64,000 bases of DNA, from positions 930,001-994,000 of the forward strand of contig NZ_CZQA01000001.1 of NCBI RefSeq assembly GCF_001458735.1, given 5' to 3'. The translations under genes were made by a program, and so were the position numbers. Positions 1-64,000 of the stretch are shown here, one piece after another. Positions within the stretch are counted from its first letter, which is position 1; each line of letters starts with the position of its first letter. The notes below the pieces were generated by a model. It did not search any database. It saw only the letters and a program-made list of their open reading frames with translations, and was not told the DNA's origin. This DNA comes from Candidatus Nitrospira nitrosa (GTDB lineage: Bacteria; Nitrospirota; Nitrospiria; Nitrospirales; Nitrospiraceae).

Positions 1-96
1 ATATAGTTGGGTTCCGATGATGGTCTGTCGAAGAGCTTGCCCCGAACAGATTGAGTTACCGATTTTGCAAAGTTCCTGCTGGCTTCATGAGGTTGT

Positions 97-116
97 GGGG
101 GTGGAGATATACCCCC
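97..116. other. Short hairpin in the leading gene-free stretch
   Basis: The first 292 bases hold no convincing gene. The only structure seen is a six-base inverted repeat, GGGGGT at 97-102 and ACCCCC at 111-116, with an eight-base loop. No T-run follows it, so it is not a typical terminator. The stretch may be the 3' flank of a gene to the left plus the tRNA promoter, but I cannot point to promoter boxes with confidence. Confidence 0.3.
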
Positions 117-292
117 GATGCTGCCCTAAGCGGTATATTCGCGACATGAGATGTTGCTGAAGGTCGCCCTGTACCTCGATAAGCTTCCACGCTTGTCGAA
201 TGGCACGTGTTGAGAGTAATCCACCCCTGCGTTGACTGCTCACAAGGCGCAGTGCTAATGTTTACCCTCGTTTCTGACCCCTTCTCGGGTTT

Positions 293-367
293 GGGCGATT
301 AGCTCAGTGGTAGAGCGCTTCCTTCACACGGAAGAGGCCACAGGTTCGATACCTGTATCGCCCACCA
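293..367 (+). tRNA. tRNA-Val (anticodon CAC)
   Basis: A full cloverleaf can be drawn. The acceptor stem GGGCGAT pairs with ATCGCCC, the D arm contains AGCTCAGTGGTAGAGC, the T arm contains GGTTCGATACC, and CCA is encoded at 365-367. The anticodon loop TTCACAC within the stem CTTCC/GGAAG gives anticodon CAC, reading the valine codon GTG. There is no variable-arm expansion. It stands alone, followed by a lipoprotein gene. Confidence 0.96.
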
Positions 368-551
368 TCTCCTTCCTCCTTTCCGTCCAGAGCTCTCTTT
401 CGACCGTGGCAGCACCGTTCTAGGCTGCTGCTTGCCAAACCCCTCGATTCCTGGACAGAAACCGGGTTGTCGGCTAGACTTCAGGTTGTCTTTTGTGTGG
501 TGTCTGGTTCGAGATTCCAGTACGAGGCGTCGAAACAAGCGAGGTTATGCT

Positions 552-893
552 ATGAGAGGAACTGTGACAGGTATCGGAGTCCTAACCCTGCTGTTGATGG
601 CAACCGGTTGCAGCACGACACACCAACAGAGTGCCGGGGCGAATGGACGTGAATACACTCCCCCGACGAGTATTTATAATATCCTGGATAGCACCGCCTT
701 GGTCTATTCCACTCCGGCTGCGGGATCAGCCGTCAATGACCATCCGCTTCGGTGGTTGGGTTTCATTGCGCATCCGATCGGCCACGCCTTTGATTATGCA
801 ATCAATCGCCCGATGTATACGATCGGTGGCAGCTCTCCCTACCTCCATGGGTATACGGCTGAAGATAGTATGTTGGACGCCCAGCGCCAGTAG
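552..893 (+). CDS. Small lipoprotein of unknown function
   Basis: The product is 113 residues. It begins with a short charged N-terminus, a hydrophobic stretch and the lipobox MATGC, so it is probably exported and lipid-anchored. I chose the ATG at 552 because it puts the signal peptide at the very N-terminus and has GAGG just upstream; an in-frame ATG 40 codons earlier adds a non-signal-like extension. The mature part has a conserved-looking core with HPLRWLGFIAHPIGHAFDY and no domain I recognise. A strong terminator follows directly. Confidence 0.8.
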   Translation: MRGTVTGIGVLTLLLMATGCSTTHQQSAGANGREYTPPTSIYNILDSTALVYSTPAAGSAVNDHPLRWLGFIAHPIGHAFDYAINRPMYTIGGSSPYLHGYTAEDSMLDAQRQ

Positions 894-920
894 GTCGGGG
901 TATCTGATCGTATAAGGATG

Positions 921-954
921 AAGCCCGCTCTTCGTATGAAGAGCGGGCTTTTTT
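921..954 (+). terminator. Rho-independent terminator
   Basis: A perfect 13-base stem (AAGCCCGCTCTTC at 921-933, GAAGAGCGGGCTT at 938-950) with a four-base loop runs straight into a T-run at 949-954. It lies 28 bases after the small lipoprotein gene and separates it from the TPR lipoprotein gene. Confidence 0.95.
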
Positions 955-1002
955 GTCTCTGCTTTGCTCGAATCAGTTCCAATCGTGCTATTGTTTTCCC
1001 CG

Positions 1003-2166
1003 ATGCGTCGTCCCTTCCTGAGGTCAATCCGATACTGGCTCTTGACCGGCCTGCTCGTGCCAATGGGGCTCACTTTGGGATGCGCGGGATCAGATGCACC
1101 TGTGCGGCCTCCGCTGCCTCCCTCCAAGAGCGACCTTGTGCTCTTGGCCTCGACAGCCCTCTGTGAGCGCAAGGCGGACTTCTTGCTCAAACATCCCTCC
1201 GCAGCGCAGCTCTCAAGAGACTGGGGAAGCGGTCAGGAACTCACCATTGCCGGAGAGCGTAGTGCCTCGCACGGAGACGAATCCTATTTTTTCGATGAAG
1301 ACGGTGTGTTGGTGGGGGCGCTCTTTACGTTTCCTCGAGGCCTCGACTTGGCCCCCTACTCGGTGCTGCGTGATACGCTCTTCCGGCTCAAACCCGCGCT
1401 TGAGTTCTATCTGAACGTGGCCCAATTGGAAACAAGAACGAACATGGAGAGCAGCTCGCTTCTGGAGACCGGTGATGAAAAAAGCACCACGCAATATCTT
1501 GTGACCGGATTGCGGGACCATCCGATCCTGCTCCAGGCTTCTTTTACAATCGACCCCTATGTGCGACTGTTTTCCCCCTACCGGCGAGAATTTCTTGACC
1601 GACTTCGTCAACCGGTTGGGGGTACCGGAGGCCAAATTATGGAGAGTCAGGGGACGGAGGATAAGGAACCCTTCCCCTCATTGCAACAATTCGCACGGGG
1701 GCAAACGGCGCAGCTCGCCTATTGCGGTGAGAAGAACTATGACATTGCCGCGGATGCCTATCAGCGAGCCATTCGGAGTGGGTTCACAAACAAGGTCTGG
1801 CTGGCCGAAGCCCGCCATAAACTCGGAGTGGCTTTGCTCATCAAGGGGCAGGTGGAACAGGCGAAAGCCGAGTTGCTCCAGTCACTCACGCTCAGGCCAA
1901 ATGTCCCGGAAGTGTTGAATAACCTGGGCACGGTCCATGTCAAACTAGGCGACAAGGCCGCCGGATTGAATTCGTTTGAGCGCGCGATCGTCCTGCGCCC
2001 CAACTATGCGCTGGCCCGCTACAACCTGGCCGAGGCGTCTGAGGCAACGAATCCCAAACGTGCGCTCTCCGAATACGAAACCTATGTCGCGATCGTCGAA
2101 GGTATTCCAGAGGAAGCGGACCGGATCATTCATGCCAAAGAACGTATCAAGGTCTTGAAGCAGTAG
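1003..2166 (+). CDS. TPR-repeat lipoprotein
   Basis: The product is 387 residues from the ATG at 1003. This start gives a basic N-terminus (MRRPFLRSIRYW), a hydrophobic stretch and the lipobox LTLGC; an in-frame codon at 964 lies inside the terminator shadow and adds 13 residues with no signal function. The first half resembles no family I know. The last third (about residues 220-370) contains tetratricopeptide-like helices with the usual A/G, Y and P spacing, for example LAEARHKLGVALLIKGQVEQ and EVLNNLGTVHVKLGD. It is probably an outer-membrane-anchored periplasmic protein used for protein-protein contact. The partner is unknown. Confidence 0.82.
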   Translation: MRRPFLRSIRYWLLTGLLVPMGLTLGCAGSDAPVRPPLPPSKSDLVLLASTALCERKADFLLKHPSAAQLSRDWGSGQELTIAGERSASHGDESYFFDEDGVLVGALFTFPRGLDLAPYSVLRDTLFRLKPALEFYLNVAQLETRTNMESSSLLETGDEKSTTQYLVTGLRDHPILLQASFTIDPYVRLFSPYRREFLDRLRQPVGGTGGQIMESQGTEDKEPFPSLQQFARGQTAQLAYCGEKNYDIAADAYQRAIRSGFTNKVWLAEARHKLGVALLIKGQVEQAKAELLQSLTLRPNVPEVLNNLGTVHVKLGDKAAGLNSFERAIVLRPNYALARYNLAEASEATNPKRALSEYETYVAIVEGIPEEADRIIHAKERIKVLKQ

Positions 2167-2239
2167 TTTCTTTTTCCTCACACAAGAATTCCTCTTGGTT
2201 GGTGGGATCGCCCGGCGTTGTTGAGGAATGAGAAACGAG

Positions 2240-2653
2240 CTAACTGCGGGCCTGCTCTTTTTCTTCCTGAGCGGTTTTGCACTCGATGCAAAATGTGGTG
2301 ACTGGGCGCGCTTTGAGCCGCTTGTACGGAATCTCCTCACCGCACCCTTCGCAAATCCCATAAGTCTCGGTGTTCATCCGCTCGAGTGCCTCGTCAATTT
2401 TCTTCAACAACTTCCGTTCCCGGTCGCGAATGCGCATGGAGAAACCTTGATCGACCTCGGCAGAAGCTTGATCACTGACATCGGGAAGGGCTTCGGGGTT
2501 TTCACGGTGTGTCAGCACCTCGCCCGCCTCACTGAGGAGTGCCGCTCGTTGGCGCTCAAGGTCCTGACGGATGTCGGGATACTTCGTGATTGCGGAACTG
2601 GTTTCTGGATTTGTGGTCGAAACCGTCTGTTTCTTAGCGGGAGGTGTTTTCAT
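2240..2653 (-). CDS. DksA/TraR-family zinc-finger regulator
   Basis: This 137-residue protein has the DksA layout: a helical N-terminal region with the coiled-coil tip motif DVSDQA (D58, D61), then a C4 zinc finger (C101-C104 and C122-C125). DksA-type proteins bind the secondary channel of RNA polymerase and adjust transcription, often together with ppGpp. I chose ATG 2653; a TTG five codons upstream is the alternative, and neither has a strong ribosome site. The basic, Thr/Ser-rich first 25 residues are longer than in short TraR forms. The gene lies downstream of recR on the same strand but about 100 bases away, so it may have its own promoter. Confidence 0.88.
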   Translation of the reverse strand: MKTPPAKKQTVSTTNPETSSAITKYPDIRQDLERQRAALLSEAGEVLTHRENPEALPDVSDQASAEVDQGFSMRIRDRERKLLKKIDEALERMNTETYGICEGCGEEIPYKRLKARPVTTFCIECKTAQEEKEQARS

Positions 2654-2755
2654 GACTAGGGCTCGCAATGGGACAATCGAATATATTGATGTATACGGAA
2701 ACTATATCAACCTTGATGAGAGGGGGTCAACGCGGGTTGGTTAGGTATCCAAGGG

Positions 2756-3358
2756 CTATAGATCTCGGCGTCCCTCGATCGATTTCAGTAGGGTCACTTC
2801 GTCGGCATACTCGATATCCATACCGACCGGAATGCCATAGGCGATACGAGACACACGGACGCCGAACGGCTTGAGCATGCGGGTGAGATAGATGGCTGTA
2901 GCCTCTCCTTCGATGGTGGGATTCGTGGCCAGGATGACTTCTTCGACCCCGCCAAGCTTGACCCGCTCAATGAGTTCCTCGGCTCGGATGTCTCCTGGGC
3001 CTACACCATCCAACGGAGAGAGGGCTCCTAATAAGACATGATAGAGCCCACGATAGGCCCCGGCTCGTTCAACGGCATAGAGGGTACTGGGTTCTTCAAC
3101 CACGAAAATCTTGCTGCGATCGCGTTTTGGGTCACGACAAAACTCGCACAACTCCCCTTCCGCGATATTTCGGCATTGGCTACAAAACGCCAACCCCTCC
3201 TTGACCGCTCGTATGGCATCGGCGAGCCGTAGGGCGTCCTCCCGCTCCATCTTCATGAGATGAAAGGCCAACCGTTGCGCGCTCTTGTGCCCGATTCCAG
3301 GGAGCCGGACCAGTTCTTTGATGAGTCGCGCGAGCAGACCCTGCTGATCGACCGCCAT
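2756..3358 (-). CDS. recR: Recombination mediator protein RecR
   Basis: The 200-residue product matches RecR in length and order. It has a helix-hairpin-helix (LPGIGHKSAQRLAFHLM, about residues 19-35), a C4 zinc finger (C59, C62, C71, C74) and a Toprim domain from about residue 82, with the VEEPSTLYAVE and ATNPTIEGEATA segments. RecR works with RecO and RecF to load RecA on gapped DNA. It follows ybaB after two bases, in the widespread order dnaX-ybaB-recR, so the three are surely cotranscribed. Confidence 0.97.
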   Translation of the reverse strand: MAVDQQGLLARLIKELVRLPGIGHKSAQRLAFHLMKMEREDALRLADAIRAVKEGLAFCSQCRNIAEGELCEFCRDPKRDRSKIFVVEEPSTLYAVERAGAYRGLYHVLLGALSPLDGVGPGDIRAEELIERVKLGGVEEVILATNPTIEGEATAIYLTRMLKPFGVRVSRIAYGIPVGMDIEYADEVTLLKSIEGRRDL

Positions 3359-3360
3359 CG

Positions 3361-3684
3361 CTAGAACAGACCCGGGATCTTCATCCCGCCCGTCAGCGTT
3401 TTCATCTCGCCTTCCATCAATTCTTTGGCTTTACGGAGCGCCTCGTTCGTGGCGGCCACGACCAAATCCTGGAGCATGTCAACATCACCGCCCTTGACGA
3501 CCTCCGGGTCGATTGTCACGCTGACCACCTGCATGGCCCCATTCGCTGTGACGGTGACAATCCCGCCGCCTGCTGTTCCACTGGCGGTTTTAGACGCTGC
3601 TTGCTCTTGGATTTTAGCCATCTGTTCTTGCATGGCCTGAGCTTGTTTGAGAATGTTATTCATATTGCCGAAAGGATTCTTCAT
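3361..3684 (-). CDS. YbaB/EbfC nucleoid-associated protein
   Basis: The 107-residue product has the YbaB/EbfC pattern: an N-terminal helix rich in Q and M (MKNPFGNMNNILKQAQAMQE), the central segment VTANGAMQVVSVTIDPEVV and the C-terminal helix VAATNEALRKAKELMEGEM. These small dimers bind DNA and are linked to nucleoid organisation and recombination. The ATG overlaps the dnaX stop by four bases and recR follows at once, which fixes the start and indicates translational coupling. Confidence 0.95.
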   Translation of the reverse strand: MKNPFGNMNNILKQAQAMQEQMAKIQEQAASKTASGTAGGGIVTVTANGAMQVVSVTIDPEVVKGGDVDMLQDLVVAATNEALRKAKELMEGEMKTLTGGMKIPGLF

Positions 3685-5450
3685 TCGCTTGCCTCCTGTT
3701 GGGCGATGGTGCGGACATCTGCTAACTCCACACCGAATATCTCAAGCGCCTGCTTCACGGTTGGATTCGTCTTTGCCTGTTCAAACAATGCCGTCCGATG
3801 CTCTTGTTCCTTGGCTGCCCGCGCTTGGGCCATTGTCGGGCCTTGAGGATGCGTCTCCGTCAACTCGATAATGCGGACACGAATGGGCGGTCCCATCTGC
3901 CGCTCACATAACTGTGCGATCACCTTGGTATTCTCTTCCTTCTCGAGTCGAGCTCTGGCCACCGTGGCCTGCTTGGCAAATCCGATCGTGACAACGCCAG
4001 CTTCTAATCCAACGAAACGACCGGCCTCGAGGAACGGGGCGATATTTGGAAACGACGCAGCAATCTCTTCTTGGACCAATTCCCATCGCAATGTTGACGG
4101 TTGAGGAGAAAGTGGAGCGGGCTCGGTGGCTGAGGAGACAGCTGACCGATCAACGATAGGTTTCGGGGAAGGATCAGGCGAAGGTATCGGTCGCTCAACC
4201 TTGCTGGCTTTGGAAGGTGGAGGAGGTTGGTTGGCTGGCTTCCGGATCGGTGAAGGGGCTGGCGTGGTTTTGTGTCCTTCTGAGTCGCCCAACGGTTTGT
4301 GGCTTGAGGATGGGGATGTTTGTTGGGGAGAGAGAGAGTCACTCGGGCGTGGGCGCAACAACCTGGTCGCCCGCACTGCCGCGGTCTCCATGACAAAACG
4401 GGGGTGGGTGCTGAATCGTAATGAATCTTCTGCTTGAATGAAGATAGCCAGTAGTTCCTGGAGTTGTTCTGGCGTCACTGCCCTGGCATCCGACGAAAGC
4501 TGATTGAGATCTTCTTCCGAGGTCTCAATCAAACTCCTGAGCTCAGTCGCGCTGGGAACAACTGCTGCCACGAGCAGATTACGGATATGTTCCACAACGT
4601 CCGCGCAGAACGCCCGCAAGTCATGTCCCCTATCGAGCAGGCTGGCCAAGCTGCTGAGAGCTGCAGGGCTGTTTTGGGTCAAAATGGCTCGAATGAGTTC
4701 CTGTACCAGTTCTTGAGGGACGGCTCCCAACAGCAGTTCGAGGTCCGCATGGCTGATGGCCTTGCCGCTGTAGGCAATCGCTTGATCCAGCAAGCTCAAG
4801 GCATCGCGCATACTGCCTTCACTGGCACGAGCCAGGGCCAGGAAGCTTCGTTCCTCCAGTGTCAATTGATCTTGGGCTGCCACGTGTTGAAGTCGTTGGA
4901 TGATTTCGGATCTGGCAATCCGGCGGAAGTTGTAATGTTGGCAACGCGAGAGGATCGTCACGGGAATTTTGTGGATTTCTGTTGTCGCAAAAATGAACAC
5001 GGCGTGAGCCGGTGGTTCCTCAAGCGTCTTCAATAAGGCATTGAAGGCGGAATTGGAGAGCATATGGACTTCATCGATAATATAGACCCGAAATTGACCA
5101 TGAAACGGCGCGAACTTCACGTTCTCGCGGATCTCTCGTACATCATCCACGCTGGTGTTGGACGCGCCGTCGATCTCGATGACATCCACCGAACTCCCTA
5201 GCGCGATTTCACGGCAATTCTCGCAGGTGTCACAGGGGTGACTCGTGGGTCCTTGTGCACAATTGAGGGCTTTGGCAAAGATTCGAGCAACGGTCGTTTT
5301 TCCAACGCCTCGTGTACCGGAAAACAGGTACGCATGCGCCACCCGTTTGGTGGAGACCGCGTTCATGAGCGTCTGAACCACGTGAGACTGCCCGATCACA
5401 TCGTCGAAGGTGCCGGGTCTATATTTTCGCGCGGAGACTTGGTAGTCCAC
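3681..5450 (-). CDS. dnaX: DNA polymerase III subunit gamma/tau
   Basis: The 589-residue protein carries the clamp-loader ATPase: Walker A GTRGVGKT (45-52), a zinc module (C64, C73, C76, C79), Walker B DEVH (126-129) and the sensor segment LLKTLEEPPAHAVFIFATTE. A proline/serine-rich linker at about 365-440 leads to a C-terminal tau-like domain. Translation probably starts at GTG 5450. I saw no clear A-rich slippery site for a programmed gamma frameshift. The SRP RNA gene lies about 100 bases upstream on the same strand, and ybaB and recR follow, as in many bacteria. Confidence 0.96.
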   Translation of the reverse strand: MDYQVSARKYRPGTFDDVIGQSHVVQTLMNAVSTKRVAHAYLFSGTRGVGKTTVARIFAKALNCAQGPTSHPCDTCENCREIALGSSVDVIEIDGASNTSVDDVREIRENVKFAPFHGQFRVYIIDEVHMLSNSAFNALLKTLEEPPAHAVFIFATTEIHKIPVTILSRCQHYNFRRIARSEIIQRLQHVAAQDQLTLEERSFLALARASEGSMRDALSLLDQAIAYSGKAISHADLELLLGAVPQELVQELIRAILTQNSPAALSSLASLLDRGHDLRAFCADVVEHIRNLLVAAVVPSATELRSLIETSEEDLNQLSSDARAVTPEQLQELLAIFIQAEDSLRFSTHPRFVMETAAVRATRLLRPRPSDSLSPQQTSPSSSHKPLGDSEGHKTTPAPSPIRKPANQPPPPSKASKVERPIPSPDPSPKPIVDRSAVSSATEPAPLSPQPSTLRWELVQEEIAASFPNIAPFLEAGRFVGLEAGVVTIGFAKQATVARARLEKEENTKVIAQLCERQMGPPIRVRIIELTETHPQGPTMAQARAAKEQEHRTALFEQAKTNPTVKQALEIFGVELADVRTIAQQEASE

Positions 5451-5550
5451 CTGATACCTATGCTCCTAACTGCAAGTGCTCAGGCTCAACTGTCAGAACG
5501 ACGACTCCCGCTGAAACCGTATAGGATACGTGCTGCACATAACGGAAAAG

Positions 5551-5652
5551 TGGGGCCAGGTGATCCTGCGGCACACAGAACTGGCTGCTTACCGTTGCTT
5601 CCTTCCGGATCTAGCGGGGTTCACAGGGTTCTATTGCACAGGGCCCAGCCCC
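5551..5652 (-). ncRNA. ffs: Signal recognition particle RNA (4.5S type)
   Basis: Read on the minus strand, the sequence contains the invariant SRP domain IV core CCGGAAGGAAGCA with its GGAA tetraloop and asymmetric internal loop. The ends GGGGCTGGGCCC and CCTGGCCCCA can pair, giving a rod of roughly 100 bases typical of the short bacterial form without an Alu domain. It would bind Ffh and direct membrane proteins to the translocon. Placement directly upstream of dnaX is a common bacterial arrangement. End positions are estimated from base pairing and could be off by a few bases. Confidence 0.93.
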
Positions 5653-5761
5653 TGTTCTCGAATCTGAATCCACTAAAACAGCCCGCGCTCAAGGTGTGCC
5701 TGTTCGCCCTCACGAATGACCCTACGTGGTAAGGAGCGGCCGGTACACACGAGGTGCGGTA

Positions 5762-5851
<90 letters not shown>

Positions 5852-6183
5852 GCATCGAGAAGTGCAAAGGTGGGCATCTTAACATGCGTGTCCAGCAGCA
5901 GCAAGGCGACCAACGGTGCCATTGAGCAAGTCCTTTTTTGGGTGAATGCCGTTTGGTGGGTGCGGCAGTGGTGAACAATTAAGTGCGCTCTTGAGGGTGG
6001 GCAACAAAGGCAATGGATAGAGCATCCTTATTACCGGATCGGGCCATTCATACTAGGTATGGAATACCCTCGGTCGTATGGGTTGACACTTGTATGGGTC
6101 CGACGGTACAACGCTATACAACATCGCGTGTTTAGGCTGTCTTGAATACTAGATAGAAACAGCTCCTCGGCATCCTCCACTGT
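5852..6183. promoter_or_regulatory. Gene-free spacer with a possible tRNA promoter
   Basis: No gene is visible between the divergent tRNA-Ser and tRNA-Leu genes. A consensus -35 box TTGACA at 6083-6088 is followed after 18 bases by TACAAC at 6107-6112, a four-of-six match to the -10 consensus. It could drive tRNA-Leu and the tig-clpP-clpX block. The rest of the stretch shows nothing I can name. Confidence 0.4.
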
Positions 6184-6266
6184 GCGAGAGTGGCGGAACT
6201 GGCAGACGCGCGAGACTTAGGATCTCGTGGGTAACCGTGGGGGTTCAAGTCCCCCCTCTCGCACCA
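6184..6266 (+). tRNA. tRNA-Leu (anticodon TAG)
   Basis: The acceptor GCGAGAG pairs with CTCTCGC and CCA is encoded at 6264-6266. The anticodon stem CGAGA/TCTCG encloses the loop CTTAGGA, giving anticodon TAG for CTA and other CTN leucine codons. A class II variable arm (TGGGTAACCG region) and a T arm with GGTTCAAGTCC complete the fold. The trigger factor gene starts about 45 bases downstream. Confidence 0.95.
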
Positions 6267-6309
6267 CCATCATTCCGAATCCTCTTAAGAGCTGGATGGG
6301 AGACAGATT

Positions 6310-7632
6310 TTGACGATGAAGATGGAAGTTACTGAGTTAGGACCAATGAAACGCGCCTTGAAGATCGAGGTGCCAGCCGCCGAGGTCACCCAACAGTTTT
6401 CGCGGGCGTATGTGGAACTGAATCGGCAGGTTCACGTCCCTGGTTTTCGGCCGGGGAAAGCCCCATTGGCGATCTTGGAAAAGCGGTATGCCAAGACTGT
6501 TGAAGAAGATGTCATTCGAAAACTGGTTCCGGACTTTTATGATCGAGCGATCAAAGAAGCGGGGATCCATCCGGTTGTGGTGGATATACCCCCCCTGGAT
6601 CGCGTCAAGATCAAAAAAGATTCCCCTTTTACGTTTACGGCGACGGTCGAAATCAAGCCGACCATCGAACTTCGTGACTATAAGTCTCCTAGTCCTATGT
6701 CCCTGCAAGCCGACAAGCGCACCGTTGCCGAAGACCAAGTGGACCGTGCCCTCGAGGTATTCCGAGAACAACAGGCCAGATTGGATGCAGCTCCAACTGG
6801 TACAGCGTTAGCTGATGGAGATTATGCCATTGTCGATCTGGAAGGGTTTTTGGACGGCGTGGCTCTCGAGGGGACAAAAAAAGAAGGCCAACTGCATCGC
6901 GTGGGTTCGAAGGCCTCCTTGCTGGGGATTGAAATAGACGCTCATTTGCAGGGAAGGCATGAAGGTGAGGTAGTGGATATTCCGCAGACCTATCCCGTCA
7001 GCCACCCGGATCACCGAGTCGCGGGAAAGGTGGTTCAATTCCGCCTCGACATCAAGGGGGCCAAGCGCAAGACTCTTCCAGCCCTCGATGATGAGTTCGC
7101 GAAAGACTGTGGCCCATACGCCTCACTCCAGGACTTGCGAGAAAAATTACGCGGTGAAATGGAAAAGGCGCTCAAGAAAGATATCGAAGAATCCTATAAG
7201 GACACCCTTCTCAAACGCCTCGTTGAGACTCATCAATTTGATCTTCCCGACACACTTGTTGAGCGAGAGCTCAATACGATCGTACGACAGCAACTGCAAG
7301 CACGACAACGTGGCAAAGCCACCGACTCCCTTCCCGAACCGGATGCGGAGGAGGTGAAGACAATCCGTGAGGAGCACCGTGAAGAAGCGAATCGTCGCGT
7401 TAAAGCGGGACTGATCCTCGAAGCCATTGCTGAGAAAGAAAGCTTGTCAGTAAGTCAGGATGATCTGAACCACGAAGTCACTCGATTAGCCAAGGAACTT
7501 CGTGTGCCAATGGCCGATCTTGTCAAAATGATTCAGGCGGGCGGTCAAGATTCCATTGAGGAATTGCGTGCGCGGATCTTGGTCGACAAAGCGCTGGATC
7601 TTGTCTATCGTCAGGCAGTCATTCAGGGATAG
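6310..7632 (+). CDS. tig: Trigger factor, ribosome-associated chaperone
   Basis: The 440-residue protein has the three trigger factor parts: an N-terminal ribosome-binding domain with the signature VPGFRPGKAP, a FKBP-like prolyl isomerase domain at about 160-245 (DGDYAIVDLEGFLDG), and a long helical C-terminal chaperone arm. It meets nascent chains at the ribosome exit. The TTG at 6310 is chosen because GGGAG lies seven bases upstream; ATG 6316, two codons later, is an equally plausible start with longer spacing. clpP and clpX follow, the classic tig-clpP-clpX order. Confidence 0.96.
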   Translation: MTMKMEVTELGPMKRALKIEVPAAEVTQQFSRAYVELNRQVHVPGFRPGKAPLAILEKRYAKTVEEDVIRKLVPDFYDRAIKEAGIHPVVVDIPPLDRVKIKKDSPFTFTATVEIKPTIELRDYKSPSPMSLQADKRTVAEDQVDRALEVFREQQARLDAAPTGTALADGDYAIVDLEGFLDGVALEGTKKEGQLHRVGSKASLLGIEIDAHLQGRHEGEVVDIPQTYPVSHPDHRVAGKVVQFRLDIKGAKRKTLPALDDEFAKDCGPYASLQDLREKLRGEMEKALKKDIEESYKDTLLKRLVETHQFDLPDTLVERELNTIVRQQLQARQRGKATDSLPEPDAEEVKTIREEHREEANRRVKAGLILEAIAEKESLSVSQDDLNHEVTRLAKELRVPMADLVKMIQAGGQDSIEELRARILVDKALDLVYRQAVIQG

Positions 7633-7696
7633 GTTGGCACTCGATCATCCGGGTGGGTTTCGCGCCGACACTCCTTGAGGAAAGGAAACGAACGAC

Positions 7697-8323
7697 ATGT
7701 TGGTTCCGATCGTAGTCGAGCAAACGAATCGAGGCGAACGCGCCTATGACATCTACTCTCGGCTCCTCAAGGATCGCATCATTTTCCTTGGGGCCCCTAT
7801 TGATGATGTTTTTGCCAATCTGGTAATCGCGCAGTTGCTCTTCCTTGAGGCGGAAGATCCTGAAAAGGACATCAATCTCTATGTGAATTCCCCAGGGGGC
7901 AGTGTGACAGCCGGATTGGGCATCTATGACACTATGCAATATGTGAAGCCACCGATCAACACGATTTGCCTTGGTCAGGCGGCGAGTATGGGAGCGTTGT
8001 TGCTAACCGCTGGAACGAAGGGAAAACGGTTTGCCCTACCTAATGCCCGTGTGATGATTCATCAACCCCTGGGTGGATTTCAAGGACAGGCGACGGAAAT
8101 CGACATTCATGCCAGGGAAATTCTAAAAATTCGTGAACGTCTCAACGAGATTATGGCCAAGCACACCGGACAACCGATCGAAAAGATTGCTCATGACACT
8201 GAGCGAGATTATTTCATGTCAGGTGAAGAGGCAAAACGATATGGTCTCATTGATGAGGTCATTACAAGGCCATCCAAGTTTATGAAGGTGAGTGAGTCTG
8301 GAGACGGGGCAAAGGGTAAGTAA
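7697..8323 (+). CDS. clpP: ATP-dependent Clp protease proteolytic subunit
   Basis: The 208-residue serine peptidase has all three catalytic residues in standard context: S97 in GQAASMGA, H122 in MIHQPLGG and D171 in DTERDYFM. The segment [16 protein letters not shown] forms the oxyanion region. ClpP makes a double heptameric barrel that degrades proteins unfolded by ClpX, encoded 13 bases downstream. There is no long propeptide. The short C-terminal extension ([10 protein letters not shown]) is unremarkable. Confidence 0.98.
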
Positions 8324-8336
8324 CACAGGAGGGCAC

Positions 8337-9593
8337 ATGGCTAAGCAGGAAAAGATGGACCGACACTTGCGGTGTTCTTTTTGTGGCAAGAGCCGTGATG
8401 AGGTCCGGAAGCTGATCGCCGGGCCGACGGTCTATATCTGTGATGAATGTGTCAACCTCTGCAATGACATCATCGCTGAGGATTGGGAAGAAGCCAAAGA
8501 AGAAATTTCCTCGAAGCTCAAAAAGCCTGCTGAAATCAAACATCACCTGGATCAGTATGTCATCGGGCAGGAACGTGCCAAACGCATTTTGTCTGTGGCG
8601 GTGCACAACCACTACAAGCGTATTTCTTCGAAAGAAAAAGGGGTGGATGATATCGAGCTTCAGAAGGGCAACATTCTCATGGTGGGCCCTACTGGAACGG
8701 GGAAAACCCTGTTGGCCCAGACTTTGGCCAAATATCTGGATGTCCCCTTTACGCTTGCAGATGCCACAACACTAACTGAAGCCGGGTATGTCGGCGAAGA
8801 TGTCGAGAACATTATCCTGAAACTCTTGCAGGCGGCCGACTACGATGTGGAACGGGCTGAACGTGGGATTGTGTACATTGATGAAATCGACAAAATCAGT
8901 CGGAAAAGCGACAGTCCGTCGATCACGCGGGATGTATCAGGCGAAGGGGTTCAGCAGGCATTGCTGAAACTGATCGAGGGGACGGTTGCGAATGTTCCTC
9001 CCCAAGGAGGGAGAAAGCATCCGCATCAGGAATTTATTCAGGTGAATACGAGTAATATCCTATTCATCTGCGGTGGAGCATTTGTGGGCTTGGAGCAAAT
9101 CATTGAACAGCGACTGAATCGAAAGTCAATGGGTTTCGGCGCTGAAATCCGTGGAAAGTGTGATGTGCGGTTAGGTGATCTGCTGGCCAAAGTCCAACCT
9201 GAGGATTTCTTGAAGTACGGTCTGATCCCAGAATTTGTTGGACGGTTGCCCGTCGTAGCTACATTAGAAGAGTTGGATGAGCGAGCCCTCATTCGTATCC
9301 TGACTGAACCTCGCAATGCCCTCACAAAGCAATATGAGAAGTTGTTGTCGTTTGAGAAGGTCAAACTTCGATTCACGGAAGGGGCGTTGGGTGCCGCCGC
9401 ACGGAAAGCCTATTTGCAAAAGACTGGGGCTCGAGGACTCCGGGCCATTCTGGAAGAGGTGATGTTAGACGTCATGTATGATGCCCCCTCGCAGAAAGAC
9501 ATCATGGAAGTGGTCATTACTGAAGATGCCATTGTGGGTAAGAACCCACCGATGCGTATCTTTGAACAGGAACAAGACGCAAAGACTGCGTAA
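8337..9593 (+). CDS. clpX: Clp protease ATP-binding subunit ClpX
   Basis: The 418-residue protein begins with a zinc-binding domain (C13, C16, C35, C38) for substrate and adaptor recognition. The AAA+ module follows, with Walker A GPTGTGKT, Walker [10 protein letters not shown], sensor residues and the ClpP-docking loop segment. ATG 8337 is preceded by AGGAGGG at good spacing; an in-frame ATG 45 bases earlier overlaps clpP and is rejected. ClpX unfolds tagged proteins and feeds them to ClpP. Confidence 0.98.
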
Positions 9594-9714
9594 GTATTTG
9601 ATAAATAAATAATTTATGTTGCCGGAAGAGACTGATCGCAAACTGAGGGTATTCAAAGTCTTTTCCGGCGAGCTCATGCCATCCTGATCCTTGTCCGGCA
9701 CTACTCTCCTTACC

Positions 9715-9742
9715 TCGACAAGTAGAAACCCCGCGCTATACT
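9715..9742 (+). promoter_or_regulatory. Likely sigma-70 promoter for the first PilZ gene
   Basis: TCGACA at 9715-9720 and TATACT at 9737-9742 are separated by 16 bases. Both match the housekeeping consensus at five of six positions. The expected start of transcription near 9750 would leave a leader of about 25 bases before the GTG at 9774, which supports that start over the GTG at 9759. Confidence 0.5.
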
Positions 9743-9773
9743 TGACACGTGTGACCCAGTGAAGGGAGAACGT

Positions 9774-10292
9774 GTGAAGTATTCCGTACTGACAAGCCTT
9801 CGCCACAAGGGCAAAGTACTCCAGGTTGATGTGGAACGGGAAATGGTGACTCTACTGGGCGGAAATGGCGATGTCATTGGGAGTTTGTCCTGGGATGTTG
9901 TGATCGATCAAGTTCTTGCCTATCGCAGGCCTCCGGTTCAGAAGGAAGTTCGGGTAGAGCCAAGAATTTCCCTCACATTTCGAGTACGTTACAACACGCC
10001 AGAAGGGCAGCAATTTGAGAGCCGTGCCGGTGGCATTGGAGGAGGAGGGCTATTTATTGAGAGCCACAGTCCTCTCCCTGTCGGAACCAAATTGGCAATG
10101 GAGTTTTCGCTTCCTCAGAAGCCAGACCAATGGCTCCCGGCCAAGGGGACTGTCGCTTGGGTATGCCCAAAAGCGGATCAGTATACCTTCAGTCCAGGAA
10201 TGGGAGTGCGATTTACAGAGGTAGATGAGGGGGTACGCGATCGAATTCATGAAGTTGTGAAAACAATCCAAGTGACGAGCCAAGCAGCCTAA
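9774..10292 (+). CDS. PilZ-like domain protein, first of a tandem pair
   Basis: The 172-residue protein has an N-terminal part of about 60 residues (KGKVLQVDVEREMVTLLG, SLSWDVVIDQVL) and a C-terminal PilZ-like barrel (FRVRYNTPEGQQFESRAGG, GGGGLFIESHSPLPVGTKLA, VAWVCPK, GMGVRF). It most resembles the PilZ subgroup common in Myxococcus. The usual c-di-GMP motifs RxxxR and (D/N)xSxxG are not clearly present, so ligand binding is doubtful. GTG 9774 follows GGGAG and aligns with the start of the tandem paralogue. Confidence 0.8.
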   Translation: MKYSVLTSLRHKGKVLQVDVEREMVTLLGGNGDVIGSLSWDVVIDQVLAYRRPPVQKEVRVEPRISLTFRVRYNTPEGQQFESRAGGIGGGGLFIESHSPLPVGTKLAMEFSLPQKPDQWLPAKGTVAWVCPKADQYTFSPGMGVRFTEVDEGVRDRIHEVVKTIQVTSQAA

Positions 10293-10334
10293 GTCCCGGT
10301 CCTAATTGAGCCATCAGGACAACATCGTCTCTAT

Positions 10335-10853
10335 ATGAAGCTTCCTATCGTTTTCACTACAGGTCATCGTGGTAAGTCGTTGATCATCGACGCTCAGCAA
10401 GAAACAATTCACGTCCATGACACGTCAGGTCAGTTGCTTGGAAATGTATCGTGGGGTTCACTCATCGAACGAGTACTGGCGACTACCGAAGATGCTCGGT
10501 TCGCTCATTGTCGGGCACAACCGCGAGCCCCTCTCGCCTTGAAGGTCCGCTATACCACTCCAGAGGGAAAGCAATTCGATAGCCTGACGGGAGGCATCGG
10601 TGGAGGAGGGCTCTTTATTGAGAGCGGTGCCCCACTAAGTCCTGGTACCGAACTAACGGTTGAGTTTGCACTCCCAGATCGTCCCACGGAAAAAGTGAAA
10701 GCCAAGGCGAAGGTTGCCTGGGCTCGACACAAGCCGGAACGATACCTCCTCTTTCCCGGCATGGGCATTCAGTTCATGGATTTAGATGAGAAGATACAGG
10801 AGGATCTCGTTAGTCTTGTCGAAGCGTTGAATCGAAGTCGGGCCCAATCCTGA
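10335..10853 (+). CDS. PilZ-like domain protein, second of a tandem pair
   Basis: This 172-residue protein matches its upstream neighbour throughout: HRGKSLIIDAQQETIHVHD against the equivalent N-terminal segment, SWGSLIERVL, VRYTTPEGKQFDSLTGGIG and GGGLFIESGAPLSPGTEL. It arose by tandem duplication with a 42-base gap between copies. As in the first copy, the Ser and the Asp/Asn of the c-di-GMP motif are replaced (LTGGIGGGGLF). The N-terminal domain shared by both copies has no name I know. The role is probably regulatory. Confidence 0.8.
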   Translation: MKLPIVFTTGHRGKSLIIDAQQETIHVHDTSGQLLGNVSWGSLIERVLATTEDARFAHCRAQPRAPLALKVRYTTPEGKQFDSLTGGIGGGGLFIESGAPLSPGTELTVEFALPDRPTEKVKAKAKVAWARHKPERYLLFPGMGIQFMDLDEKIQEDLVSLVEALNRSRAQS

Positions 10854-11026
10854 AATTGCTCGACGGGATATGCCTGACTGCTGAGGTCTCAACTACCTTT
10901 CCCCGGCACCTATCTTCCCTCCCAGGTTTTCCAGATTCAAGACACGAAATTGAGAAGCCGTTGGCTCCCCATGGATTGGACAATTCTAGTGTCCGTTTTT
11001 CTGAGCCAGAACAGGAATGATAAGAT

Positions 11027-11821
11027 TCAGCTGGATTTCGGGGATTCGTCTTGAACCGACGGCAGCTCTTTAGCTGCTTCGATGGATTGCTGAATTTCCT
11101 TTTGGGCGGCGTCGACCTCAGCCTGGATCGTGTGCATCTGGGGGTCGACATTGCTTCGGATGTCCGTCACGGCTTGCCGAAATGTTCGTACAACCTCTCC
11201 TAAGCCCTCACCCAGATTCTGTAGATCATCAGGCGATACTCCGCCGACTATGGTAGGTGAAGAAGCCTTTGCCTTGAGAGCGGCTTGTTGTGCCTGTACG
11301 CGGGCTACCGCCTCTTGATTGACGATAGCGGAAGGACGTTTCGTTGCGGGTCTTGTTTGAGCTCCGGTAGGCAGAGGTGGATATGACGCGCGGGACATTG
11401 GACCTGGATTCGCGGCCCGCTCTTCCATCGACACTACCTGACTGGGCTGTGACGAGGCGGTTGGCAGCGAAGTAGCGATCGACGCGGGAGCCGTTTGAGT
11501 ACTTGCAGTGTAAAGAAACGAGGCTGTGGTCCCAGGAGTCAACTCAGGGCCTGGCATATAGGGGGTATTCGTTTTGGCTGCTGTGGGTATCGGGCTTCGA
11601 GTCGTGGTGGCATCGGAGGAAATCTGAGCTGGCTGTTGAGGGGGTGTTTCCTGGAGAGGTTGATCCGATGTGGGTTGGGGCACATCGTTCACTTCCTTTT
11701 TAAACCCTCTTAACGCTTTGCCCACCCCTTCGCCGATTTGGGGTAAGCGACCGGCTCCAAATATGATGAACACGATCACAAGGATGATGATGAGCTCGGA
11801 AAACCCCATCGTACCAAACAA
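11027..11821 (-). CDS. TatA/TatB-like translocase protein with long C-terminal tail
   Basis: The N-terminus is a textbook TatA/B element: FGTMGFSELIIILVIVFIIFG membrane helix, then GAGRLPQIGEGVGKALRGFKKEV amphipathic helix. TatA proteins form the pore for folded, twin-arginine substrates. I chose TTG 11821 (GAGG seven bases upstream, giving an MFGTMGFSEL start as in many TatA proteins); ATG 11809 is the alternative. The protein is about 264 residues, against 60-90 for TatA and 120-170 for TatB. The extra 200 residues are Pro/Ala/Thr/Ser-rich and end in a charged, probably coiled-coil segment. No tatC is in the window. Confidence 0.78.
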   Translation of the reverse strand: MFGTMGFSELIIILVIVFIIFGAGRLPQIGEGVGKALRGFKKEVNDVPQPTSDQPLQETPPQQPAQISSDATTTRSPIPTAAKTNTPYMPGPELTPGTTASFLYTASTQTAPASIATSLPTASSQPSQVVSMEERAANPGPMSRASYPPLPTGAQTRPATKRPSAIVNQEAVARVQAQQAALKAKASSPTIVGGVSPDDLQNLGEGLGEVVRTFRQAVTDIRSNVDPQMHTIQAEVDAAQKEIQQSIEAAKELPSVQDESPKSS

Positions 11822-11926
11822 GGATGACCTCGCATTGAGCGTAGGAAGAAGCGTTACCGAAGGACTGTAGCTGCCTCTTTGATGGACTGTCAAGAAAGCG
11901 CCAAGCCACGAACTTGTCGCGTTATA

Positions 11927-13129
11927 TTAGAGAAGGGGGACAATCTCGGTTTGAAGCGGCAAGCCATGCACAATGGCTTCTTGATCCGTGACATACACAT
12001 CGAGCTCACTCCGAATGCCGAACTCGCCAGGGAGATAGATGCCCGGCTCTATTGAAAAGCAGGTGTTCGGGAGGATCTGACGCCCATCATGCGTTTCGAG
12101 GTTATCAATGTTGGCTCCGTTGCCATGCACCTCCTCGCCGATTGAATGGCCGGTACGATGAATGAAAAAGTCTCCATATCCTGCCTCCCGGATCTTGTGC
12201 CGGCAGACATCATCGATTTCCCACCCGAAGGGAAATCGTCCTGCCACCAACTGTGCCTGGACAAACGATACGGCTGCATCGCGCCCTTGTTGGACATGCT
12301 GAAAAATCAAACGATGCTTTGGTGGCACCAGTTGTCCTGTATAACCGGTCCAGGTGATGTCGCCGTAGACGGAGCCAGGTGCTGTTTGCTTTGCCCAAAG
12401 ATCAATCAAAATGAGACTGTCACGTGTAATCGGGGATGAATTGGATTCACCTGGCGAGTAGTGAGGATCGGCACTATGGGCATCGACGGCCGCGATTGGT
12501 GCACTGGAGGTTGTCATTCCCATCTCGTGAATACGAGAGAGAACGAATTGTTGCAGACCATATTCGGTTAAGGGCCGCTGGCGTATGAGACACGAGGCGA
12601 CATGGGTGAAAGCCTCATCGACGATGCGTCTGAGAGTTGTAACGGCATACCGATGCGATTCCAGTTGTTCCTCCGTCCAGACGGCCTCAAATCGTTGGAC
12701 AAGATCGGCGGATGTTACAACCTCAACTCCAAAACTTCGAACAAGGTCGATTGTGCCGGCATCCACTCTGGAGAGATAGGGGACAGCGTTAAGAGGCGAA
12801 TACTGCATGGCGATGCGCCGTTGACCTCGTAAGAGGCTGTCCAATGCCGTCCGTTGCTGTTCCCACGACACATAGAGGTTGGAGGAGCCTGGCAGCTCAT
12901 CCAGTACATGCGGTTCAATCCGATGAAGAAGCTTCACCGGTTCTCCGGTCTTGGGGATCCAGTAGTACCACCGGCGAGTCACATGTTGAGAGGAATCGAG
13001 GAGCAACACACGATAGGCCAAGGGGTCTGAACCTCGAAAATCATAGAATAGCCACCCATCGACCGTCTCTTGATCCCGAATCGCATTTTGAATCGCATGG
13101 ATCCTCGTATGATGGGCAGTCTGGCTCAT
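11927..13129 (-). CDS. M24-family metallopeptidase (Xaa-Pro peptidase type)
   Basis: The 400-residue protein has a creatinase-like N-terminal domain and a C-terminal pita-bread domain with all five metal ligands in order: D243, D257, H328 (RTGHSIG), E361 (SIEPGIYL) and E375 (RSELDVY). Such enzymes use two metal ions to remove N-terminal residues, often before proline. There is no signal peptide, so it is probably cytoplasmic. The start ATG 13129 lies about 80 bases from a divergent unknown gene; a shared promoter region is likely. Substrate is not predictable. Confidence 0.9.
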   Translation of the reverse strand: MSQTAHHTRIHAIQNAIRDQETVDGWLFYDFRGSDPLAYRVLLLDSSQHVTRRWYYWIPKTGEPVKLLHRIEPHVLDELPGSSNLYVSWEQQRTALDSLLRGQRRIAMQYSPLNAVPYLSRVDAGTIDLVRSFGVEVVTSADLVQRFEAVWTEEQLESHRYAVTTLRRIVDEAFTHVASCLIRQRPLTEYGLQQFVLSRIHEMGMTTSSAPIAAVDAHSADPHYSPGESNSSPITRDSLILIDLWAKQTAPGSVYGDITWTGYTGQLVPPKHRLIFQHVQQGRDAAVSFVQAQLVAGRFPFGWEIDDVCRHKIREAGYGDFFIHRTGHSIGEEVHGNGANIDNLETHDGRQILPNTCFSIEPGIYLPGEFGIRSELDVYVTDQEAIVHGLPLQTEIVPLL

Positions 13130-13210
13130 GAGAGTTGCATGATAGCTTTAGGGTGAAAGGGCGTCAATCAGACGGTAGGTTCGCCCATGCTTCATGTTAC
13201 AATAGGATCG

Positions 13211-13657
13211 ATGATCACCGCATCCACGCATGATATCGCCTCCTACCGAGTGAGCTTCTTCTTTGGGCCGGAACCGGTTGAAGGAAAAGCGGAAGTGCTG
13301 GCCTGTGTGTTTAATGTGAAGAAACGGAGTTGGAAGGCCGGTATTCAGGTTGCCGTGGAGGTCAGCCGTGGTCAGCTCTCGGCCATCGAGCGAACGACTC
13401 AGTTGACCGATCGACTTGCGAAGTGCCTGGTGGTTGTGGAGCCCCAAGAACAGGCCGACTATCAAGAACGCAGCGGTGATGTCTTCGTTCAAGCCGTGTG
13501 TCGGCAGAAATTGGATCTCCAGCTGTTGCTGGGACTGGTCCAGAACAATCAGAGGATTCCCGCTGAGGAATTGATAGTCGAATTGGATCAAGTGGTCAGT
13601 AAGCACCCTGAGCATCTTATCTCGTGCATCTTGGATGAACTGGGCCTCGTGCCCTGA
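13211..13657 (+). CDS. Hypothetical protein
   Basis: The 148-residue soluble protein is not one I recognise. It starts at ATG 13211, which has AGGA just upstream; an in-frame ATG eight codons earlier lacks a ribosome site. The sequence has a beta-strand-rich first half (YRVSFFFGPEPVEGKAEVLACVFNVKKRSWKAGIQVAVEV) and a helical second half with LQLLLGLVQ and EELIVELDQVV. Codon use matches its neighbours. It is divergent from the M24 peptidase gene. Confidence 0.65.
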   Translation: MITASTHDIASYRVSFFFGPEPVEGKAEVLACVFNVKKRSWKAGIQVAVEVSRGQLSAIERTTQLTDRLAKCLVVVEPQEQADYQERSGDVFVQAVCRQKLDLQLLLGLVQNNQRIPAEELIVELDQVVSKHPEHLISCILDELGLVP

Positions 13658-13706
13658 TCATTCGTACCTCTTCGTGTTGTATTTCAATGTGGGCCGACAA
13701 AGGGGG

Positions 13707-13734
13707 TTGCATTCAGCATCGAATTTGTTATAAC
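13707..13734 (+). promoter_or_regulatory. Possible promoter
   Basis: TATAAC at 13729-13734 is a five-of-six -10 box, with a weaker TTGCAT at 13707-13712 sixteen bases upstream. It would place a transcript start near 13742, about 70 bases before the GTG start of the exported protein gene. Confidence 0.35.
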
Positions 13735-13811
13735 GCATGTGCGTATCCGTGTATGATTAGGGTTGATGGGTTTGTCCGTTTGTGCTGTTGATGAGGAAGG
13801 AGGAGCCACAC

Positions 13812-14204
13812 GTGAGACTTCCGATGGTGATAGTGTTGGTTGTCATTGCATACGGTTCGGTGCTTGTGGCGCCGGCTTGGAGCCAGTCCACATCGACTGA
13901 TTCACTACAAGGAACGGCCTCTGGCGCCGGCATGGGCGCTGCTTCAGCCGCTGCCACGATCTTGTACTTCCCGTTCAAAGCTGCGTTTGCCCTCGGTGGA
14001 GGAGTTGTCGGTGGTTTAGCCTATGTCTTCTCAGGATTCAGTGAGTCAACGGCGAAGAATATTTGGGTTCCCAGCGTGTACGGAACCTATGTCATTACTC
14101 CAGAGCACCTCAGCGGCGATCGCCCGGTTCGGTTCCTAGGCGTGGCAGCAGAAAACGAGGGACTCGTTCCTGCCCCTACTCCGACACCTGAACCTGCGCA
14201 GTAA
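13812..14204 (+). CDS. Exported glycine/alanine-rich protein of unknown function
   Basis: The 130-residue product starts at GTG 13812, preceded by AAGGAGGAG at proper spacing, and has a signal peptide ending near APAWSQS. A Gly/Ala-rich hydrophobic segment (GAGMGAASAAATILYFPFKAAFALGGGVVGGLAYVFSG) could insert in a membrane. The C-terminus is Pro-rich (PAPTPTPEPAQ). Its stop codon overlaps the start of the following hydrolase gene by one base, so the two are cotranscribed. The function is unknown. Confidence 0.7.
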   Translation: MRLPMVIVLVVIAYGSVLVAPAWSQSTSTDSLQGTASGAGMGAASAAATILYFPFKAAFALGGGVVGGLAYVFSGFSESTAKNIWVPSVYGTYVITPEHLSGDRPVRFLGVAAENEGLVPAPTPTPEPAQ

Positions 14205-14947
14205 TGATGAAACCTGTCATCGGCGTGACTCCTGATTTTAATGCTGGTGACAGGAAGGATATGGGTGGGGCCGAGCCTACCTACTTCCTGAGGGCCCGAT
14301 ACATTCGAGCCATTGAAGAGCTCGGCGGTGTTCCCCTAATCCTACCCTTAGTGGTCGCATCCGCCGATCGACGGCGACTTCTCGACTGCGTGGATGGGTT
14401 GCTCCTCACAGGGAGCGGCCCTGATCTTCCGCCTCGCCTGTACGGAGAGAAGCAGCGCTACCAATTTCCACTGGTCAGTCAGCGGCGTGCGGACTTCGAG
14501 CTGGAGATGGTGCATCAGGCCCGACGACGGGACATTCCGCTCTTGGGGATTTGTGGAGGGATGCAGGCAGTGAATGTGGCCTGTGGAGGCAGTCTCTTTC
14601 AGGATATCCCTGCCCAGGTCCCACACGCGATGGACCATCGCCAGAAAACGAAGGCGGTCTCTGTCTCCCATACAGTGACCGTGGTCCCGAACAGCCTGTT
14701 GAGGAAAATTGTCGGGAAAGAAAAGTTGATGGTGAACAGTTCCCATCATCAATCCGTGAAAGCCGTCGCTCCATCACTCATAGCCAGTGCAGTGGCTCCC
14801 GATGGCATTGTTGAGGCCATTGAGTCCCCGACCCATCGATTTCTTCTTGCGATTCAATGGCATCCTGAGTTTCTCTTCGACCGGCATCTGGTGCATCGTC
14901 GGCTCTTTGAAGCCCTGTTACGCGCGGTGCGGCGGACTCGGGCATGA
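14204..14947 (+). CDS. Class I glutamine-amidotransferase-like hydrolase (PuuD type)
   Basis: The 247-residue protein belongs to the gamma-glutamyl-GABA hydrolase branch of class I amidotransferases. The catalytic triad is visible: C117 in LLGICGGMQ, H220 and E222 in IQWHPEF. The family signature LLLTGSGPDLPP replaces the usual GG-DV-P motif. PuuD-type enzymes cleave gamma-glutamyl amides, for example in putrescine breakdown, but no other puu gene is near. The start overlaps the upstream stop (TAATG); a second ATG one codon later is possible. Confidence 0.88.
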   Translation: MMKPVIGVTPDFNAGDRKDMGGAEPTYFLRARYIRAIEELGGVPLILPLVVASADRRRLLDCVDGLLLTGSGPDLPPRLYGEKQRYQFPLVSQRRADFELEMVHQARRRDIPLLGICGGMQAVNVACGGSLFQDIPAQVPHAMDHRQKTKAVSVSHTVTVVPNSLLRKIVGKEKLMVNSSHHQSVKAVAPSLIASAVAPDGIVEAIESPTHRFLLAIQWHPEFLFDRHLVHRRLFEALLRAVRRTRA

Positions 14948-15009
14948 GCCTTCTGGACGGTTCCGAGAGGCCGAATCATTCTAGATTGGTAGCCCCCTCG
15001 ATAGGCGTG

Positions 15010-15033
15010 CCGTCAAAAGGTCTGTTTTGACGG
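15010..15033. other. Perfect hairpin in the permease leader
   Basis: CCGTCAAAA at 15010-15018 and TTTTGACGG at 15025-15033 form a nine-base perfect stem with a six-base loop. It lies after the amidotransferase-like gene and 44 bases before the permease start. It has no T-run after the stem on the plus strand, so it may act as a weak terminator, an RNA processing site or an operator. Confidence 0.4.
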
Positions 15034-15076
15034 TGATCTCAGGCCAAATCGTTAGGCCTCAGGCCGGAGAATAGCC

Positions 15077-16504
15077 GTGAGCAATCCCTTCTTCAGGACG
15101 AAACCCATTAATCAAATTCTGGCCGATGCCGAGCAGCCAGAACATCGTCTCAAGAAAACACTGACAGTTTGGGACCTGACGGCGCTGGGAATTGGTGCGA
15201 TTATTGGAACCGGGATCTTTGTCCTGGTCGGCACTGCTATTGTGGGTGATGCCCATCGACCGGGGGCGGGGCCTGGAATTGTTCTCTCCTTCATCCTCTC
15301 CGGTGTCACCTGTGCGTTAGCCGCCCTCTGTTATGCCGAGTTCTCGGCGATGATTCCAGTCGCTGGGTCTGCCTATACCTTTTCCTACGCGACAGTAGGA
15401 GAGTTCCTCGCCTGGCTGACCGGATGGAATCTGATACTCGAGTATGGCGTTGCCTGTATTGCTGTCGCGATTGGTTGGTCGGGGTACTTCAATAAATTAC
15501 TCAAGCTTGCAGGTCTTGAGCTGCCCTATTGGGCTACCAATCCACCGCAGTGGGCTGGTGGGCCGGAAGGCAGCATTGCGAATTTTCCCGCCGCCATCAT
15601 TGTCTTGTTGGTCACCACCATCCTCGTGATCGGGATTAAAGAAAGTGCAAGGGCTGCGGGGATGATCGTGCTCCTGAAGCTGGCAGTAATTCTTTTCTTT
15701 ATCGGCGTGGGAGCTCCCGCTGTGAGCAGCGACAATTGGACACCGTTTATGCCGAACGGATTCGAGGGCGTCCGAGCCGCTGCCGCCATCATATTTTTTG
15801 CCTATATTGGGTTTGATGCTGTCTCTACGGCTGCCGAAGAGGCGAAAAATCCTCAGCGAGATGTCCCATTCGGCATTCTGGCATCTTTGAGTGTGTGTAC
15901 GGTCTTGTATATCTCCGTTGCGGCCGTATTGACCGGACTAGTTCCGGTCAGCCAGATCGATATACATGCGCCGGTCGCTGAAGCGCTCACGCTGGTCGGG
16001 TTCAAATGGGGTGCCGCGATCGTCGCGATTGGAGCGGTTGCCGGGATCACCAGTGTACTGGTGGTCATGATGTTGGGGCAAATCCGAGTCTTCTTTGCTA
16101 TGTCGCGAGATCAACTGCTGAGTCCAGGCTTATCCAGGGTTCATGCACGATTTGGGACGCCGTATCGCGCGACCATTCTCACGGGTGTCGTCGTGGCAAT
16201 CCTTTCGGCGTTCTTCCAGATCGGGGACGCGGCTGATATGACCAACATCGGAACGTTTTTTGCGTTTATTTTGGTTAGTTTCGGGGTCATGCTGCTGCGA
16301 TACACAAAGCCCAATCAGCCACGTCCATTTCGCCTTCCGTTCATGCCCCTTGTGCCGATTTTCAGCATTGCGGCCTGCCTCTACCTTATGGTCGGGCTGC
16401 CGTGGGCCACGTGGATTCGCTTTGGAGTGTGGACTGCTGTAGGTATTGTGGTCTACGTCGGCTACGGTATGAAGCACAGCAAACTTTCAAGGCGAGACAT
16501 CTAG
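15077..16504 (+). CDS. APC-family amino acid permease
   Basis: The 475-residue integral membrane protein has about twelve hydrophobic segments. It carries the APC signature in the first helix (GIGAIIGTGIFVLVG) and the segment FFAYIGFDAVSTAAEEAKNPQRDVP typical of the cationic amino acid transporter branch. It would import amino acids by proton or exchange coupling. The start is GTG 15077. It stands between a hydrolase gene and an apparent repeat region, so it may be a single-gene unit. Confidence 0.9.
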   Translation: MSNPFFRTKPINQILADAEQPEHRLKKTLTVWDLTALGIGAIIGTGIFVLVGTAIVGDAHRPGAGPGIVLSFILSGVTCALAALCYAEFSAMIPVAGSAYTFSYATVGEFLAWLTGWNLILEYGVACIAVAIGWSGYFNKLLKLAGLELPYWATNPPQWAGGPEGSIANFPAAIIVLLVTTILVIGIKESARAAGMIVLLKLAVILFFIGVGAPAVSSDNWTPFMPNGFEGVRAAAAIIFFAYIGFDAVSTAAEEAKNPQRDVPFGILASLSVCTVLYISVAAVLTGLVPVSQIDIHAPVAEALTLVGFKWGAAIVAIGAVAGITSVLVVMMLGQIRVFFAMSRDQLLSPGLSRVHARFGTPYRATILTGVVVAILSAFFQIGDAADMTNIGTFFAFILVSFGVMLLRYTKPNQPRPFRLPFMPLVPIFSIAACLYLMVGLPWATWIRFGVWTAVGIVVYVGYGMKHSKLSRRDI

Positions 16505-16589
16505 GACCGTTGACGGTCTCGATGAGGAGACGGCATGCCCTGATTCTGAGCTATGCTGCCTAGCAGTGTGTTGACAAACCCAAGAACGA

Positions 16590-16765
16590 GCTCGGAAATG
16601 AAACCCTGCCTGAGGTCACGAACGTCTGGAGAATACCGCACAGGCTGTTCAGAAAGGTCATCCAGCAAGGCCGCAGCGAGCGAAGAGGCGAATCGTACTC
16701 TCTGCCGTACGTTGAGCCTCTGAGCGAGGCGAGAACGCCGCTGGTAGACTTTGTCAACAGCCTGC
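16590..16765. repeat. Probable intergenic repeat with internal hairpin
   Basis: The 260 bases between the permease and the next gene hold no gene. Part of it (about 16590-16765) has the look of an interspersed palindromic element. It contains a two-step hairpin: AGAGGC (16684-16689) with GCCTCT (16716-16721), and inside it CGTAC (16694-16698) with GTACG (16707-16711). From memory, similar GAGGCG/CGTACG/GCCTCTGAGCGAGGCG elements occur many times in Nitrospira genomes. Only one copy is visible here, so repeat status is an inference. Confidence 0.4.
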
Positions 16766-17217
16766 TAGGTGGATGGTGATATTGTCGACGCAGGAGCTGG
16801 GATTGGAGCGGCGTCGGCCGAAGTTGACACTGCCCCAGGCGTGGCTGTACCTGCAACAGGTGGCGCCGGTGGAGTGGAAACGGTTCCTGATGGAGCGGCA
16901 GGAGGAGGTGGAGGAGTAGCTGCTTTGGGCGGTGTAGCAGGTTTTGGTGGGGCCGGCTTTTCGGGCTTAATGCCTCCCTCCCAGGATGGGCCAGAATACA
17001 TATTTGCCGTTAAGCCCTTGGCTTTCCATTTTTCTTCAAAGTCAGCGGCGGCCTTATTCGGTGTTTCCCCAACACCCGTGACATCATTCCAGGGATACAC
17101 TTTCGGTCCGATCTGGCATCCCGATTCTGTCCGTCGCAAATACAACGCGATCGGGTTCCCACGGTAGGGCCCAAGAAAAATATGAACAGATCCGACGTAC
17201 TCGAGCAATGAGGCCAT
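16765..17217 (-). CDS. Hypothetical protein with proline-rich C-terminus
   Basis: The 150-residue product starts at ATG 17217, which has GGGAGGG five bases upstream; a longer in-frame version lacks such a site. The first 80 residues form a compact domain (YVGSVHIFLGPYRGNPIALYLRR, PWNDVTGVGETPNKAAADFEEKW), followed by KPEKPAPPKPATPP and other Pro/Ala/Thr repeats. No signal peptide is present. I do not recognise the family. An opposite-strand reading of the same bases is a shadow of the repeats. Confidence 0.6.
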   Translation of the reverse strand: MASLLEYVGSVHIFLGPYRGNPIALYLRRTESGCQIGPKVYPWNDVTGVGETPNKAAADFEEKWKAKGLTANMYSGPSWEGGIKPEKPAPPKPATPPKAATPPPPPAAPSGTVSTPPAPPVAGTATPGAVSTSADAAPIPAPASTISPST

Positions 17218-17365
17218 AAGGCCCTCCCAGAAATGCTCATGATGCCACAAGAGGTGAGAACGGAGCAAGACTACCCTTGAGTGGCACCTTCCGACCTCAG
17301 CGGCTGTCCCTTCGAAGGGGCGACCCATAAGATCGTCTTGCAAAGAGAACAAATCCTCACAAGGC

Positions 17366-18469
17366 TTATGCCTCAGCTTTCATGACCCGCTCTCGGGTTT
17401 GGTGAATGGACCGCAAGAGCGCGCGATGGCTGCGGCAGCCAACCGCCAATCTCGCATCAGAGATTGTGACGGGTCGATAGGGAAAGAGGTACCGGTCCTT
17501 CAGGCGGCGGATGCGGGCAAGGGATTGGGCCAGCCGTTGTGGAGAGATGTCTGAGTTGGCGACAGCCCTGGTGACGGCCTGCATGGCGGTGACCACCCTG
17601 TTCCGATCCTTGCAGATCAGCGGCATGTCGCAACCTGCTTGGATGGCCAGAACAGCCGCGTCTCCGATCCCGTAGTGATCGATGATCGCATGCATTTCGA
17701 GGTCATCGGTCAGCACGACTCCGTCGTAGTACAACTCTTGGCGAAGCAATTTTGAGATGATGGTTGGGGACAAGGTGGCCGGCCGCTGCTCATCCAACGC
17801 CTGATACTGGACATGGGCGGTCATCATCGTGGCAACGCCGCTGTCAATGGCTCGACGGAACGGGGGGAACTCAATGCGCTCGAGGCGTTCACGAGAAGCG
17901 GTCACGACGGGCAATTCTTTGTGTGAGTCCGACGTGGTGTCGCCATGTCCTGGAAAGTGCTTCCCGCAGGCAACCACCCGATTGTCTTGGAGGCCACCCA
18001 CCGTGGCCAATCCCAATTCAGACACAAGGTTGGGCGTTGCGCCGAACGCTCGGTCACCGATAACCGGGTTTGATGGATTACTATTCACATCCAGCACCGG
18101 GGACATATTCATGTTGATCCCGACAGCCGCCAATTCTTTTGCAGTCGTCGCGGCCGCGGCATAGGCCAGCTCTGAGGAATGGCACTGCCCTAGGACTTCA
18201 CAGGGTGGGAAAATCGTAAACTCTTTCGGCAACCGCGAGACACGTCCGCCTTCTTGATCAATCGAAATCAGGAGAGGAGAATGCGGACTGCAGCGTTGAA
18301 GATCATTCGTCAGGTCGACGATTTGTTCGGTCGATTGTAGGTTTCTTGTGAATAGGATGATCCCACCGGGCTGATATTCTTTGATGAACGAAGCAAGGTC
18401 TGCCGACACCGTTGTGCCGTCAAAGCCCATCATGAAGAGCTGTCCGATCTGATCAGGAGCGGTCGTCAT
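17366..18469 (-). CDS. nagZ: Beta-N-acetylhexosaminidase (glycoside hydrolase family 3)
   Basis: The 367-residue protein has the NagZ signature KHFPGHGDTTSDSH, whose His and Asp form the catalytic dyad, plus ISIDQEGGRVSRL and the nucleophile region VLTDDLEMHAI. NagZ removes N-acetylglucosamine from cell-wall fragments during peptidoglycan recycling in the cytoplasm. The start codon overlaps the pepA stop by four bases, so it is translated with pepA. Confidence 0.94.
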   Translation of the reverse strand: MTTAPDQIGQLFMMGFDGTTVSADLASFIKEYQPGGIILFTRNLQSTEQIVDLTNDLQRCSPHSPLLISIDQEGGRVSRLPKEFTIFPPCEVLGQCHSSELAYAAAATTAKELAAVGINMNMSPVLDVNSNPSNPVIGDRAFGATPNLVSELGLATVGGLQDNRVVACGKHFPGHGDTTSDSHKELPVVTASRERLERIEFPPFRRAIDSGVATMMTAHVQYQALDEQRPATLSPTIISKLLRQELYYDGVVLTDDLEMHAIIDHYGIGDAAVLAIQAGCDMPLICKDRNRVVTAMQAVTRAVANSDISPQRLAQSLARIRRLKDRYLFPYRPVTISDARLAVGCRSHRALLRSIHQTRERVMKAEA

Positions 18470-19998
18470 GCCTGCGTGCTCTCAGACTTCAGCGAACGAT
18501 TAATCAGGAACTGGATCAACAGTCTCGTCCCAATACCAGTCGGACCTTTGGGAATGTACGCGCGTTCCCGCTCGCTCCAATCGGTACTGGCGATATCGAG
18601 GTGTACCCACGGATAGTCGCCCACGAATTTGCTTAGGAACAGGGCAGCGGTGATCATGCCGCCGCCACGCCCACCGATATTTCGCATATCGGCGACATCG
18701 CTTCGTAATTGCTCGAAGTATTCCTCCCACAATGGCATTTCCCACACCCGCTCTCCGGCTCGGAGCCCGGCGCTCGTGATTGAATCCTTCAACTTCGTAT
18801 CGGTGCCGAACATGCCGATCGCGAATTGTCCCAGGGCGACCACGCAGGCCCCGGTCAGCGTTGCGATGTCGATGAGTGCGGCCGGTTTAAATCGGGTGGC
18901 ATAGGCCAAGCCGTCCGACAGAATCAACCGACCCTCAGCATCCGTGTTTTGAACCTCCACGGTTTTTCCAGAGAGCGTGGTGACCACGTCTCCAGGACGC
19001 ATGGCACGACCACCGGGCATGTTCTCCGCTACCGGAAGGATGCCAATGAGGTTGAGGGGCAATTTCAGACGGGCCGCTGCGCGTACGGTGGCTAGGACCT
19101 CAGCTCCGCCGGTCATGTCGGCTTTCATTTGCTCCATGTTCTCAGCTGGTTTGAGGGAGATCCCTCCCGTATCGAACGTGATGGTCTTACCAACCAAGAC
19201 CACCGGGCGATCATCTTTCTTTTTGGATCCGTGGTACTGGAGAATAATGAATTTAGGTGGTTCGTGGCTGCCCTTCGCAACGCCAAGTAACGCACCCATC
19301 CCGAGCCGCTCCATCTCCTTTTGTTCCAGGATTTTGAGGCTGACCCCGGCATCCTTTGCTACGGCCTTCGCCTCGCTGGCAATCTTGGTTGGGGTCATCA
19401 CGTTCGAAGGATGGTTGCAGAGGTCACGAACGAAGACGGTAGCTTCAGCGGTCGCGATCCCACGACGGATGCCCTCAGAAACGGAGTTCAGCGGGCTTTT
19501 CTGCGAGACCAGTATAGTCATGGCGGTGACGTCCTTGCCCGTCGGCTTCTCACTGCGATAGGACGTGAACTGATAGCTTCCTAAGATCGCCCCTTCGGTC
19601 AGGGTCTGGGACAAGTCGCTCAGTGAAGCCCCGTGTGGTATGGCGCTCGGCAGCGTAACCGTAAAGGATCCGGCTTTTGATTGGCGAACCCGTTTGACGG
19701 CATACCCCATGGCTTGGCGAATCTTTTCCAAGCTGAGTTGATGGGGCTTTCCAAGACCCGCTAAAACCAGACGCTTCGCTGGAAGCGTTCCATGGGTGTG
19801 AAGCAAGAGGACCTCTTGAGCCTTCCCCTCGAACTCCCGTGATCGCTGGAGGTCGCGAAGTGATCCACCAAGGGCTCGATCCAACGAAACTCCATCGGGT
19901 GATGAGAGGATGTCATCCTCGCAGAGTAGGATGACGAGCGCTTCTGTACGGTCGGTATCGACGCGTCCCTGTTTGGCGTGAACCCGCATGATATTCAT
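18466..19998 (-). CDS. pepA: Leucyl (cytosol) aminopeptidase
   Basis: The 510-residue protein has the M17 signature NTDAEGRL and the metal-binding stretch GKTITFDTGGISLKP with MKADMTGGAEV. The enzyme is a two-zinc hexamer that removes N-terminal residues, and in some bacteria it also binds DNA. I chose ATG 19998 because AAGGAGA lies just upstream; an ATG ten codons earlier has none. nagZ overlaps its stop. Together the two could help recycle peptides and sugars from the cell wall, but pepA is also a general housekeeping enzyme. Confidence 0.95.
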   Translation of the reverse strand: MNIMRVHAKQGRVDTDRTEALVILLCEDDILSSPDGVSLDRALGGSLRDLQRSREFEGKAQEVLLLHTHGTLPAKRLVLAGLGKPHQLSLEKIRQAMGYAVKRVRQSKAGSFTVTLPSAIPHGASLSDLSQTLTEGAILGSYQFTSYRSEKPTGKDVTAMTILVSQKSPLNSVSEGIRRGIATAEATVFVRDLCNHPSNVMTPTKIASEAKAVAKDAGVSLKILEQKEMERLGMGALLGVAKGSHEPPKFIILQYHGSKKKDDRPVVLVGKTITFDTGGISLKPAENMEQMKADMTGGAEVLATVRAAARLKLPLNLIGILPVAENMPGGRAMRPGDVVTTLSGKTVEVQNTDAEGRLILSDGLAYATRFKPAALIDIATLTGACVVALGQFAIGMFGTDTKLKDSITSAGLRAGERVWEMPLWEEYFEQLRSDVADMRNIGGRGGGMITAALFLSKFVGDYPWVHLDIASTDWSERERAYIPKGPTGIGTRLLIQFLINRSLKSESTQA

Positions 19999-20094
19999 TG
20001 GCTCTCCTTGGTGAATATGAACGATCAACCGCTATCAGCCCTTGAGAGTTCGTGGTCGCAATAGGTCTGGCATTCCGATGGTCCAGGGGATCCC

Positions 20095-20730
20095 TCACAC
20101 ACCTCGCATCTCGGGTGCCCAAATATGTTTGTGCAATTGGAGTTGAAGACGAGCACGGAGGCGGTCTGCGAGCAGCCATTCTGCTAACTGGCGAGGATCG
20201 AGTGTCCCGAACACCGGACTGAAGAGGATTGGGCAGCGATCGGTCAAATGGAATTGTTGAAGAATGTCTTTTGCCCATTCATAGTCGGTGCGATCTTGAA
20301 TGACGAATTTGACTTCATCTCGCGGTCTCAGCCGCCCCACATTCGGCCAGTGCATGCGGTCTGTCATACCGCTTCCTGGGCATTTCACATCCAGAATGAT
20401 ACGAACGGATGGATCGACGGTGCTGGTATCGACTGCGCCACTCGTTTCAAGCAGGACGGTGAAGCCGTCGTGACACAATCGATCTAACAGAATCGTCGTT
20501 TCCGCTTGTGCCAAGGGTTCGCCTCCCGTCACCTCGACCAAGGGACACCCATACGAACGAACTTTCTCAAGAATGTCCTCGATGGATTGGTCTGTTCCTC
20601 CAAAGAATGCATACGCTGTGTCGCACCAGGTGCAGCGAAGCGGACAGCCGGTGAGGCGCACAAACACGCAGGGCAATCCAGCAAAGGTTGATTCCCCTTG
20701 AATGCTATGAAAGATTTCGGTGACGCGCAT
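20095..20730 (-). CDS. queE: 7-carboxy-7-deazaguanine synthase (radical SAM)
   Basis: From ATG 20730 the protein is 211 residues and opens with VTEIFHSIQGEST, the usual QueE start. The radical-SAM cluster motif is CPLRCTWC (CxxxCxxC), followed by EVTGGEPLAQ and LETSGA. QueE makes the 7-deazaguanine ring on the path to queuosine in tRNA. An in-frame ATG at 20823 would add 31 residues that overlap the upstream gene and look non-coding, so I prefer the internal start, though its ribosome site is weak. No other que gene is in the window. Confidence 0.9.
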   Translation of the reverse strand: MRVTEIFHSIQGESTFAGLPCVFVRLTGCPLRCTWCDTAYAFFGGTDQSIEDILEKVRSYGCPLVEVTGGEPLAQAETTILLDRLCHDGFTVLLETSGAVDTSTVDPSVRIILDVKCPGSGMTDRMHWPNVGRLRPRDEVKFVIQDRTDYEWAKDILQQFHLTDRCPILFSPVFGTLDPRQLAEWLLADRLRARLQLQLHKHIWAPEMRGV

Positions 20731-20806
20731 GAACAACGTGTGGGCTAACTCATGATGGACGTGGTGATTCGCCGAAGAGGGAGTACCTCCGGTCATCAAC
20801 ATTGGT

Positions 20807-21487
20807 TCAGGGCCACTTGACAACCGGCCAGTGATGACGACGGGCTATAGCATCCATTCCCCGAATCGGATTGACCACGGTCGGATGTCCTACGGCGCGG
20901 AGGAGGTCAACGTCTCCCGGACTATCGCCATACGCGTAGCATTGGGATAAATCCAATGTGAGGTCTTGGGTCAACTGATCGATCAGCTGACGTTTTCCCG
21001 CTCCATATGGGAGTGGAGGCACAAGCAAACCCGTATAGAGGCCATGCTGCTGCTCCAACCGGCTGGCAAAACAGCGATCCACTTGAAGTGCGTCTGCGAC
21101 AGGGGCGATCAGAAAGTCGAGCGATCCGGTCACGAAAATGATGGTATGGCCTGCCCGGCGGTGTTCATCAAGCTTACGCATCGCGATCGCCGAGACACGA
21201 GGACAGAGCTCTTCCCGACAAAATTCTTCACCCAGGGGTTCGATCACCTGGGAAGGTTTCCCGGCCAAGTACAGCTTCCGTTGGCGGAGAGGATGGAGCG
21301 ATAAGGGAGGAATGTGCCGCAAGAGCCACGCAACGCTGTCTCGAGCTTCAGGCCAACCGACAATCCCCCGATGCCATAGCCAACGGAAGAACCTCAACTC
21401 ACTTGCTTCGCCGGGTAAAATTGTATTGTCGACATCGAAAAATGCAGCAACCGTAGAAGCCAGGTCTCGTTGATCAGTCTGTATCAT
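20807..21487 (-). CDS. HAD-superfamily phosphatase (SerB-like, HAD-IB)
   Basis: The 226-residue protein has the HAD motif I DVDNT (18-22), motif II FVTGS, and the motif III/IV segment CYAYGDSPGDVDLLRAVGHP. This layout fits the HAD-IB group, which includes phosphoserine phosphatases and related phosphomonoesterases. The substrate cannot be told from sequence. Its stop lies about 77 bases before the chosen queE start, so the two are probably one transcript. Confidence 0.88.
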   Translation of the reverse strand: MIQTDQRDLASTVAAFFDVDNTILPGEASELRFFRWLWHRGIVGWPEARDSVAWLLRHIPPLSLHPLRQRKLYLAGKPSQVIEPLGEEFCREELCPRVSAIAMRKLDEHRRAGHTIIFVTGSLDFLIAPVADALQVDRCFASRLEQQHGLYTGLLVPPLPYGAGKRQLIDQLTQDLTLDLSQCYAYGDSPGDVDLLRAVGHPTVVNPIRGMDAIARRHHWPVVKWP

Positions 21488-21745
21488 GCGAGCGTCACGG
21501 AGACGTGAATTGAGAGCGCAATTCTACCGGACGATTCGTTCATTGACAAGAATTTTGGGCTACTTCTATAATGCAGCCTCCTTTTCCCTCGTGTGCTGAC
21601 TTGGGGGCTTCACCGCAGGGTTCGTGATATGAGTCTGCGAGAAGGCCAGGGTGAGTGAAATCCCATGACGGATGTTTCATGGCCGTCATGCGGTTGAGCG
21701 CCCCAAGAACATGGTGGCAGGCCGGGTTGAAACTTCCTGCTGAGT

Positions 21746-21829
21746 GCCGAAGTGGTGGAATGGCAGACACGCACGTTTGAGGGGCGTGTGGCGCAAGCCG
21801 TGCGGGTTCAAGTCCCGCCTTCGGCACCA
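21746..21829 (+). tRNA. tRNA-Leu (anticodon GAG)
   Basis: The acceptor GCCGAAG pairs with CTTCGGC and CCA is encoded at 21827-21829. The anticodon stem CACGT/GCGTG holds the loop TTGAGGG, giving anticodon GAG for CTC/CTT. It has a class II variable arm (TGGCGCAAGCC region) and a T arm with GGTTCAAGTCC. It is the second leucine tRNA in the window. Confidence 0.95.
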
Positions 21830-22322
21830 TAAGATTCTTCGTCGTAAAGCTCAGGGTACTCCCTGAACTGCCAACGGTGATTGGCCTTCAGTTCACTCGT
21901 ATAGGCCGATTGACTCAGTCGCTTCCTAACCCACGGCTTCTCCTGAATTAGTTCTTGTCTCGATAGTATCGGACGACTTCGAATTTCCATACAATCTAAC
22001 CTAACGCATCCATGCATGGTTCCTTCGTATGGAGTAACTGGCACCTCTAGCACGGGTACGAACGGTACTGGTGAGAAGGGATCGCCCCAATCCTGTCTCT
22101 GGTAACAGTGCTGCCCAGGCTTCTTGCCTTAGAAGCGAGGCATTCCTGATGTGGGGTGCCATTAGGACCTAGACTTTCGACTCCGCATAATAGGACACTG
22201 CGGGCCATTTGGGCCTAGCCATGGAGTGTGTAGGGTCTGTCATGAGGGTATGTCGTTAACCTCCCTCTACCGCCACCTCAGCTAGTATTCGGCTAGCCCA
22301 TCACGAGACTAAGGAGCTTCAC
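21830..22322. promoter_or_regulatory. Gene-free region before the first PAS kinase, with a repeated motif
   Basis: I see no convincing gene in this 493-base stretch; a minus-strand reading frame runs into the tRNA and is probably spurious. It holds a short hairpin (GCTTCT...AGAAGC near 22120-22137) and the motif GCCATTAGGACCTAGACTTT starting at 22159. A closely matching motif occurs at 25086, before the second PAS kinase. A weaker relative, GGCCATTTGGGCCTAG, lies at 22203. This may be the control region of the kinase. Confidence 0.45.
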
Positions 22323-24980
22323 ATGAACGGCCCCCTTCCTCTTGTCGATGTCCTGCGTCAACAAGTTGCTCATCTTGTGCGTGAACAGGCCGAGCGAGAC
22401 ACGGTGTTGCATGAGCGAACTCGGCATCTTCGTGTGGCTCAGGCCCTCGCTCATCTGGGTAGTTGGGAGTGGGAAATCGAGGGCGGGGCTGTTCGGTGCT
22501 CGTCTGAGTTGTATCGGATTTTTGGCCGTGAATCTGGGGCAGAGCAGCTGACCTTTGATGGGTTTATCACGGCAGTGTTCCCAGAAGATCGTGATCGGGT
22601 CCTGGCCTCTATCAATCAGGCCCTGGGTGGCCGAGCGTCGTATGATGTGGAATATCGGATCGTGCGACCAAACGGAGAGGTGCGGACCATTCATTCCTGC
22701 GCGGAGGTCTTGCGTGACGACAATGGAAAGCCCTGTCGCATGTCCGGGTCTGTTCTGGACATCACCGATCGGACGCGCATAGCAGAAACATTGCGCTCCT
22801 CGCAGGACAAACTGAGGCAAGCGCTCCAGGCATCGGGTATCGGACTGTGGGACTGGAACACGCATACCAACGAGATGGTCCTGTCGGAGGAATGGAAGCG
22901 TCAGCTTGGGTACGACAAGGCGGAGCTTTCAGACTCATTCGAGACGTGGGAAGGTCTGTTGCATCCGGATGATCATGATCGTGTCGTGGTTTGCTTGCAG
23001 GACGCTGTGTGTAAACGTCAGGACGAATATCGCCAGGAATACCGGCTAAGGCACAAAGATGGGACCTATCGATGGATTGAGTCTCGGGCCGCGTTGGTGA
23101 CAGAAGCTGACGGGCGTCAGATCCGCTTCCTCGGTTCACATATGGACATTACGGATCGCAAACGCATGGAGCAAGCGGTCCGAGAAAGTGAAGACCGGTA
23201 CCGAACGTTGGTCGACCTGTCCCCATCCGGAGTCTTTGTCTTCTGTGAAGGGCGGGCCGTCTACGTCAACCACAGAGGCGCTCTTCTCCTCGGGGCGAGC
23301 GATCCTCCGGAGCTTCTCGGTCGATCCATGTTCGAGTTTCTCCATCCAGACTACCACCACGATGTCCATGAACATGCCCACCGGGTGCTTGCTGGAAACG
23401 GGTCGGTTCATAGCGCGGAACGAACCTATCTCCGGAAAGATGGAACGTCGATCCCTGTTCAAATGGAGGCCGCCAGGATCGTCTGGAATGGTACCCCCGC
23501 CATCATCGTGCTGATCTCCGATGTCACTGAGCGTAAGCAGGCGGAAGAAGCCTTACGGGCGAGCGAGGAGCGGTTTGCTAAAGCGTTCAAGACCAGTCCC
23601 CATCCCATTCTCATCAGTGAGATTGACACAGGGCGGTTGGTAGAGGTCAACGATGCGGCCAGCCGGCTGTTATGTCATCACACGGAGGAACGGGAAAGCC
23701 AGATTGTTTCAGAGCTCGAGGTTTTGGGCTCGGCTGAGGAGCAAGTCCGTTTTCGCGAACGAATGCGAGAGGTTGGACCGCTCCGAAACATGGAGGTGAG
23801 TCTCCGGGCCAGCAATGGCGATATCCGCCGCTTCCTCCTGTCGTCGGAGGTCATCGAGCTGAATGGGAAGCCTTGTAGGGTGACGGTTGGGGATGATGTC
23901 ACTGATCGGAAACGAGCTGAAGACGAGTTGCGCCGATCACATGGTTTGTTGCGGCAGGTCATCGATGGCTCACCGAATTTTATCTTTGCCAAAGATAGCG
24001 AAGGGCGGTTTACGATGGCTAACAAAGCGGTTGCTGATTGTTATGGGACAACGGTGCACGATTTGATTGGACAGACAGACGCCGATTTTAATCCCCATTG
24101 GGATGAGGTGGAGTTTTCCCGCGAGAAGGATCTCGAGGTCATGACGTCTCTGCAGGAGTGCTTTGTTGCTGAGGAAAAGTTCACGGATTGGTCTGGTGCA
24201 ACGCGCTGGTTGCAAACCATCAAACGACCGATTGTCGATGACCAGGGGTGTTTTCATATGGTGCTTGGATCGGCGACAGACATTACGGAACGGAAGCGGA
24301 TGGAAGAAACACTGCTCCAGCACGAACGGGATCTGAATGCCGCGTTACAGGATCGAGAACGGATCAGCCAGGACCTGCACGACGATATTCTTCAATCAGT
24401 TTATGCAGCCGGGCTCGGGTTGGAAGCTTGTCGGTCGATGATGAAGCGGCAACCTGAGTTGACCACAGATCATTTCATGGCGACCTTGGAACAGGCCATT
24501 GAGCAACTCAACCAGGTCATTGCGAAGATCCGTAACTTCATCTCAGGGCTTGAGGCTCGTGTTATACACGGTGTCGATTTCATAGAGGACTTGCGAACTA
24601 TGGTACAGACGATGTGCAGGGCATCGCCCATTCAATGCCGGGTACGGATCGATGACAGGGTCGGGCAGTATTTCTCACCTGAACTGGCGGTCCATCTCAT
24701 CAATATTGTAAGAGAGGCATTGAGTAATGCCCTTCGTCATAGTCATGCCACACGTATTACCGTGTCGTTGCGTCAGTTCCTTGGATCAGTCCGCCTGACG
24801 GTGACGGATAATGGTATCGGATTCAATCCAAAGTCGGTTCAGGGTGTTGGTCATGGTCTGGAAAATATGACGGCGCGAGCGCACAAAGCCGGCGGGGTGT
24901 TTGCCGTACGATCGGAACCTCACTGCGGGACCAGGGTTCTTCTTGATCTCCCCAAAGATTCTCCAAACTATTCCAATTAA
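22323..24980 (+). CDS. Multi-PAS sensor histidine kinase (NarL-partner type)
   Basis: The 885-residue protein has no membrane segments, so it is probably cytoplasmic. Five PAS/PAC units follow one another, each closing in a D(I/V)T(D/E)R signature near residues 145, 274, 399, 524 and 652. A HisKA_3 dimerisation domain carries the phospho-acceptor H686 in SQDLHDDILQS, and a HATPase_c domain fills about 780-880 (REALSNALRHSHATRITV, DNGIGFN, GHGLENM). This kinase class phosphorylates NarL/FixJ regulators; a matching one is encoded downstream at 31576. The C-terminal half is closely related to that of the next, giant kinase. Confidence 0.92.
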   Translation: MNGPLPLVDVLRQQVAHLVREQAERDTVLHERTRHLRVAQALAHLGSWEWEIEGGAVRCSSELYRIFGRESGAEQLTFDGFITAVFPEDRDRVLASINQALGGRASYDVEYRIVRPNGEVRTIHSCAEVLRDDNGKPCRMSGSVLDITDRTRIAETLRSSQDKLRQALQASGIGLWDWNTHTNEMVLSEEWKRQLGYDKAELSDSFETWEGLLHPDDHDRVVVCLQDAVCKRQDEYRQEYRLRHKDGTYRWIESRAALVTEADGRQIRFLGSHMDITDRKRMEQAVRESEDRYRTLVDLSPSGVFVFCEGRAVYVNHRGALLLGASDPPELLGRSMFEFLHPDYHHDVHEHAHRVLAGNGSVHSAERTYLRKDGTSIPVQMEAARIVWNGTPAIIVLISDVTERKQAEEALRASEERFAKAFKTSPHPILISEIDTGRLVEVNDAASRLLCHHTEERESQIVSELEVLGSAEEQVRFRERMREVGPLRNMEVSLRASNGDIRRFLLSSEVIELNGKPCRVTVGDDVTDRKRAEDELRRSHGLLRQVIDGSPNFIFAKDSEGRFTMANKAVADCYGTTVHDLIGQTDADFNPHWDEVEFSREKDLEVMTSLQECFVAEEKFTDWSGATRWLQTIKRPIVDDQGCFHMVLGSATDITERKRMEETLLQHERDLNAALQDRERISQDLHDDILQSVYAAGLGLEACRSMMKRQPELTTDHFMATLEQAIEQLNQVIAKIRNFISGLEARVIHGVDFIEDLRTMVQTMCRASPIQCRVRIDDRVGQYFSPELAVHLINIVREALSNALRHSHATRITVSLRQFLGSVRLTVTDNGIGFNPKSVQGVGHGLENMTARAHKAGGVFAVRSEPHCGTRVLLDLPKDSPNYSN

Positions 24981-25289
24981 TCCAAGCGGTTAGAAGAGCA
25001 TATCCCGGAGGCCATACGGATTGGAATTCAGTCTCTGGTTCCATCGATCCGTACGGTTCCTGCCGAGTTCCTTCAAAAGTTTCAGGCCATTTGGATCTAG
25101 ACTTTCACCCGTGGTCGTAGGAGACTAGCTCCCGCTTGGTTCCTGGTGATTAGGAACCAATAGCCTTGGGCTGAGAGCCTCGGTTTTTCCGGTACATGCC
25201 GCCATTGCACCCCATTGTTGCGTCGTGAAGTCGTTGCCGAGACAAGTCGACCGGAACTTGCGAAAGAGTGTTGAGGGAGGAGTCCCACT
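24981..25289. promoter_or_regulatory. Spacer between paralogous kinases, with motif and hairpin
   Basis: No gene is visible. The motif GCCATTTGGATCTAGACTTT begins at 25086 and matches the one before the upstream kinase. A perfect nine-base hairpin follows: TTGGTTCCT at 25136-25144 and AGGAACCAA at 25152-25160 with a seven-base loop. The giant kinase has its own ribosome site just before 25290 (GAGGGAGGAG), so this stretch is probably its promoter region. Confidence 0.45.
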
Positions 25290-28200
25290 ATGAATTCGAC
25301 CAGTCACCTGGCTGAATTGGATTTGCTGCGCAGGCAGGTCGCCGATCTTTCACGGGAATTGACGGAGCGGGATCAGACCTTACAGGAGTTCTCGCGACAG
25401 CGAGACGACGAATTACAGGATTTGCGCGAACGTTCGGACATGTTGCGCGCGATCGTTGCCGGGACGGCTGCGGAGACCGGGGAAGACTTCTTCTCAACGC
25501 TCGTGTGCCATCTCAGCTCAGTACTGGGCGTCCAGTATGCTGTTGTTGGGGAGATCCAACACAATCCGGTGAAGAAAATCCGTACCCTCGCCGTCTCAGC
25601 CAACGGCAATCTTGTCGACAACTTCGAATACCCACTGATGAATACTCCGTGTGAAACCGCGCTGGGTCAGTCCTTTGCCTGTTTCGAGCGGGATGTCAGA
25701 ACGGTGTTCCCACTCTTTGGGCATTTGGCTCGGCTGGGTGTCGAAGGATATTGTGGAGTCCCGCTCAGGGCAAAAGGCGGAGCGGCCATGGGACTCCTCG
25801 TCCTGATGGATACCAAGCCTCTCCGCAATAGCGATCGACTACGGTCGCTGATGGCGGTTTTTGCCTCGCGGGCAGCGGCGGAGCTCCAACGGCGGCACTC
25901 CGAAACAATAGTCCAACAACAGCAGCGGCAGTTGCTGGAAGCCCAAGCGCGTGCGCACCTGGGTAGCTGGGACTGGGATCTCGACAGCGGCATTGTGCGC
26001 TGGTCGGAAGAACAATTTCGGATCTTCGGCTATGAACCCGGCCATATGGCTGTCAGCTATGACACCTTTCTGGCTTCCCTCTACCCCTTGGATCGGCCAC
26101 GTGTACAGAGCGCCATCGACACTGCACTGAAAGGCGGCACCACCTACGACGTTGAATGTCGTATCGTCCTTCCTGATCATACGATTCGTGCGATCCATTG
26201 CCGAGGAGAAGTCTCTCGAGATGTCGACGGTCGTCCTCTCTGCATGTCGAACAGCGTGTTGGATATTACGGATCGTCAGCACAGTGAAGAGGAACTCCGT
26301 CTTTCCCGGGAGCGACTCCAACAAGCTCTTCGGGCATCAGGCACTGGGCTATGGAATTGGAACACTGAAACGAATGCGGTAGTTTTTTCCGAGGAGTGGA
26401 AGCGGCAGTTAGGCTATGGCGGGACAGAGCTTGTCGATGCATTTGAGACATGGACAACCCTTCTGCATCCAGACGATCGTGAGGGTGCCATCGCATATGC
26501 CAGGCAGTATCAAGCTGCGCCCGATGGCGATTATCGACAGGAGTTTCGTCTGCGGCACAAAGACGGTACCTATCGATGGATTGAGGCGCGGGCCTCATTC
26601 GTAGCAGAACCTGATGGCCGGCGGATCCGTCTCCTTGGATCCCATACCGATATTACCGATCGTAAATTGATGGAGGAGTCGATACGGGAGAGTGAAGAAC
26701 GATACCGGACATTGGTTGAGCTCTCTCCATCCGGTGTTTTTGTCTTCTGTGAAGGACGAACGGTCTATGTCAATCGAACCGGTACTCTCTTAATGGGCGC
26801 ACGAGAGACTCAGGAGATTCTTGACCGACCGACCTTTGACTTCGTCCATCCAGACTATCATCAAGAGGTCCGTGAGAATGTGAAACGGCTGCTGAGTGGT
26901 GGCGTGTCAGTCCATAGTGCGGAGCGAGTCTATGTGCGGTTGGATGGCACGACGATCCCCGTTCAAGTCGAAGCCGGACGGATCACTTGGGACGGCAAGC
27001 CGGCCATTCTTGGGATGTTTTCCGATATTACAGAACGGAAGCAGGCAGAAGATGCTCTGGCTAATCTGAATGCGACGTTGGAACGCCAGGTGAGCGATCG
27101 AACGGAGGCGCTGTGCCAGAGCGAAGAACGGTTCAGGCAATTTTTTGACCATGCCCCGAATGTAAAGGCTCTGAAGGATCACAACGGCCGCTATTTGTAT
27201 ACCAATCGGCGGTTCGATGAGGTGTTCGGGCTTGCACCCGGTGCGGCCGTGGGACGGACAGATGAGGAGCTATTCTCTCAGGAGCAGGCCGCACAGTTTC
27301 GAGCGAATGATAGAAAAGTTTTGGCCAGCGGCCGTGGACAGGAATTCGAGGAGGTGACGCAGCAGCGGGATGGGCTTCGTGTCAGTATCGTGGTGAAATT
27401 CCCGGTGGCCGATGCCGCCGGTCATCTCTCGGCCATTGGAGTTATCGCTACTGATGTGACCGAGCGCAATCGTACGCAAGAGGCGTTGAGGGAGAGTGAG
27501 GATCGGTGGCAGCAGTTCGCGGAGTCGGTTAGGTCGGCATTCTGGATTGCGGACGTGGGACAGGACGAACGGCAGGTGCTGTACGTCAACTCGGCGTTTA
27601 CCTTTATCTGGGGCATTGAGCGCGAGGAAATCTATCAAAATTGGTCGCTGTGGATTGAATCAATCCATCCGGATGATCGCATGCGGGTGAAGACCAGCCA
27701 TGATCGATTTGTCAGTGGTGGGATGACGGCGGTGTTCCATTGTGAGTACCGAATCGTGGGACGGGATGGCCATATCCGCTGGATTTCCGATCGACGCGTT
27801 CGAATGGCTGGGAGAGAGAATCGTATTGCGGGGATCGCAGAAGATATCACCCATCACAAGCAGCAATTGGCACTGATGGCCCAGACGGAATCGATCGGGA
27901 AAATCGGGGGATGGCAGTTCGATTTTCTCACAGACCGGCTGTGGTGGAGCGACGAGACGTACCACCTCCATGAAACGACGCCGGAGATATTCAACCCGAC
28001 GGTGGAAGCGTCGTTGAATTTTTATACACCCGAAAGCCGTCCGATTATGGCTGAAGCGTGGCTGAATGGGGTGACACGGGGGCAGCCTTGGGATCTCGAA
28101 CTGGAACTCATCTCCGTGAAGGGACGACGGATTGCTGTTCGGGCAACCGGTCAGGTTGATGTTCTGGAAGGACGGGCAGTTAGAGCCTACGGCACGTTCC

Positions 28201-31200
28201 AAGACATCACGGAGCACAAAGTAGCGGAGGAAGCGCTCCGGAACGCCCATGATGACTTAGAACGGAAAGTCGTCGAGCGCACCGCAGAATTGCAGGCGAG
28301 CCAAGAGCGTTACCGAACTCTCTACGATGAAACACCTTCCATGTATTTCACTGTGGACGGAGCGGGAATCGTGAGGTCCGTCAACGAGTACGGCGCAAAG
28401 TACCTGGGTTATCGCGTCGATGATCTCGTGGGGAGATCGGTGGCGGCTCTTTTCTACCAAGAAGATCAAGACCGCATCCGCGCGGAGATGGAAGCGTTCT
28501 TTCGTCATCCAGAAGGCATCACGCAATGGGAATGTCGCAAGGTGCGAAGTGATGGCGGAGTGTTGTGGGTCCACGAATTAGTACGCGTATTACACGGCCA
28601 AGATGGAGAATCCTTGGCTTTGATCGTCTGTGATGACATCACCGAACGGAAGCAAGCCGAAGAGGCGCGGCGTGACAGTGAAGAGCGGTTCTCGAAGGCC
28701 TTCCAGGCAAGTCTTCACCCGATTGGAATTATGGAAATGTCCACAGGGCGTTGTATTGAGGTGAACGACGCTTGTTTGCAGCTGTTTGGCTATCGTCGAG
28801 ACGAAGTGATCGGAAGCACCACGTTGATGCTGGGGATCTGGCCGAATCCTGACGATAGAGCGAGGCTCATTGAGCGGTTGAAAACCGGACAGCCTGTGCG
28901 CAATATCGAACTAAGCTGCAAGACGAAGTCGGGAGACCTTCGTCATATTTTGGTGTCTTCCGATCTGGCTGAGCTCAACGGAACCTGGTGCATGATTACG
29001 GTTGGGAACGATATCACCGAACGCAAACGGGTGGAGGTTGCCCTTCGCGAGAGCGAGGAACGCTATGCGCGTGCCACAGCCGTCGGCAAAGTGGGGGTAT
29101 GGGAATTGGATGTTCTCAAGGGATTCTACCATGGTGACGCCAATCTCAAGATGCTGTTCGGCTATGGGCCAGAAGAACTGTCAACCGATCCCTTTAGTTG
29201 GCTGAAGCTCGTTCATCCGGACGATCAGTCGATTGCCATGAAGAGTTGGGAACAGGTGCAGAGCGGAGCCATAGACGAATGCCACTATGAGCTTCGAGTG
29301 GTCAGAAGGGACGGAGCCATTATTTGGACTGATGTACGTGGACACGGCGTTCGCGATTCCAAGGGACAACTGACACATTTGATCGGGGCCACTGTCGATA
29401 TCACGGAGCGGAAGCAAGCGGAGCAAGCATTGCGCGAGAGCGAGGAACGATTCTCCAAAGCCTTCCGCACGAGCCCTCATCCAATCGGGATTACGGAGGT
29501 CGTAACGGGTCGTTGCGTTGAGGTGAACGACGCTTCTCTGGAGGCGTTCGGTTTTCGTCGGGAGGAAGTGATCGGAAACACCACCTTCCTGCTAGGTATC
29601 TGGCCGAATCTCGAGGATAGAGCACGAGTTATCGAGCGGCTGAAAGCCGGACAACCGATGCGCAACATGGAGTTTGCGTTAAGGACTAAATCAGGTGCGT
29701 TCCGCCATTTTCTGGCTTCCGCTGATCTTGCCGAACTCAACGGGGTGCTCTGTGTGGTGACTGTCGCGAACGACATCACGGACCGCAAGCAAGCCGAGGA
29801 AGCACTGCGCATCAGCGAAGAACGTTTTGCCAAGGCGTTCCAAGCCAGCCCTCATCCGGTTGTTATCAGCGAGCTGGACTCTGGTCTGATCATAGATGCG
29901 AATGAGGCTGCATGGCAGCTCTTCGGATATCATAAAGAAGAATCTACGGGACATACGACGTTTGAAATAGGTCTCTGGCATTCCGTGGAAGAACGGGCAC
30001 GGTACTTCGAGTTATTGAAGCAACAAGGATCCATCCGCAATATGGAAGTTCAACTGCGGAGTAAAAACGGCGATATCCGGCACTGTCTCTTGTCGTCGGA
30101 ACTGATCGAGTTGAATGGCAAGCAGTGTGCTGTGACGGTCGGCGATGATATTACGGAGAGTAGACGCTTGGAAAAAGCGCTGCGGTTGACACAATTCTCT
30201 GTGGATCAGGCCGTTGAGGCGATCATCTGGTTGGATCCGAACGCTCGAGTGTTCAATGTGAATGATACGGCATGCCGAATGCTGGAGTATTCACGAGAGG
30301 AACTGTTGGGCATGACGGTCCACGACATTGACCCAAATTTCCCCCTGGAACGATGGATCGATCACTGGAACTACTTAAAGGAACGGGGATCGTTGACATT
30401 CGAAGCAAGGTTTTGGTCACGAACCGGAGCCGTCTTGGAGACGGACGTGAGCGTCAATTATTTGCTCCATGAAGGGAATGAGTACGCCTGCATGATCTTG
30501 CGGGATATTGGAGACCGCAAGCGGGCGGAAGCTGACCTTCGCCGCTCTCATATGTTTCTTCGACAGGTCATTGACACCGATCCAAACTTCATCTTTGCCA
30601 AAGACCGTGACGGACGGTACACGATGGCTAACAAGGCGGTCGCCGACTGTTATGGCACCACGGTGGATGACCTGATCGGTAAATCAGATGCTGATTTCAA
30701 TAGCAACGCGGACGAGGTGGAGTTCTTTCGCAAGAAGGATCGTGAAGTCATGCACTCCCTGGAAGAACGGTTTATTCCGGAAGAACAGATCACGGATGTG
30801 TCGGGAAAGACGCGCTGGTTACAGACGGTGAAACGGCCAATTTACGACGACGATGGGCGCGCGCATATGGTGCTTGGAGCCTCGACGGATATCACTGAGC
30901 GGAAGCGGATGGAGGAGATACTTCGCCATCGTGAGCGAGATCTGAGCGCGGCGATTCAAGAACGAGAACGCATCAGTCAGGATCTTCATGATGGGATTCT
31001 CCAATCCTTATATGCGGTGGGGCTCGGATTAGAGGGGTGTAAACCACTCATTCGGAAACAGTCCGGGCCTCTCACCAGAAAGTTCATGCAGACCCTCGAT
31101 CAGAGTATTGGGCAACTCAATCAAGTGATGGGAGAGGTTCGGAATTTCATCGCCGGCCTCGAGTCGCATGTGATACAGGGAGGCGACTTTCCAACGGCAC

Positions 31201-31589
31201 TCCGGAATCTGGTTGAAACGATATCCAGTTCGGCGTCAATCAAGTGCCGGGCGAGGATCGATGAGGCGGCCGCACGGCAGCTTTCTACCGAACAGGCGCT
31301 GCATATCATCAACATCGTACGAGAAGGGGTCAGCAACGCGTTGCGGCACAGCGGTGCGACACGCATCACGGTGTCACTCCGAGATCTCACGCGGTCGGTT
31401 CGTCTTACCATCACTGACAATGGGGTCGGGTTCAACACCAGTTCGGCTCAAGGAGTTGGTCATGGACTGACCAATATGGCGGCACGAGCTCAAAAAGTCC
31501 GCGGGGCGTTCCTGCTTCGATCAACGCCTTGCCATGGGACGAAGATCTCTCTCGATTTGCCAAAGGAGACAACCTATGCTTACAACTAA
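25290..31589 (+). CDS. Giant multi-PAS sensor histidine kinase (2099 residues)
   Basis: An N-terminal coiled coil (1-45) leads to a GAF domain (about 50-205) and then, by my count, thirteen PAS/PAC units. Their closing DIT-type signatures lie near residues 325, 453, 578, 721, 852, 972, 1115, 1241, 1370, 1494, 1620, 1737 and 1868. HisKA_3 with H1900 in SQDLHDGILQS and a C-terminal HATPase_c follow. There are no membrane helices. Units near 1120-1240, 1375-1495 and 1500-1620 are near-copies of each other (SEERFSKAF, VNDA, RNMEF-like segments), showing internal duplication. The next gene, a NarL-type regulator, overlaps its 3' end and is the obvious partner. Confidence 0.92.
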   Translation: MNSTSHLAELDLLRRQVADLSRELTERDQTLQEFSRQRDDELQDLRERSDMLRAIVAGTAAETGEDFFSTLVCHLSSVLGVQYAVVGEIQHNPVKKIRTLAVSANGNLVDNFEYPLMNTPCETALGQSFACFERDVRTVFPLFGHLARLGVEGYCGVPLRAKGGAAMGLLVLMDTKPLRNSDRLRSLMAVFASRAAAELQRRHSETIVQQQQRQLLEAQARAHLGSWDWDLDSGIVRWSEEQFRIFGYEPGHMAVSYDTFLASLYPLDRPRVQSAIDTALKGGTTYDVECRIVLPDHTIRAIHCRGEVSRDVDGRPLCMSNSVLDITDRQHSEEELRLSRERLQQALRASGTGLWNWNTETNAVVFSEEWKRQLGYGGTELVDAFETWTTLLHPDDREGAIAYARQYQAAPDGDYRQEFRLRHKDGTYRWIEARASFVAEPDGRRIRLLGSHTDITDRKLMEESIRESEERYRTLVELSPSGVFVFCEGRTVYVNRTGTLLMGARETQEILDRPTFDFVHPDYHQEVRENVKRLLSGGVSVHSAERVYVRLDGTTIPVQVEAGRITWDGKPAILGMFSDITERKQAEDALANLNATLERQVSDRTEALCQSEERFRQFFDHAPNVKALKDHNGRYLYTNRRFDEVFGLAPGAAVGRTDEELFSQEQAAQFRANDRKVLASGRGQEFEEVTQQRDGLRVSIVVKFPVADAAGHLSAIGVIATDVTERNRTQEALRESEDRWQQFAESVRSAFWIADVGQDERQVLYVNSAFTFIWGIEREEIYQNWSLWIESIHPDDRMRVKTSHDRFVSGGMTAVFHCEYRIVGRDGHIRWISDRRVRMAGRENRIAGIAEDITHHKQQLALMAQTESIGKIGGWQFDFLTDRLWWSDETYHLHETTPEIFNPTVEASLNFYTPESRPIMAEAWLNGVTRGQPWDLELELISVKGRRIAVRATGQVDVLEGRAVRAYGTFQDITEHKVAEEALRNAHDDLERKVVERTAELQASQERYRTLYDETPSMYFTVDGAGIVRSVNEYGAKYLGYRVDDLVGRSVAALFYQEDQDRIRAEMEAFFRHPEGITQWECRKVRSDGGVLWVHELVRVLHGQDGESLALIVCDDITERKQAEEARRDSEERFSKAFQASLHPIGIMEMSTGRCIEVNDACLQLFGYRRDEVIGSTTLMLGIWPNPDDRARLIERLKTGQPVRNIELSCKTKSGDLRHILVSSDLAELNGTWCMITVGNDITERKRVEVALRESEERYARATAVGKVGVWELDVLKGFYHGDANLKMLFGYGPEELSTDPFSWLKLVHPDDQSIAMKSWEQVQSGAIDECHYELRVVRRDGAIIWTDVRGHGVRDSKGQLTHLIGATVDITERKQAEQALRESEERFSKAFRTSPHPIGITEVVTGRCVEVNDASLEAFGFRREEVIGNTTFLLGIWPNLEDRARVIERLKAGQPMRNMEFALRTKSGAFRHFLASADLAELNGVLCVVTVANDITDRKQAEEALRISEERFAKAFQASPHPVVISELDSGLIIDANEAAWQLFGYHKEESTGHTTFEIGLWHSVEERARYFELLKQQGSIRNMEVQLRSKNGDIRHCLLSSELIELNGKQCAVTVGDDITESRRLEKALRLTQFSVDQAVEAIIWLDPNARVFNVNDTACRMLEYSREELLGMTVHDIDPNFPLERWIDHWNYLKERGSLTFEARFWSRTGAVLETDVSVNYLLHEGNEYACMILRDIGDRKRAEADLRRSHMFLRQVIDTDPNFIFAKDRDGRYTMANKAVADCYGTTVDDLIGKSDADFNSNADEVEFFRKKDREVMHSLEERFIPEEQITDVSGKTRWLQTVKRPIYDDDGRAHMVLGASTDITERKRMEEILRHRERDLSAAIQERERISQDLHDGILQSLYAVGLGLEGCKPLIRKQSGPLTRKFMQTLDQSIGQLNQVMGEVRNFIAGLESHVIQGGDFPTALRNLVETISSSASIKCRARIDEAAARQLSTEQALHIINIVREGVSNALRHSGATRITVSLRDLTRSVRLTITDNGVGFNTSSAQGVGHGLTNMAARAQKVRGAFLLRSTPCHGTKISLDLPKETTYAYN

Positions 31590-32238
31590 ATCTCCCACTC
31601 AAACCATTCGTGTGTTGCTCGTCGATGATCATGAAGTGATCCGTGTGGGGCTCCGGACCGTACTGAGTCAGAATCAAAGCGTCAGTGTCATCGGGGAAGC
31701 CGGTACCATGAACGATGCAATTCTGCAGTCACAGAAGCTGAAACCCGACATCATTTTGATGGATGTCCGCCTTCCCGATGGCTCCGGTGTCGATGCCTGT
31801 CGCGAGATTCTGGGGACCCTCCCGAACACCCGAGTTATTTTCCTGACGTCGTATGCTGACGATGATTCTGTGCTGGCAGCCGTCCTAGCTGGCGCACAGG
31901 GCTATGTGCTCAAGGAAATCGACTCAGGGGCCTTGCTGGAGGCCATCCGCTCGGTTGCAAAGGGTCAATCCATTCTGGATTCGATGGTCACCGAGCGAGC
32001 GCTACGACGGCTGAGAGGGCTGCACGACCTCCCGGCTACGCCGGGCACGGATCAACTGTCATCTCAGGAGGAACGAGTGGTGGCTCTGGTCGCCGAAGGT
32101 AAGACCAATAAGGAAATTGCCGTTGCCCTCGGACTCAGCGACAAAACAGTGAAGAATTACTTGGCCAACGTATTTCAAAAACTTCGTATCACGCGGCGTG
32201 CGCAGGCCGCAGCCTTTTTTGTGAAACGACAAGGATAG
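31576..32238 (+). CDS. NarL/FixJ-type response regulator
   Basis: The 220-residue protein has a receiver domain with the acid pair D17-D18 and phospho-acceptor D63 (IILMDVRLPDGSG), and a LuxR-type helix-turn-helix at about 155-215 (LSSQEERVVALVAEGKTNKE). ATG 31576 has AAAGGAGAC upstream and lies 14 bases inside the giant kinase gene, so the two are translationally coupled. It is a DNA-binding regulator most likely phosphorylated by that kinase and perhaps also by the 885-residue one. Confidence 0.93.
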   Translation: MLTTKSPTQTIRVLLVDDHEVIRVGLRTVLSQNQSVSVIGEAGTMNDAILQSQKLKPDIILMDVRLPDGSGVDACREILGTLPNTRVIFLTSYADDDSVLAAVLAGAQGYVLKEIDSGALLEAIRSVAKGQSILDSMVTERALRRLRGLHDLPATPGTDQLSSQEERVVALVAEGKTNKEIAVALGLSDKTVKNYLANVFQKLRITRRAQAAAFFVKRQG

Positions 32239-32510
32239 GCTCATCACATTCGGCTCTAGTCAGGTAGAGACAAAATTTATCTGCCGTAACCCCATCGTGC
32301 TTTGGTGTTCCTCGTTCAATTCCGGTAGGATTCACCTGCTGTATTCGGATTCATAACTAAATATAAGCGACGAGGCTCCATTGCATCTTGGGGAAGGAGT
32401 TTCGACACTGTTGCTTGTTGTGGTCCGAAGTTCTTGCCGAGTGTGCGGACGACAATGGCGGGGTGCGAGACACCGTTGTGTTGTCCTGACCTACCGGGAG
32501 GTTGCCCCTC

Positions 32511-34811
32511 ATGGCAGCTGGTCTTTTTCTAGGAATGCTGCTTCTGCTGAGTCTCTCTCTCTGGCGTGTCCTTCGACTTCAGTGTGAGAACCTCCTGAAG
32601 GCCCAGGTCATTGAGGCGACGAAGTGTGGTGTCCTAGTGACCGATGCCACGCTCCCACATCATCCGATTCGCCAGGTGAATGGCGCCTTTCTCGCCCTGA
32701 CCGGCTACGCAGAGCATGAAGTCCTGGGTCAAACCAGTATGATTCTGAGTGGCCCCGATACTGATCGTGCATCCATGGAAAAGCTCGGGTTGGCCCTTCA
32801 GGATGGGTGGGCTTGTCGGGTCTCTGTTCGCCATTATCGAAAGGACGGCACATCGTTTTGGAATGAGGTGATGCTTTCTCCGATTAAAGACCGGGTTGGA
32901 CGACCGACCACCGTCATTTGGATCATGCGCGATATCTCACATGTTCGAGCGTTAGAAGCCGACCGTAGTGGGAGACCGTCGCCTACGTTGCTGTGCGAGT
33001 CCGTCTCAGAAGGAATGTTGGTGACGACGGACGAAGAGGTTGTGTACGTGAACATGGCAGGGTTGAGGATCCTCGGAGCGAGTTCGGAAGGTCAAGTGAT
33101 CGGCCATGGATTCTTGGACTTGGTTCATCGGGATTTCCAAGAGACGGTTCGGGAACACCTTGTCCGAACATCATCGCCTGAATCAGAGTGTCACTGGGAG
33201 ACCAGAGTCCTACATCGAGATGGACGTACCGTTGCGGTCGAGATGTCGGCAACGCCAATTGTGTGGGAGGGACAGGAATCGCTTCTGATCTGTTTCTCAG
33301 ACCGGGTACATGCGGGTCGAAGGGGAGACGACGTCTCCCAGGGCCTCCATGATCTTCGCCGTTCAGAGTCCATTACAGATATGAACAATTGGGCCTGGGA
33401 CGTCGCGCACGGTACGGAGCTGTGGTCTGCCGAACAGTACCGGATCTTGGGATACGAGCCTGGGTCAGTGCCGCCAACCTATGACACGTTCAAGAAAGCG
33501 CTTCACCCTGAGGATCGTGATCGCGTTCTCGCTTTGTTCGAAGAGACGTTTACCTCCGACCGCCCATACGATATCGACTGTCGGATCATTCAACCCTCCG
33601 GTGTGGTACGGTTTGTCCGGTGCCGGGGCGTTCTGATGCGTGGGCTCCCAGATCAGCCGATCCGGATGTCGGGCACCATCGATGACATTACCGACTACAA
33701 ACTCATGGCGACGTTGGCGGAGGAACGAGTTCTTCAGCTCAAGGTTGTGTTGGATGCCTCGACCACGGGGATGGTTCTAGTCAGCCGGGAAGGCACGATC
33801 TCTCTTGCCAACGGGAAGATTGAACAGATGTTCGGGTATGTGTACGGGGAACTGGTCGGCCGTCCTGTTGACTCTCTATTCCAGACTGCTGATCGTGCAC
33901 AGTATGCTCGTGAATCCCGAGAGGTCTTGTCAGCTTCGAGGGCGTGTCTTTCAAGAACCGGTGTGGAACTTTCTACTTTGAGAAAAGATGGTTCGGGATT
34001 CCGCTCTGAGATCGGTTTGTACCCGATTGCTCTCTCTTCAGGGCCGTCGCTCCTGGTCACTATTGTGGACATCACGGCTCCTCGTCAAGCTGATCGAACG
34101 TTTCGGGATGATCAGATGCGTTTGGATCTTGCCGTGCAGGCCGGGCAGGTTGGGATCTTTGAATATGATTACCAAGGGGGTACTGTCTGGTGGTCTCCGA
34201 TCCTACGGGCCATCCATGGCATTGGGATGGAGGAACCGGCTTCCCTGGAGAGGTATCTGCAGCTGGTCCATCCTTCAGATCGAGAGATGACGAACGTGAT
34301 GGCCCGATCTGTCAACACTCCCCATGAGGATCGGATCTTTGAAGTGACCTATCGAATTATTCGTCCGGATGGAGCCACTCGCACGATCAGTCTCTGTTAC
34401 CAGACCTGGTTTGATCGAGAACATGCACCAGCTCGACCACGTCAGACGGTCGGAATGCTTGTCGATATCACGGATCGGAAGGCTTTTCTGACTCGCACGC
34501 CCCCTCTCTCCACGATGGAATCACCTCGGACTATCCCTCGTAGTGTCTTTCATGAGTTCAACAACAGTCTTACCGCTGTACTTGGTTTCAGCGAGCTGGC
34601 CCTCTCGCTGATTCCTACCGACAGCAAGGCCCATCGTCATCTTCAGCAAGTCATTGCAGCCGGTAGAAACGCTCGGGAGCTGGCTCAAACCATTCGCCGC
34701 GCGTCAGATCACGCGGCTTCCTCTCCGGAATCCATTCTGCCCCCACAGCCCGGGTCGGATTCATCGGCGTCACAGACTGAGGTGCCGGATGTTGTCGGTC
34801 CTCATCGTTGA
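32511..34811 (+). CDS. Membrane-anchored multi-PAS protein with truncated kinase core
   Basis: The product is about 766 residues from ATG 32511 (GGGAGG nine bases upstream). One N-terminal membrane helix (LFLGMLLLLSLSLWRVL) is followed by about five PAS units. Near residue 680 comes FHEFNNSLTAVLGFSELALS, which matches the HisKA dimerisation helix, but the gene ends about 85 residues later. There is no HATPase domain, so it cannot be an active kinase alone. It overlaps the next gene, a single-domain receiver. It may have lost its ATPase domain or act as a sensor scaffold or phosphotransfer protein. Confidence 0.85.
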   Translation: MAAGLFLGMLLLLSLSLWRVLRLQCENLLKAQVIEATKCGVLVTDATLPHHPIRQVNGAFLALTGYAEHEVLGQTSMILSGPDTDRASMEKLGLALQDGWACRVSVRHYRKDGTSFWNEVMLSPIKDRVGRPTTVIWIMRDISHVRALEADRSGRPSPTLLCESVSEGMLVTTDEEVVYVNMAGLRILGASSEGQVIGHGFLDLVHRDFQETVREHLVRTSSPESECHWETRVLHRDGRTVAVEMSATPIVWEGQESLLICFSDRVHAGRRGDDVSQGLHDLRRSESITDMNNWAWDVAHGTELWSAEQYRILGYEPGSVPPTYDTFKKALHPEDRDRVLALFEETFTSDRPYDIDCRIIQPSGVVRFVRCRGVLMRGLPDQPIRMSGTIDDITDYKLMATLAEERVLQLKVVLDASTTGMVLVSREGTISLANGKIEQMFGYVYGELVGRPVDSLFQTADRAQYARESREVLSASRACLSRTGVELSTLRKDGSGFRSEIGLYPIALSSGPSLLVTIVDITAPRQADRTFRDDQMRLDLAVQAGQVGIFEYDYQGGTVWWSPILRAIHGIGMEEPASLERYLQLVHPSDREMTNVMARSVNTPHEDRIFEVTYRIIRPDGATRTISLCYQTWFDREHAPARPRQTVGMLVDITDRKAFLTRTPPLSTMESPRTIPRSVFHEFNNSLTAVLGFSELALSLIPTDSKAHRHLQQVIAAGRNARELAQTIRRASDHAASSPESILPPQPGSDSSASQTEVPDVVGPHR

Positions 34812-35160
34812 CGATCAAGACCAAATCCGTCAGCTGATCCGTGACACCTTGGAGAGGGCGGGGTACCATGTCGAAGAGGCGCGTGACGGAAAGGAGGGAC
34901 TTCAGCGTTATCGCGAAAACTCCGTCGACCTTGTCCTCATGGATATTCTTATGCCGGATCAGGACGGATTGGAGGCCATCATGGCGCTTCGGCGTGAGTT
35001 CCCAGATTCTCGGATCATTGCCATGACCGGAGGGATTGATGGAGTCGGCGTCCCTAATTTTCTGGATGTGGCAACCATGCTAGGGGCAAGGCTGACACTT
35101 CAAAAGCCATTTGAGCTTCAGACTCTCCTCGATGTGGTCGCTGCCGAGGTGGCGCGCTAA
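34789..35160 (+). CDS. Single-domain response regulator (CheY-like)
   Basis: The 124-residue protein is a lone receiver: acids D8-D9, phospho-acceptor D52 (LVLMDILMPDQDG), T79 and K105 (LQKPF) are all present. There is no output domain. ATG 34789 lies 23 bases inside the preceding PAS-protein gene in another frame, so translation is coupled. It probably takes phosphate from a kinase acting with that PAS protein and passes a signal by protein contact. Confidence 0.9.
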   Translation: MLSVLIVDDQDQIRQLIRDTLERAGYHVEEARDGKEGLQRYRENSVDLVLMDILMPDQDGLEAIMALRREFPDSRIIAMTGGIDGVGVPNFLDVATMLGARLTLQKPFELQTLLDVVAAEVAR

Positions 35161-35252
35161 CTCACCCTCCGGTACACTCATTTTCTTTGCGTTGACATCG
35201 CATGGTAATCTCGTCAGACTCTGACGCCTTCCAGTGAGCGTGGTTCTTATCT

Positions 35253-35672
35253 ATGAAACTGCTGAATTGGTTTCTAGGGATCCTTGTAGCTGCCGTCGGA
35301 TTCTGGCTGATTTGGGGAACAGTTGCTCCGGTCGTTGTGCTTGGATGGACGCTTGTCGTGGGGGCTTTTCTTTGGCTGAAGGCTGAGTCGATCACCGAAA
35401 TCTGGGCGTGGGCGACGTTGTTACTCGGGCTGGAAAGCTTTGCGTGGCCGGTGGTGTTGATGATTCAACTCAGGGGCCCGTCAGAATCGCTCCCCGAGGC
35501 CGAGATGGGAACAATTCTTTCAGCGGTTGTGTTGGGTCTGTTCTCTTCCGTATTTTGGATTTCGTTTTCCTATGGCCTGTTCAAACGGGCGTGGCGAACA
35601 GATCAACCCTTGTCCGATGATGTGCCAATCAGGACATCGATAGCTCACTCGGGGAAAAGGAAAGGCGTGTAA
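35253..35672 (+). CDS. Small membrane protein of unknown function
   Basis: The 139-residue product has about four hydrophobic segments (LNWFLGILVAAVGFWLIWG, VVVLGWTLVVGAFLWL, WATLLLGLESFAWPVVLMI, TILSAVVLGLFSSVFWISF) and a basic C-terminus. No family is recognisable. It converges on the priA-like gene with a gap of two bases. The start ATG 35253 lacks a strong ribosome site. Confidence 0.65.
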   Translation: MKLLNWFLGILVAAVGFWLIWGTVAPVVVLGWTLVVGAFLWLKAESITEIWAWATLLLGLESFAWPVVLMIQLRGPSESLPEAEMGTILSAVVLGLFSSVFWISFSYGLFKRAWRTDQPLSDDVPIRTSIAHSGKRKGV

Positions 35673-35674
35673 CG

Positions 35675-37936
35675 TTATCCACTCTCTACCGGGTCCATAT
35701 CGACAACGAATTTGATCTGCCTCTGTCGGTATTGTCTTTCCATGCTCTCAACCGAATCCCGGAGCCGATGTGCGAGGAGGTCGGGATCAGCTCCCTTCAC
35801 CAGGAGCCGGCGGTGATGCTGCCCTCGAAGCCGTTTTCCCAGCGTCGGGACCGGTCCTAGCACGACAAGATGTTCTTCGACAGAGGTCTGTCGTTGAAGG
35901 TTGGCACCCCAGCGGGTAGCGGCCTCTTCGACGAGGACCGTATCGTGCCCAGCGACGGTAAGATCGGCGATGTGGCACACCGGTGGATAATTGAGAAGTC
36001 GGCGTGCGATGAGTTCCTCATTGTAGAACTGATGAGGATTCCAAGATAGGAGAGCTTGTACGGCGTGGTGGGAAGGGAGGCGAGTCTGCAAGATGACTTG
36101 CCCTCCAGCGGATGCCGGGTACGCCACGCTTGCCGCATCAACAAGGAGGTGGTACGTCCGCTCCGCAGCTCGAAAATCCGAGACATGTAATCCGGAATCG
36201 GCTTGAAGAATTCCCACCACATGGTGTTGTGGAAGGGGCTCTTGAGTGAAGAGTGCTTGCGTCCCTATCAGAATATCGCATGATCCGGATCTCGCACGTT
36301 CCCACAGTGAGCGGGCGGTGGATGGGCGGTGGAGTGTGTCACTGTCGAGGCGCACAATCGTGGCATGAGGAAACAAATGATGAGCTTCAGCCTCGACACG
36401 TTCAGTGCCTTCACCGACGGGACTCACCGGGGTGGCATGGCATAGGGGACATGCATCAGGCAACTGTTCCGCAACTCCGCAGTACCGACAGGTAAGGCTT
36501 CCGGCTTCTCGGTAGTAGGGGAGTGCGACGGTGCAGGAGGGACAGCGCGGTACCCAGCCGCAGTCTCGACAGATCAGCGTTCTGGCATATCCTCTCCTAT
36601 TAAGGAAGAGCAAGATCCTTCTTTTACACTTGAGGGCATCGCGCATCGCGGAGCGCAGGTTGTGGCTCAGGAGAGTTCCTCTCGACTCCTTGGTGAGATC
36701 AACCAGCTCAATCTTTGGCTGCAGGGCTATGTCTTTCTGAACCCGATGAACTTCCGCTTCGGTATCGAAATTCGATTCCAAAGATAGGTGTTCCGATGCA
36801 AGGACCACCACTGCATGATCCTCCTTCGCCCGTAGACTGGCCACGTCCCTGGCATGATATCGAGGCTCTTTAGGTTCTTTGAGGGCTGAGTCCTCTTCTC
36901 CTTCAACCCAGATGAGTCCGACGGAATCGAGCTGTGCAAAGATAACTGAACGGGTTCCCACAAGGACTGATGGAGTCGGGCCTTGACGATGATCCAATCG
37001 TTGAGGCGAGTGGGGCAGCTGGGCAAAGTCAATCTGAAGTCCGGTGAGTGATGCGAGCACTTGTGTCAACCAGCGTGCTTTTGCCGTCTCACCGCATACC
37101 ACAATTATCGATCTGTTGTGTGAACGCACTTGGCGAATGGCCTCTGCAAGTCTTCCTATCCGTTGTTGCCATGGAGCCTGGAGAACGATTTTCTTCATGT
37201 GGTCCGCCTGTAGGCATTGGTGGAGATGAGCACGCCAGGCGGGGTCTATCCCGTAGGGTTGACTCGTATCGACTACAGCGTGAGGCAGGGTTTGTTGTTG
37301 CTCTGGCTCAGTGAGGGGGATCCGCTGTCGCTTGCGAGTCTGGATATGCCCTGCGTTCGACAGTATAGGATTGATCCACGAGCGCTCAATGAGGGAATCG
37401 ACCGCTCGCAAGGCATGGCCATGTTGGGTTGGCTGGAGTGTGGAAGACAAGATCCCAGAGGCTCGGTGAGCGATTCGCTGTAGCGTTGGTCGAAGGGGTT
37501 CTGGGCAGGTACCTGTTTCCAGTGCTGTGCGGCCTAGCTGAGTGGCGATATAGCGCGTGGGGGAGATGAGTGATGGAGGGCTGAGTAATCGAAGGCATTG
37601 GCCCCAGGGGGCCACATAGTATTGTGCGATTTTGTGAGAGAGTTCGAGGAGGGCGGGAGAAATCGTCGTATTGTGCCGGTCTTCGACCAGCGAAAGAATC
37701 GTCTTTAGGGACGTAGACGTCATCTCGGGTGCGAGATGGGAGCTGATGGAAATCACGACTCCCTCTAGGACGGATTGGCCGAATGGCACCTTGACGAGGC
37801 TGCCGATTTGAATACGTTGAGCGATGGACAATGGAACGAGATAGGTGAATGCCTTCGTGATGTGCCGCGGAACGAGGACATCCGCAAACCGAGCCTCTGG
37901 TTGCGGCTGCGAGGCCGCAGTGCCCTGGAGAGCCAT
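35675..37936 (-). CDS. PriA-like primosomal protein lacking helicase motifs
   Basis: The 753-residue protein keeps the PriA layout: an N-terminal DNA 3'-end binding domain (FADVLVPRHITKAFTYLVP), the RRGYARTLICRDCGW segment and all eight zinc-binding cysteines (456, 459, 465, 468, 483, 486, 496, 499), and the PriA C-terminal domain. The helicase motifs are lost. The P-loop position reads LQAPWQQRIGRL (about 251-262), the DEEH position reads VEGEED (344-349), the GSATP position reads ASEHL, and the last motif lacks the GRAGR arginines. It should recognise stalled forks but not unwind DNA. Similar helicase-less PriA proteins are known in Actinobacteria. Confidence 0.88.
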   Translation of the reverse strand: MALQGTAASQPQPEARFADVLVPRHITKAFTYLVPLSIAQRIQIGSLVKVPFGQSVLEGVVISISSHLAPEMTSTSLKTILSLVEDRHNTTISPALLELSHKIAQYYVAPWGQCLRLLSPPSLISPTRYIATQLGRTALETGTCPEPLRPTLQRIAHRASGILSSTLQPTQHGHALRAVDSLIERSWINPILSNAGHIQTRKRQRIPLTEPEQQQTLPHAVVDTSQPYGIDPAWRAHLHQCLQADHMKKIVLQAPWQQRIGRLAEAIRQVRSHNRSIIVVCGETAKARWLTQVLASLTGLQIDFAQLPHSPQRLDHRQGPTPSVLVGTRSVIFAQLDSVGLIWVEGEEDSALKEPKEPRYHARDVASLRAKEDHAVVVLASEHLSLESNFDTEAEVHRVQKDIALQPKIELVDLTKESRGTLLSHNLRSAMRDALKCKRRILLFLNRRGYARTLICRDCGWVPRCPSCTVALPYYREAGSLTCRYCGVAEQLPDACPLCHATPVSPVGEGTERVEAEAHHLFPHATIVRLDSDTLHRPSTARSLWERARSGSCDILIGTQALFTQEPLPQHHVVGILQADSGLHVSDFRAAERTYHLLVDAASVAYPASAGGQVILQTRLPSHHAVQALLSWNPHQFYNEELIARRLLNYPPVCHIADLTVAGHDTVLVEEAATRWGANLQRQTSVEEHLVVLGPVPTLGKRLRGQHHRRLLVKGADPDLLAHRLRDSVESMERQYRQRQIKFVVDMDPVESG

Positions 37937-38062
37937 ACAGCATTCTAACAGTATGGAATCATGAAGGACACCGAGTCTGTCGTCCGCCTAGCGTTAGGAC
38001 GGAATATCTGGAGAGATAGCGTGGTAAGAAAGTGAGCGGAGTCCATCCTTCGCGAGGGGAGA

Positions 38063-39634
38063 CTATTCCGTCGGTGTCCCACCTGCTGCTGGTTGTTGCT
38101 GAGATGTGTCTGGTCTACTCGGCTCCATCGGCGTGGAAGGACTCCCGGTATCGGGAGTACCAGCAAGACTGCCAGATCCAGTCTGGGAAGTCCGCGAAGA
38201 ATCGTCCAGAGACACAGTTCCTGGGGTAACAGGGTTCCCAGCATCTGAAGCAGGCGTAGAGGGGTTCTGTTGATCGAGATTTCCACGCGCATTCAAATTG
38301 GGAGCATTGGTGCTCAACGTGTGCGTGTGAGTCGGCTCCTCCGAAGCGTCGGCTTCGGCGAGATATAGCACGACCTCCACACGACGATTCTTTTTGCGGT
38401 TCTCTTCCATCTCATTTGACGCGGTTGGTTTGCTGTCCCCAAGTGCCACGGCTGTGACCCTGGCTGAGTCAATACCGCCTTTCTCGACAAGATAGCGAAG
38501 AACACCGTTTGCACGGACCTTGGACAGTTCCCAATTGCTCGGATAACGAGCCTTGAGGGAGGGACCGATTTCGACGTTATCGGTATGACCTTCAATTCGA
38601 ATCAATCGGGTATCGCCGCTGGTTCGCAAATATTCAATGAACTGATCGAGCACGGCATAATTCTCAGGCTTGATCGCGGCATCTCCTGATTCATAGCGCA
38701 AGAACTTGGCTAGTTCGCCCAGATTGAGACGACTTTGTCCGGAGGCATCATGTACTGTCAGCTTGCTGGTGACCAGATCGGTAGTTGGTCTAACAGGCGA
38801 TGGATTACTCTGCTCCGCAGATGCATGCGTGAGTGCGACGACAGGATGGGCAGAGGGCTCAGGAGATCCGACGAACTTGAACCGATCTCCCTTGATGACA
38901 CGGGTATTTGCCCTCAGGATTTTGGCGACGGCTGTGTGCGCCTCCGTCGAGAGTACTTTCAGCTGCCCGATTCTTCTGGGTGGCAGCACAGGGCTATATC
39001 GGTGCATATCAAGCAGATCTCCCTTTTGCAGTCCATCCTCCCTTCCGCGATCGATGTACACCACATTGGATTGTGAAACTAAAGTCATCGTCCGGTCGGC
39101 TTGAAGCTCAATAATCATTCCTTCAAGGTCGGATATGTTCGTTTCGGATCTGGTAGTAGGCTCCTGTGCGGGTTCCTTAAATCGGGCGACAGGATCCCCT
39201 GGGGCAACAGGTCCATAATTCACCACAATTTGCACTGTTGTGAGGGCATGATCGGCAGCGGTCACCCTCACCACGGCCGAACGATTCACCACAAACCCAA
39301 GGTATTCTTGAGTGACCGGATGAAATACCTTTCGCACCCGCCGGTACACGGTAAAGAGATCTCCGGTTGCCACATCAGCGGGGTTATCCAGTTTGAGATA
39401 GAGGGAGTCTCCTTTTCCTAAGAGCATTCGATTCCCCGACGATTGATTGTCACCGGTGATTAAGTTCACGGTTCCGTCCATTGCCGAAGATTTCTCGATC
39501 ATTCCACTGGCAAAGGCGAGTCCTCCGTCTAGTATTCGAACGGAGTCGAGATTCGAGACCTGGGCGAGGGCTTGATCACGGGAGAGGCTCATTTCCAAAC
39601 ACAGAAGCAAGAGGAGGGAGATCATAATTTTCAT
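38063..39634 (-). CDS. OmpA-domain cell-envelope protein
   Basis: The 523-residue product has a signal peptide (MKIMISLLLLLCLEMSL, cleavage after ALA). The middle region has two repeats of a small barrel-like unit (LVTVYRR-like and YIDRGREDGLQKGDLLDMHR segments). An OmpA C-terminal peptidoglycan-binding domain lies at about 325-430 (IRIEGHTDN, NWELSKVRANGVLRYL, ENRKKNRRVEVVLY). A tail of about 90 residues rich in Pro, Ser, Thr and Gly follows. It probably tethers the envelope to peptidoglycan. The OmpA domain lies inside the protein rather than at the end, which is uncommon. Confidence 0.85.
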   Translation of the reverse strand: MKIMISLLLLLCLEMSLSRDQALAQVSNLDSVRILDGGLAFASGMIEKSSAMDGTVNLITGDNQSSGNRMLLGKGDSLYLKLDNPADVATGDLFTVYRRVRKVFHPVTQEYLGFVVNRSAVVRVTAADHALTTVQIVVNYGPVAPGDPVARFKEPAQEPTTRSETNISDLEGMIIELQADRTMTLVSQSNVVYIDRGREDGLQKGDLLDMHRYSPVLPPRRIGQLKVLSTEAHTAVAKILRANTRVIKGDRFKFVGSPEPSAHPVVALTHASAEQSNPSPVRPTTDLVTSKLTVHDASGQSRLNLGELAKFLRYESGDAAIKPENYAVLDQFIEYLRTSGDTRLIRIEGHTDNVEIGPSLKARYPSNWELSKVRANGVLRYLVEKGGIDSARVTAVALGDSKPTASNEMEENRKKNRRVEVVLYLAEADASEEPTHTHTLSTNAPNLNARGNLDQQNPSTPASDAGNPVTPGTVSLDDSSRTSQTGSGSLAGTPDTGSPSTPMEPSRPDTSQQQPAAGGTPTE

Positions 39635-40211
39635 AGTATGGAGTCCTTAATTAGGGCAAAGGTCGCTTAAAGGACCATAGCAAACAACCCTGTCTTGTCA
39701 AGAATTTGAACTGAATTTGTGAGGGGTTTGACCGACATTTCTCCAGATGGTAACGTGACTGGCATGACTGGTCCGTACGACTCCTCAAGGCGTTTACTGA
39801 GAAGTGATATGGAATCTGAGAAGGCGGCCGCCAGGCATCTTCTTGTCTCTGAGGAGTTTCCTAGGAAGGTCAGAATCGAAACCCAGATTCATCGGCGACG
39901 AGCAGCCAAGGCGTTTTCTCCGCTGACGCCAGAATGGGACCAAGCAAGTCCTACTCATCCTGAGCAGCGCATAAACCAAGAGCAGCAGTAAATGACCAAA
40001 CTTGTCCCAGGATGTCGTGCTCGTAAGTCTATAACCTCTCAATAGTCCTTCAGTTTTCTGCATTCTCTTCCTCACTAAGAGCTGTAGGGCTTTCGGGTGA
40101 TCATGACTTAGGTCCTTTGTTCTCTTGCTATCCCAAATAATAGCGCACTAATATTCCACCCTTTGCGCCTGGAATGGTCTTTCAGGTCAATGCCTTGCAA
40201 GAGAAAATCGT
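39635..40211. promoter_or_regulatory. Divergent intergenic region before the nuo operon
   Basis: This 577-base stretch separates the OmpA-domain gene from nuoA. Short reading frames exist on both strands, but they lack ribosome sites and protein-like composition. It must hold the promoter of the nuo operon; I could not find a clean -35/-10 pair. Part of it is AT-rich near 40130-40160. Confidence 0.4.
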
Positions 40212-40595
40212 ATGAGCGGATCAGAGGCTCTTCTTGTATATCTGACGAAGTACTTCCCAATTTTTCTCTTTATTTTCACTGGTTTAATATTGGGAATACT
40301 GACGTTACTGGTCAGCTACTTTGTGCAACCGAGATATCCCGAGCCTGAAAAACTATCGACCTATGAATGTGGAGCCGAACCTTTTTCGGATGCCCGTATG
40401 CCGTTCCCCGTCAGGTATTACATTTTTGCGATGTTGTTCGTCATTTTCGACATCGAGGTCATCTTTCTCTATCCATGGGCCGTCGTATTCACCAAAATCG
40501 GGATCGTCGGATTGGTCGAGATGTTGATCTTTATTGGGTTGTTTGTCGTCGCCTACGTGTATGCCTGGCGCAAAGGCGCTCTGGAGTGGGATTGA
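40212..40595 (+). CDS. nuoA: NADH-quinone oxidoreductase subunit A
   Basis: The 127-residue membrane protein has three helices and the NuoA hallmarks [20 protein letters not shown] and [19 protein letters not shown]. It sits beside the quinone site at the join of the membrane and peripheral arms of complex I. It is the first gene of the nuo operon; nuoB follows after seven bases. Confidence 0.97.
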
Positions 40596-40602
40596 GGATT
40601 CT

Positions 40603-41130
40603 ATGGGATTGATCCAACTGGGACGCCATGAGAAGGATGGGGTTCCGGACGTCATTACGGGATCTCTTGAAAAGGCCGTCAACTGGGCCAGAAAAGGCTC
40701 ACTATGGCCGATGACCTTCGGGCTCGCCTGCTGTGCCATAGAAATGATGGCTGCGGTTTCTTCACGGTACGATATGGATCGCTTTGGGGCTGGAGTATTC
40801 CGAGGGTCGCCACGGCAATCGGATCTGATGATCGTGGCAGGAACTGTCTGTCGTCGGATGGCGCCGGTCATCCGAAAAATCTACGATCAAATGCCAGAGC
40901 CTAAGTATGTGATTGCGATGGGTTCTTGTGCGACATCTGGGAATATTTACGATAGCTATTCTGTCGTACAGGGTGTTGACCGCTTTATTCCGGTTGATAT
41001 TTATGTGCCCGGTTGTCCGCCAACCCCAGAAGCTCTCTTGGACGGTATCCTCAAGTTGCAAGAGCGCATCATGCAAAAACGGGTGTTTGTAGCCCAACCT
41101 GATCAGGTGAAGGCAAATTTGAAGGTCTGA
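40603..41130 (+). CDS. nuoB: NADH-quinone oxidoreductase subunit B
   Basis: The 175-residue protein carries the four ligands of cluster N2: C43 and C44 (LACCAIEMM), C109 (MGSCA) and C138 (PGCPPTPEA). N2 passes electrons to or from quinone. ATG 40603 is chosen over a longer in-frame start that would overlap nuoA. It lies between nuoA and nuoC. Confidence 0.97.
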
Positions 41131-41139
41131 CGGACGGTC

Positions 41140-41637
41140 ATGCATCCTCTCTTACTGCGGGTTCAGCATACGTTCTCGGTTGGTGTGACCAACGCTAGTG
41201 AGTGGCGTGGCGATGTGTCTGTGACAGTGACCCGTGACAAACTTCGCGAGGTCGCCCAATTCCTGCACGATGATCCAGGGATGGATTTTGACTATATCGT
41301 CCATGTGAGCTCTGTGGATTGGCCTGATGACGAAGAGCGATTTGAGGTGGTTTGGGAGTTCTACTCGATTCGAAAACGTCAGCGGATTCGACTCAAGACT
41401 CGAGTGCCTGAGTCGGATTGTGTAGTGGATTCTTTGACGGATCTCTGGAAGGGGGCGGACTTCATGGAGCGTGAAGTCTACGATATGATGGGGATCCGGT
41501 TCCGGAACCATCCCGATCTTCGCCGTATTCTTATGCCGGATGACTATACCGAGGGATATCCCTTGCGAAAAGACTTTCCGTTGCGTGGCAAAGGCTGGCG
41601 AGACACATTCGACTTTTTGGATGAAGTCCCTCGATAG
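41140..41637 (+). CDS. nuoC: NADH-quinone oxidoreductase subunit C
   Basis: The 165-residue protein has the 30-kDa subunit signature EREVYDMMGIRFRNHPDLRR and the end segment GYPLRKDFPLRGK. It is part of the peripheral arm. It is separate from nuoD, unlike the fused nuoCD of Escherichia coli. Confidence 0.97.
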   Translation: MHPLLLRVQHTFSVGVTNASEWRGDVSVTVTRDKLREVAQFLHDDPGMDFDYIVHVSSVDWPDDEERFEVVWEFYSIRKRQRIRLKTRVPESDCVVDSLTDLWKGADFMEREVYDMMGIRFRNHPDLRRILMPDDYTEGYPLRKDFPLRGKGWRDTFDFLDEVPR

Positions 41638-41651
41638 GATGCTTGACCAGT

Positions 41652-42896
41652 ATGGCATTCGAAGATCAAAGAACCACCGTTTATAAAGTCAACCCGGAAC
41701 ACCCGGAGAGTGAGACGCTTCCGACCCTACGGACCGAAGAGCTTTTGCTCAACATGGGGCCTCAACATCCCAGTACGCACGGTGTTCTTAAGGTGATCTT
41801 GGAGTTGGAGGGAGAGCGGCTGGTGAAGTCTACTCCGGTCATGGGGTATCTCCATCGTGGCGTTGAAAAGCTTGCGGAAGATGGGACCTACCATCAGTTT
41901 ATTCCCCATACCGATCGACTGGACTATGTCTGTGCGATGTACAACAATTTTGCCTATTGCCGCGCCGTTGAAAAGCTCCTGAATTTACAAGTGCCGGAGC
42001 GGGCGGAATATTTGCGGACGATTGTTGCTGAAGTTCAGCGCATCATCGGTCACCAGTTTTGGCTGAGTGCCCAGGCCCTCGATATTGGGGCCATGACCGT
42101 CTTCTTCTATTGCTTCCGGGATCGTGAAATCTTGCTGGACTGGTTTGATGAACTGTGTGGAGCTCGTCTTACGACCAGTTGGTATCGGATCGGCGGGGTG
42201 GAGCGGGACTTGACTCCTGCGTTAATCGACAAACTGAAACAGTTTCTGGACTATTTCCCACCGAAGATCGATGAATACCAGGTGTTTCTTGAGAAAAATC
42301 GTATCTGGTTGGGACGCACCAAAGGGGTTGCCGTCATTTCTGCGGAAGACGCCGTTAGTTTTGGCCTGAGCGGGCCTGTTTTGCGTGGATCCGGGGTGGA
42401 CTATGACCTGCGCAAGTATGAACCCTATAGCGCATATCCGAAGTGTGAGTTTAGCGTCCCGGTGGGAAAAAACGGCGATACCTATGATCGGTATTGGATT
42501 CGGGTGATGGAATTGTATGAGAGCGTCAAGATCATCCGGCAATGCCTGGAGCAGATGCAGGAAGGTCCCATCATGGCGGATGCCCCGAGCGTCACGCTGC
42601 CCCCGAAGGAACGGGTGTTTACGAACTTGGAAGCCATGATTCAGCAATTCAAGCTGTTTTCGCAAGGGTTTGATGCTCCGCCTGGAGAAATCTATTGCGG
42701 CACAGAAGCCCACAAAGGGGAACTGGGTTTCCATATCGTCAGTACGGGTGGGGGTAAGCCGTATCGATTGAAGATTCGTGCTCCATCGTTCATCCATATG
42801 GGTGCGTTCGATCATATGGCCAGAGGTTATATGATCTCCGATGCCTGCACGATTTTCGGGACCTACGATATCGTGATGGGTGAATGCGACCGCTGA
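41652..42896 (+). CDS. nuoD: NADH-quinone oxidoreductase subunit D
   Basis: The 414-residue protein is the 49-kDa subunit that forms the quinone pocket with NuoB. The segment MGPQHPSTHGVLKVILELEGE and the His/Tyr-rich region HRGVEKLAEDGTYHQ are standard, and it ends in CTIFGTYDIVMGECDR. ATG 41652 is chosen; TTG 41643, three codons upstream, is possible. It is followed by an unusual 77-base gap with a hairpin before nuoG. Confidence 0.97.
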   Translation: MAFEDQRTTVYKVNPEHPESETLPTLRTEELLLNMGPQHPSTHGVLKVILELEGERLVKSTPVMGYLHRGVEKLAEDGTYHQFIPHTDRLDYVCAMYNNFAYCRAVEKLLNLQVPERAEYLRTIVAEVQRIIGHQFWLSAQALDIGAMTVFFYCFRDREILLDWFDELCGARLTTSWYRIGGVERDLTPALIDKLKQFLDYFPPKIDEYQVFLEKNRIWLGRTKGVAVISAEDAVSFGLSGPVLRGSGVDYDLRKYEPYSAYPKCEFSVPVGKNGDTYDRYWIRVMELYESVKIIRQCLEQMQEGPIMADAPSVTLPPKERVFTNLEAMIQQFKLFSQGFDAPPGEIYCGTEAHKGELGFHIVSTGGGKPYRLKIRAPSFIHMGAFDHMARGYMISDACTIFGTYDIVMGECDR

Positions 42897-42912
42897 CTGT
42901 GAAGCGTGAGAT

Positions 42913-42949
42913 GTGAACGGTAAAATCAGGGTGTCATTTTACGGTTCAC
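42913..42949. other. Hairpin between nuoD and nuoG
   Basis: GTGAACGGTAAAAT at 42913-42926 and ATTTTACGGTTCAC at 42936-42949 pair with one mismatch around a nine-base loop. GTGAA and TTCAC elements outside can extend it. The place matches where nuoE and nuoF would stand in a standard operon. It could modulate the messenger between the two genes or be a scar of their loss. Confidence 0.5.
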
Positions 42950-42973
42950 GTTTTCCTTTCACGGAGAAGAATA

Positions 42974-45667
42974 ATGGGACTAAAGCCAGCGACTAATCCC
43001 GACGTTGAAGCCACAAGCATTGAACTGAGCATTGACGGGAAAACCGTCACGGCAAAGGATGGGGTGTCGCTCTACGATGTCATCTCCATGACGGGGAAGA
43101 TCATCCCGGCGATGTGTTACCACTACACCTTCGACCCGTTTGGCTCCTGTGGGATGTGCCTCGTGATGCAGGAAGGGAAAAAAGCTCCTGTTCGATCTTG
43201 TACGGCGAAGGCCGCTGCGGGAATGGTGATTCGTACCGAAGGAGAAGATCTCTTCCTCGCTCGTAAGAAGGCCGTTGAGAAACACCTGTCCGTGCATCCT
43301 CTTGATTGTCCGGTGTGCGATGCGGATGGCCATTGCGAATTACAAGATATGGCTTTCCAGCATGGCGTAACCAACCTCGCCAATGCCAAACAAAAGTTTA
43401 TTCCTGAAGATACGCGGAGCCCGGTCCTCGACTTCAATATGAATCGGTGCATCGCTTGTGCGGAATGCATCAATGTCTGCAAGGATGTCTTAATGATCGA
43501 TGCCTTGCAATTCATGAAGAAGGGAGGATTCAACCAGGTTGTCCCCAAAGGGGATCTTCCCCTCAATTGCGAGTTCTGCGGGGATTGCTTGGCGGTCTGC
43601 CCTGTCGGTGCGATCACAAACAAGTTTTCCAAATATCTGTATAAGCCATGGCAGATGAAAAAGACGACCACCACCTGCAATTATTGCGGCGATGGTTGCC
43701 AGATGTACTTGGAAACCAAAGACGAAGAAGTCGTCCGGGTCACATCGCCCCTGTCCTGGAAGAACAAGTGGGGTGATCGGTCCGATACGGCCAAAGGGCA
43801 CGGCGGACTGTGTGTACGGGGCCGGTTTGGCTTTGAGTCATTGGATAGTCAGAGTCGGCTTGTGCACCCATTGGTTCGTGAAAGCGGGCGCCTGGTTGAA
43901 AAGCCATGGTTGGAGGCCATGCACGGGCTTGTCGATCGATTTGCTGAAATCAAAAGCAAGTATGGTCCCGATGCCATCGCCGGCCTTGTGACGGCTCGGT
44001 GTACCAATGAAGAGCTGTATCTCTTTCAAAAGCTCATGCGCACGGCATTTGGAACCAACCAGCTTGATAGTAGCGCGCGCTACGGCCATATGAATTTTGT
44101 ATTAGCGTCCAAACACGCCATTGGCCTGGGGAGAACCGCTAACGATTGGGAGGATCTCACGAAGGCGAAGGCGATTATCGTGATCGGCTCCAACATTACT
44201 GAGACGAATCCGCTCACGGCGGTGCGCATTAAAGAAGCGGTACGCGTGTATCGAGCCCAGGTGGTGACGTTCGACAGTGCCATTACGAATATGAGTAAGC
44301 TCGCCTCCCATCCATTCTTGATCAAGCCTGGGACGGAAGGAGCAGTGATCGATGGGCTGCTGAAAGCGACGATCGAACTGGATGTGGTAGATGAAGCGGC
44401 TGTGGGAAAGCATCCGCAAGCCTTTGAGGCGCTCAAGAAGGCGGTGGCAAGTCTGTCGATGGAACAATTGACGGCTCAGACAGGACTATCCAATGAAGTC
44501 TTCAAGGAAATTGCCAGACTGTTTGCCGAATCACCGCGGTCGATCATTCTGTGCGCGGAAGGAATTGTCCGACGGGCGAACGGCTATCACAATGTGCTCA
44601 AGTTGATGGATCTTGCTTGGATTACCGGAAAGATCGGACAACCGGGGTGCGGAGTGAGTACGGTGACGGAAGAGCCCAATGAGCAAGGGGCTGTCGATAT
44701 GGGTACGGCTTCTGAATTCCTCCCAGGACAGGGGCGGTATGGGGATCCAGAGGTGCGAGATCGTTTCGAGAAAGCTTGGAACACGGTGCTCCCTCCTCCG
44801 AGCTCTGGCGCGCATCTCGTTGAAATCTTGAAGCGGTGTCGGACTGGACAGATCAAGGCCTTGTACATTCTCGGGGAAAATCCCTTGGCCACCCTTCCGG
44901 CCTCCATGGAAGTCCGGGCTGGGCTTGAGCGGCTTGAACTATTGGTTGTCCAAGATCCGTTCTTGACTGATACGGCGAAGCTGGCGCATTTTGTGTTGCC
45001 GGCTTGCACCTATGCGGAAAAGGACGGCACCTTTACAAATTTTGAAGGGCGGGTCCTTCGTGTTCGCCAGGCCATGGATCCGCGTGGAGAGAGTTTGCCT
45101 GATTGGCACATCATGACCGCCCTGGCCAACGCCATGGGATGCCAATGGGACTATCAGTCTGCAAATGATATCCAAAGCGAGATCATGAAAATGCTCCCCG
45201 GGTACTACAATCTTGGTCAACCCCGCAAAGTAACGCCAACGCTCGACACCTACTTGTCCAAGGGGTATGCGACCACGGTTGGGAAGCGGTATCAGGCAAC
45301 CCAGGAAGTCAATGCACTAACTCGTCCGTTTGCCCTATTGATGGGACAGCTCCTGATGCATTCCGGCAAGCTATCGGTTCAGGCGCCCGGCCTGATCACC
45401 ATTGCTCCGAATACCGCAAGACTAAGAATGAATGCGCAAGATCTGGAAAGTCTCGGTCTCCAAGAAGGGGCGAAGGTGCGCCTGACGTCGGATCGTGGTT
45501 CTCTCCAGATCGCCGTGCAGATGGATCAGTCGGTTGCACCTGGCACCTGCTTTTTCCCTGAGCATTTTAATGAGCCTCCAGTAAAGGATTTGATGACGGT
45601 GACCGTTGACCCCACGACCGGTGTCCCGTCATTCAAGCAGATGTGGGTCAACGTTGAATCGGTATGA
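42974..45667 (+). CDS. nuoG: NADH-quinone oxidoreductase subunit G
   Basis: The 897-residue protein holds a 2Fe-2S site (C48, C59, C62, C76), the His-ligated N3-type site (H108, C112, C115, C121), two further cysteine sets (C159-C169 and C199-C209), and an extra site C235, C238, C242 at the entry of a molybdopterin-oxidoreductase-like domain. With no nuoE or nuoF beside it, the usual NADH-binding partner is not evident. Electrons might instead come from or go to another carrier, such as ferredoxin, though nuoEF could lie elsewhere. Confidence 0.95.
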   Translation: MGLKPATNPDVEATSIELSIDGKTVTAKDGVSLYDVISMTGKIIPAMCYHYTFDPFGSCGMCLVMQEGKKAPVRSCTAKAAAGMVIRTEGEDLFLARKKAVEKHLSVHPLDCPVCDADGHCELQDMAFQHGVTNLANAKQKFIPEDTRSPVLDFNMNRCIACAECINVCKDVLMIDALQFMKKGGFNQVVPKGDLPLNCEFCGDCLAVCPVGAITNKFSKYLYKPWQMKKTTTTCNYCGDGCQMYLETKDEEVVRVTSPLSWKNKWGDRSDTAKGHGGLCVRGRFGFESLDSQSRLVHPLVRESGRLVEKPWLEAMHGLVDRFAEIKSKYGPDAIAGLVTARCTNEELYLFQKLMRTAFGTNQLDSSARYGHMNFVLASKHAIGLGRTANDWEDLTKAKAIIVIGSNITETNPLTAVRIKEAVRVYRAQVVTFDSAITNMSKLASHPFLIKPGTEGAVIDGLLKATIELDVVDEAAVGKHPQAFEALKKAVASLSMEQLTAQTGLSNEVFKEIARLFAESPRSIILCAEGIVRRANGYHNVLKLMDLAWITGKIGQPGCGVSTVTEEPNEQGAVDMGTASEFLPGQGRYGDPEVRDRFEKAWNTVLPPPSSGAHLVEILKRCRTGQIKALYILGENPLATLPASMEVRAGLERLELLVVQDPFLTDTAKLAHFVLPACTYAEKDGTFTNFEGRVLRVRQAMDPRGESLPDWHIMTALANAMGCQWDYQSANDIQSEIMKMLPGYYNLGQPRKVTPTLDTYLSKGYATTVGKRYQATQEVNALTRPFALLMGQLLMHSGKLSVQAPGLITIAPNTARLRMNAQDLESLGLQEGAKVRLTSDRGSLQIAVQMDQSVAPGTCFFPEHFNEPPVKDLMTVTVDPTTGVPSFKQMWVNVESV

Positions 45668-45714
45668 TGCGATGAAGATGTCCGCTCGCTCGTGCCCATG
45701 ACCAGGATCCTACG

Positions 45715-46302
45715 ATGAGCATCACTGCCTTAACGAAAAAGATTCTTCATGCGGCCCTGTTCTATGAAATCTGGGACGCGATGAAAGTAACGTTTCGGCA
45801 CATGCTCCATCGACCGATGACCTTTCAATATCCACGGGAGCACCGCACGATTCCTGACGCGCATCGAGGGGCCCTTGGGTTGTTGCGGTACGATGACGGA
45901 CGAGAACGGTGTGTCGGATGCGATTTGTGTGAAGTCGCCTGCCCGTCGCATTGCATCAAAGTGATCAGTGCCGAAGATACCACGCGGCCGCTTCAACGGT
46001 ATGCCAGCGAATTCTATATTGATATTACCAAATGTGTCTTCTGCGGCTACTGTGTCGAGGCCTGTCCGGTTAATGCGTTGGCCATGACCAAGATGTATGA
46101 ATACTCAACTCATGATAAACGGAGTCTCCTGTTCGATAAAAAGCGCCTGTACGATATCGGCGAGCGGCATCTCGAGGATGGGAAGAAGTATTTGTATGCG
46201 CACAATCAAGAAAAGAATCTTGAGGAGAGCCGCGAGTATCGATACTACTTCCCACAATCAGTTGCGAAGGCAACGCAGACACCTCCAAAGCATCTGAGTT
46301 GA
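45715..46302 (+). CDS. nuoI: NADH-quinone oxidoreductase subunit I
   Basis: The 195-residue ferredoxin-like subunit has two 4Fe-4S motifs: C66, C69, C72, C76 (CVGCDLCEVACP) and C107, C110, C113, C117 (CVFCGYCVEACP). These are clusters N6a and N6b in the peripheral arm. nuoH, which normally stands between nuoG and nuoI, is not here; only 47 bases separate nuoG and nuoI. Confidence 0.97.
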   Translation: MSITALTKKILHAALFYEIWDAMKVTFRHMLHRPMTFQYPREHRTIPDAHRGALGLLRYDDGRERCVGCDLCEVACPSHCIKVISAEDTTRPLQRYASEFYIDITKCVFCGYCVEACPVNALAMTKMYEYSTHDKRSLLFDKKRLYDIGERHLEDGKKYLYAHNQEKNLEESREYRYYFPQSVAKATQTPPKHLS

Positions 46303-46311
46303 GCGGACAAT

Positions 46312-46839
46312 ATGATCTTGGCATTTTTCTCGTACTTTGCATTGGTGAGCATTGCCGCTGGCGTACTCACGGTTACCCTACGCAACCCAGTTCACTGTGC
46401 ATTATCCCTGCTTGCCTTACTCATGCACGTCTCCGGTCTGTTCATCCTGTTGAATGCTGAGTTTCTATGGGCGGTCCAAGTCATTGTCTATGTTGGGGCT
46501 ATCTTGGTGCTCTACCTCTTTGTGCTGATGTTGATGAATCTCAAAACCGACGAGCGATATTTTCACACGTCGGCGCCGTATTTTGCGGGGTTGTCATCGT
46601 TAGGGGCTCTGTATGTACTCTTTCTCCTCCTCCGGTCGCCGTTTGACGGGGCCAAAGGACATGAGCCTGCCGGAGCGGTGTTGCATGAGGGAGATACCTA
46701 CGCGGTCGGCATCAAGATGTTCAGTGACTATCTCTTACAGTTTGAAATCGTGGGGATCTTTCTGCTTGGGGCGATTATAGGCGCCATCGTGTTGGCAAAG
46801 ACGCCGAAGGCCTTGGAGGCTGAACGAGACCATCGATGA
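46312..46839 (+). CDS. nuoJ: NADH-quinone oxidoreductase subunit J
   Basis: The 175-residue membrane protein has five hydrophobic segments and the NuoJ core [20 protein letters not shown]. It lies in the membrane arm near the quinone chamber. Its stop overlaps the nuoK start by four bases. Confidence 0.96.
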
Positions 46840-47138
46840 TACCGCTGTCTGCTTATGTTGCTGTGAGTGCCGTTCTATTTATGACGGGATTACTGGGTGT
46901 CCTGATTCGTCGGAACTTTATCATCGTGCTCATGTCCGTTGAGGTGATGTTGAATGCGGCGAACATCAATTTGGTCGCGTTCTCGCACTATCTCGAATCG
47001 ATGGCCGGGCAGCTTGTGGCATTGTTTATCATCGCAATTGCCGCCGGGGAAGCGGCTATTGGACTGGCCATCATCATCGTGGTTTTTCGAAGCAAGATTT
47101 CTACGAATGTGGACGAGATGAACCTTTTGAAGTGGTAG
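46836..47138 (+). CDS. nuoK: NADH-quinone oxidoreductase subunit K
   Basis: The 100-residue membrane protein has three helices and the conserved Glu-bearing segments [18 protein letters not shown] and [13 protein letters not shown], part of the proton path. Its start overlaps nuoJ, showing coupling. A gap of 135 bases without a gene separates it from nuoL. Confidence 0.96.
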
Positions 47139-47273
47139 CAGGATGTTAAGAGCGGCATCGTGTTCTGTTTTCGGTACCCCATGCCCTCAAAATTACCCCC
47201 AGCGGATGCAGTAGGAGCTGGTTTCACCGGCCTTCTCGCTTAGCTGAGCATCCTGAGAAAAACGTAGGACTGT

Positions 47274-49250
47274 GTGTCTGACACAATCGATCTGTTGATC
47301 AAATTGATTCCCCTGTTTCCGCTGATGGCCGTCATTGCCAACGGCCTCTTGGGCCATCGGTATTCACATGAGCTGGCGCATCGTTTGGCCTGGGGGTCTG
47401 TCGGGCTGTCTTTTTTGTGTACGCTCGTGGTGTTTGCAGACGTCTTGCGGACCGGCGCAGTACATGAAGTCGTCGTGTATCGATGGATTTTCGGCGGAGA
47501 TTTGACGATTAACTTTGCGTACCTTGTTGACTCACTGACCTGCGCCTGGTTGCTGGTTGTGACGGGTGTGGGTTTTCTGATTCACATCTATTCTGTGGGG
47601 TATATGCATGGTGAAGAAGGGTTTACCCGCTTCTTCACCTACATGAATCTTTTCATGGTCTCCATGCTGCTACTCGTCATGGGGAACAACTATCTCGTCC
47701 TGTTTATCGGTTGGGAAGGGGTAGGGCTCTGTTCGTACCTCCTCATTGGGTACTATTACGATAAAGTCTCTGCCGCCAAGGCTGCCTCCAAAGCCTTCGT
47801 GGTGAATCGAATCGGGGATGCTGGCTTTCTCCTCGCTATCTTTCTCGTGTTTGTGAACTTCAAGACGCTCGACTATACAAAAGTCTTTGCTCAGGTGGGA
47901 CAGCTATCTCCGGAGATGGCTACGGCGATTGCGTTGTGCCTGCTGGTCGGTGCGGTTGGCAAATCTGCTCAACTGCCGCTCCATACCTGGCTACCTGATG
48001 CCATGGAGGGGCCGACACCAGTCAGCGCGCTCATTCATGCCGCGACGATGGTCACCGCCGGCGTCTATATGATCGTTCGGAATCATGTCATTTTTGATCT
48101 TTCTCCCTTTGCCATGGCGGTCGTGGCATTCGTGGGTGGAGGGACCGCTCTGTTCGCGGCAACGATCGGCCTGGTGCAGACCGACATCAAGCGCGTCTTG
48201 GCCTATTCAACGGTGAGCCAGCTTGGGTACATGTTTCTCGGCTGCGGGATCGGTGCCTACACAGCATCCGTGTTTCATGTCATGACCCACGCCTTCTTCA
48301 AAGCGCTGTTGTTTTTGTCCGCTGGCTCGGTCATCCATGCCCTATCAGGGGAGCAGGATATTCAAAAAATGGGTGGATTGAGTAAACGCATACCGTGGAC
48401 CCATCGTCTCTTTCTGATCGGTACCATTGCCATTGCAGGCCTTCCTCCACTGGCAGGGTTCTGGAGCAAAGACGAAATTATGGCCCACGCATTCAACACG
48501 CATCACTATCTGCTCTATAGCCTGGCGGCAGCCGGTGCACTGATGACGTCGTTCTATATGTTTCGGCTGACGTATTTGACCTTCTACGGATCCTCCAGGA
48601 TGGATCATCATACCGAGGAGCACGTGCATGAATCTCCGATGGTGATGATTGCACCCTTGATGATTCTTGCGTTTCTTTCAGGAGTCGGTGGATTGGTATT
48701 GGGATTCCCTCCCGAACAGGGATGGTTGCACGGGTTTTTGTCTCCGGTTGTTGGAACCGGGACTGAGCATGAGGGCAGTGGGGGAATGACCATTCTCCTG
48801 ATGGGTGTGGCGATTGCCATTGCCTTGATGGGGTGGGGCCTTGCGCACTTCCTCTACGCCGTGAGCCCCGTGACGGCGGAGGGATGGGCTGAGAAGTTTT
48901 CCGGTTTATATCGATTGCTGTTGAATAAATACTATATCGATGAACTCTACGACCTTCTCTTCGTCGAGCCGCTCAAACGTCTGGGAATGATTCTTGACTG
49001 GTTTGATCGGACGATCATTGATGGTGTGGTGCGAGGGGTGGGTCAGCTCGCAGATTGGGGCGCGTCTGGATCGACATGGGTCGAAAAGTACATCGTCTAT
49101 GCGGGACTGAATGTCATCGGATATGGGAACCACCTTGCTGCCCGAGAGGGGCGAAAAATGCAGAGCGGCATGGTGCATCATTACGCTGCGATTATTGTAG
49201 CAGGGCTCTTTCTTCTGGCCCTGGTTGTTCAACTTGTCGTTCAGATGTAG
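47274..49250 (+). CDS. nuoL: NADH-quinone oxidoreductase subunit L
   Basis: The 658-residue antiporter-like subunit has the family core MGNNYLVLFIGWEGVGLCSYLLIGYY, LHTWLPDAMEGPTPVSALIHAATMV and HAFFKALLFLSAGS, with the pumping Glu and Lys residues in place. A long C-terminal part would make the lateral helix along the membrane arm. Translation starts at GTG 47274 with AGGA upstream. It is followed by nuoM after 25 bases. Confidence 0.96.
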   Translation: MSDTIDLLIKLIPLFPLMAVIANGLLGHRYSHELAHRLAWGSVGLSFLCTLVVFADVLRTGAVHEVVVYRWIFGGDLTINFAYLVDSLTCAWLLVVTGVGFLIHIYSVGYMHGEEGFTRFFTYMNLFMVSMLLLVMGNNYLVLFIGWEGVGLCSYLLIGYYYDKVSAAKAASKAFVVNRIGDAGFLLAIFLVFVNFKTLDYTKVFAQVGQLSPEMATAIALCLLVGAVGKSAQLPLHTWLPDAMEGPTPVSALIHAATMVTAGVYMIVRNHVIFDLSPFAMAVVAFVGGGTALFAATIGLVQTDIKRVLAYSTVSQLGYMFLGCGIGAYTASVFHVMTHAFFKALLFLSAGSVIHALSGEQDIQKMGGLSKRIPWTHRLFLIGTIAIAGLPPLAGFWSKDEIMAHAFNTHHYLLYSLAAAGALMTSFYMFRLTYLTFYGSSRMDHHTEEHVHESPMVMIAPLMILAFLSGVGGLVLGFPPEQGWLHGFLSPVVGTGTEHEGSGGMTILLMGVAIAIALMGWGLAHFLYAVSPVTAEGWAEKFSGLYRLLLNKYYIDELYDLLFVEPLKRLGMILDWFDRTIIDGVVRGVGQLADWGASGSTWVEKYIVYAGLNVIGYGNHLAAREGRKMQSGMVHHYAAIIVAGLFLLALVVQLVVQM

Positions 49251-49275
49251 GACATAGCCGAAACCGACGATCATC

Positions 49276-50832
49276 ATGCTCGAAGAGCTTACTGCTGGTT
49301 TTCCAATTCTCTCTTGTATCCTCTTTCTGCCCGTTGTCGGAGCCATCGTTCTCTGGTTTATGGACGATGAAGACACGGTCCGAAGCTCAGCCCTCACGAT
49401 TGCGCTGGTGGAGCTTGCTCTGTCGGTTTTTGTCCTCCTCCGATTTATCCCCGAGTCGGCCGCCATGCAGTTTGCCGAGCGGGTGCAATGGATTCCCGCA
49501 TTGGGGATCAGTTATCACCTGGCTGTTGATGGGATCAGTGTCTTGTTCGTCGGCCTGACGGCATTTCTGACCGTTCTCGTCGTGGTCTATTCGTGGGACA
49601 CGATCCGCCATCAAGTCAAACTCTACATGATGTGCCTCCTGGCGCTCGAAACGACGACCATGGGGGTCTTTGTGTCGTTGGACTTGATCCTGTTCTTCGT
49701 ATTCTGGGAGCTGATGCTGATTCCCAGCTACTTTATGATCAAGCTGTGGGGTGGGGGAGCCGAACGCCATTATGCTGCACTGAAGTTTGTCATTTATACG
49801 CTCTTGGGCAGTGTGTTCATGCTTGTAGGAATCGCGCTGCTGGACATCAATTACCACCAATGGGCGTCCCTCCATCACAGTGATCATGTGTACTCGTTCG
49901 ATCTGCTTGAGTTACTCACGGTTCCGATTCCCATCAGTCAACAGATCCTTATCTTCTGGTTGATGTTCCTCGGATTTGCGTTCAAGGCTCCGGTATTTCC
50001 ATTCCACACCTGGCTGCCTGATGCGCTCTTAGAGGGCCCCATCGGGATGGCGGTTGTCCTGGCTGGCCTCAAGCTCGGGACCTTCGGTTTCATCCGTTTC
50101 AGCATTCCGCTGCTGCCGGATGCATCGAAGAGTGACACGGTTGTGATGATCGTGGTGGTGCTGGGGCTCTGTGCGATTCTCTATGGCGCATGGATGGCGT
50201 TGGTGCAGGCTGATTTTCGACGCCTACTTGCCTACAGCAGCGTCAGCCACCTCGGCTTTGTCGTGGTGGGGTTATTTGCGTTGAACTATCAGGGTTTGCA
50301 AGGCAGTCTGCTGACGATGATCAATTTGGGGTTCAGCACTGCTGGCCTCTTCTTCATTGCGGGGTTTCTGTATTCCCGTCAACAGACGACCCAGTTGGCG
50401 GCGTTCGGAGGAATGGCAAAACAGGTGCCGCTGCTGGCGACCTTCTTTTTGATTATTGGACTGGCTTCGATTGGACTGCCTGGTACCAACGGGTTTGTTG
50501 GCGAGTTTCTCATTCTGTTAGGTGCGTTCGAGGCCAAATGGTGGGTTGGATCTATTGCCGTACTTGGGGTGATTTTTGGTGCGGCCTACTTTCTCTGGTA
50601 TTACGAACGATCGATGCTGGGCCCACTCGGCAGCTCCGTCAGGAGCACGATGGGTGATTTGCAACTGCGTGAGATGGTGATTGCGGTGTCTCTGTCTATC
50701 ATGATTCTGTGGATTGGACTCTATCCATCCCCATTCTTGAGGATCATGAACGGATCAGTTCAAGCTCTGGTTGATCGCCTGCATCACGAGAAGACCGTTG
50801 CACTCGATAATGATATGACAGAAAGAAGGTAA
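49276..50832 (+). CDS. nuoM: NADH-quinone oxidoreductase subunit M, first copy
   Basis: The 518-residue antiporter-like subunit has the NuoM core FVFWELMLIPSYFMIKLWG, FPFHTWLPDALLEGPIGMAV and LAYSSVSHLGFVVVG, plus LPGTNGFVGEFLIL. It is of usual length. It stands before a second, more divergent nuoM copy, so the complex probably has four antiporter-like modules (L, M, M2, N) in place of three. Confidence 0.94.
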   Translation: MLEELTAGFPILSCILFLPVVGAIVLWFMDDEDTVRSSALTIALVELALSVFVLLRFIPESAAMQFAERVQWIPALGISYHLAVDGISVLFVGLTAFLTVLVVVYSWDTIRHQVKLYMMCLLALETTTMGVFVSLDLILFFVFWELMLIPSYFMIKLWGGGAERHYAALKFVIYTLLGSVFMLVGIALLDINYHQWASLHHSDHVYSFDLLELLTVPIPISQQILIFWLMFLGFAFKAPVFPFHTWLPDALLEGPIGMAVVLAGLKLGTFGFIRFSIPLLPDASKSDTVVMIVVVLGLCAILYGAWMALVQADFRRLLAYSSVSHLGFVVVGLFALNYQGLQGSLLTMINLGFSTAGLFFIAGFLYSRQQTTQLAAFGGMAKQVPLLATFFLIIGLASIGLPGTNGFVGEFLILLGAFEAKWWVGSIAVLGVIFGAAYFLWYYERSMLGPLGSSVRSTMGDLQLREMVIAVSLSIMILWIGLYPSPFLRIMNGSVQALVDRLHHEKTVALDNDMTERR

Positions 50833-50842
50833 CAGGTTCCCA

Positions 50843-52552
50843 ATGGGAGAGTACGCACTCCTCTATATTCTCTTTGCTCCATTTGCAGGAGCGCTCGCGT
50901 TGATATTTGTGTCCAATCGACAACCCTCGCTTGTGCGTGGGATTGCCGCGAGCGCCGCGTTTGTCTCACTGGTTGCTTCCCTCTATATATTCTATGGGTA
51001 CGATCCGGTCCGAGGGGGATTTCAGTTTGTCCAAAAGTTTGCTTGGTCGAAGGAACTGGGTATTGCGTTGTATCTGGGGGTTGATGGGATTGGGACCCCG
51101 CTGGTGCTGGCTTCTTCTATTCTTTTGTTCGCTGGGATATTCGTGTCCTGGCACATCAAGGATCGGGCGAAGGAGTTCTATATCTGGTTGCTGATCTTGG
51201 CAGCCGCCACCATCGGCGTGTTCATGTCCCTCGACCTATTTTTCCTGTACTTCTTCTACGAAATGTCCGTCATCCCGATGTATTTGCTCTTGGGTATGTG
51301 GGGTAGCCATACCAAGAAATATTTGGAGATGACGGACCCCGAAGGATTGAAACAGAGAGATTCGGTCGGATTTATTTTTAATTTCGGGTCGAACAGCAAA
51401 GAGTACGCCGCGATGAAGCTGGTCCTGTTCCTTTCCGCCTTTGCCGTGGCTGCACTCATGGGGATCCTGCTCATCTATAAGTTTTCCGGACTGAACACCT
51501 TCGACATCTTGGTACTCCGAGAGCAAGCCAACCTCATGAATATCCCGGTGCTCGGGACGACGCTCGACAAGATTATCTGGGTGCTGGTGTTTTTTGGGTT
51601 TGCATCGATTGCTCCCATCTGGCCGTTGCATTCCTGGTCACCGGTTGGCCATGCGGCGGCCCCTGCCGCAACGAGCATGCTGCATGCCGGTGTGCTGATG
51701 AAACTCGGACACTTTTCGATTATTCGGGTAGCCTTTGAAATCTTGCCTGAGACGACCAGGGAGCTGATGCCGATCGCAGCGGTGTTGTGCATGTTCAGCA
51801 TTATCTACGGCGGCTTCGTGGCGTTTTATGCGAAAGATACGAAGTATGTCATTGGGTATTCGAGCTCAAGCCACATGGGGTATGTGTTCCTCGGGATGGC
51901 CGCCTTGAATTACATCAGCCTGAGCGGAGCCATCATCTATATGTTTGCGCACGCGATGGCCACCGGCATGCTGTTCGCAATGGCCGGATGGGTCTATGAC
52001 CAAACGCATACTCGTGACATTCCGTCGCTAGGAGGGCTCTCCAATAAGATGCCGTTCATTTCCGGCTGTTTTATCGTGGGATGTATGGCGTCGATTGGCA
52101 TGCCTGGCACCGTCAATTTCGTGGCGGAAATCATGATCGTCGTTGGGAGCTGGAACAAGTACCCCCTTCAAGTGATCGTGGCCATGCTTGGTATCGTGTT
52201 GACGCTCGCATACCTCTTTAAAATGATGCGAGGGTTGTTCTATGGGCCGATGAATCAAAAGTACAGCCATGCGCATGACGCTGTCGGCACGATTGATCGA
52301 TTGCCGCTTCTGATGATGATCACCATCAGTATCGGATTTGGTATTTTCCCGATGCATCTGTACGAAGTTGTCCGGTCCGGTGTGGACCCGTTGATTGCAC
52401 GGATTACGCACGTGGTTCCTGTTGCTGAAAGCGATGGAGTGTTAAGAAGAGTGAAGGGTGCGGCCGCAATCACGAACCCTCCTGCTATTCCAATGGTCTC
52501 AACCACGCCCATCACCCACGTATCCGAGGCTCCTCGAGGAGGGCAAGAATGA
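50843..52552 (+). CDS. NADH-quinone oxidoreductase subunit M, second divergent copy (NuoM2)
   Basis: The 569-residue protein is clearly NuoM-like (YFFYEMSVIPMYLLLGMWG, PLHSWSPVGHAAAPAATSML, GYSSSSHMGYVFLGM, MPGTVNFVAEIMIVVG) but about 50 residues longer than its neighbour. The extra length comes from a hydrophilic insert at about 155-185 (KKYLEMTDPEGLKQRDS) and a C-terminal tail. It starts ten bases after the first nuoM and overlaps nuoN by four. Complex I with two NuoM subunits has been described for Nitrospira and a few other groups and is proposed to pump more protons per electron pair. Confidence 0.92.
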   Translation: MGEYALLYILFAPFAGALALIFVSNRQPSLVRGIAASAAFVSLVASLYIFYGYDPVRGGFQFVQKFAWSKELGIALYLGVDGIGTPLVLASSILLFAGIFVSWHIKDRAKEFYIWLLILAAATIGVFMSLDLFFLYFFYEMSVIPMYLLLGMWGSHTKKYLEMTDPEGLKQRDSVGFIFNFGSNSKEYAAMKLVLFLSAFAVAALMGILLIYKFSGLNTFDILVLREQANLMNIPVLGTTLDKIIWVLVFFGFASIAPIWPLHSWSPVGHAAAPAATSMLHAGVLMKLGHFSIIRVAFEILPETTRELMPIAAVLCMFSIIYGGFVAFYAKDTKYVIGYSSSSHMGYVFLGMAALNYISLSGAIIYMFAHAMATGMLFAMAGWVYDQTHTRDIPSLGGLSNKMPFISGCFIVGCMASIGMPGTVNFVAEIMIVVGSWNKYPLQVIVAMLGIVLTLAYLFKMMRGLFYGPMNQKYSHAHDAVGTIDRLPLLMMITISIGFGIFPMHLYEVVRSGVDPLIARITHVVPVAESDGVLRRVKGAAAITNPPAIPMVSTTPITHVSEAPRGGQE

Positions 52553-54045
52553 GCTTTTCGCTGAATCTGTCCTTCTCTGATTTGCTCCTCTTATTGCCGG
52601 AGATCTTCCTGACGTGCTGGCTCTGTGTGGTCATCACGGTCGACTTTGTCTCACCCCGACTGCCCAAAGAACGACTGGCTTATCTGAGCGTCGGTGGGCT
52701 GCTCGCAACGCTTGGTTGTTTGGCGTGGTTTGACATGAATCAAGTATCCGGGACGCTGTTCGGGAACATGTTTGTGCTCGACCGGATGGCGATCTTTTTC
52801 AAGATATTCATCTTAGGGTCTACGATCCTCGTCATTCTGGCGTCAATCGAGTACGTCGACCGGTTTACGCTGTTCCGTGGTGAATATTATGCGCTGGTCG
52901 TCATGTCCGCGCTTGGCATGATGTTCATGGCCTCAGCCAACGATCTGCTGTCGGTGTTCGTCAGTTTAGAGTTCTCAACACTCGGATTTTATATCTTGGT
53001 GTCCTACCTACGGGATGACTTGGCCTCGAATGAGGCCGGCCTGAAGTTTTTTATTCTTGGCGTGTTTGCCGCCGGTCTCTTTGCCTATGGCATCAGTTTG
53101 GTGTACGGGGAAACCGGGAAACTCGTGTTCTCTGACATGGCTTCCGCTCCGGCCACACCTGGTTTGATCATCGGGTTTTTACTTATCTTTGCGGCACTGG
53201 GCTTTAAGATCGGCGCGGTCCCTTTCCATTCCTGGATTCCGGATACGTACCATGGCGCTCCGACGCCGGTCACGGCTTTCTTGTCCATCGCTCCGAAGGG
53301 TGCGGCTTTGGCCATTTTGCTCCGGATTTTCATCGTAGCATTGGGGACGTTCAAGCCGACCTGGATCTACTTGCTCGTTGCCGTGTCCATTGTGTCTATG
53401 ACCTACGGCAATATCGTGGCCATTGCACAACGAAATATCAAACGGCTGCTGGCTTATTCTGGTATCGCACAGATCGGAAATGTCCTTATCGGTCTTGCGG
53501 CCGGAACCAAGATGGGAAATGACGCGATTCTCTTCTACCTCCTGGCGTATCTCTTCGCAAACATCGGGGCGTTTGCCGTGGTCATTGCCGTGAGTCAGGC
53601 CATTGGAAGGGATGAGATCGAAGATTATCGTGGCCTCGGGCGCCGTTCACCTTTTCTTGCTTTTTCGATGCTACTGTTCCTCCTCTCCCTTGCCGGAGTC
53701 CCCCCGCTTGCCGGGTTTATTGGGAAACTCTATATCTTTATTGCGGCGATCAAAGAAGGCCTATACACGTTAATCACCGTCGGGCTGATCAATATCGTGA
53801 TTTCGATGTACTATTACCTCATCGTGGTAAAGCAAATGTACATCAATGAGCCAATTGATCCGTCCCCCATTTCGATTTCAGGTCCCATGAAGACGGTGAT
53901 TTATGTTGGTCTCGCTGGGACTCTGGCGATCGGAATCTATCCCCAGCCGTTTACGGATTGGGTCGTTGCGGCGACACTGATGTTTTCGAATTTTGTGACT
54001 CCCGCTGCGACAGTCATGCCTCCGAGTCTGTTGATCGGCGGTTAG
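52549..54045 (+). CDS. nuoN: NADH-quinone oxidoreductase subunit N
   Basis: The 498-residue antiporter-like subunit has the NuoN core SVFVSLEFSTLGFYILVSYL, PFHSWIPDTYHGAPTPVTAF and LLAYSGIAQIGNVLIG. It closes the operon. Its start overlaps the nuoM2 stop (ATGA), which ties the second NuoM firmly into the operon. Confidence 0.96.
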   Translation: MSFSLNLSFSDLLLLLPEIFLTCWLCVVITVDFVSPRLPKERLAYLSVGGLLATLGCLAWFDMNQVSGTLFGNMFVLDRMAIFFKIFILGSTILVILASIEYVDRFTLFRGEYYALVVMSALGMMFMASANDLLSVFVSLEFSTLGFYILVSYLRDDLASNEAGLKFFILGVFAAGLFAYGISLVYGETGKLVFSDMASAPATPGLIIGFLLIFAALGFKIGAVPFHSWIPDTYHGAPTPVTAFLSIAPKGAALAILLRIFIVALGTFKPTWIYLLVAVSIVSMTYGNIVAIAQRNIKRLLAYSGIAQIGNVLIGLAAGTKMGNDAILFYLLAYLFANIGAFAVVIAVSQAIGRDEIEDYRGLGRRSPFLAFSMLLFLLSLAGVPPLAGFIGKLYIFIAAIKEGLYTLITVGLINIVISMYYYLIVVKQMYINEPIDPSPISISGPMKTVIYVGLAGTLAIGIYPQPFTDWVVAATLMFSNFVTPAATVMPPSLLIGG

Positions 54046-54164
54046 GTTTCTGCTTTCCCATCTACACAGTTCTGCTACAATTCAGTTTGAGAAACGAATC
54101 TTCTCGTCTCTCCCTCGGGTGATCCTAGCGTGATCGGTGTGCCTGGGGCCGGTCGTCCAGGTCT

Positions 54165-55682
54165 ATGGAATCAGCCACCAACCATCAGGCCCAAGCTCCC
54201 CCTCTGCATGATGACGTGCGCAAACTTCCCAACGGTTCGACTTCAGGGATCACTGCGTCTTTTCAGCGTATCATCCGGTGGTTTCAGGCGCTGACGATCG
54301 AGCAACGAGTTCTGACAGGGTTCAGCCTTGTATTTGTCGGAATTCTCATCATTAGTGCGATCTCGTATCACAATACTAACGGTCTGCTGAGGAGCAGTGG
54401 GCTCGATGGTCGGAGTCATGAGTTGATCCAACTGCTCGACAGCATAGACGCTGCGATGAGTGAAGCTGAAGGTACGCATCGGCGGTATCTGGTGACGGGT
54501 GAGCAAGCCTATCTGGAGGCCTATAAGCGTGTGATTGCTCAGAAACCCACATTCTTGACCTATCTCAATGAATTGACCAAGGATTCGCCTGAACAACAGC
54601 GGCGTGCCGGCGAGCTTACTCGGTTGATGGAGCGTCAGGTGAGTGTCGAGTCAAAGGTGATCACTCAAGTCCAGGAACGCGGCGTCCAATCCGTCAGTAA
54701 AATGGCATTGGAGGGCGCAGGGAGACGCGAACTCGACGGGATCCGTCAGATTATTAGCGAGATGGATGTGTATGAACGACAAGCAGTGAATCGACGGGTC
54801 ATTACATCCGCTGCAAGTACACGCGATACGATCATGCTGTTGGCTATCGGTGCTGGTTTACAGCTGGTGCTGCTCGCATCGGTGTACTACCTGATTCGCC
54901 ACGATATCATCGAACGCCGTCGTGTGGCTGATGAGCTACAACGCCGAGGAGAACTTCTTGAGGCTGCCAATAAGGAGTTGGAGGCATTTAGTTATTCGGT
55001 GTCTCATGATCTTCGCGCGCCGTTGCGACACATTGACGGCTACGCTGCCCTCTTGCGCAAGTCCGTGGACCAGTCACTGAATGAAAAAGCTGCCCGGTAT
55101 TTACAGACGATTTCAGAAGCTGCGAAGCAGATGGGACAGCTGATCGATGATCTGCTGGTGTTCTCTCGTATGGGCCGTCAAGACATGCTGCAGACGACGG
55201 TGAACATGGATCAGTTGATCAAGGGTATTCAGTCCGATCTGCGCCTTGACTTGCACGGGCGTCAGATATCATGGACAATCGCGTCACTACCTGAGGTAAA
55301 AGGCGATCCGTCCATGCTTCGACAGGTCTTCACGAATTTACTCACCAATGCACTGAAGTTTACGAGCACAAAGCCCATAGCCTCCATTGAGATTGGAGTC
55401 GAACCTCCCAGCTCCGACGAGATCGTGATGTATGTGCGTGACAACGGTGTGGGATTCGATATGCAGTACGCTCCGAAGTTGTTCGGGGTGTTTCAGAGAC
55501 TACACCGGGCTGACGAGTTCGAAGGAACAGGGATCGGACTTGCCAATGTTCGTCGGATCGTTCATCGTCATGGAGGTCGGACATGGGCCGACGGTGTCCC
55601 GGATAAGGGAGCCACCTTCTATGTTGCGCTGCCCAAAGGGGGATCCAAGGATGACACTCACCAAGCCGATTGTGCTCGCTGA
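54165..55682 (+). CDS. Membrane sensor histidine kinase with CHASE3-like domain
   Basis: The 505-residue protein has two membrane helices (about 49-69 and 222-245) enclosing a helical periplasmic CHASE3-like domain with RRYLVTGEQAYLEAY. A HisKA domain carries H281 (FSYSVSHDLRAPLRHIDGY) and a HATPase domain has the N, G1 and G2 boxes (TNLLTNALKFT, DNGVGFD, GTGIGLANV). This bacteriophytochrome-like kinase type usually pairs with an Rcp1-like receiver, and one follows, overlapping by 32 bases. The stimulus is unknown. Confidence 0.92.
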   Translation: MESATNHQAQAPPLHDDVRKLPNGSTSGITASFQRIIRWFQALTIEQRVLTGFSLVFVGILIISAISYHNTNGLLRSSGLDGRSHELIQLLDSIDAAMSEAEGTHRRYLVTGEQAYLEAYKRVIAQKPTFLTYLNELTKDSPEQQRRAGELTRLMERQVSVESKVITQVQERGVQSVSKMALEGAGRRELDGIRQIISEMDVYERQAVNRRVITSAASTRDTIMLLAIGAGLQLVLLASVYYLIRHDIIERRRVADELQRRGELLEAANKELEAFSYSVSHDLRAPLRHIDGYAALLRKSVDQSLNEKAARYLQTISEAAKQMGQLIDDLLVFSRMGRQDMLQTTVNMDQLIKGIQSDLRLDLHGRQISWTIASLPEVKGDPSMLRQVFTNLLTNALKFTSTKPIASIEIGVEPPSSDEIVMYVRDNGVGFDMQYAPKLFGVFQRLHRADEFEGTGIGLANVRRIVHRHGGRTWADGVPDKGATFYVALPKGGSKDDTHQADCAR

Positions 55683-56106
55683 AGATAATCCTCGTGATGC
55701 GGAACTTGCGCTGGCTGCCATGGAGGAAGAGCATATCTCCGATAAAGTTGTTCTGTGTCATGACGGCGCCGAAGTCTTGGACTATTTGTACTGTCGGGGA
55801 CACTTCAAGGCGCGGTTGAAAGGGAATCCCGCAGTGGTGTTTCTTGACCTGAAGATGCCGAAGGTCAATGGGCTGGAGGTCTTGCGCACCATCAAAGCAG
55901 ATACCAATTTGCGAGCCATTCCCGTCGTCATGTTGACGTCATCTCGCGAGGAGAGGGACTTGGCCGAGAGTTATACCCTTGGCGCCAACGCGTATGTCGT
56001 GAAACCTGTGGAGTTTCAGCAGTTCTTATCGGCGGTCAAGGAGTTAGGGGTATTTTGGGGGGTGATCAATGAACCACCCCCGGAACGAGCCTGGTCCCAT
56101 CAGTAA
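55651..56106 (+). CDS. Single-domain response regulator (Rcp1-like)
   Basis: The 151-residue receiver has E11-D12, D66 (VVFLDLKMPKVNG) and K118 (YVVKPVEF). The segment LDYLYCRGHF near residue 44 is typical of Rcp1-type regulators that pair with phytochrome-like kinases. ATG 55651 overlaps the upstream kinase by 32 bases and its own 3' end overlaps the next kinase by 38. It has no DNA-binding domain. Confidence 0.92.
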   Translation: MTLTKPIVLAEDNPRDAELALAAMEEEHISDKVVLCHDGAEVLDYLYCRGHFKARLKGNPAVVFLDLKMPKVNGLEVLRTIKADTNLRAIPVVMLTSSREERDLAESYTLGANAYVVKPVEFQQFLSAVKELGVFWGVINEPPPERAWSHQ

Positions 56107-57751
56107 CCCTTCCATGAAGACTCCGCTACGAATAGTCCATCTTGAACCAAGCGGCGAGGACGGTGAACGTATCGGCACCATATTGGCGAATGGTGGGATT
56201 GCCTGTGTGATCCACCGTGTGGAGACTCAACAGTCATTTACGACAGGTATTACTGATGATCGGACGGATCTTATTCTGGCGGAATTCCACACACCTGGAT
56301 GTGGTGGAGACACTGCCTTTACCGTGGCACAAAAAATGGCTTCTCACGTCCCGTTCATCTTTGTGTCGACATCCATCAACGAATCCCTGATCACTGAACT
56401 ATTGAATCGTGGGGTCACCGATATCATCTCCAAGGATGCATTGGGCCGTTTGATTCCGGCCGTGCGGCGGATCGTGAAAGAGCAACAAGAGCGAGAAGCA
56501 CGAAGAGAAGCGGAGGAATCCCTGCGTGAGCATCAATTGCAATTGCGCCACATCCAAAAGTTGGAAGCCGTCGGTCGACTCGCTGGAGGACTGGCCCACG
56601 ATTTTAACAACTTACTGACTGTGATTCTTGGGCATAGCCAGGTGGTGCTCAACGAAATCGATGTAGCTCATCCATTGAGAACTCAAATACAAGAGATGCA
56701 CAACGCCGGTGAGCGGGCGAGGGTCCTCATTCGCCAATTGCTCATGTTCAGTCGGAAACGACCCTCAGAGGCAAGAGTCATTAGCCTCAATACCCTCCTT
56801 GATGATTTTGAATCCATGCTTCGTCGAGTGATCGGTGAGGATATCCAATTAACCGTGAATTTGAGTCAGGATGATCTTCGTATCAAGATGGATCCCGCAT
56901 TAGTCGAGCAGATCGTGATGAATCTTGTCGTGAACGCGAGGGATGCCATGCCGAATGGAGGTAGGCTGACGCTTGAGTTACAGTTGATGCACCTTGACCA
57001 AGCTCCACGGTATCACGTGATGGACTTGTCTCCCGGCGAGTATGTAAAACTGTCCGTGTCCGATACGGGTTGTGGGATGTCGCCCGAGGTGCAAACGCAC
57101 ATGTTCCAACCGTTCTTTACGACGAAGGATGAGGAGAAGGGAACAGGACTGGGACTCTCAACCGTCTTTGACATCGTGACTCAGGGTGGTGGTGGCTTGG
57201 ACGTGACCACGATGATTGGTGAAGGGACACGCGTTGATGTGTACTTTCCCCGTAGCGTGGGAGCGATCGGCCCGGCAACCGGAGAGCCTTCAGCGGAGAC
57301 GTCGCTGGGAGGGCATGAAACGGTTCTGTTGGTAGAGGATGATGAAGCCGTGCGACTCCTGATTCGGGATGAACTGCGTAAGCTGGGATATCGAATTGTT
57401 GAGGCAAGAAATGGGATCGAGGCGTGTCTGGTTGCCACGCCGTATGTTGGGAAGCTTCAACTCTTGCTGACCGATATTGTGATGCCGGGCATGAGCGGGA
57501 CGGAGCTTGCTCGCCATCTTCGTGTCATCAAACCGGAATTGAAAATTCTTTTTATTTCAGGATATGAGGACGACGTCGGAGTCGGGGCCGGCGATACGGC
57601 GATTGCCTATCTGCAGAAACCGTTCACTACTGAAACGTTGGCTGGGACGGTTCGGCACCTTCTCGACCAGACATCCAGGGGACAGGTACGCCAAGGTCCA
57701 GCGCCGGGGGACCTGGCACAACCCCAGGCGTCAGTCCATCATGATGCATAG
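56069..57751 (+). CDS. Hybrid histidine kinase with pseudo-receiver
   Basis: The 560-residue protein has an N-terminal receiver-like domain (20-135) in which the phospho-acceptor Asp is replaced by E72 ([10 protein letters not shown]). A HisKA domain follows with H177 ([17 protein letters not shown]), then HATPase ([29 protein letters not shown]), then an intact C-terminal receiver ([32 protein letters not shown]). There are no membrane helices. ATG 56069 has a GGGGTG ribosome-like site and overlaps the upstream receiver gene; ATG 56114 is an alternative. The three genes form a likely relay. Confidence 0.9.
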
Positions 57752-57795
57752 GTGGTATACCCGCTTCTGGTCATGGTCATTGATGTGGTGGTCCC

Positions 57796-58647
57796 ATGAA
57801 CAGCAGGTGTCAGTGGCGATCTAGTCTCGTGCGATACGTCGGATTCGCTGTTTCAGCTGTCATGCTGCTGCCTGGGTTGTGTCTTGGCCAGCATATTTCC
57901 TGGGAGCGGCTTTCCGAAGGTCTCATGGTTTCCGTCTGGAAACCGATTCAGTCCTGCCCGACATTACCCACCATGCTGGTAGTAGACCTAGACCCGGAGC
58001 GCACGAGGTTCTCGGTTCATCATTATGCTCAGGAGGGATTCGCGCAGCCACCCAAGATCGGGGAGTGGCAACAGCGAACAGGCCATCACCTCGTGTTTAA
58101 TGCGGGACTATTTCGCGACAATTTCAGCTATCTTGGCCTTCTCTATCAAGGTGGCCGTTCAGTCGGAAGTCGCCGCCATAATTCATGGCAAGGGCTGTTC
58201 GTGGCAGAACCGACTGTTCCTGGCCTGAAGAAAGCACGGGTATTCGATTTGGCTTCAGACCGGTTCGATGAAGGTCAGCCTGTCTATGCAGAAGCGGCCC
58301 AAGCTCTCATGTTGCTTGACCAATTTGGTAAGATCCGTGTCCGTGATTCAGGAAAGCATGCCTACCAAACGATTGTGGCCGAGACCGAGAAGGGACATAT
58401 TTTAATCTTTAAGAGTCTCGGTGTCGTTCCTCTCTACGATATTGGCCGCTGCTTCAAGGAGACGCTTCCCACCGTGCGTCGGGCCATGGCGATGGATGGA
58501 GGGTCTTCTTCTGATCTGCGTATCGTAGAATCACTGTGGGCGAAGGATCTGCATAGTCAGGAAGGAGATTCATGGAAGAGTCTGTTCAGCGGCAGTACGA
58601 ATTTTCATATCCCGCTGCCTACCGTGATAGGGGTAAGTCCCAGATGA
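57796..58647 (+). CDS. Phosphodiester glycosidase-family (DUF2233-like) exported protein
   Basis: The 283-residue product has an N-terminal signal peptide (AVSAVMLLPGLCLG). The core has the features of the DUF2233/phosphodiester glycosidase family: LVFNAGLFRDNFSYLGLLYQGG, a mid-domain glycine turn and the ending AMAMDGGSSSDL. Members of this family cleave sugar phosphodiesters in the periplasm or lysosome, but the substrate here is unknown. Its stop overlaps the next lipoprotein start (ATGA), so the two are coupled. Confidence 0.82.
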   Translation: MNSRCQWRSSLVRYVGFAVSAVMLLPGLCLGQHISWERLSEGLMVSVWKPIQSCPTLPTMLVVDLDPERTRFSVHHYAQEGFAQPPKIGEWQQRTGHHLVFNAGLFRDNFSYLGLLYQGGRSVGSRRHNSWQGLFVAEPTVPGLKKARVFDLASDRFDEGQPVYAEAAQALMLLDQFGKIRVRDSGKHAYQTIVAETEKGHILIFKSLGVVPLYDIGRCFKETLPTVRRAMAMDGGSSSDLRIVESLWAKDLHSQEGDSWKSLFSGSTNFHIPLPTVIGVSPR

Positions 58648-58961
58648 TCAACTCCTGGTTATTCGCCATTGCCATAACGGGTGCTTTCCTACTGGGGGGG
58701 TGTGCCGATGGAGCAAAGATTGTGCAGGAACATGACCTAGGCGGGGTTGTCATCTATCCGTTCAAGGAAGGGCAGGGGCCCATGCTCTCGGCGTTCCGAA
58801 AGGAGGGGCTGGACCTCATGAACGAGAAGTGCAAAGGTAGGTCGTACTCGATTGTGCGTGAGGGGGAAGCAAAAGGACGAACCCGAGTGGTGAGCCCGCT
58901 TGACGGAGCCCAAGAATTGGTCGAAGAGCGTCGCTGGGGGATTCAGTTTGAGTGCAAATGA
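58644..58961 (+). CDS. Small lipoprotein of unknown function
   Basis: The 105-residue product has a signal peptide and lipobox LLGGC. ATG 58644 overlaps the preceding stop and puts the signal peptide at the N-terminus. The mature part has YPFKEGQGPMLSAFRKEGLDLM, then a charged middle and the ending RRWGIQFECK, with two late cysteines that may pair. No domain is recognisable. The coupling to the glycosidase-like gene suggests a shared envelope role. Confidence 0.78.
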   Translation: MINSWLFAIAITGAFLLGGCADGAKIVQEHDLGGVVIYPFKEGQGPMLSAFRKEGLDLMNEKCKGRSYSIVREGEAKGRTRVVSPLDGAQELVEERRWGIQFECK

Positions 58962-58964
58962 ACG

Positions 58965-58985
58965 GCCGACAGTCGCCTGTTCGGC
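58965..58985. terminator. Possible bidirectional terminator between convergent genes
   Basis: GCCGACAG at 58965-58972 and CTGTTCGGC at 58977-58985 pair with one bulged base around a four-base loop. It fills the 29-base gap between the lipoprotein gene and pyrE, which run toward each other. No clear T-run follows on either strand, so function is uncertain. Confidence 0.4.
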
Positions 58986-58990
58986 TGGGT

Positions 58991-59569
58991 CTACGAGGAT
59001 TTCTTCGTCACATGTATCAGATCCTGAATGGTTAAGAGACTTCTCAACTGAACCCGTTCCTTCTCGACACGCGCTTTCCCATCCTGTTCTTGCCGATCGA
59101 CAATCACCAACGCATGATCCACCTGAAGTCCGGCCTCCCGTGCAGCCCCTACCGCTTTCAGTAGCGATCCGCCACTGGTGAGGACATCGTCTACGATTAA
59201 TACTCGGTCACCGGGGTGAGTGCTGCCCTCGATCAACTTTCCTAACCCATGATCTTTGGCTTGTTTGCGGACGACGAACGTCCGCCAAATTTTTGGTGGG
59301 GAGGCGGCACAGGCGAAGTCAGAAATGGTCACGGCGATTGGGATCGCTCCGATCTCAAGGCCACCTAAACAGTCAAACTCGACTTGTACGAGAGCGTCAT
59401 AGGCCAGTTGGGCAACCAGCCGACGAGCCTCCGGATGCGCCATGAGCGCGCGACAATCAACGTAGAATGGGCTGATTTCTCCTGACGCCAACTTGAACCC
59501 ATTGGTGCGATCCCACTTAAAGGATCCGGTGTCGTGGAACGCTTTGGCCAGTTGTTCTCGAAGAGTCAC
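58991..59569 (-). CDS. pyrE: Orotate phosphoribosyltransferase
   Basis: The 192-residue enzyme has the PRPP-binding loop VLIVDDVLTSGGSLL and the N-terminal segment GEISPFYVDCRALMAHPE. It joins orotate to PRPP in pyrimidine synthesis. The segment KQAKDHGLGKLIEG matches the family's catalytic loop. It is of usual length. No other pyr gene is nearby. Confidence 0.94.
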   Translation of the reverse strand: MTLREQLAKAFHDTGSFKWDRTNGFKLASGEISPFYVDCRALMAHPEARRLVAQLAYDALVQVEFDCLGGLEIGAIPIAVTISDFACAASPPKIWRTFVVRKQAKDHGLGKLIEGSTHPGDRVLIVDDVLTSGGSLLKAVGAAREAGLQVDHALVIVDRQEQDGKARVEKERVQLRSLLTIQDLIHVTKKSS

Positions 59570-59734
59570 GAGGAGGCCTCCCCATTAAAAAATGTGATCG
59601 GCGGTGGGCATTGTACACTGACTGGCTCACCGCATATAGACCTTTTCATGCAGTGCATGGGATGGGGAGCACAGGTATGGTTGGTTGATCACAGTCGTCG
59701 CGATGAGCTTTACACCGTTCCTGTCCATTCCTGA

Positions 59735-60334
59735 TTAAGAGACAGGGGGTGCGAGTGGATTGCGAACGCACCAGACGGGGTAGGTATAGATCTGCAGAAA
59801 GCTGAGCACGTTCCCGAGGAAGGCATCAACGTATTTGGCGTAAGATGGCTGGTTCGCTTCGGAAACGACCGTCCAATACGATGTCGGCTGGATATTCAGG
59901 AACGGATGCCCTGGTGGGATATTGGGGATCGGAGAGTCCACTGCAGGTCCCACCAAACTGCGCATTTCTGCTGGTGCCGGCAGCCGCCATCCTTTTTGTC
60001 CTCCGGTAGTTCTCTTTGCACAGGTGACACGGGCCTCATTCCACGTGACGCTCGTGGCTTGTGGTGAGATCTCCCATATGAGACTGGTATCCTTGTCCAG
60101 CACAGCTTCATCATGGAAGTCCGGCAAGATCAGGAACCGCTCTGCTGATGGATGTGCTTCCTGCCAGTTCTTAATGATATCTGCAATAAGCGCCTCCTTT
60201 TGGCCGGTTGGCCCGGCAAGGAACTGAAATCCAGCAATGCCAAGTCCAAGGGCGAGAATCACCAGTAAGAATCTTGCGGCAGACTTTGGTAGCGTCGTAT
60301 TCGTCTGAGGAGAGAGAGGATGTCCCAAGGCCAT
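59735..60334 (-). CDS. DUF1566-type (Lcl C-terminal domain) protein
   Basis: The 199-residue product has one N-terminal membrane helix (ARFLLVILALGLGIAGFQFLA) and a domain with the DUF1566 pattern: SLIWEI, TWNEARVTCAKR, GWRLPAPAEMRSLVG, HPFLNIQPTSYWTVVSE and WCVRNP. Two cysteines (in VTCAKR and WCVRN) are in the conserved positions. Such domains occur in surface proteins of many bacteria, with unknown role. It is divergent from amoC. Confidence 0.78.
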   Translation of the reverse strand: MALGHPLSPQTNTTLPKSAARFLLVILALGLGIAGFQFLAGPTGQKEALIADIIKNWQEAHPSAERFLILPDFHDEAVLDKDTSLIWEISPQATSVTWNEARVTCAKRTTGGQKGWRLPAPAEMRSLVGPAVDSPIPNIPPGHPFLNIQPTSYWTVVSEANQPSYAKYVDAFLGNVLSFLQIYTYPVWCVRNPLAPPVS

Positions 60335-60789
60335 GGAGCATATGTTACGGCATGGCGTTGTGCCGGATCAACGATGACGATTTGTGCTGCGATCCTAGCT
60401 GATTACGTTGAAATATAGCGAGGACTCACAGGATCTCTGATCGTCAATGTATACATGACGAATCTTCACCTCTGATTGTCTGCGAATAATGAAAATCTGA
60501 ATAGCAAATCAAGGAAGTGTTGATCGCGGGGATGGGTTACTGTTGGCAGGGCCTGAGGTGGTCTGCATCACAGGTGGAAAGTCGGTGCGTCGTGTAACAA
60601 TGCGATATTATGGAAGAAAGTCGACCATTATGATCGGGTGATAGTATTGAAATGGTGTATTCCATGTGTGTAAAATCAGTACCAATAGAAGGAGAGTGTG
60701 GGGGAACGGTGCTACGACGTGTAAGAAGAAGTGGTGCCGGTTCATAATGTTCGGGTGAGAATTTCTTTCTGCGCAAGGAGGGACATATC
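60335..60789 (+). promoter_or_regulatory. amoC upstream region with candidate promoter and leader
   Basis: No gene is visible in the 455 bases between the divergent DUF1566-type gene and amoC. TTGAAA at 60647-60652 and TAAAAT at 60671-60676 are 18 bases apart and form the best promoter candidate. It would give a leader of about 105 bases. A strong ribosome site AAGGAGG at 60775-60781 lies eight bases before the ATG. Confidence 0.45.
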
Positions 60790-61608
60790 ATGGCAGCATC
60801 AAGTGAGCGAGGGTATGACGTCTCGCAGTGGTACGATTCAAAGCCGGTGAAGATCGGCTGGTTTGCGATGTTGGCGATCGGGGTGTTTTGGGTTCTGTAC
60901 CAGCGGACCTTCGGGTATTCGCATGGGCTGGATTCGATGACCCCGGAGTTTGAGTCGGTGTGGATGGGGCTGTGGCGGTTTAACATTTTGGCCAACGCCA
61001 TCTTCTTTGCCGTCTCGATCGGGTGGATCTGGGTGACGCGGGATCGGAACCTGGCGAACCTAGACCCGAAGCTGGAGTTGAAGCGGTACTTTTACTGGAT
61101 GGGCTGGTTGGTGTGCTACATCTGGGGCGTGTACTACGCAGGCAGCTACACGTTGGAACAGGATGCGGCGTGGCATCAAGTGATCATCCGGGACACGAGC
61201 TTTACGGCGAGCCACATCGTGGCGTTCTACGGGACGTTCCCGCTGTACATTACGTGCGGCGTGTCGAGCTACCTGTATGCGCAGACGCGGTTGCCGCTGT
61301 ATAGCCAAGCGACGTCGTTCCCGTTGGTGGCGGCGGTGGTAGGGCCGATGTTCATTCTGCCGAACGTGGGGCTCAACGAGTGGGGGCATGCGTTCTGGTT
61401 TGTGGATGAGCTGTTTGCGGCGCCGTTGCACTGGGGCTTTGTGACGTTGGGCTGGTGCGGGTTGTTCGGCGCGGCCGGTGGCGTGGCGGCGCAGATCGTG
61501 AGCCGGATGTCGAATCTGGCGGACGTGATCTGGAACAACGCCCCGAAGAGCATCTTGGATCCGTTCCCGGCTCAGGTGCAGAGCGCCAGCGCCAAGAGCG
61601 TGTACTAA
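60790..61608 (+). CDS. amoC: Ammonia monooxygenase subunit C
   Basis: The 272-residue membrane protein matches AmoC from end to end: [71 protein letters not shown] and [14 protein letters not shown]. The copper ligand positions known from methane monooxygenase PmoC are all kept: D125, H129, H142 for one site and N196, H200, H214 for the second. AmoC works with AmoA and AmoB in the cytoplasmic membrane to oxidise ammonia to hydroxylamine. amoA and amoB are not adjacent, so this is a stand-alone copy. Its codons end in G or C more often than its neighbours'. Confidence 0.96.
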
Positions 61609-61633
61609 GCGAGAAGGATTCAGTCGGATCGAG

Positions 61634-61677
61634 CGGCCCGGCACTCCTCAAGGGGTGCCGGGCCGTGTCGTTTGTTG
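61634..61677 (+). terminator. Likely terminator of amoC
   Basis: CGGCCCGGCAC at 61634-61644 and GTGCCGGGCCG at 61655-61665 form an eleven-base GC-rich stem with a ten-base loop, partly pairable. The following bases TGTCGTTTGTT are T-rich but not a clean run. It lies 26 bases after the amoC stop, showing that amoC is transcribed on its own. Confidence 0.8.
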
Positions 61678-61802
61678 GCACGAAGAATCTACCGGATGAC
61701 ATCATATGTCTCTGTTAAAAAAATCAGCATGGCAACAGTAGGTGAAGATTAGACGGGTGGTTGTGGGCCGCCAAATCGACATGGTGAGAGAGGAGAGGGG
61801 CG

Positions 61803-62186
61803 ATGTCTACCGAACAAATGTGTCCGAGCTGTAGTGCCGAGAAGGTTCAACGGGTGGGGGATATCTTTAGGAATGCTGCTTCAGAAAAAGCCATCAGTGA
61901 TCTCCCAAAGTCGTTTCACCCGCCAAGAGCACCCTGGGCCTATCTTCAGGGCTTTCTGCTAGGGATCCCGGCAAACGCTGCCGTTATGCTCAGCATGGGG
62001 CCTCCTCAAGGATCAGAGTCGCAGATGGCCGTCGCGGAACTTGCCTCATCACTTGCTTTTCTTGGAGTCTGGGTCGGCTATGGAAGATTGAAGACGAAGA
62101 ACTATGGTAAGAAACTGGAAGAATGGAAAGAGACGACGGCCGCAAAATTTCTGTGTCTCAAATGCAGCCACTCGTTTGAAAGTTAG
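61803..62186 (+). CDS. Zinc-ribbon protein with membrane segments
   Basis: The 127-residue product begins with CPSC (7-10) and ends with CLKCSH, so the two halves of a zinc ribbon frame the chain. Between them are two moderately hydrophobic segments (AYLQGFLLGIPANAAVMLSM and AVAELASSLAFLGVWVGYG) that may cross the membrane. I do not recognise the family. It has a GAGGGG site just before ATG 61803. It lies after the amoC terminator and is not part of its transcript. Confidence 0.7.
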   Translation: MSTEQMCPSCSAEKVQRVGDIFRNAASEKAISDLPKSFHPPRAPWAYLQGFLLGIPANAAVMLSMGPPQGSESQMAVAELASSLAFLGVWVGYGRLKTKNYGKKLEEWKETTAAKFLCLKCSHSFES

Positions 62187-62587
62187 TCTTCCTGCAGTAG
62201 CTTGCGCCATGCTGGTGTTCTGGTAGGTACGTCCTGCGCGCTTGTTTATTCATACTCTGGATCTTGAGCCTGTGGCACATCCGACCAGTTCCCAACGATG
62301 GGCTGTGGACGAATACCGTGAGGTAGCATAGACCCTGATCTGGTTATCCTGTGACGAAGTGGATGCGAAGTCGAGGTAGCATGCAGGCTGGAGTGTGGTA
62401 AACCGCTTACCACCGCCTACTACCCAGAGCCCAATCGGAATGTGAGCGGGTCAATGTTATTGCAGGCTCATCTGATCGTCCAATTTTTGAGAGAACTTCC
62501 GGCCCTCGCCGCGTAATGCCACCAAAGAGCAGCATCGGAACGGTCTGGGCCGGAGATTCTTTTGGCGTGTCGATCAGGACGAACTAC
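62187..62587. other. Gene-free stretch
   Basis: I see no gene, RNA or clear repeat in these 401 bases between the zinc-ribbon gene and the 3' end of the RRM gene. A short segment before the RRM stop (TTCCGGCCC near 62498) resembles bases before the decayed RRM copy at 63434, so the duplication may include some 3' flank. Confidence 0.4.
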
Positions 62588-62911
62588 TTACCAGCGATCG
62601 CGCTTTCCACCACGGCCACCGCCGCCGCCACCACCGAAACCACCACCACCGCCGCCAGAACGTTCCATTGGTTTCGCTTCATTGACCGTTAACGTGCGGC
62701 CACCCATCTCTGACCCATGGAGTGCCGTGATTGCCGCGGCTGCCTCAGCATCCGAAGACATCTCCACGAAGCCAAATCCACGCGACTGTCCCGTGAACTT
62801 ATCCGAGATGATCTTTGCCGAGGCCACCGTGCCATGGGCCCCGAATGTGTCAGACAATTGCTGCTCGGTCACCGAATACGGCAACCCACCGACGTAAAGC
62901 TTTGAACCCAT
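62588..62911 (-). CDS. RRM-type glycine-rich RNA-binding protein
   Basis: The 107-residue protein has one RNA recognition motif with RNP2 LYVGGL (5-10) and RNP1 RGFGFVEM, and a short Gly-rich tail ending in GGKRDRW. Such proteins bind single-stranded RNA and are often induced by cold in bacteria. ATG 62911 has AGGAGGAG upstream; a longer in-frame start lacks it. The opposite-strand proline-rich reading is a shadow of the Gly tail. A decayed second copy lies 550 bases upstream. Confidence 0.93.
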   Translation of the reverse strand: MGSKLYVGGLPYSVTEQQLSDTFGAHGTVASAKIISDKFTGQSRGFGFVEMSSDAEAAAAITALHGSEMGGRTLTVNEAKPMERSGGGGGGFGGGGGGGRGGKRDRW

Positions 62912-63022
62912 CTTGGGCTCCTCCTGTGATGATGATATTGTCCATGACGCGAGAGGGTATCGTAAAAGGAAGGCGCGACCCAAGGATGGTCCGGTGTAAC
63001 GGGGCTCAGGCTCGACGTCCAA

Positions 63023-63455
63023 TCACAGTCTCGGCAGGCACAACATCGATAATAGGCCGTCTTACGCTTGTTTCATGCGAGGCCTGACGCGATGAAACAA
63101 GTCTAGTGTATCAAGATACGACGGCAATAGATAGCGTTCCTTATGGCGCGGGATTTCAGTGACTCCTCGGAGGTGAACAGCAGTCAAGAAGGCCTCCGGT
63201 CAGGCCTGATCATAGGGGATGAGCGACGGCTTTCTAGGAAAAATTAAGCCTTCCAGGCTACGCCGGTGAGCAAGCTAAAGGGAGAGAAGGTCTACCGCTT
63301 TGAAGGCGAAGCTGCAGTGAATTGATTTTTCAATAGGTTAGCGTGCATTGAAAGGTGTGGTGTCCCCAAACCGGACATACACCTTTCAATGTCACGTTGG
63401 GGGTATCCCGTCATCGCTCTTTCGGGGGAAATTCCGGCCCGAGAATCGTCGCAGG
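63023..63455. other. Gene-free stretch with two long hairpins
   Basis: No gene is visible. The first hairpin pairs CTTGTTTCAT (63067-63076) with ATGAAACAAG (63092-63101). The second pairs ATTGAAAGGTGT (63347-63358) with ACACCTTTCAAT (63379-63390), with an inner TGTCC/GGACA stem (63361-63365 and 63373-63377). The first lies about 155 bases upstream of the RRM gene start and could be part of its leader. Neither has a T-run typical of terminators. Confidence 0.5.
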
Positions 63456-63548
63456 TTACCAGCGATCGTGCCTTCCACCATGTGACTGTCCCGTGAACTT
63501 GTCGGAGATGATCTTTGCAAAGGCTACCGTGTCATGGGCCCCGATGTC
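63456..63548 (-). pseudogene. Decayed copy of the RRM protein gene
   Basis: On the minus strand the sequence reads GAHDTVAFAKIISDKF, then TGQS joined directly to a GGRHDRW ending and a stop. This matches GAHGTVASAKIISDKFTGQS and the terminal GGKRDRW of the intact RRM gene at 62588-62911. About 55 residues, including RNP1 and most of the Gly tail, are missing, and no start codon region is present. It is a truncated duplicate with an internal deletion. Confidence 0.85.
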
Positions 63549-63707
63549 TCGGTCTTTCCTGCGCAGCCGATACACACCACAAGCTTTAACATGAAGGGCC
63601 AAACAACGGCGCCGCCAAAATCAGCCGTATGGACAAGGCTCCGACGACTACACTACGGTAATAATGAGAGTGGCAAAGGCAAAGGCGTCAGGACCATGTG
63701 GTGCGTA

Positions 63708-63989
63708 TCAATGAACTCCGATTGTTCCTCCCGCATAGTTGCAGTTTGGGCGGATATCAGTAAATTCTGCACCAGTTGCCTGACCGTTCTGGTTCGGCTC
63801 AACTGCAAGGCGAATGTCAAAGGGCGTATCAGTGCATTCAGTTACTAGGATAGTTTGCCACTTCTTTTCATTAAAGCATGTCTCATAATTCTCGTTACAT
63901 GTTCTACATGTCTTAGGGATGCTAAACCATTTCCCGTACTGGCCGTTTTGAGGTTTAATCGATGCTCGGACAATGCAGTCCGATGTCAT
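63708..63989 (-). CDS. Hypothetical Cys-containing protein, possibly partial at the edge
   Basis: The 93-residue frame has five cysteines in its first half (C5, C28, C31, C38, C52) and one later (C82), in a polar chain with TCRTCNENYETCFNEKKW, which suggests disulfides or metal binding. The frame stays open from the ATG at 63989 to the window edge, so the true start may lie beyond it. The bases here are richer in A and T than the rest of the window. I do not recognise the protein and it may be non-native or spurious. Confidence 0.4.
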   Translation of the reverse strand: MTSDCIVRASIKPQNGQYGKWFSIPKTCRTCNENYETCFNEKKWQTILVTECTDTPFDIRLAVEPNQNGQATGAEFTDIRPNCNYAGGTIGVH

Positions 63990-64000
63990 GTTAAGTAGGT

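Follow-up and report, generated by a model that had tools for sequence, protein, structure and literature searches.

A PriA homologue without helicase motifs throughout an order of Nitrospirota, a probable pseudohelicase of replication restart

The window analysed here, a 64,000-nucleotide stretch of the Candidatus Nitrospira nitrosa genome (contig NZ_CZQA01000001.1, positions 930,001 to 994,000), carries a gene for a PriA homologue (Table 1). The open reading frame (ORF) scored 343 bits with the NCBIfam priA model TIGR00595 (cut-off 230) and thus belongs to the PriA family. Pfam models for the PriA 3' DNA-binding domain (3'BD), the zinc ribbon of the cysteine-rich region (CRR) and PriA_C all matched above their gathering thresholds, and the same Pfam search of the ORF reported neither DEAD nor Helicase_C families. 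All eight zinc cysteines of the CRR are present and, in the conservation alignment, 100% conserved in relatives. A first-pass annotation of this DNA had described a full-length gene with no frameshift that keeps the DNA-binding domain and the eight zinc cysteines; the matched 3'BD and CRR, the conserved cysteines and a 753-aa frame that is open here and in the orthologues agree with that description. A convergent hydrophobic ORF of 139 aa, without a Pfam match, adjoins the gene. Nearby, a PAS-repeat protein ends in a HisKA fragment only, with no ATPase domain reported, and is followed and overlapped by a receiver-like ORF; the two are possibly a truncated histidine kinase pair.

Table 1. Features of the PriA-like gene and its neighbours (positions within the window; amino acids numbered on the PriA-like protein).
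Feature	Position	Strand	Remarks
priA-like gene (putative pseudohelicase)	35675..37936	-	753 aa, ATG start; sole PriA in genome
3' DNA-binding domain (3'BD), aa 19-120	37577..37882	-	Pfam PF17764, E 1e-19
Degenerate Walker A region, aa 251-263 (VLQAPWQQRIGRL)	37148..37186	-	segment one residue shorter than intact PriA
Degenerate motif II, DEEH to EGEE, aa 342-352	36881..36913	-	alignment
Degenerate motif III, GSATP to ASEHL, aa 376-386	36779..36811	-	alignment
Cysteine-rich region (CRR), C456, C459, C465, C468, C483, C486, C496, C499	36440..36571	-	Pfam PF18319
Degenerate motif V, GTQMxxKGxDF to GTQALFTQEPL, aa 557-572	36221..36268	-	alignment
Retained, hyper-conserved DxGLHxxDFRAAER element, aa 579-595	36152..36202	-	conservation alignment
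Degenerate motif VI/arginine motif, QVAGRAGR to DAASVAYP, aa 597-612	36101..36148	-	alignment
PriA C-terminal domain, aa 652-749	35690..35983	-	Pfam PF18074, E 4e-12
Hydrophobic ORF	35253..35672	+	139 aa
PAS-repeat protein	32502..34811	+	HisKA fragment at C-terminus
Receiver-like ORF	34654..35160	+	overlaps PAS-repeat ORF

The catalytic motifs were read from alignments with E. coli/Klebsiella PriA and with intact Nitrospirota PriA. The window PriA retains none of the five motifs (Walker A, DEEH, GSATP, motif V and motif VI) that mark an active SF2 PriA helicase, and at the Walker A position GVTGSGKT is replaced by QAPWQQRIG. Both alignments therefore bear out the earlier claim that the P-loop, the DEEH box, GSATP and the arginine motif are gone, and add motif V to the list of those destroyed. 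Chance or sequencing error is excluded because the same loss is found in same-genus orthologues (95% and 88% identity) and in all sampled orthologues of the order; likewise, an assembly error or frameshift was ruled out by orthologues at 78-95% identity with the same motifs and open frames.

The AlphaFold2 model of the window PriA (mean pLDDT 86, pTM 0.85) was computed from a 40-row alignment in which 29 rows come from other phyla, nearly all of these intact PriA, so that the canonical fold is favoured in the model. On this basis the protein is predicted to adopt a complete PriA fold with two RecA-like lobes. The best five PDB matches to the model are all PriA (VIA-align Z 28-35), and the next match, Mfd, reaches Z 17.4, the maximum for other helicases. 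At the P-loop site the model places a strand (248-253), two residues and then a helix (256-272), a geometry consistent with the loss of the phosphate-binding loop.

We compared conservation in 69 rows of the order (families f1-f4, window included) with that in intact PriA; the two groups differ in breadth and the values, in bits per column, are thus descriptive. Information falls from 4.13 in intact PriA to 2.23 in the order for motif I, from 3.75 to 2.80 for motif V and from 3.30 to 2.60 for motif VI, and it rises from 3.33 to 3.69 for the DxGLHxxDFRAAER element and from 2.66 to 2.81 for the CRR; at motif IV and the PRYHAR stretch it is unchanged between intact PriA and the order. As read from the alignment, the pattern is one of a lost motor with retained DNA- and partner-facing parts. 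Pairwise Nei-Gojobori comparison with six same-genus orthologues gave a dN/dS of 0.16-0.26 over the full length and of 0.10-0.18 within lobe 2 plus the CRR; selection is thus purifying, and the first-pass annotation was right to hold the gene to be under selection. Within the family, the sequences that replaced the lost motifs show a fair degree of conservation of their own (LHAPWEHR, WVEGEEDPALKEP), and some acidic residues remain near motif II, as might be expected of a cryptic motor in which nucleotide is still bound or hydrolysed through a rebuilt, non-canonical site. We consider this very unlikely, given that the Walker A lysine, the motif II Asp, GSATP and the motif VI arginines are all gone, that the P-loop segment is shortened and its motif I conservation lowered as given above, and that in Deinococcus radiodurans, where the Walker A lysine is changed to arginine, activity is already abolished (PMC4504706).

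The genome (4.42 Mb, 15 contigs, 99.99% complete) was searched for further restart proteins, the first-pass annotation having proposed a check for a second priA, priB, priC or dnaT. No second PriA was found in it with either the protein or TIGR00595, and other weak TIGR00595 matches were rejected as Mfd, RecG and UvrB. PriC and DnaT likewise gave no match in this genome, with the E. coli positive control detected. PriB is an SSB-fold protein that is hard to separate from SSB by sequence. DciA is encoded some 8 kb away from a 450-aa ORF with a DnaA-like match, taken as DnaA, and was found in 17 of the 20 genomes searched. Strong PF01695 (IstB/DnaC) matches also occur in the genome; judged by length and score they resemble IS21-type IstB, and the weak ones lie in ORFs of other sizes, so neither was accepted as a DnaC/DnaI-type loader. 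In addition, RecG and two UvrD-family ORFs (680 and 1119 aa) are present. A PriA relative that has taken on a new function and dropped out of replication restart would fit a genome in which the E. coli-type partners PriC and DnaT are absent, but it is an unlikely reading where the genome has no other PriA, where the whole domain set, the zinc sites and the DNA-facing elements are conserved, and where the gene is near-universal in the order, a PriA-like gene being found in 36 of the 39 genomes searched.

Walker A and motif VI are missing in every orthologue sampled from the order, and within the genus and family of the window all five motifs are lost in every one. The ten named Nitrospira-type loci, including Nitrospira moscoviensis (L153) and Nitrospirales bacterium NPIRA06 (L187), all lack every motif. 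Beyond the window's genus and family, a handful of rows of the order retain isolated motif remnants. In family f4, for example, L027-L029 keep DEEH though Walker A is gone, so motifs decay in different orders; L027 has a sub-threshold Pfam DEAD match besides. Elsewhere in the same class, PriA is intact in families f5-f8, f10 and f11, and both PriA sampled from family f9 are degenerate. Of the 70 loci drawn from other phyla, 64 fit each of the four patterns; the remaining six fail one or more of the strict patterns but in no case the full set. This distribution indicates that the motif loss is ancient and predates the radiation of the order; it reaches across the order and recurs elsewhere in the phylum, and so is no peculiarity of the genome studied here.

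With TIGR00595 no PriA was recovered from several assemblies, namely G137, G007 and G017 of the same genus and G026, G200, G260, G239 and G265, which returned only weak matches of the Mfd/RecG/UvrB kind. Of these, G137 has a completeness rating of 99% for 2.0 Mb. Either priA has been lost outright, in which case the protein may be dispensable in some Nitrospira-type bacteria, or it is hidden by gaps between contigs. The few PriA-less assemblies of the same genus are what a gene decaying towards a pseudogene, after another pathway had taken over restart, might leave behind. This is scarcely credible for a gene whose frame is open in some 70 orthologues sampled across the order, with a dN/dS of about 0.2, strongly conserved domains and a motif loss older than the order's radiation.

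Outside the class, 13 families (f16, f22, f24, f26-f32, f34, f36 and f39; 24 rows) also lack the motifs, and beside them f33, f35, f37 and f40 are intact. When the motif columns were left out, the PriA tree called for two changes, which its starred branches make unavoidable. Taken by itself, PriA did not reject a single origin (AU p 0.116); rpoB did, with a log-likelihood 399 lower (p 9e-35). The segment between Walker A and motif Ia measures 31 residues in most intact PriA (30 of 37 rows); it is one residue shorter, at 30, in the window's clade (63 of 69 rows) and four shorter, at 27, in the second clade (17 of 24 rows). As the shortening differs between the clades, decay took different routes. 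A single loss in the phylum was thus ruled out by the rpoB tree and the starred branches of the PriA tree, and is disfavoured by the differing segments; by these phylogenetic comparisons the loss arose at least twice in the phylum. In family f38 (L100, L102), motif VI is broken in both members and Walker A in L100 only, which looks like a third loss, half-decayed or in progress; L100 is a short ORF of 526 aa that may be damaged.

Orthology to PriA, loss of the catalytic motifs and purifying selection, three features expected of a pseudohelicase of the D. radiodurans type, come together in the window PriA. We conclude that it is very probably a PriA pseudohelicase, maintained to recognise forks and to serve as a scaffold on which DnaB is reloaded, a function assigned from sequence and by analogy. 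Of the readings considered, fork restart without PriA unwinding, as the first-pass annotation had proposed, fits best, and D. radiodurans provides a biochemical precedent for it. Nitrospira-type PriA would neither hydrolyse ATP nor unwind DNA. It would bind branched forks through the 3'BD, CRR, HD2 and CTD surfaces, hold the lagging strand and bring in DnaB, much like D. radiodurans PriA. DciA is the likely loader acting with PriA on DnaB, because the genome searches yielded neither PriC nor DnaT, nor a loader of the DnaC/DnaI type. Where a fork requires a single-stranded landing site on the lagging strand, it could be opened by RecG or a UvrD-type helicase; alternatively, restart might be limited to forks that are already gapped and need no opening.

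The motorless PriA is found in a whole order of nitrite oxidisers and their relatives and in a second large clade, with intact sister lineages between. An ancient loss in the order, occurring at least twice in the phylum, suggests that the indispensable job of PriA is fork marking and not unwinding. More broadly, the evidence is evenly poised on whether the PriA helicase has been shed repeatedly (at least twice and probably three times in this phylum, in Deinococcus-Thermus and possibly in Actinobacteria), with selection in these lineages preserving the marking of forks for a DciA-type loader and with unwinding passed to another helicase or dispensed with. These proteins amount to natural separation-of-function alleles, and comparison of sister lineages can ask what the ATPase is for and what replaces it.

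Our literature search, which covered few subscription journals, found no paper naming Nitrospira PriA or reporting motif loss there. The NCBIfam PRK14873 models represent actinobacterial PriA. The window PriA scored 408 bits with general PriA models and at most 182 bits with PRK14873, hence no actinobacterial derivation is apparent; these scores and the tree placement beside intact PriA of its own class also disfavour horizontal import of an actinobacterial-type protein. Actinobacterial PriA, described as a smaller, very divergent orthologue (PMC1193525), is likewise divergent, but the PRK14873 scores set the two apart. The first-pass annotation had invoked the same trend in Actinobacteria; for that phylum our literature search found a description of divergence only, and the documented precedent is Deinococcus-Thermus, which a 2015 survey of 100 PriAs from 18 phyla singled out as the only motifless group (PMC4504706).

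Canonical E. coli/Klebsiella PriA (PDB 8fak, 6dgd, 4nl4) shares with the window PriA the domain order, fold, eight-cysteine CRR, 3'BD and CTD. It possesses the ATPase motifs, whereas the window PriA has none and resides in a genome without detected PriC or DnaT. E. coli PriA recognises the fork, and on single-stranded lagging-strand DNA its CRR swings, forms a pore and recruits PriB; the in vitro DnaB-loading assay of that cryo-EM study was run with K230A PriA (PMC10175261). E. coli survives with an ATPase-dead priA (PMC4504706); joint action of DciA and PriA was raised, as a suggestion only, for Caulobacter (PMC9825169). The closest counterpart is D. radiodurans PriA, which has no ATPase or helicase activity and yet binds ssDNA, forks and DnaB (Lopper 2015, PMC4504706). 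Like the window PriA it lacks functional helicase motifs and keeps the fork-binding architecture, and priB and dnaT homologues are missing there too (PMC4504706). Nevertheless, Deinococcus-Thermus PriA keeps a recognisable Walker A (K to R), whereas the window PriA has lost all five motifs and one residue of that segment; furthermore, D. radiodurans belongs to a different phylum and its biochemistry is in hand, while the window PriA is known from its sequence and a model. Thus the Deinococcus-type PriA pseudohelicase is a kind already known, and what is new here is that it extends over an order, recurs inside a single phylum and has lost its motifs more completely, and that intact sister lineages exist for comparison.
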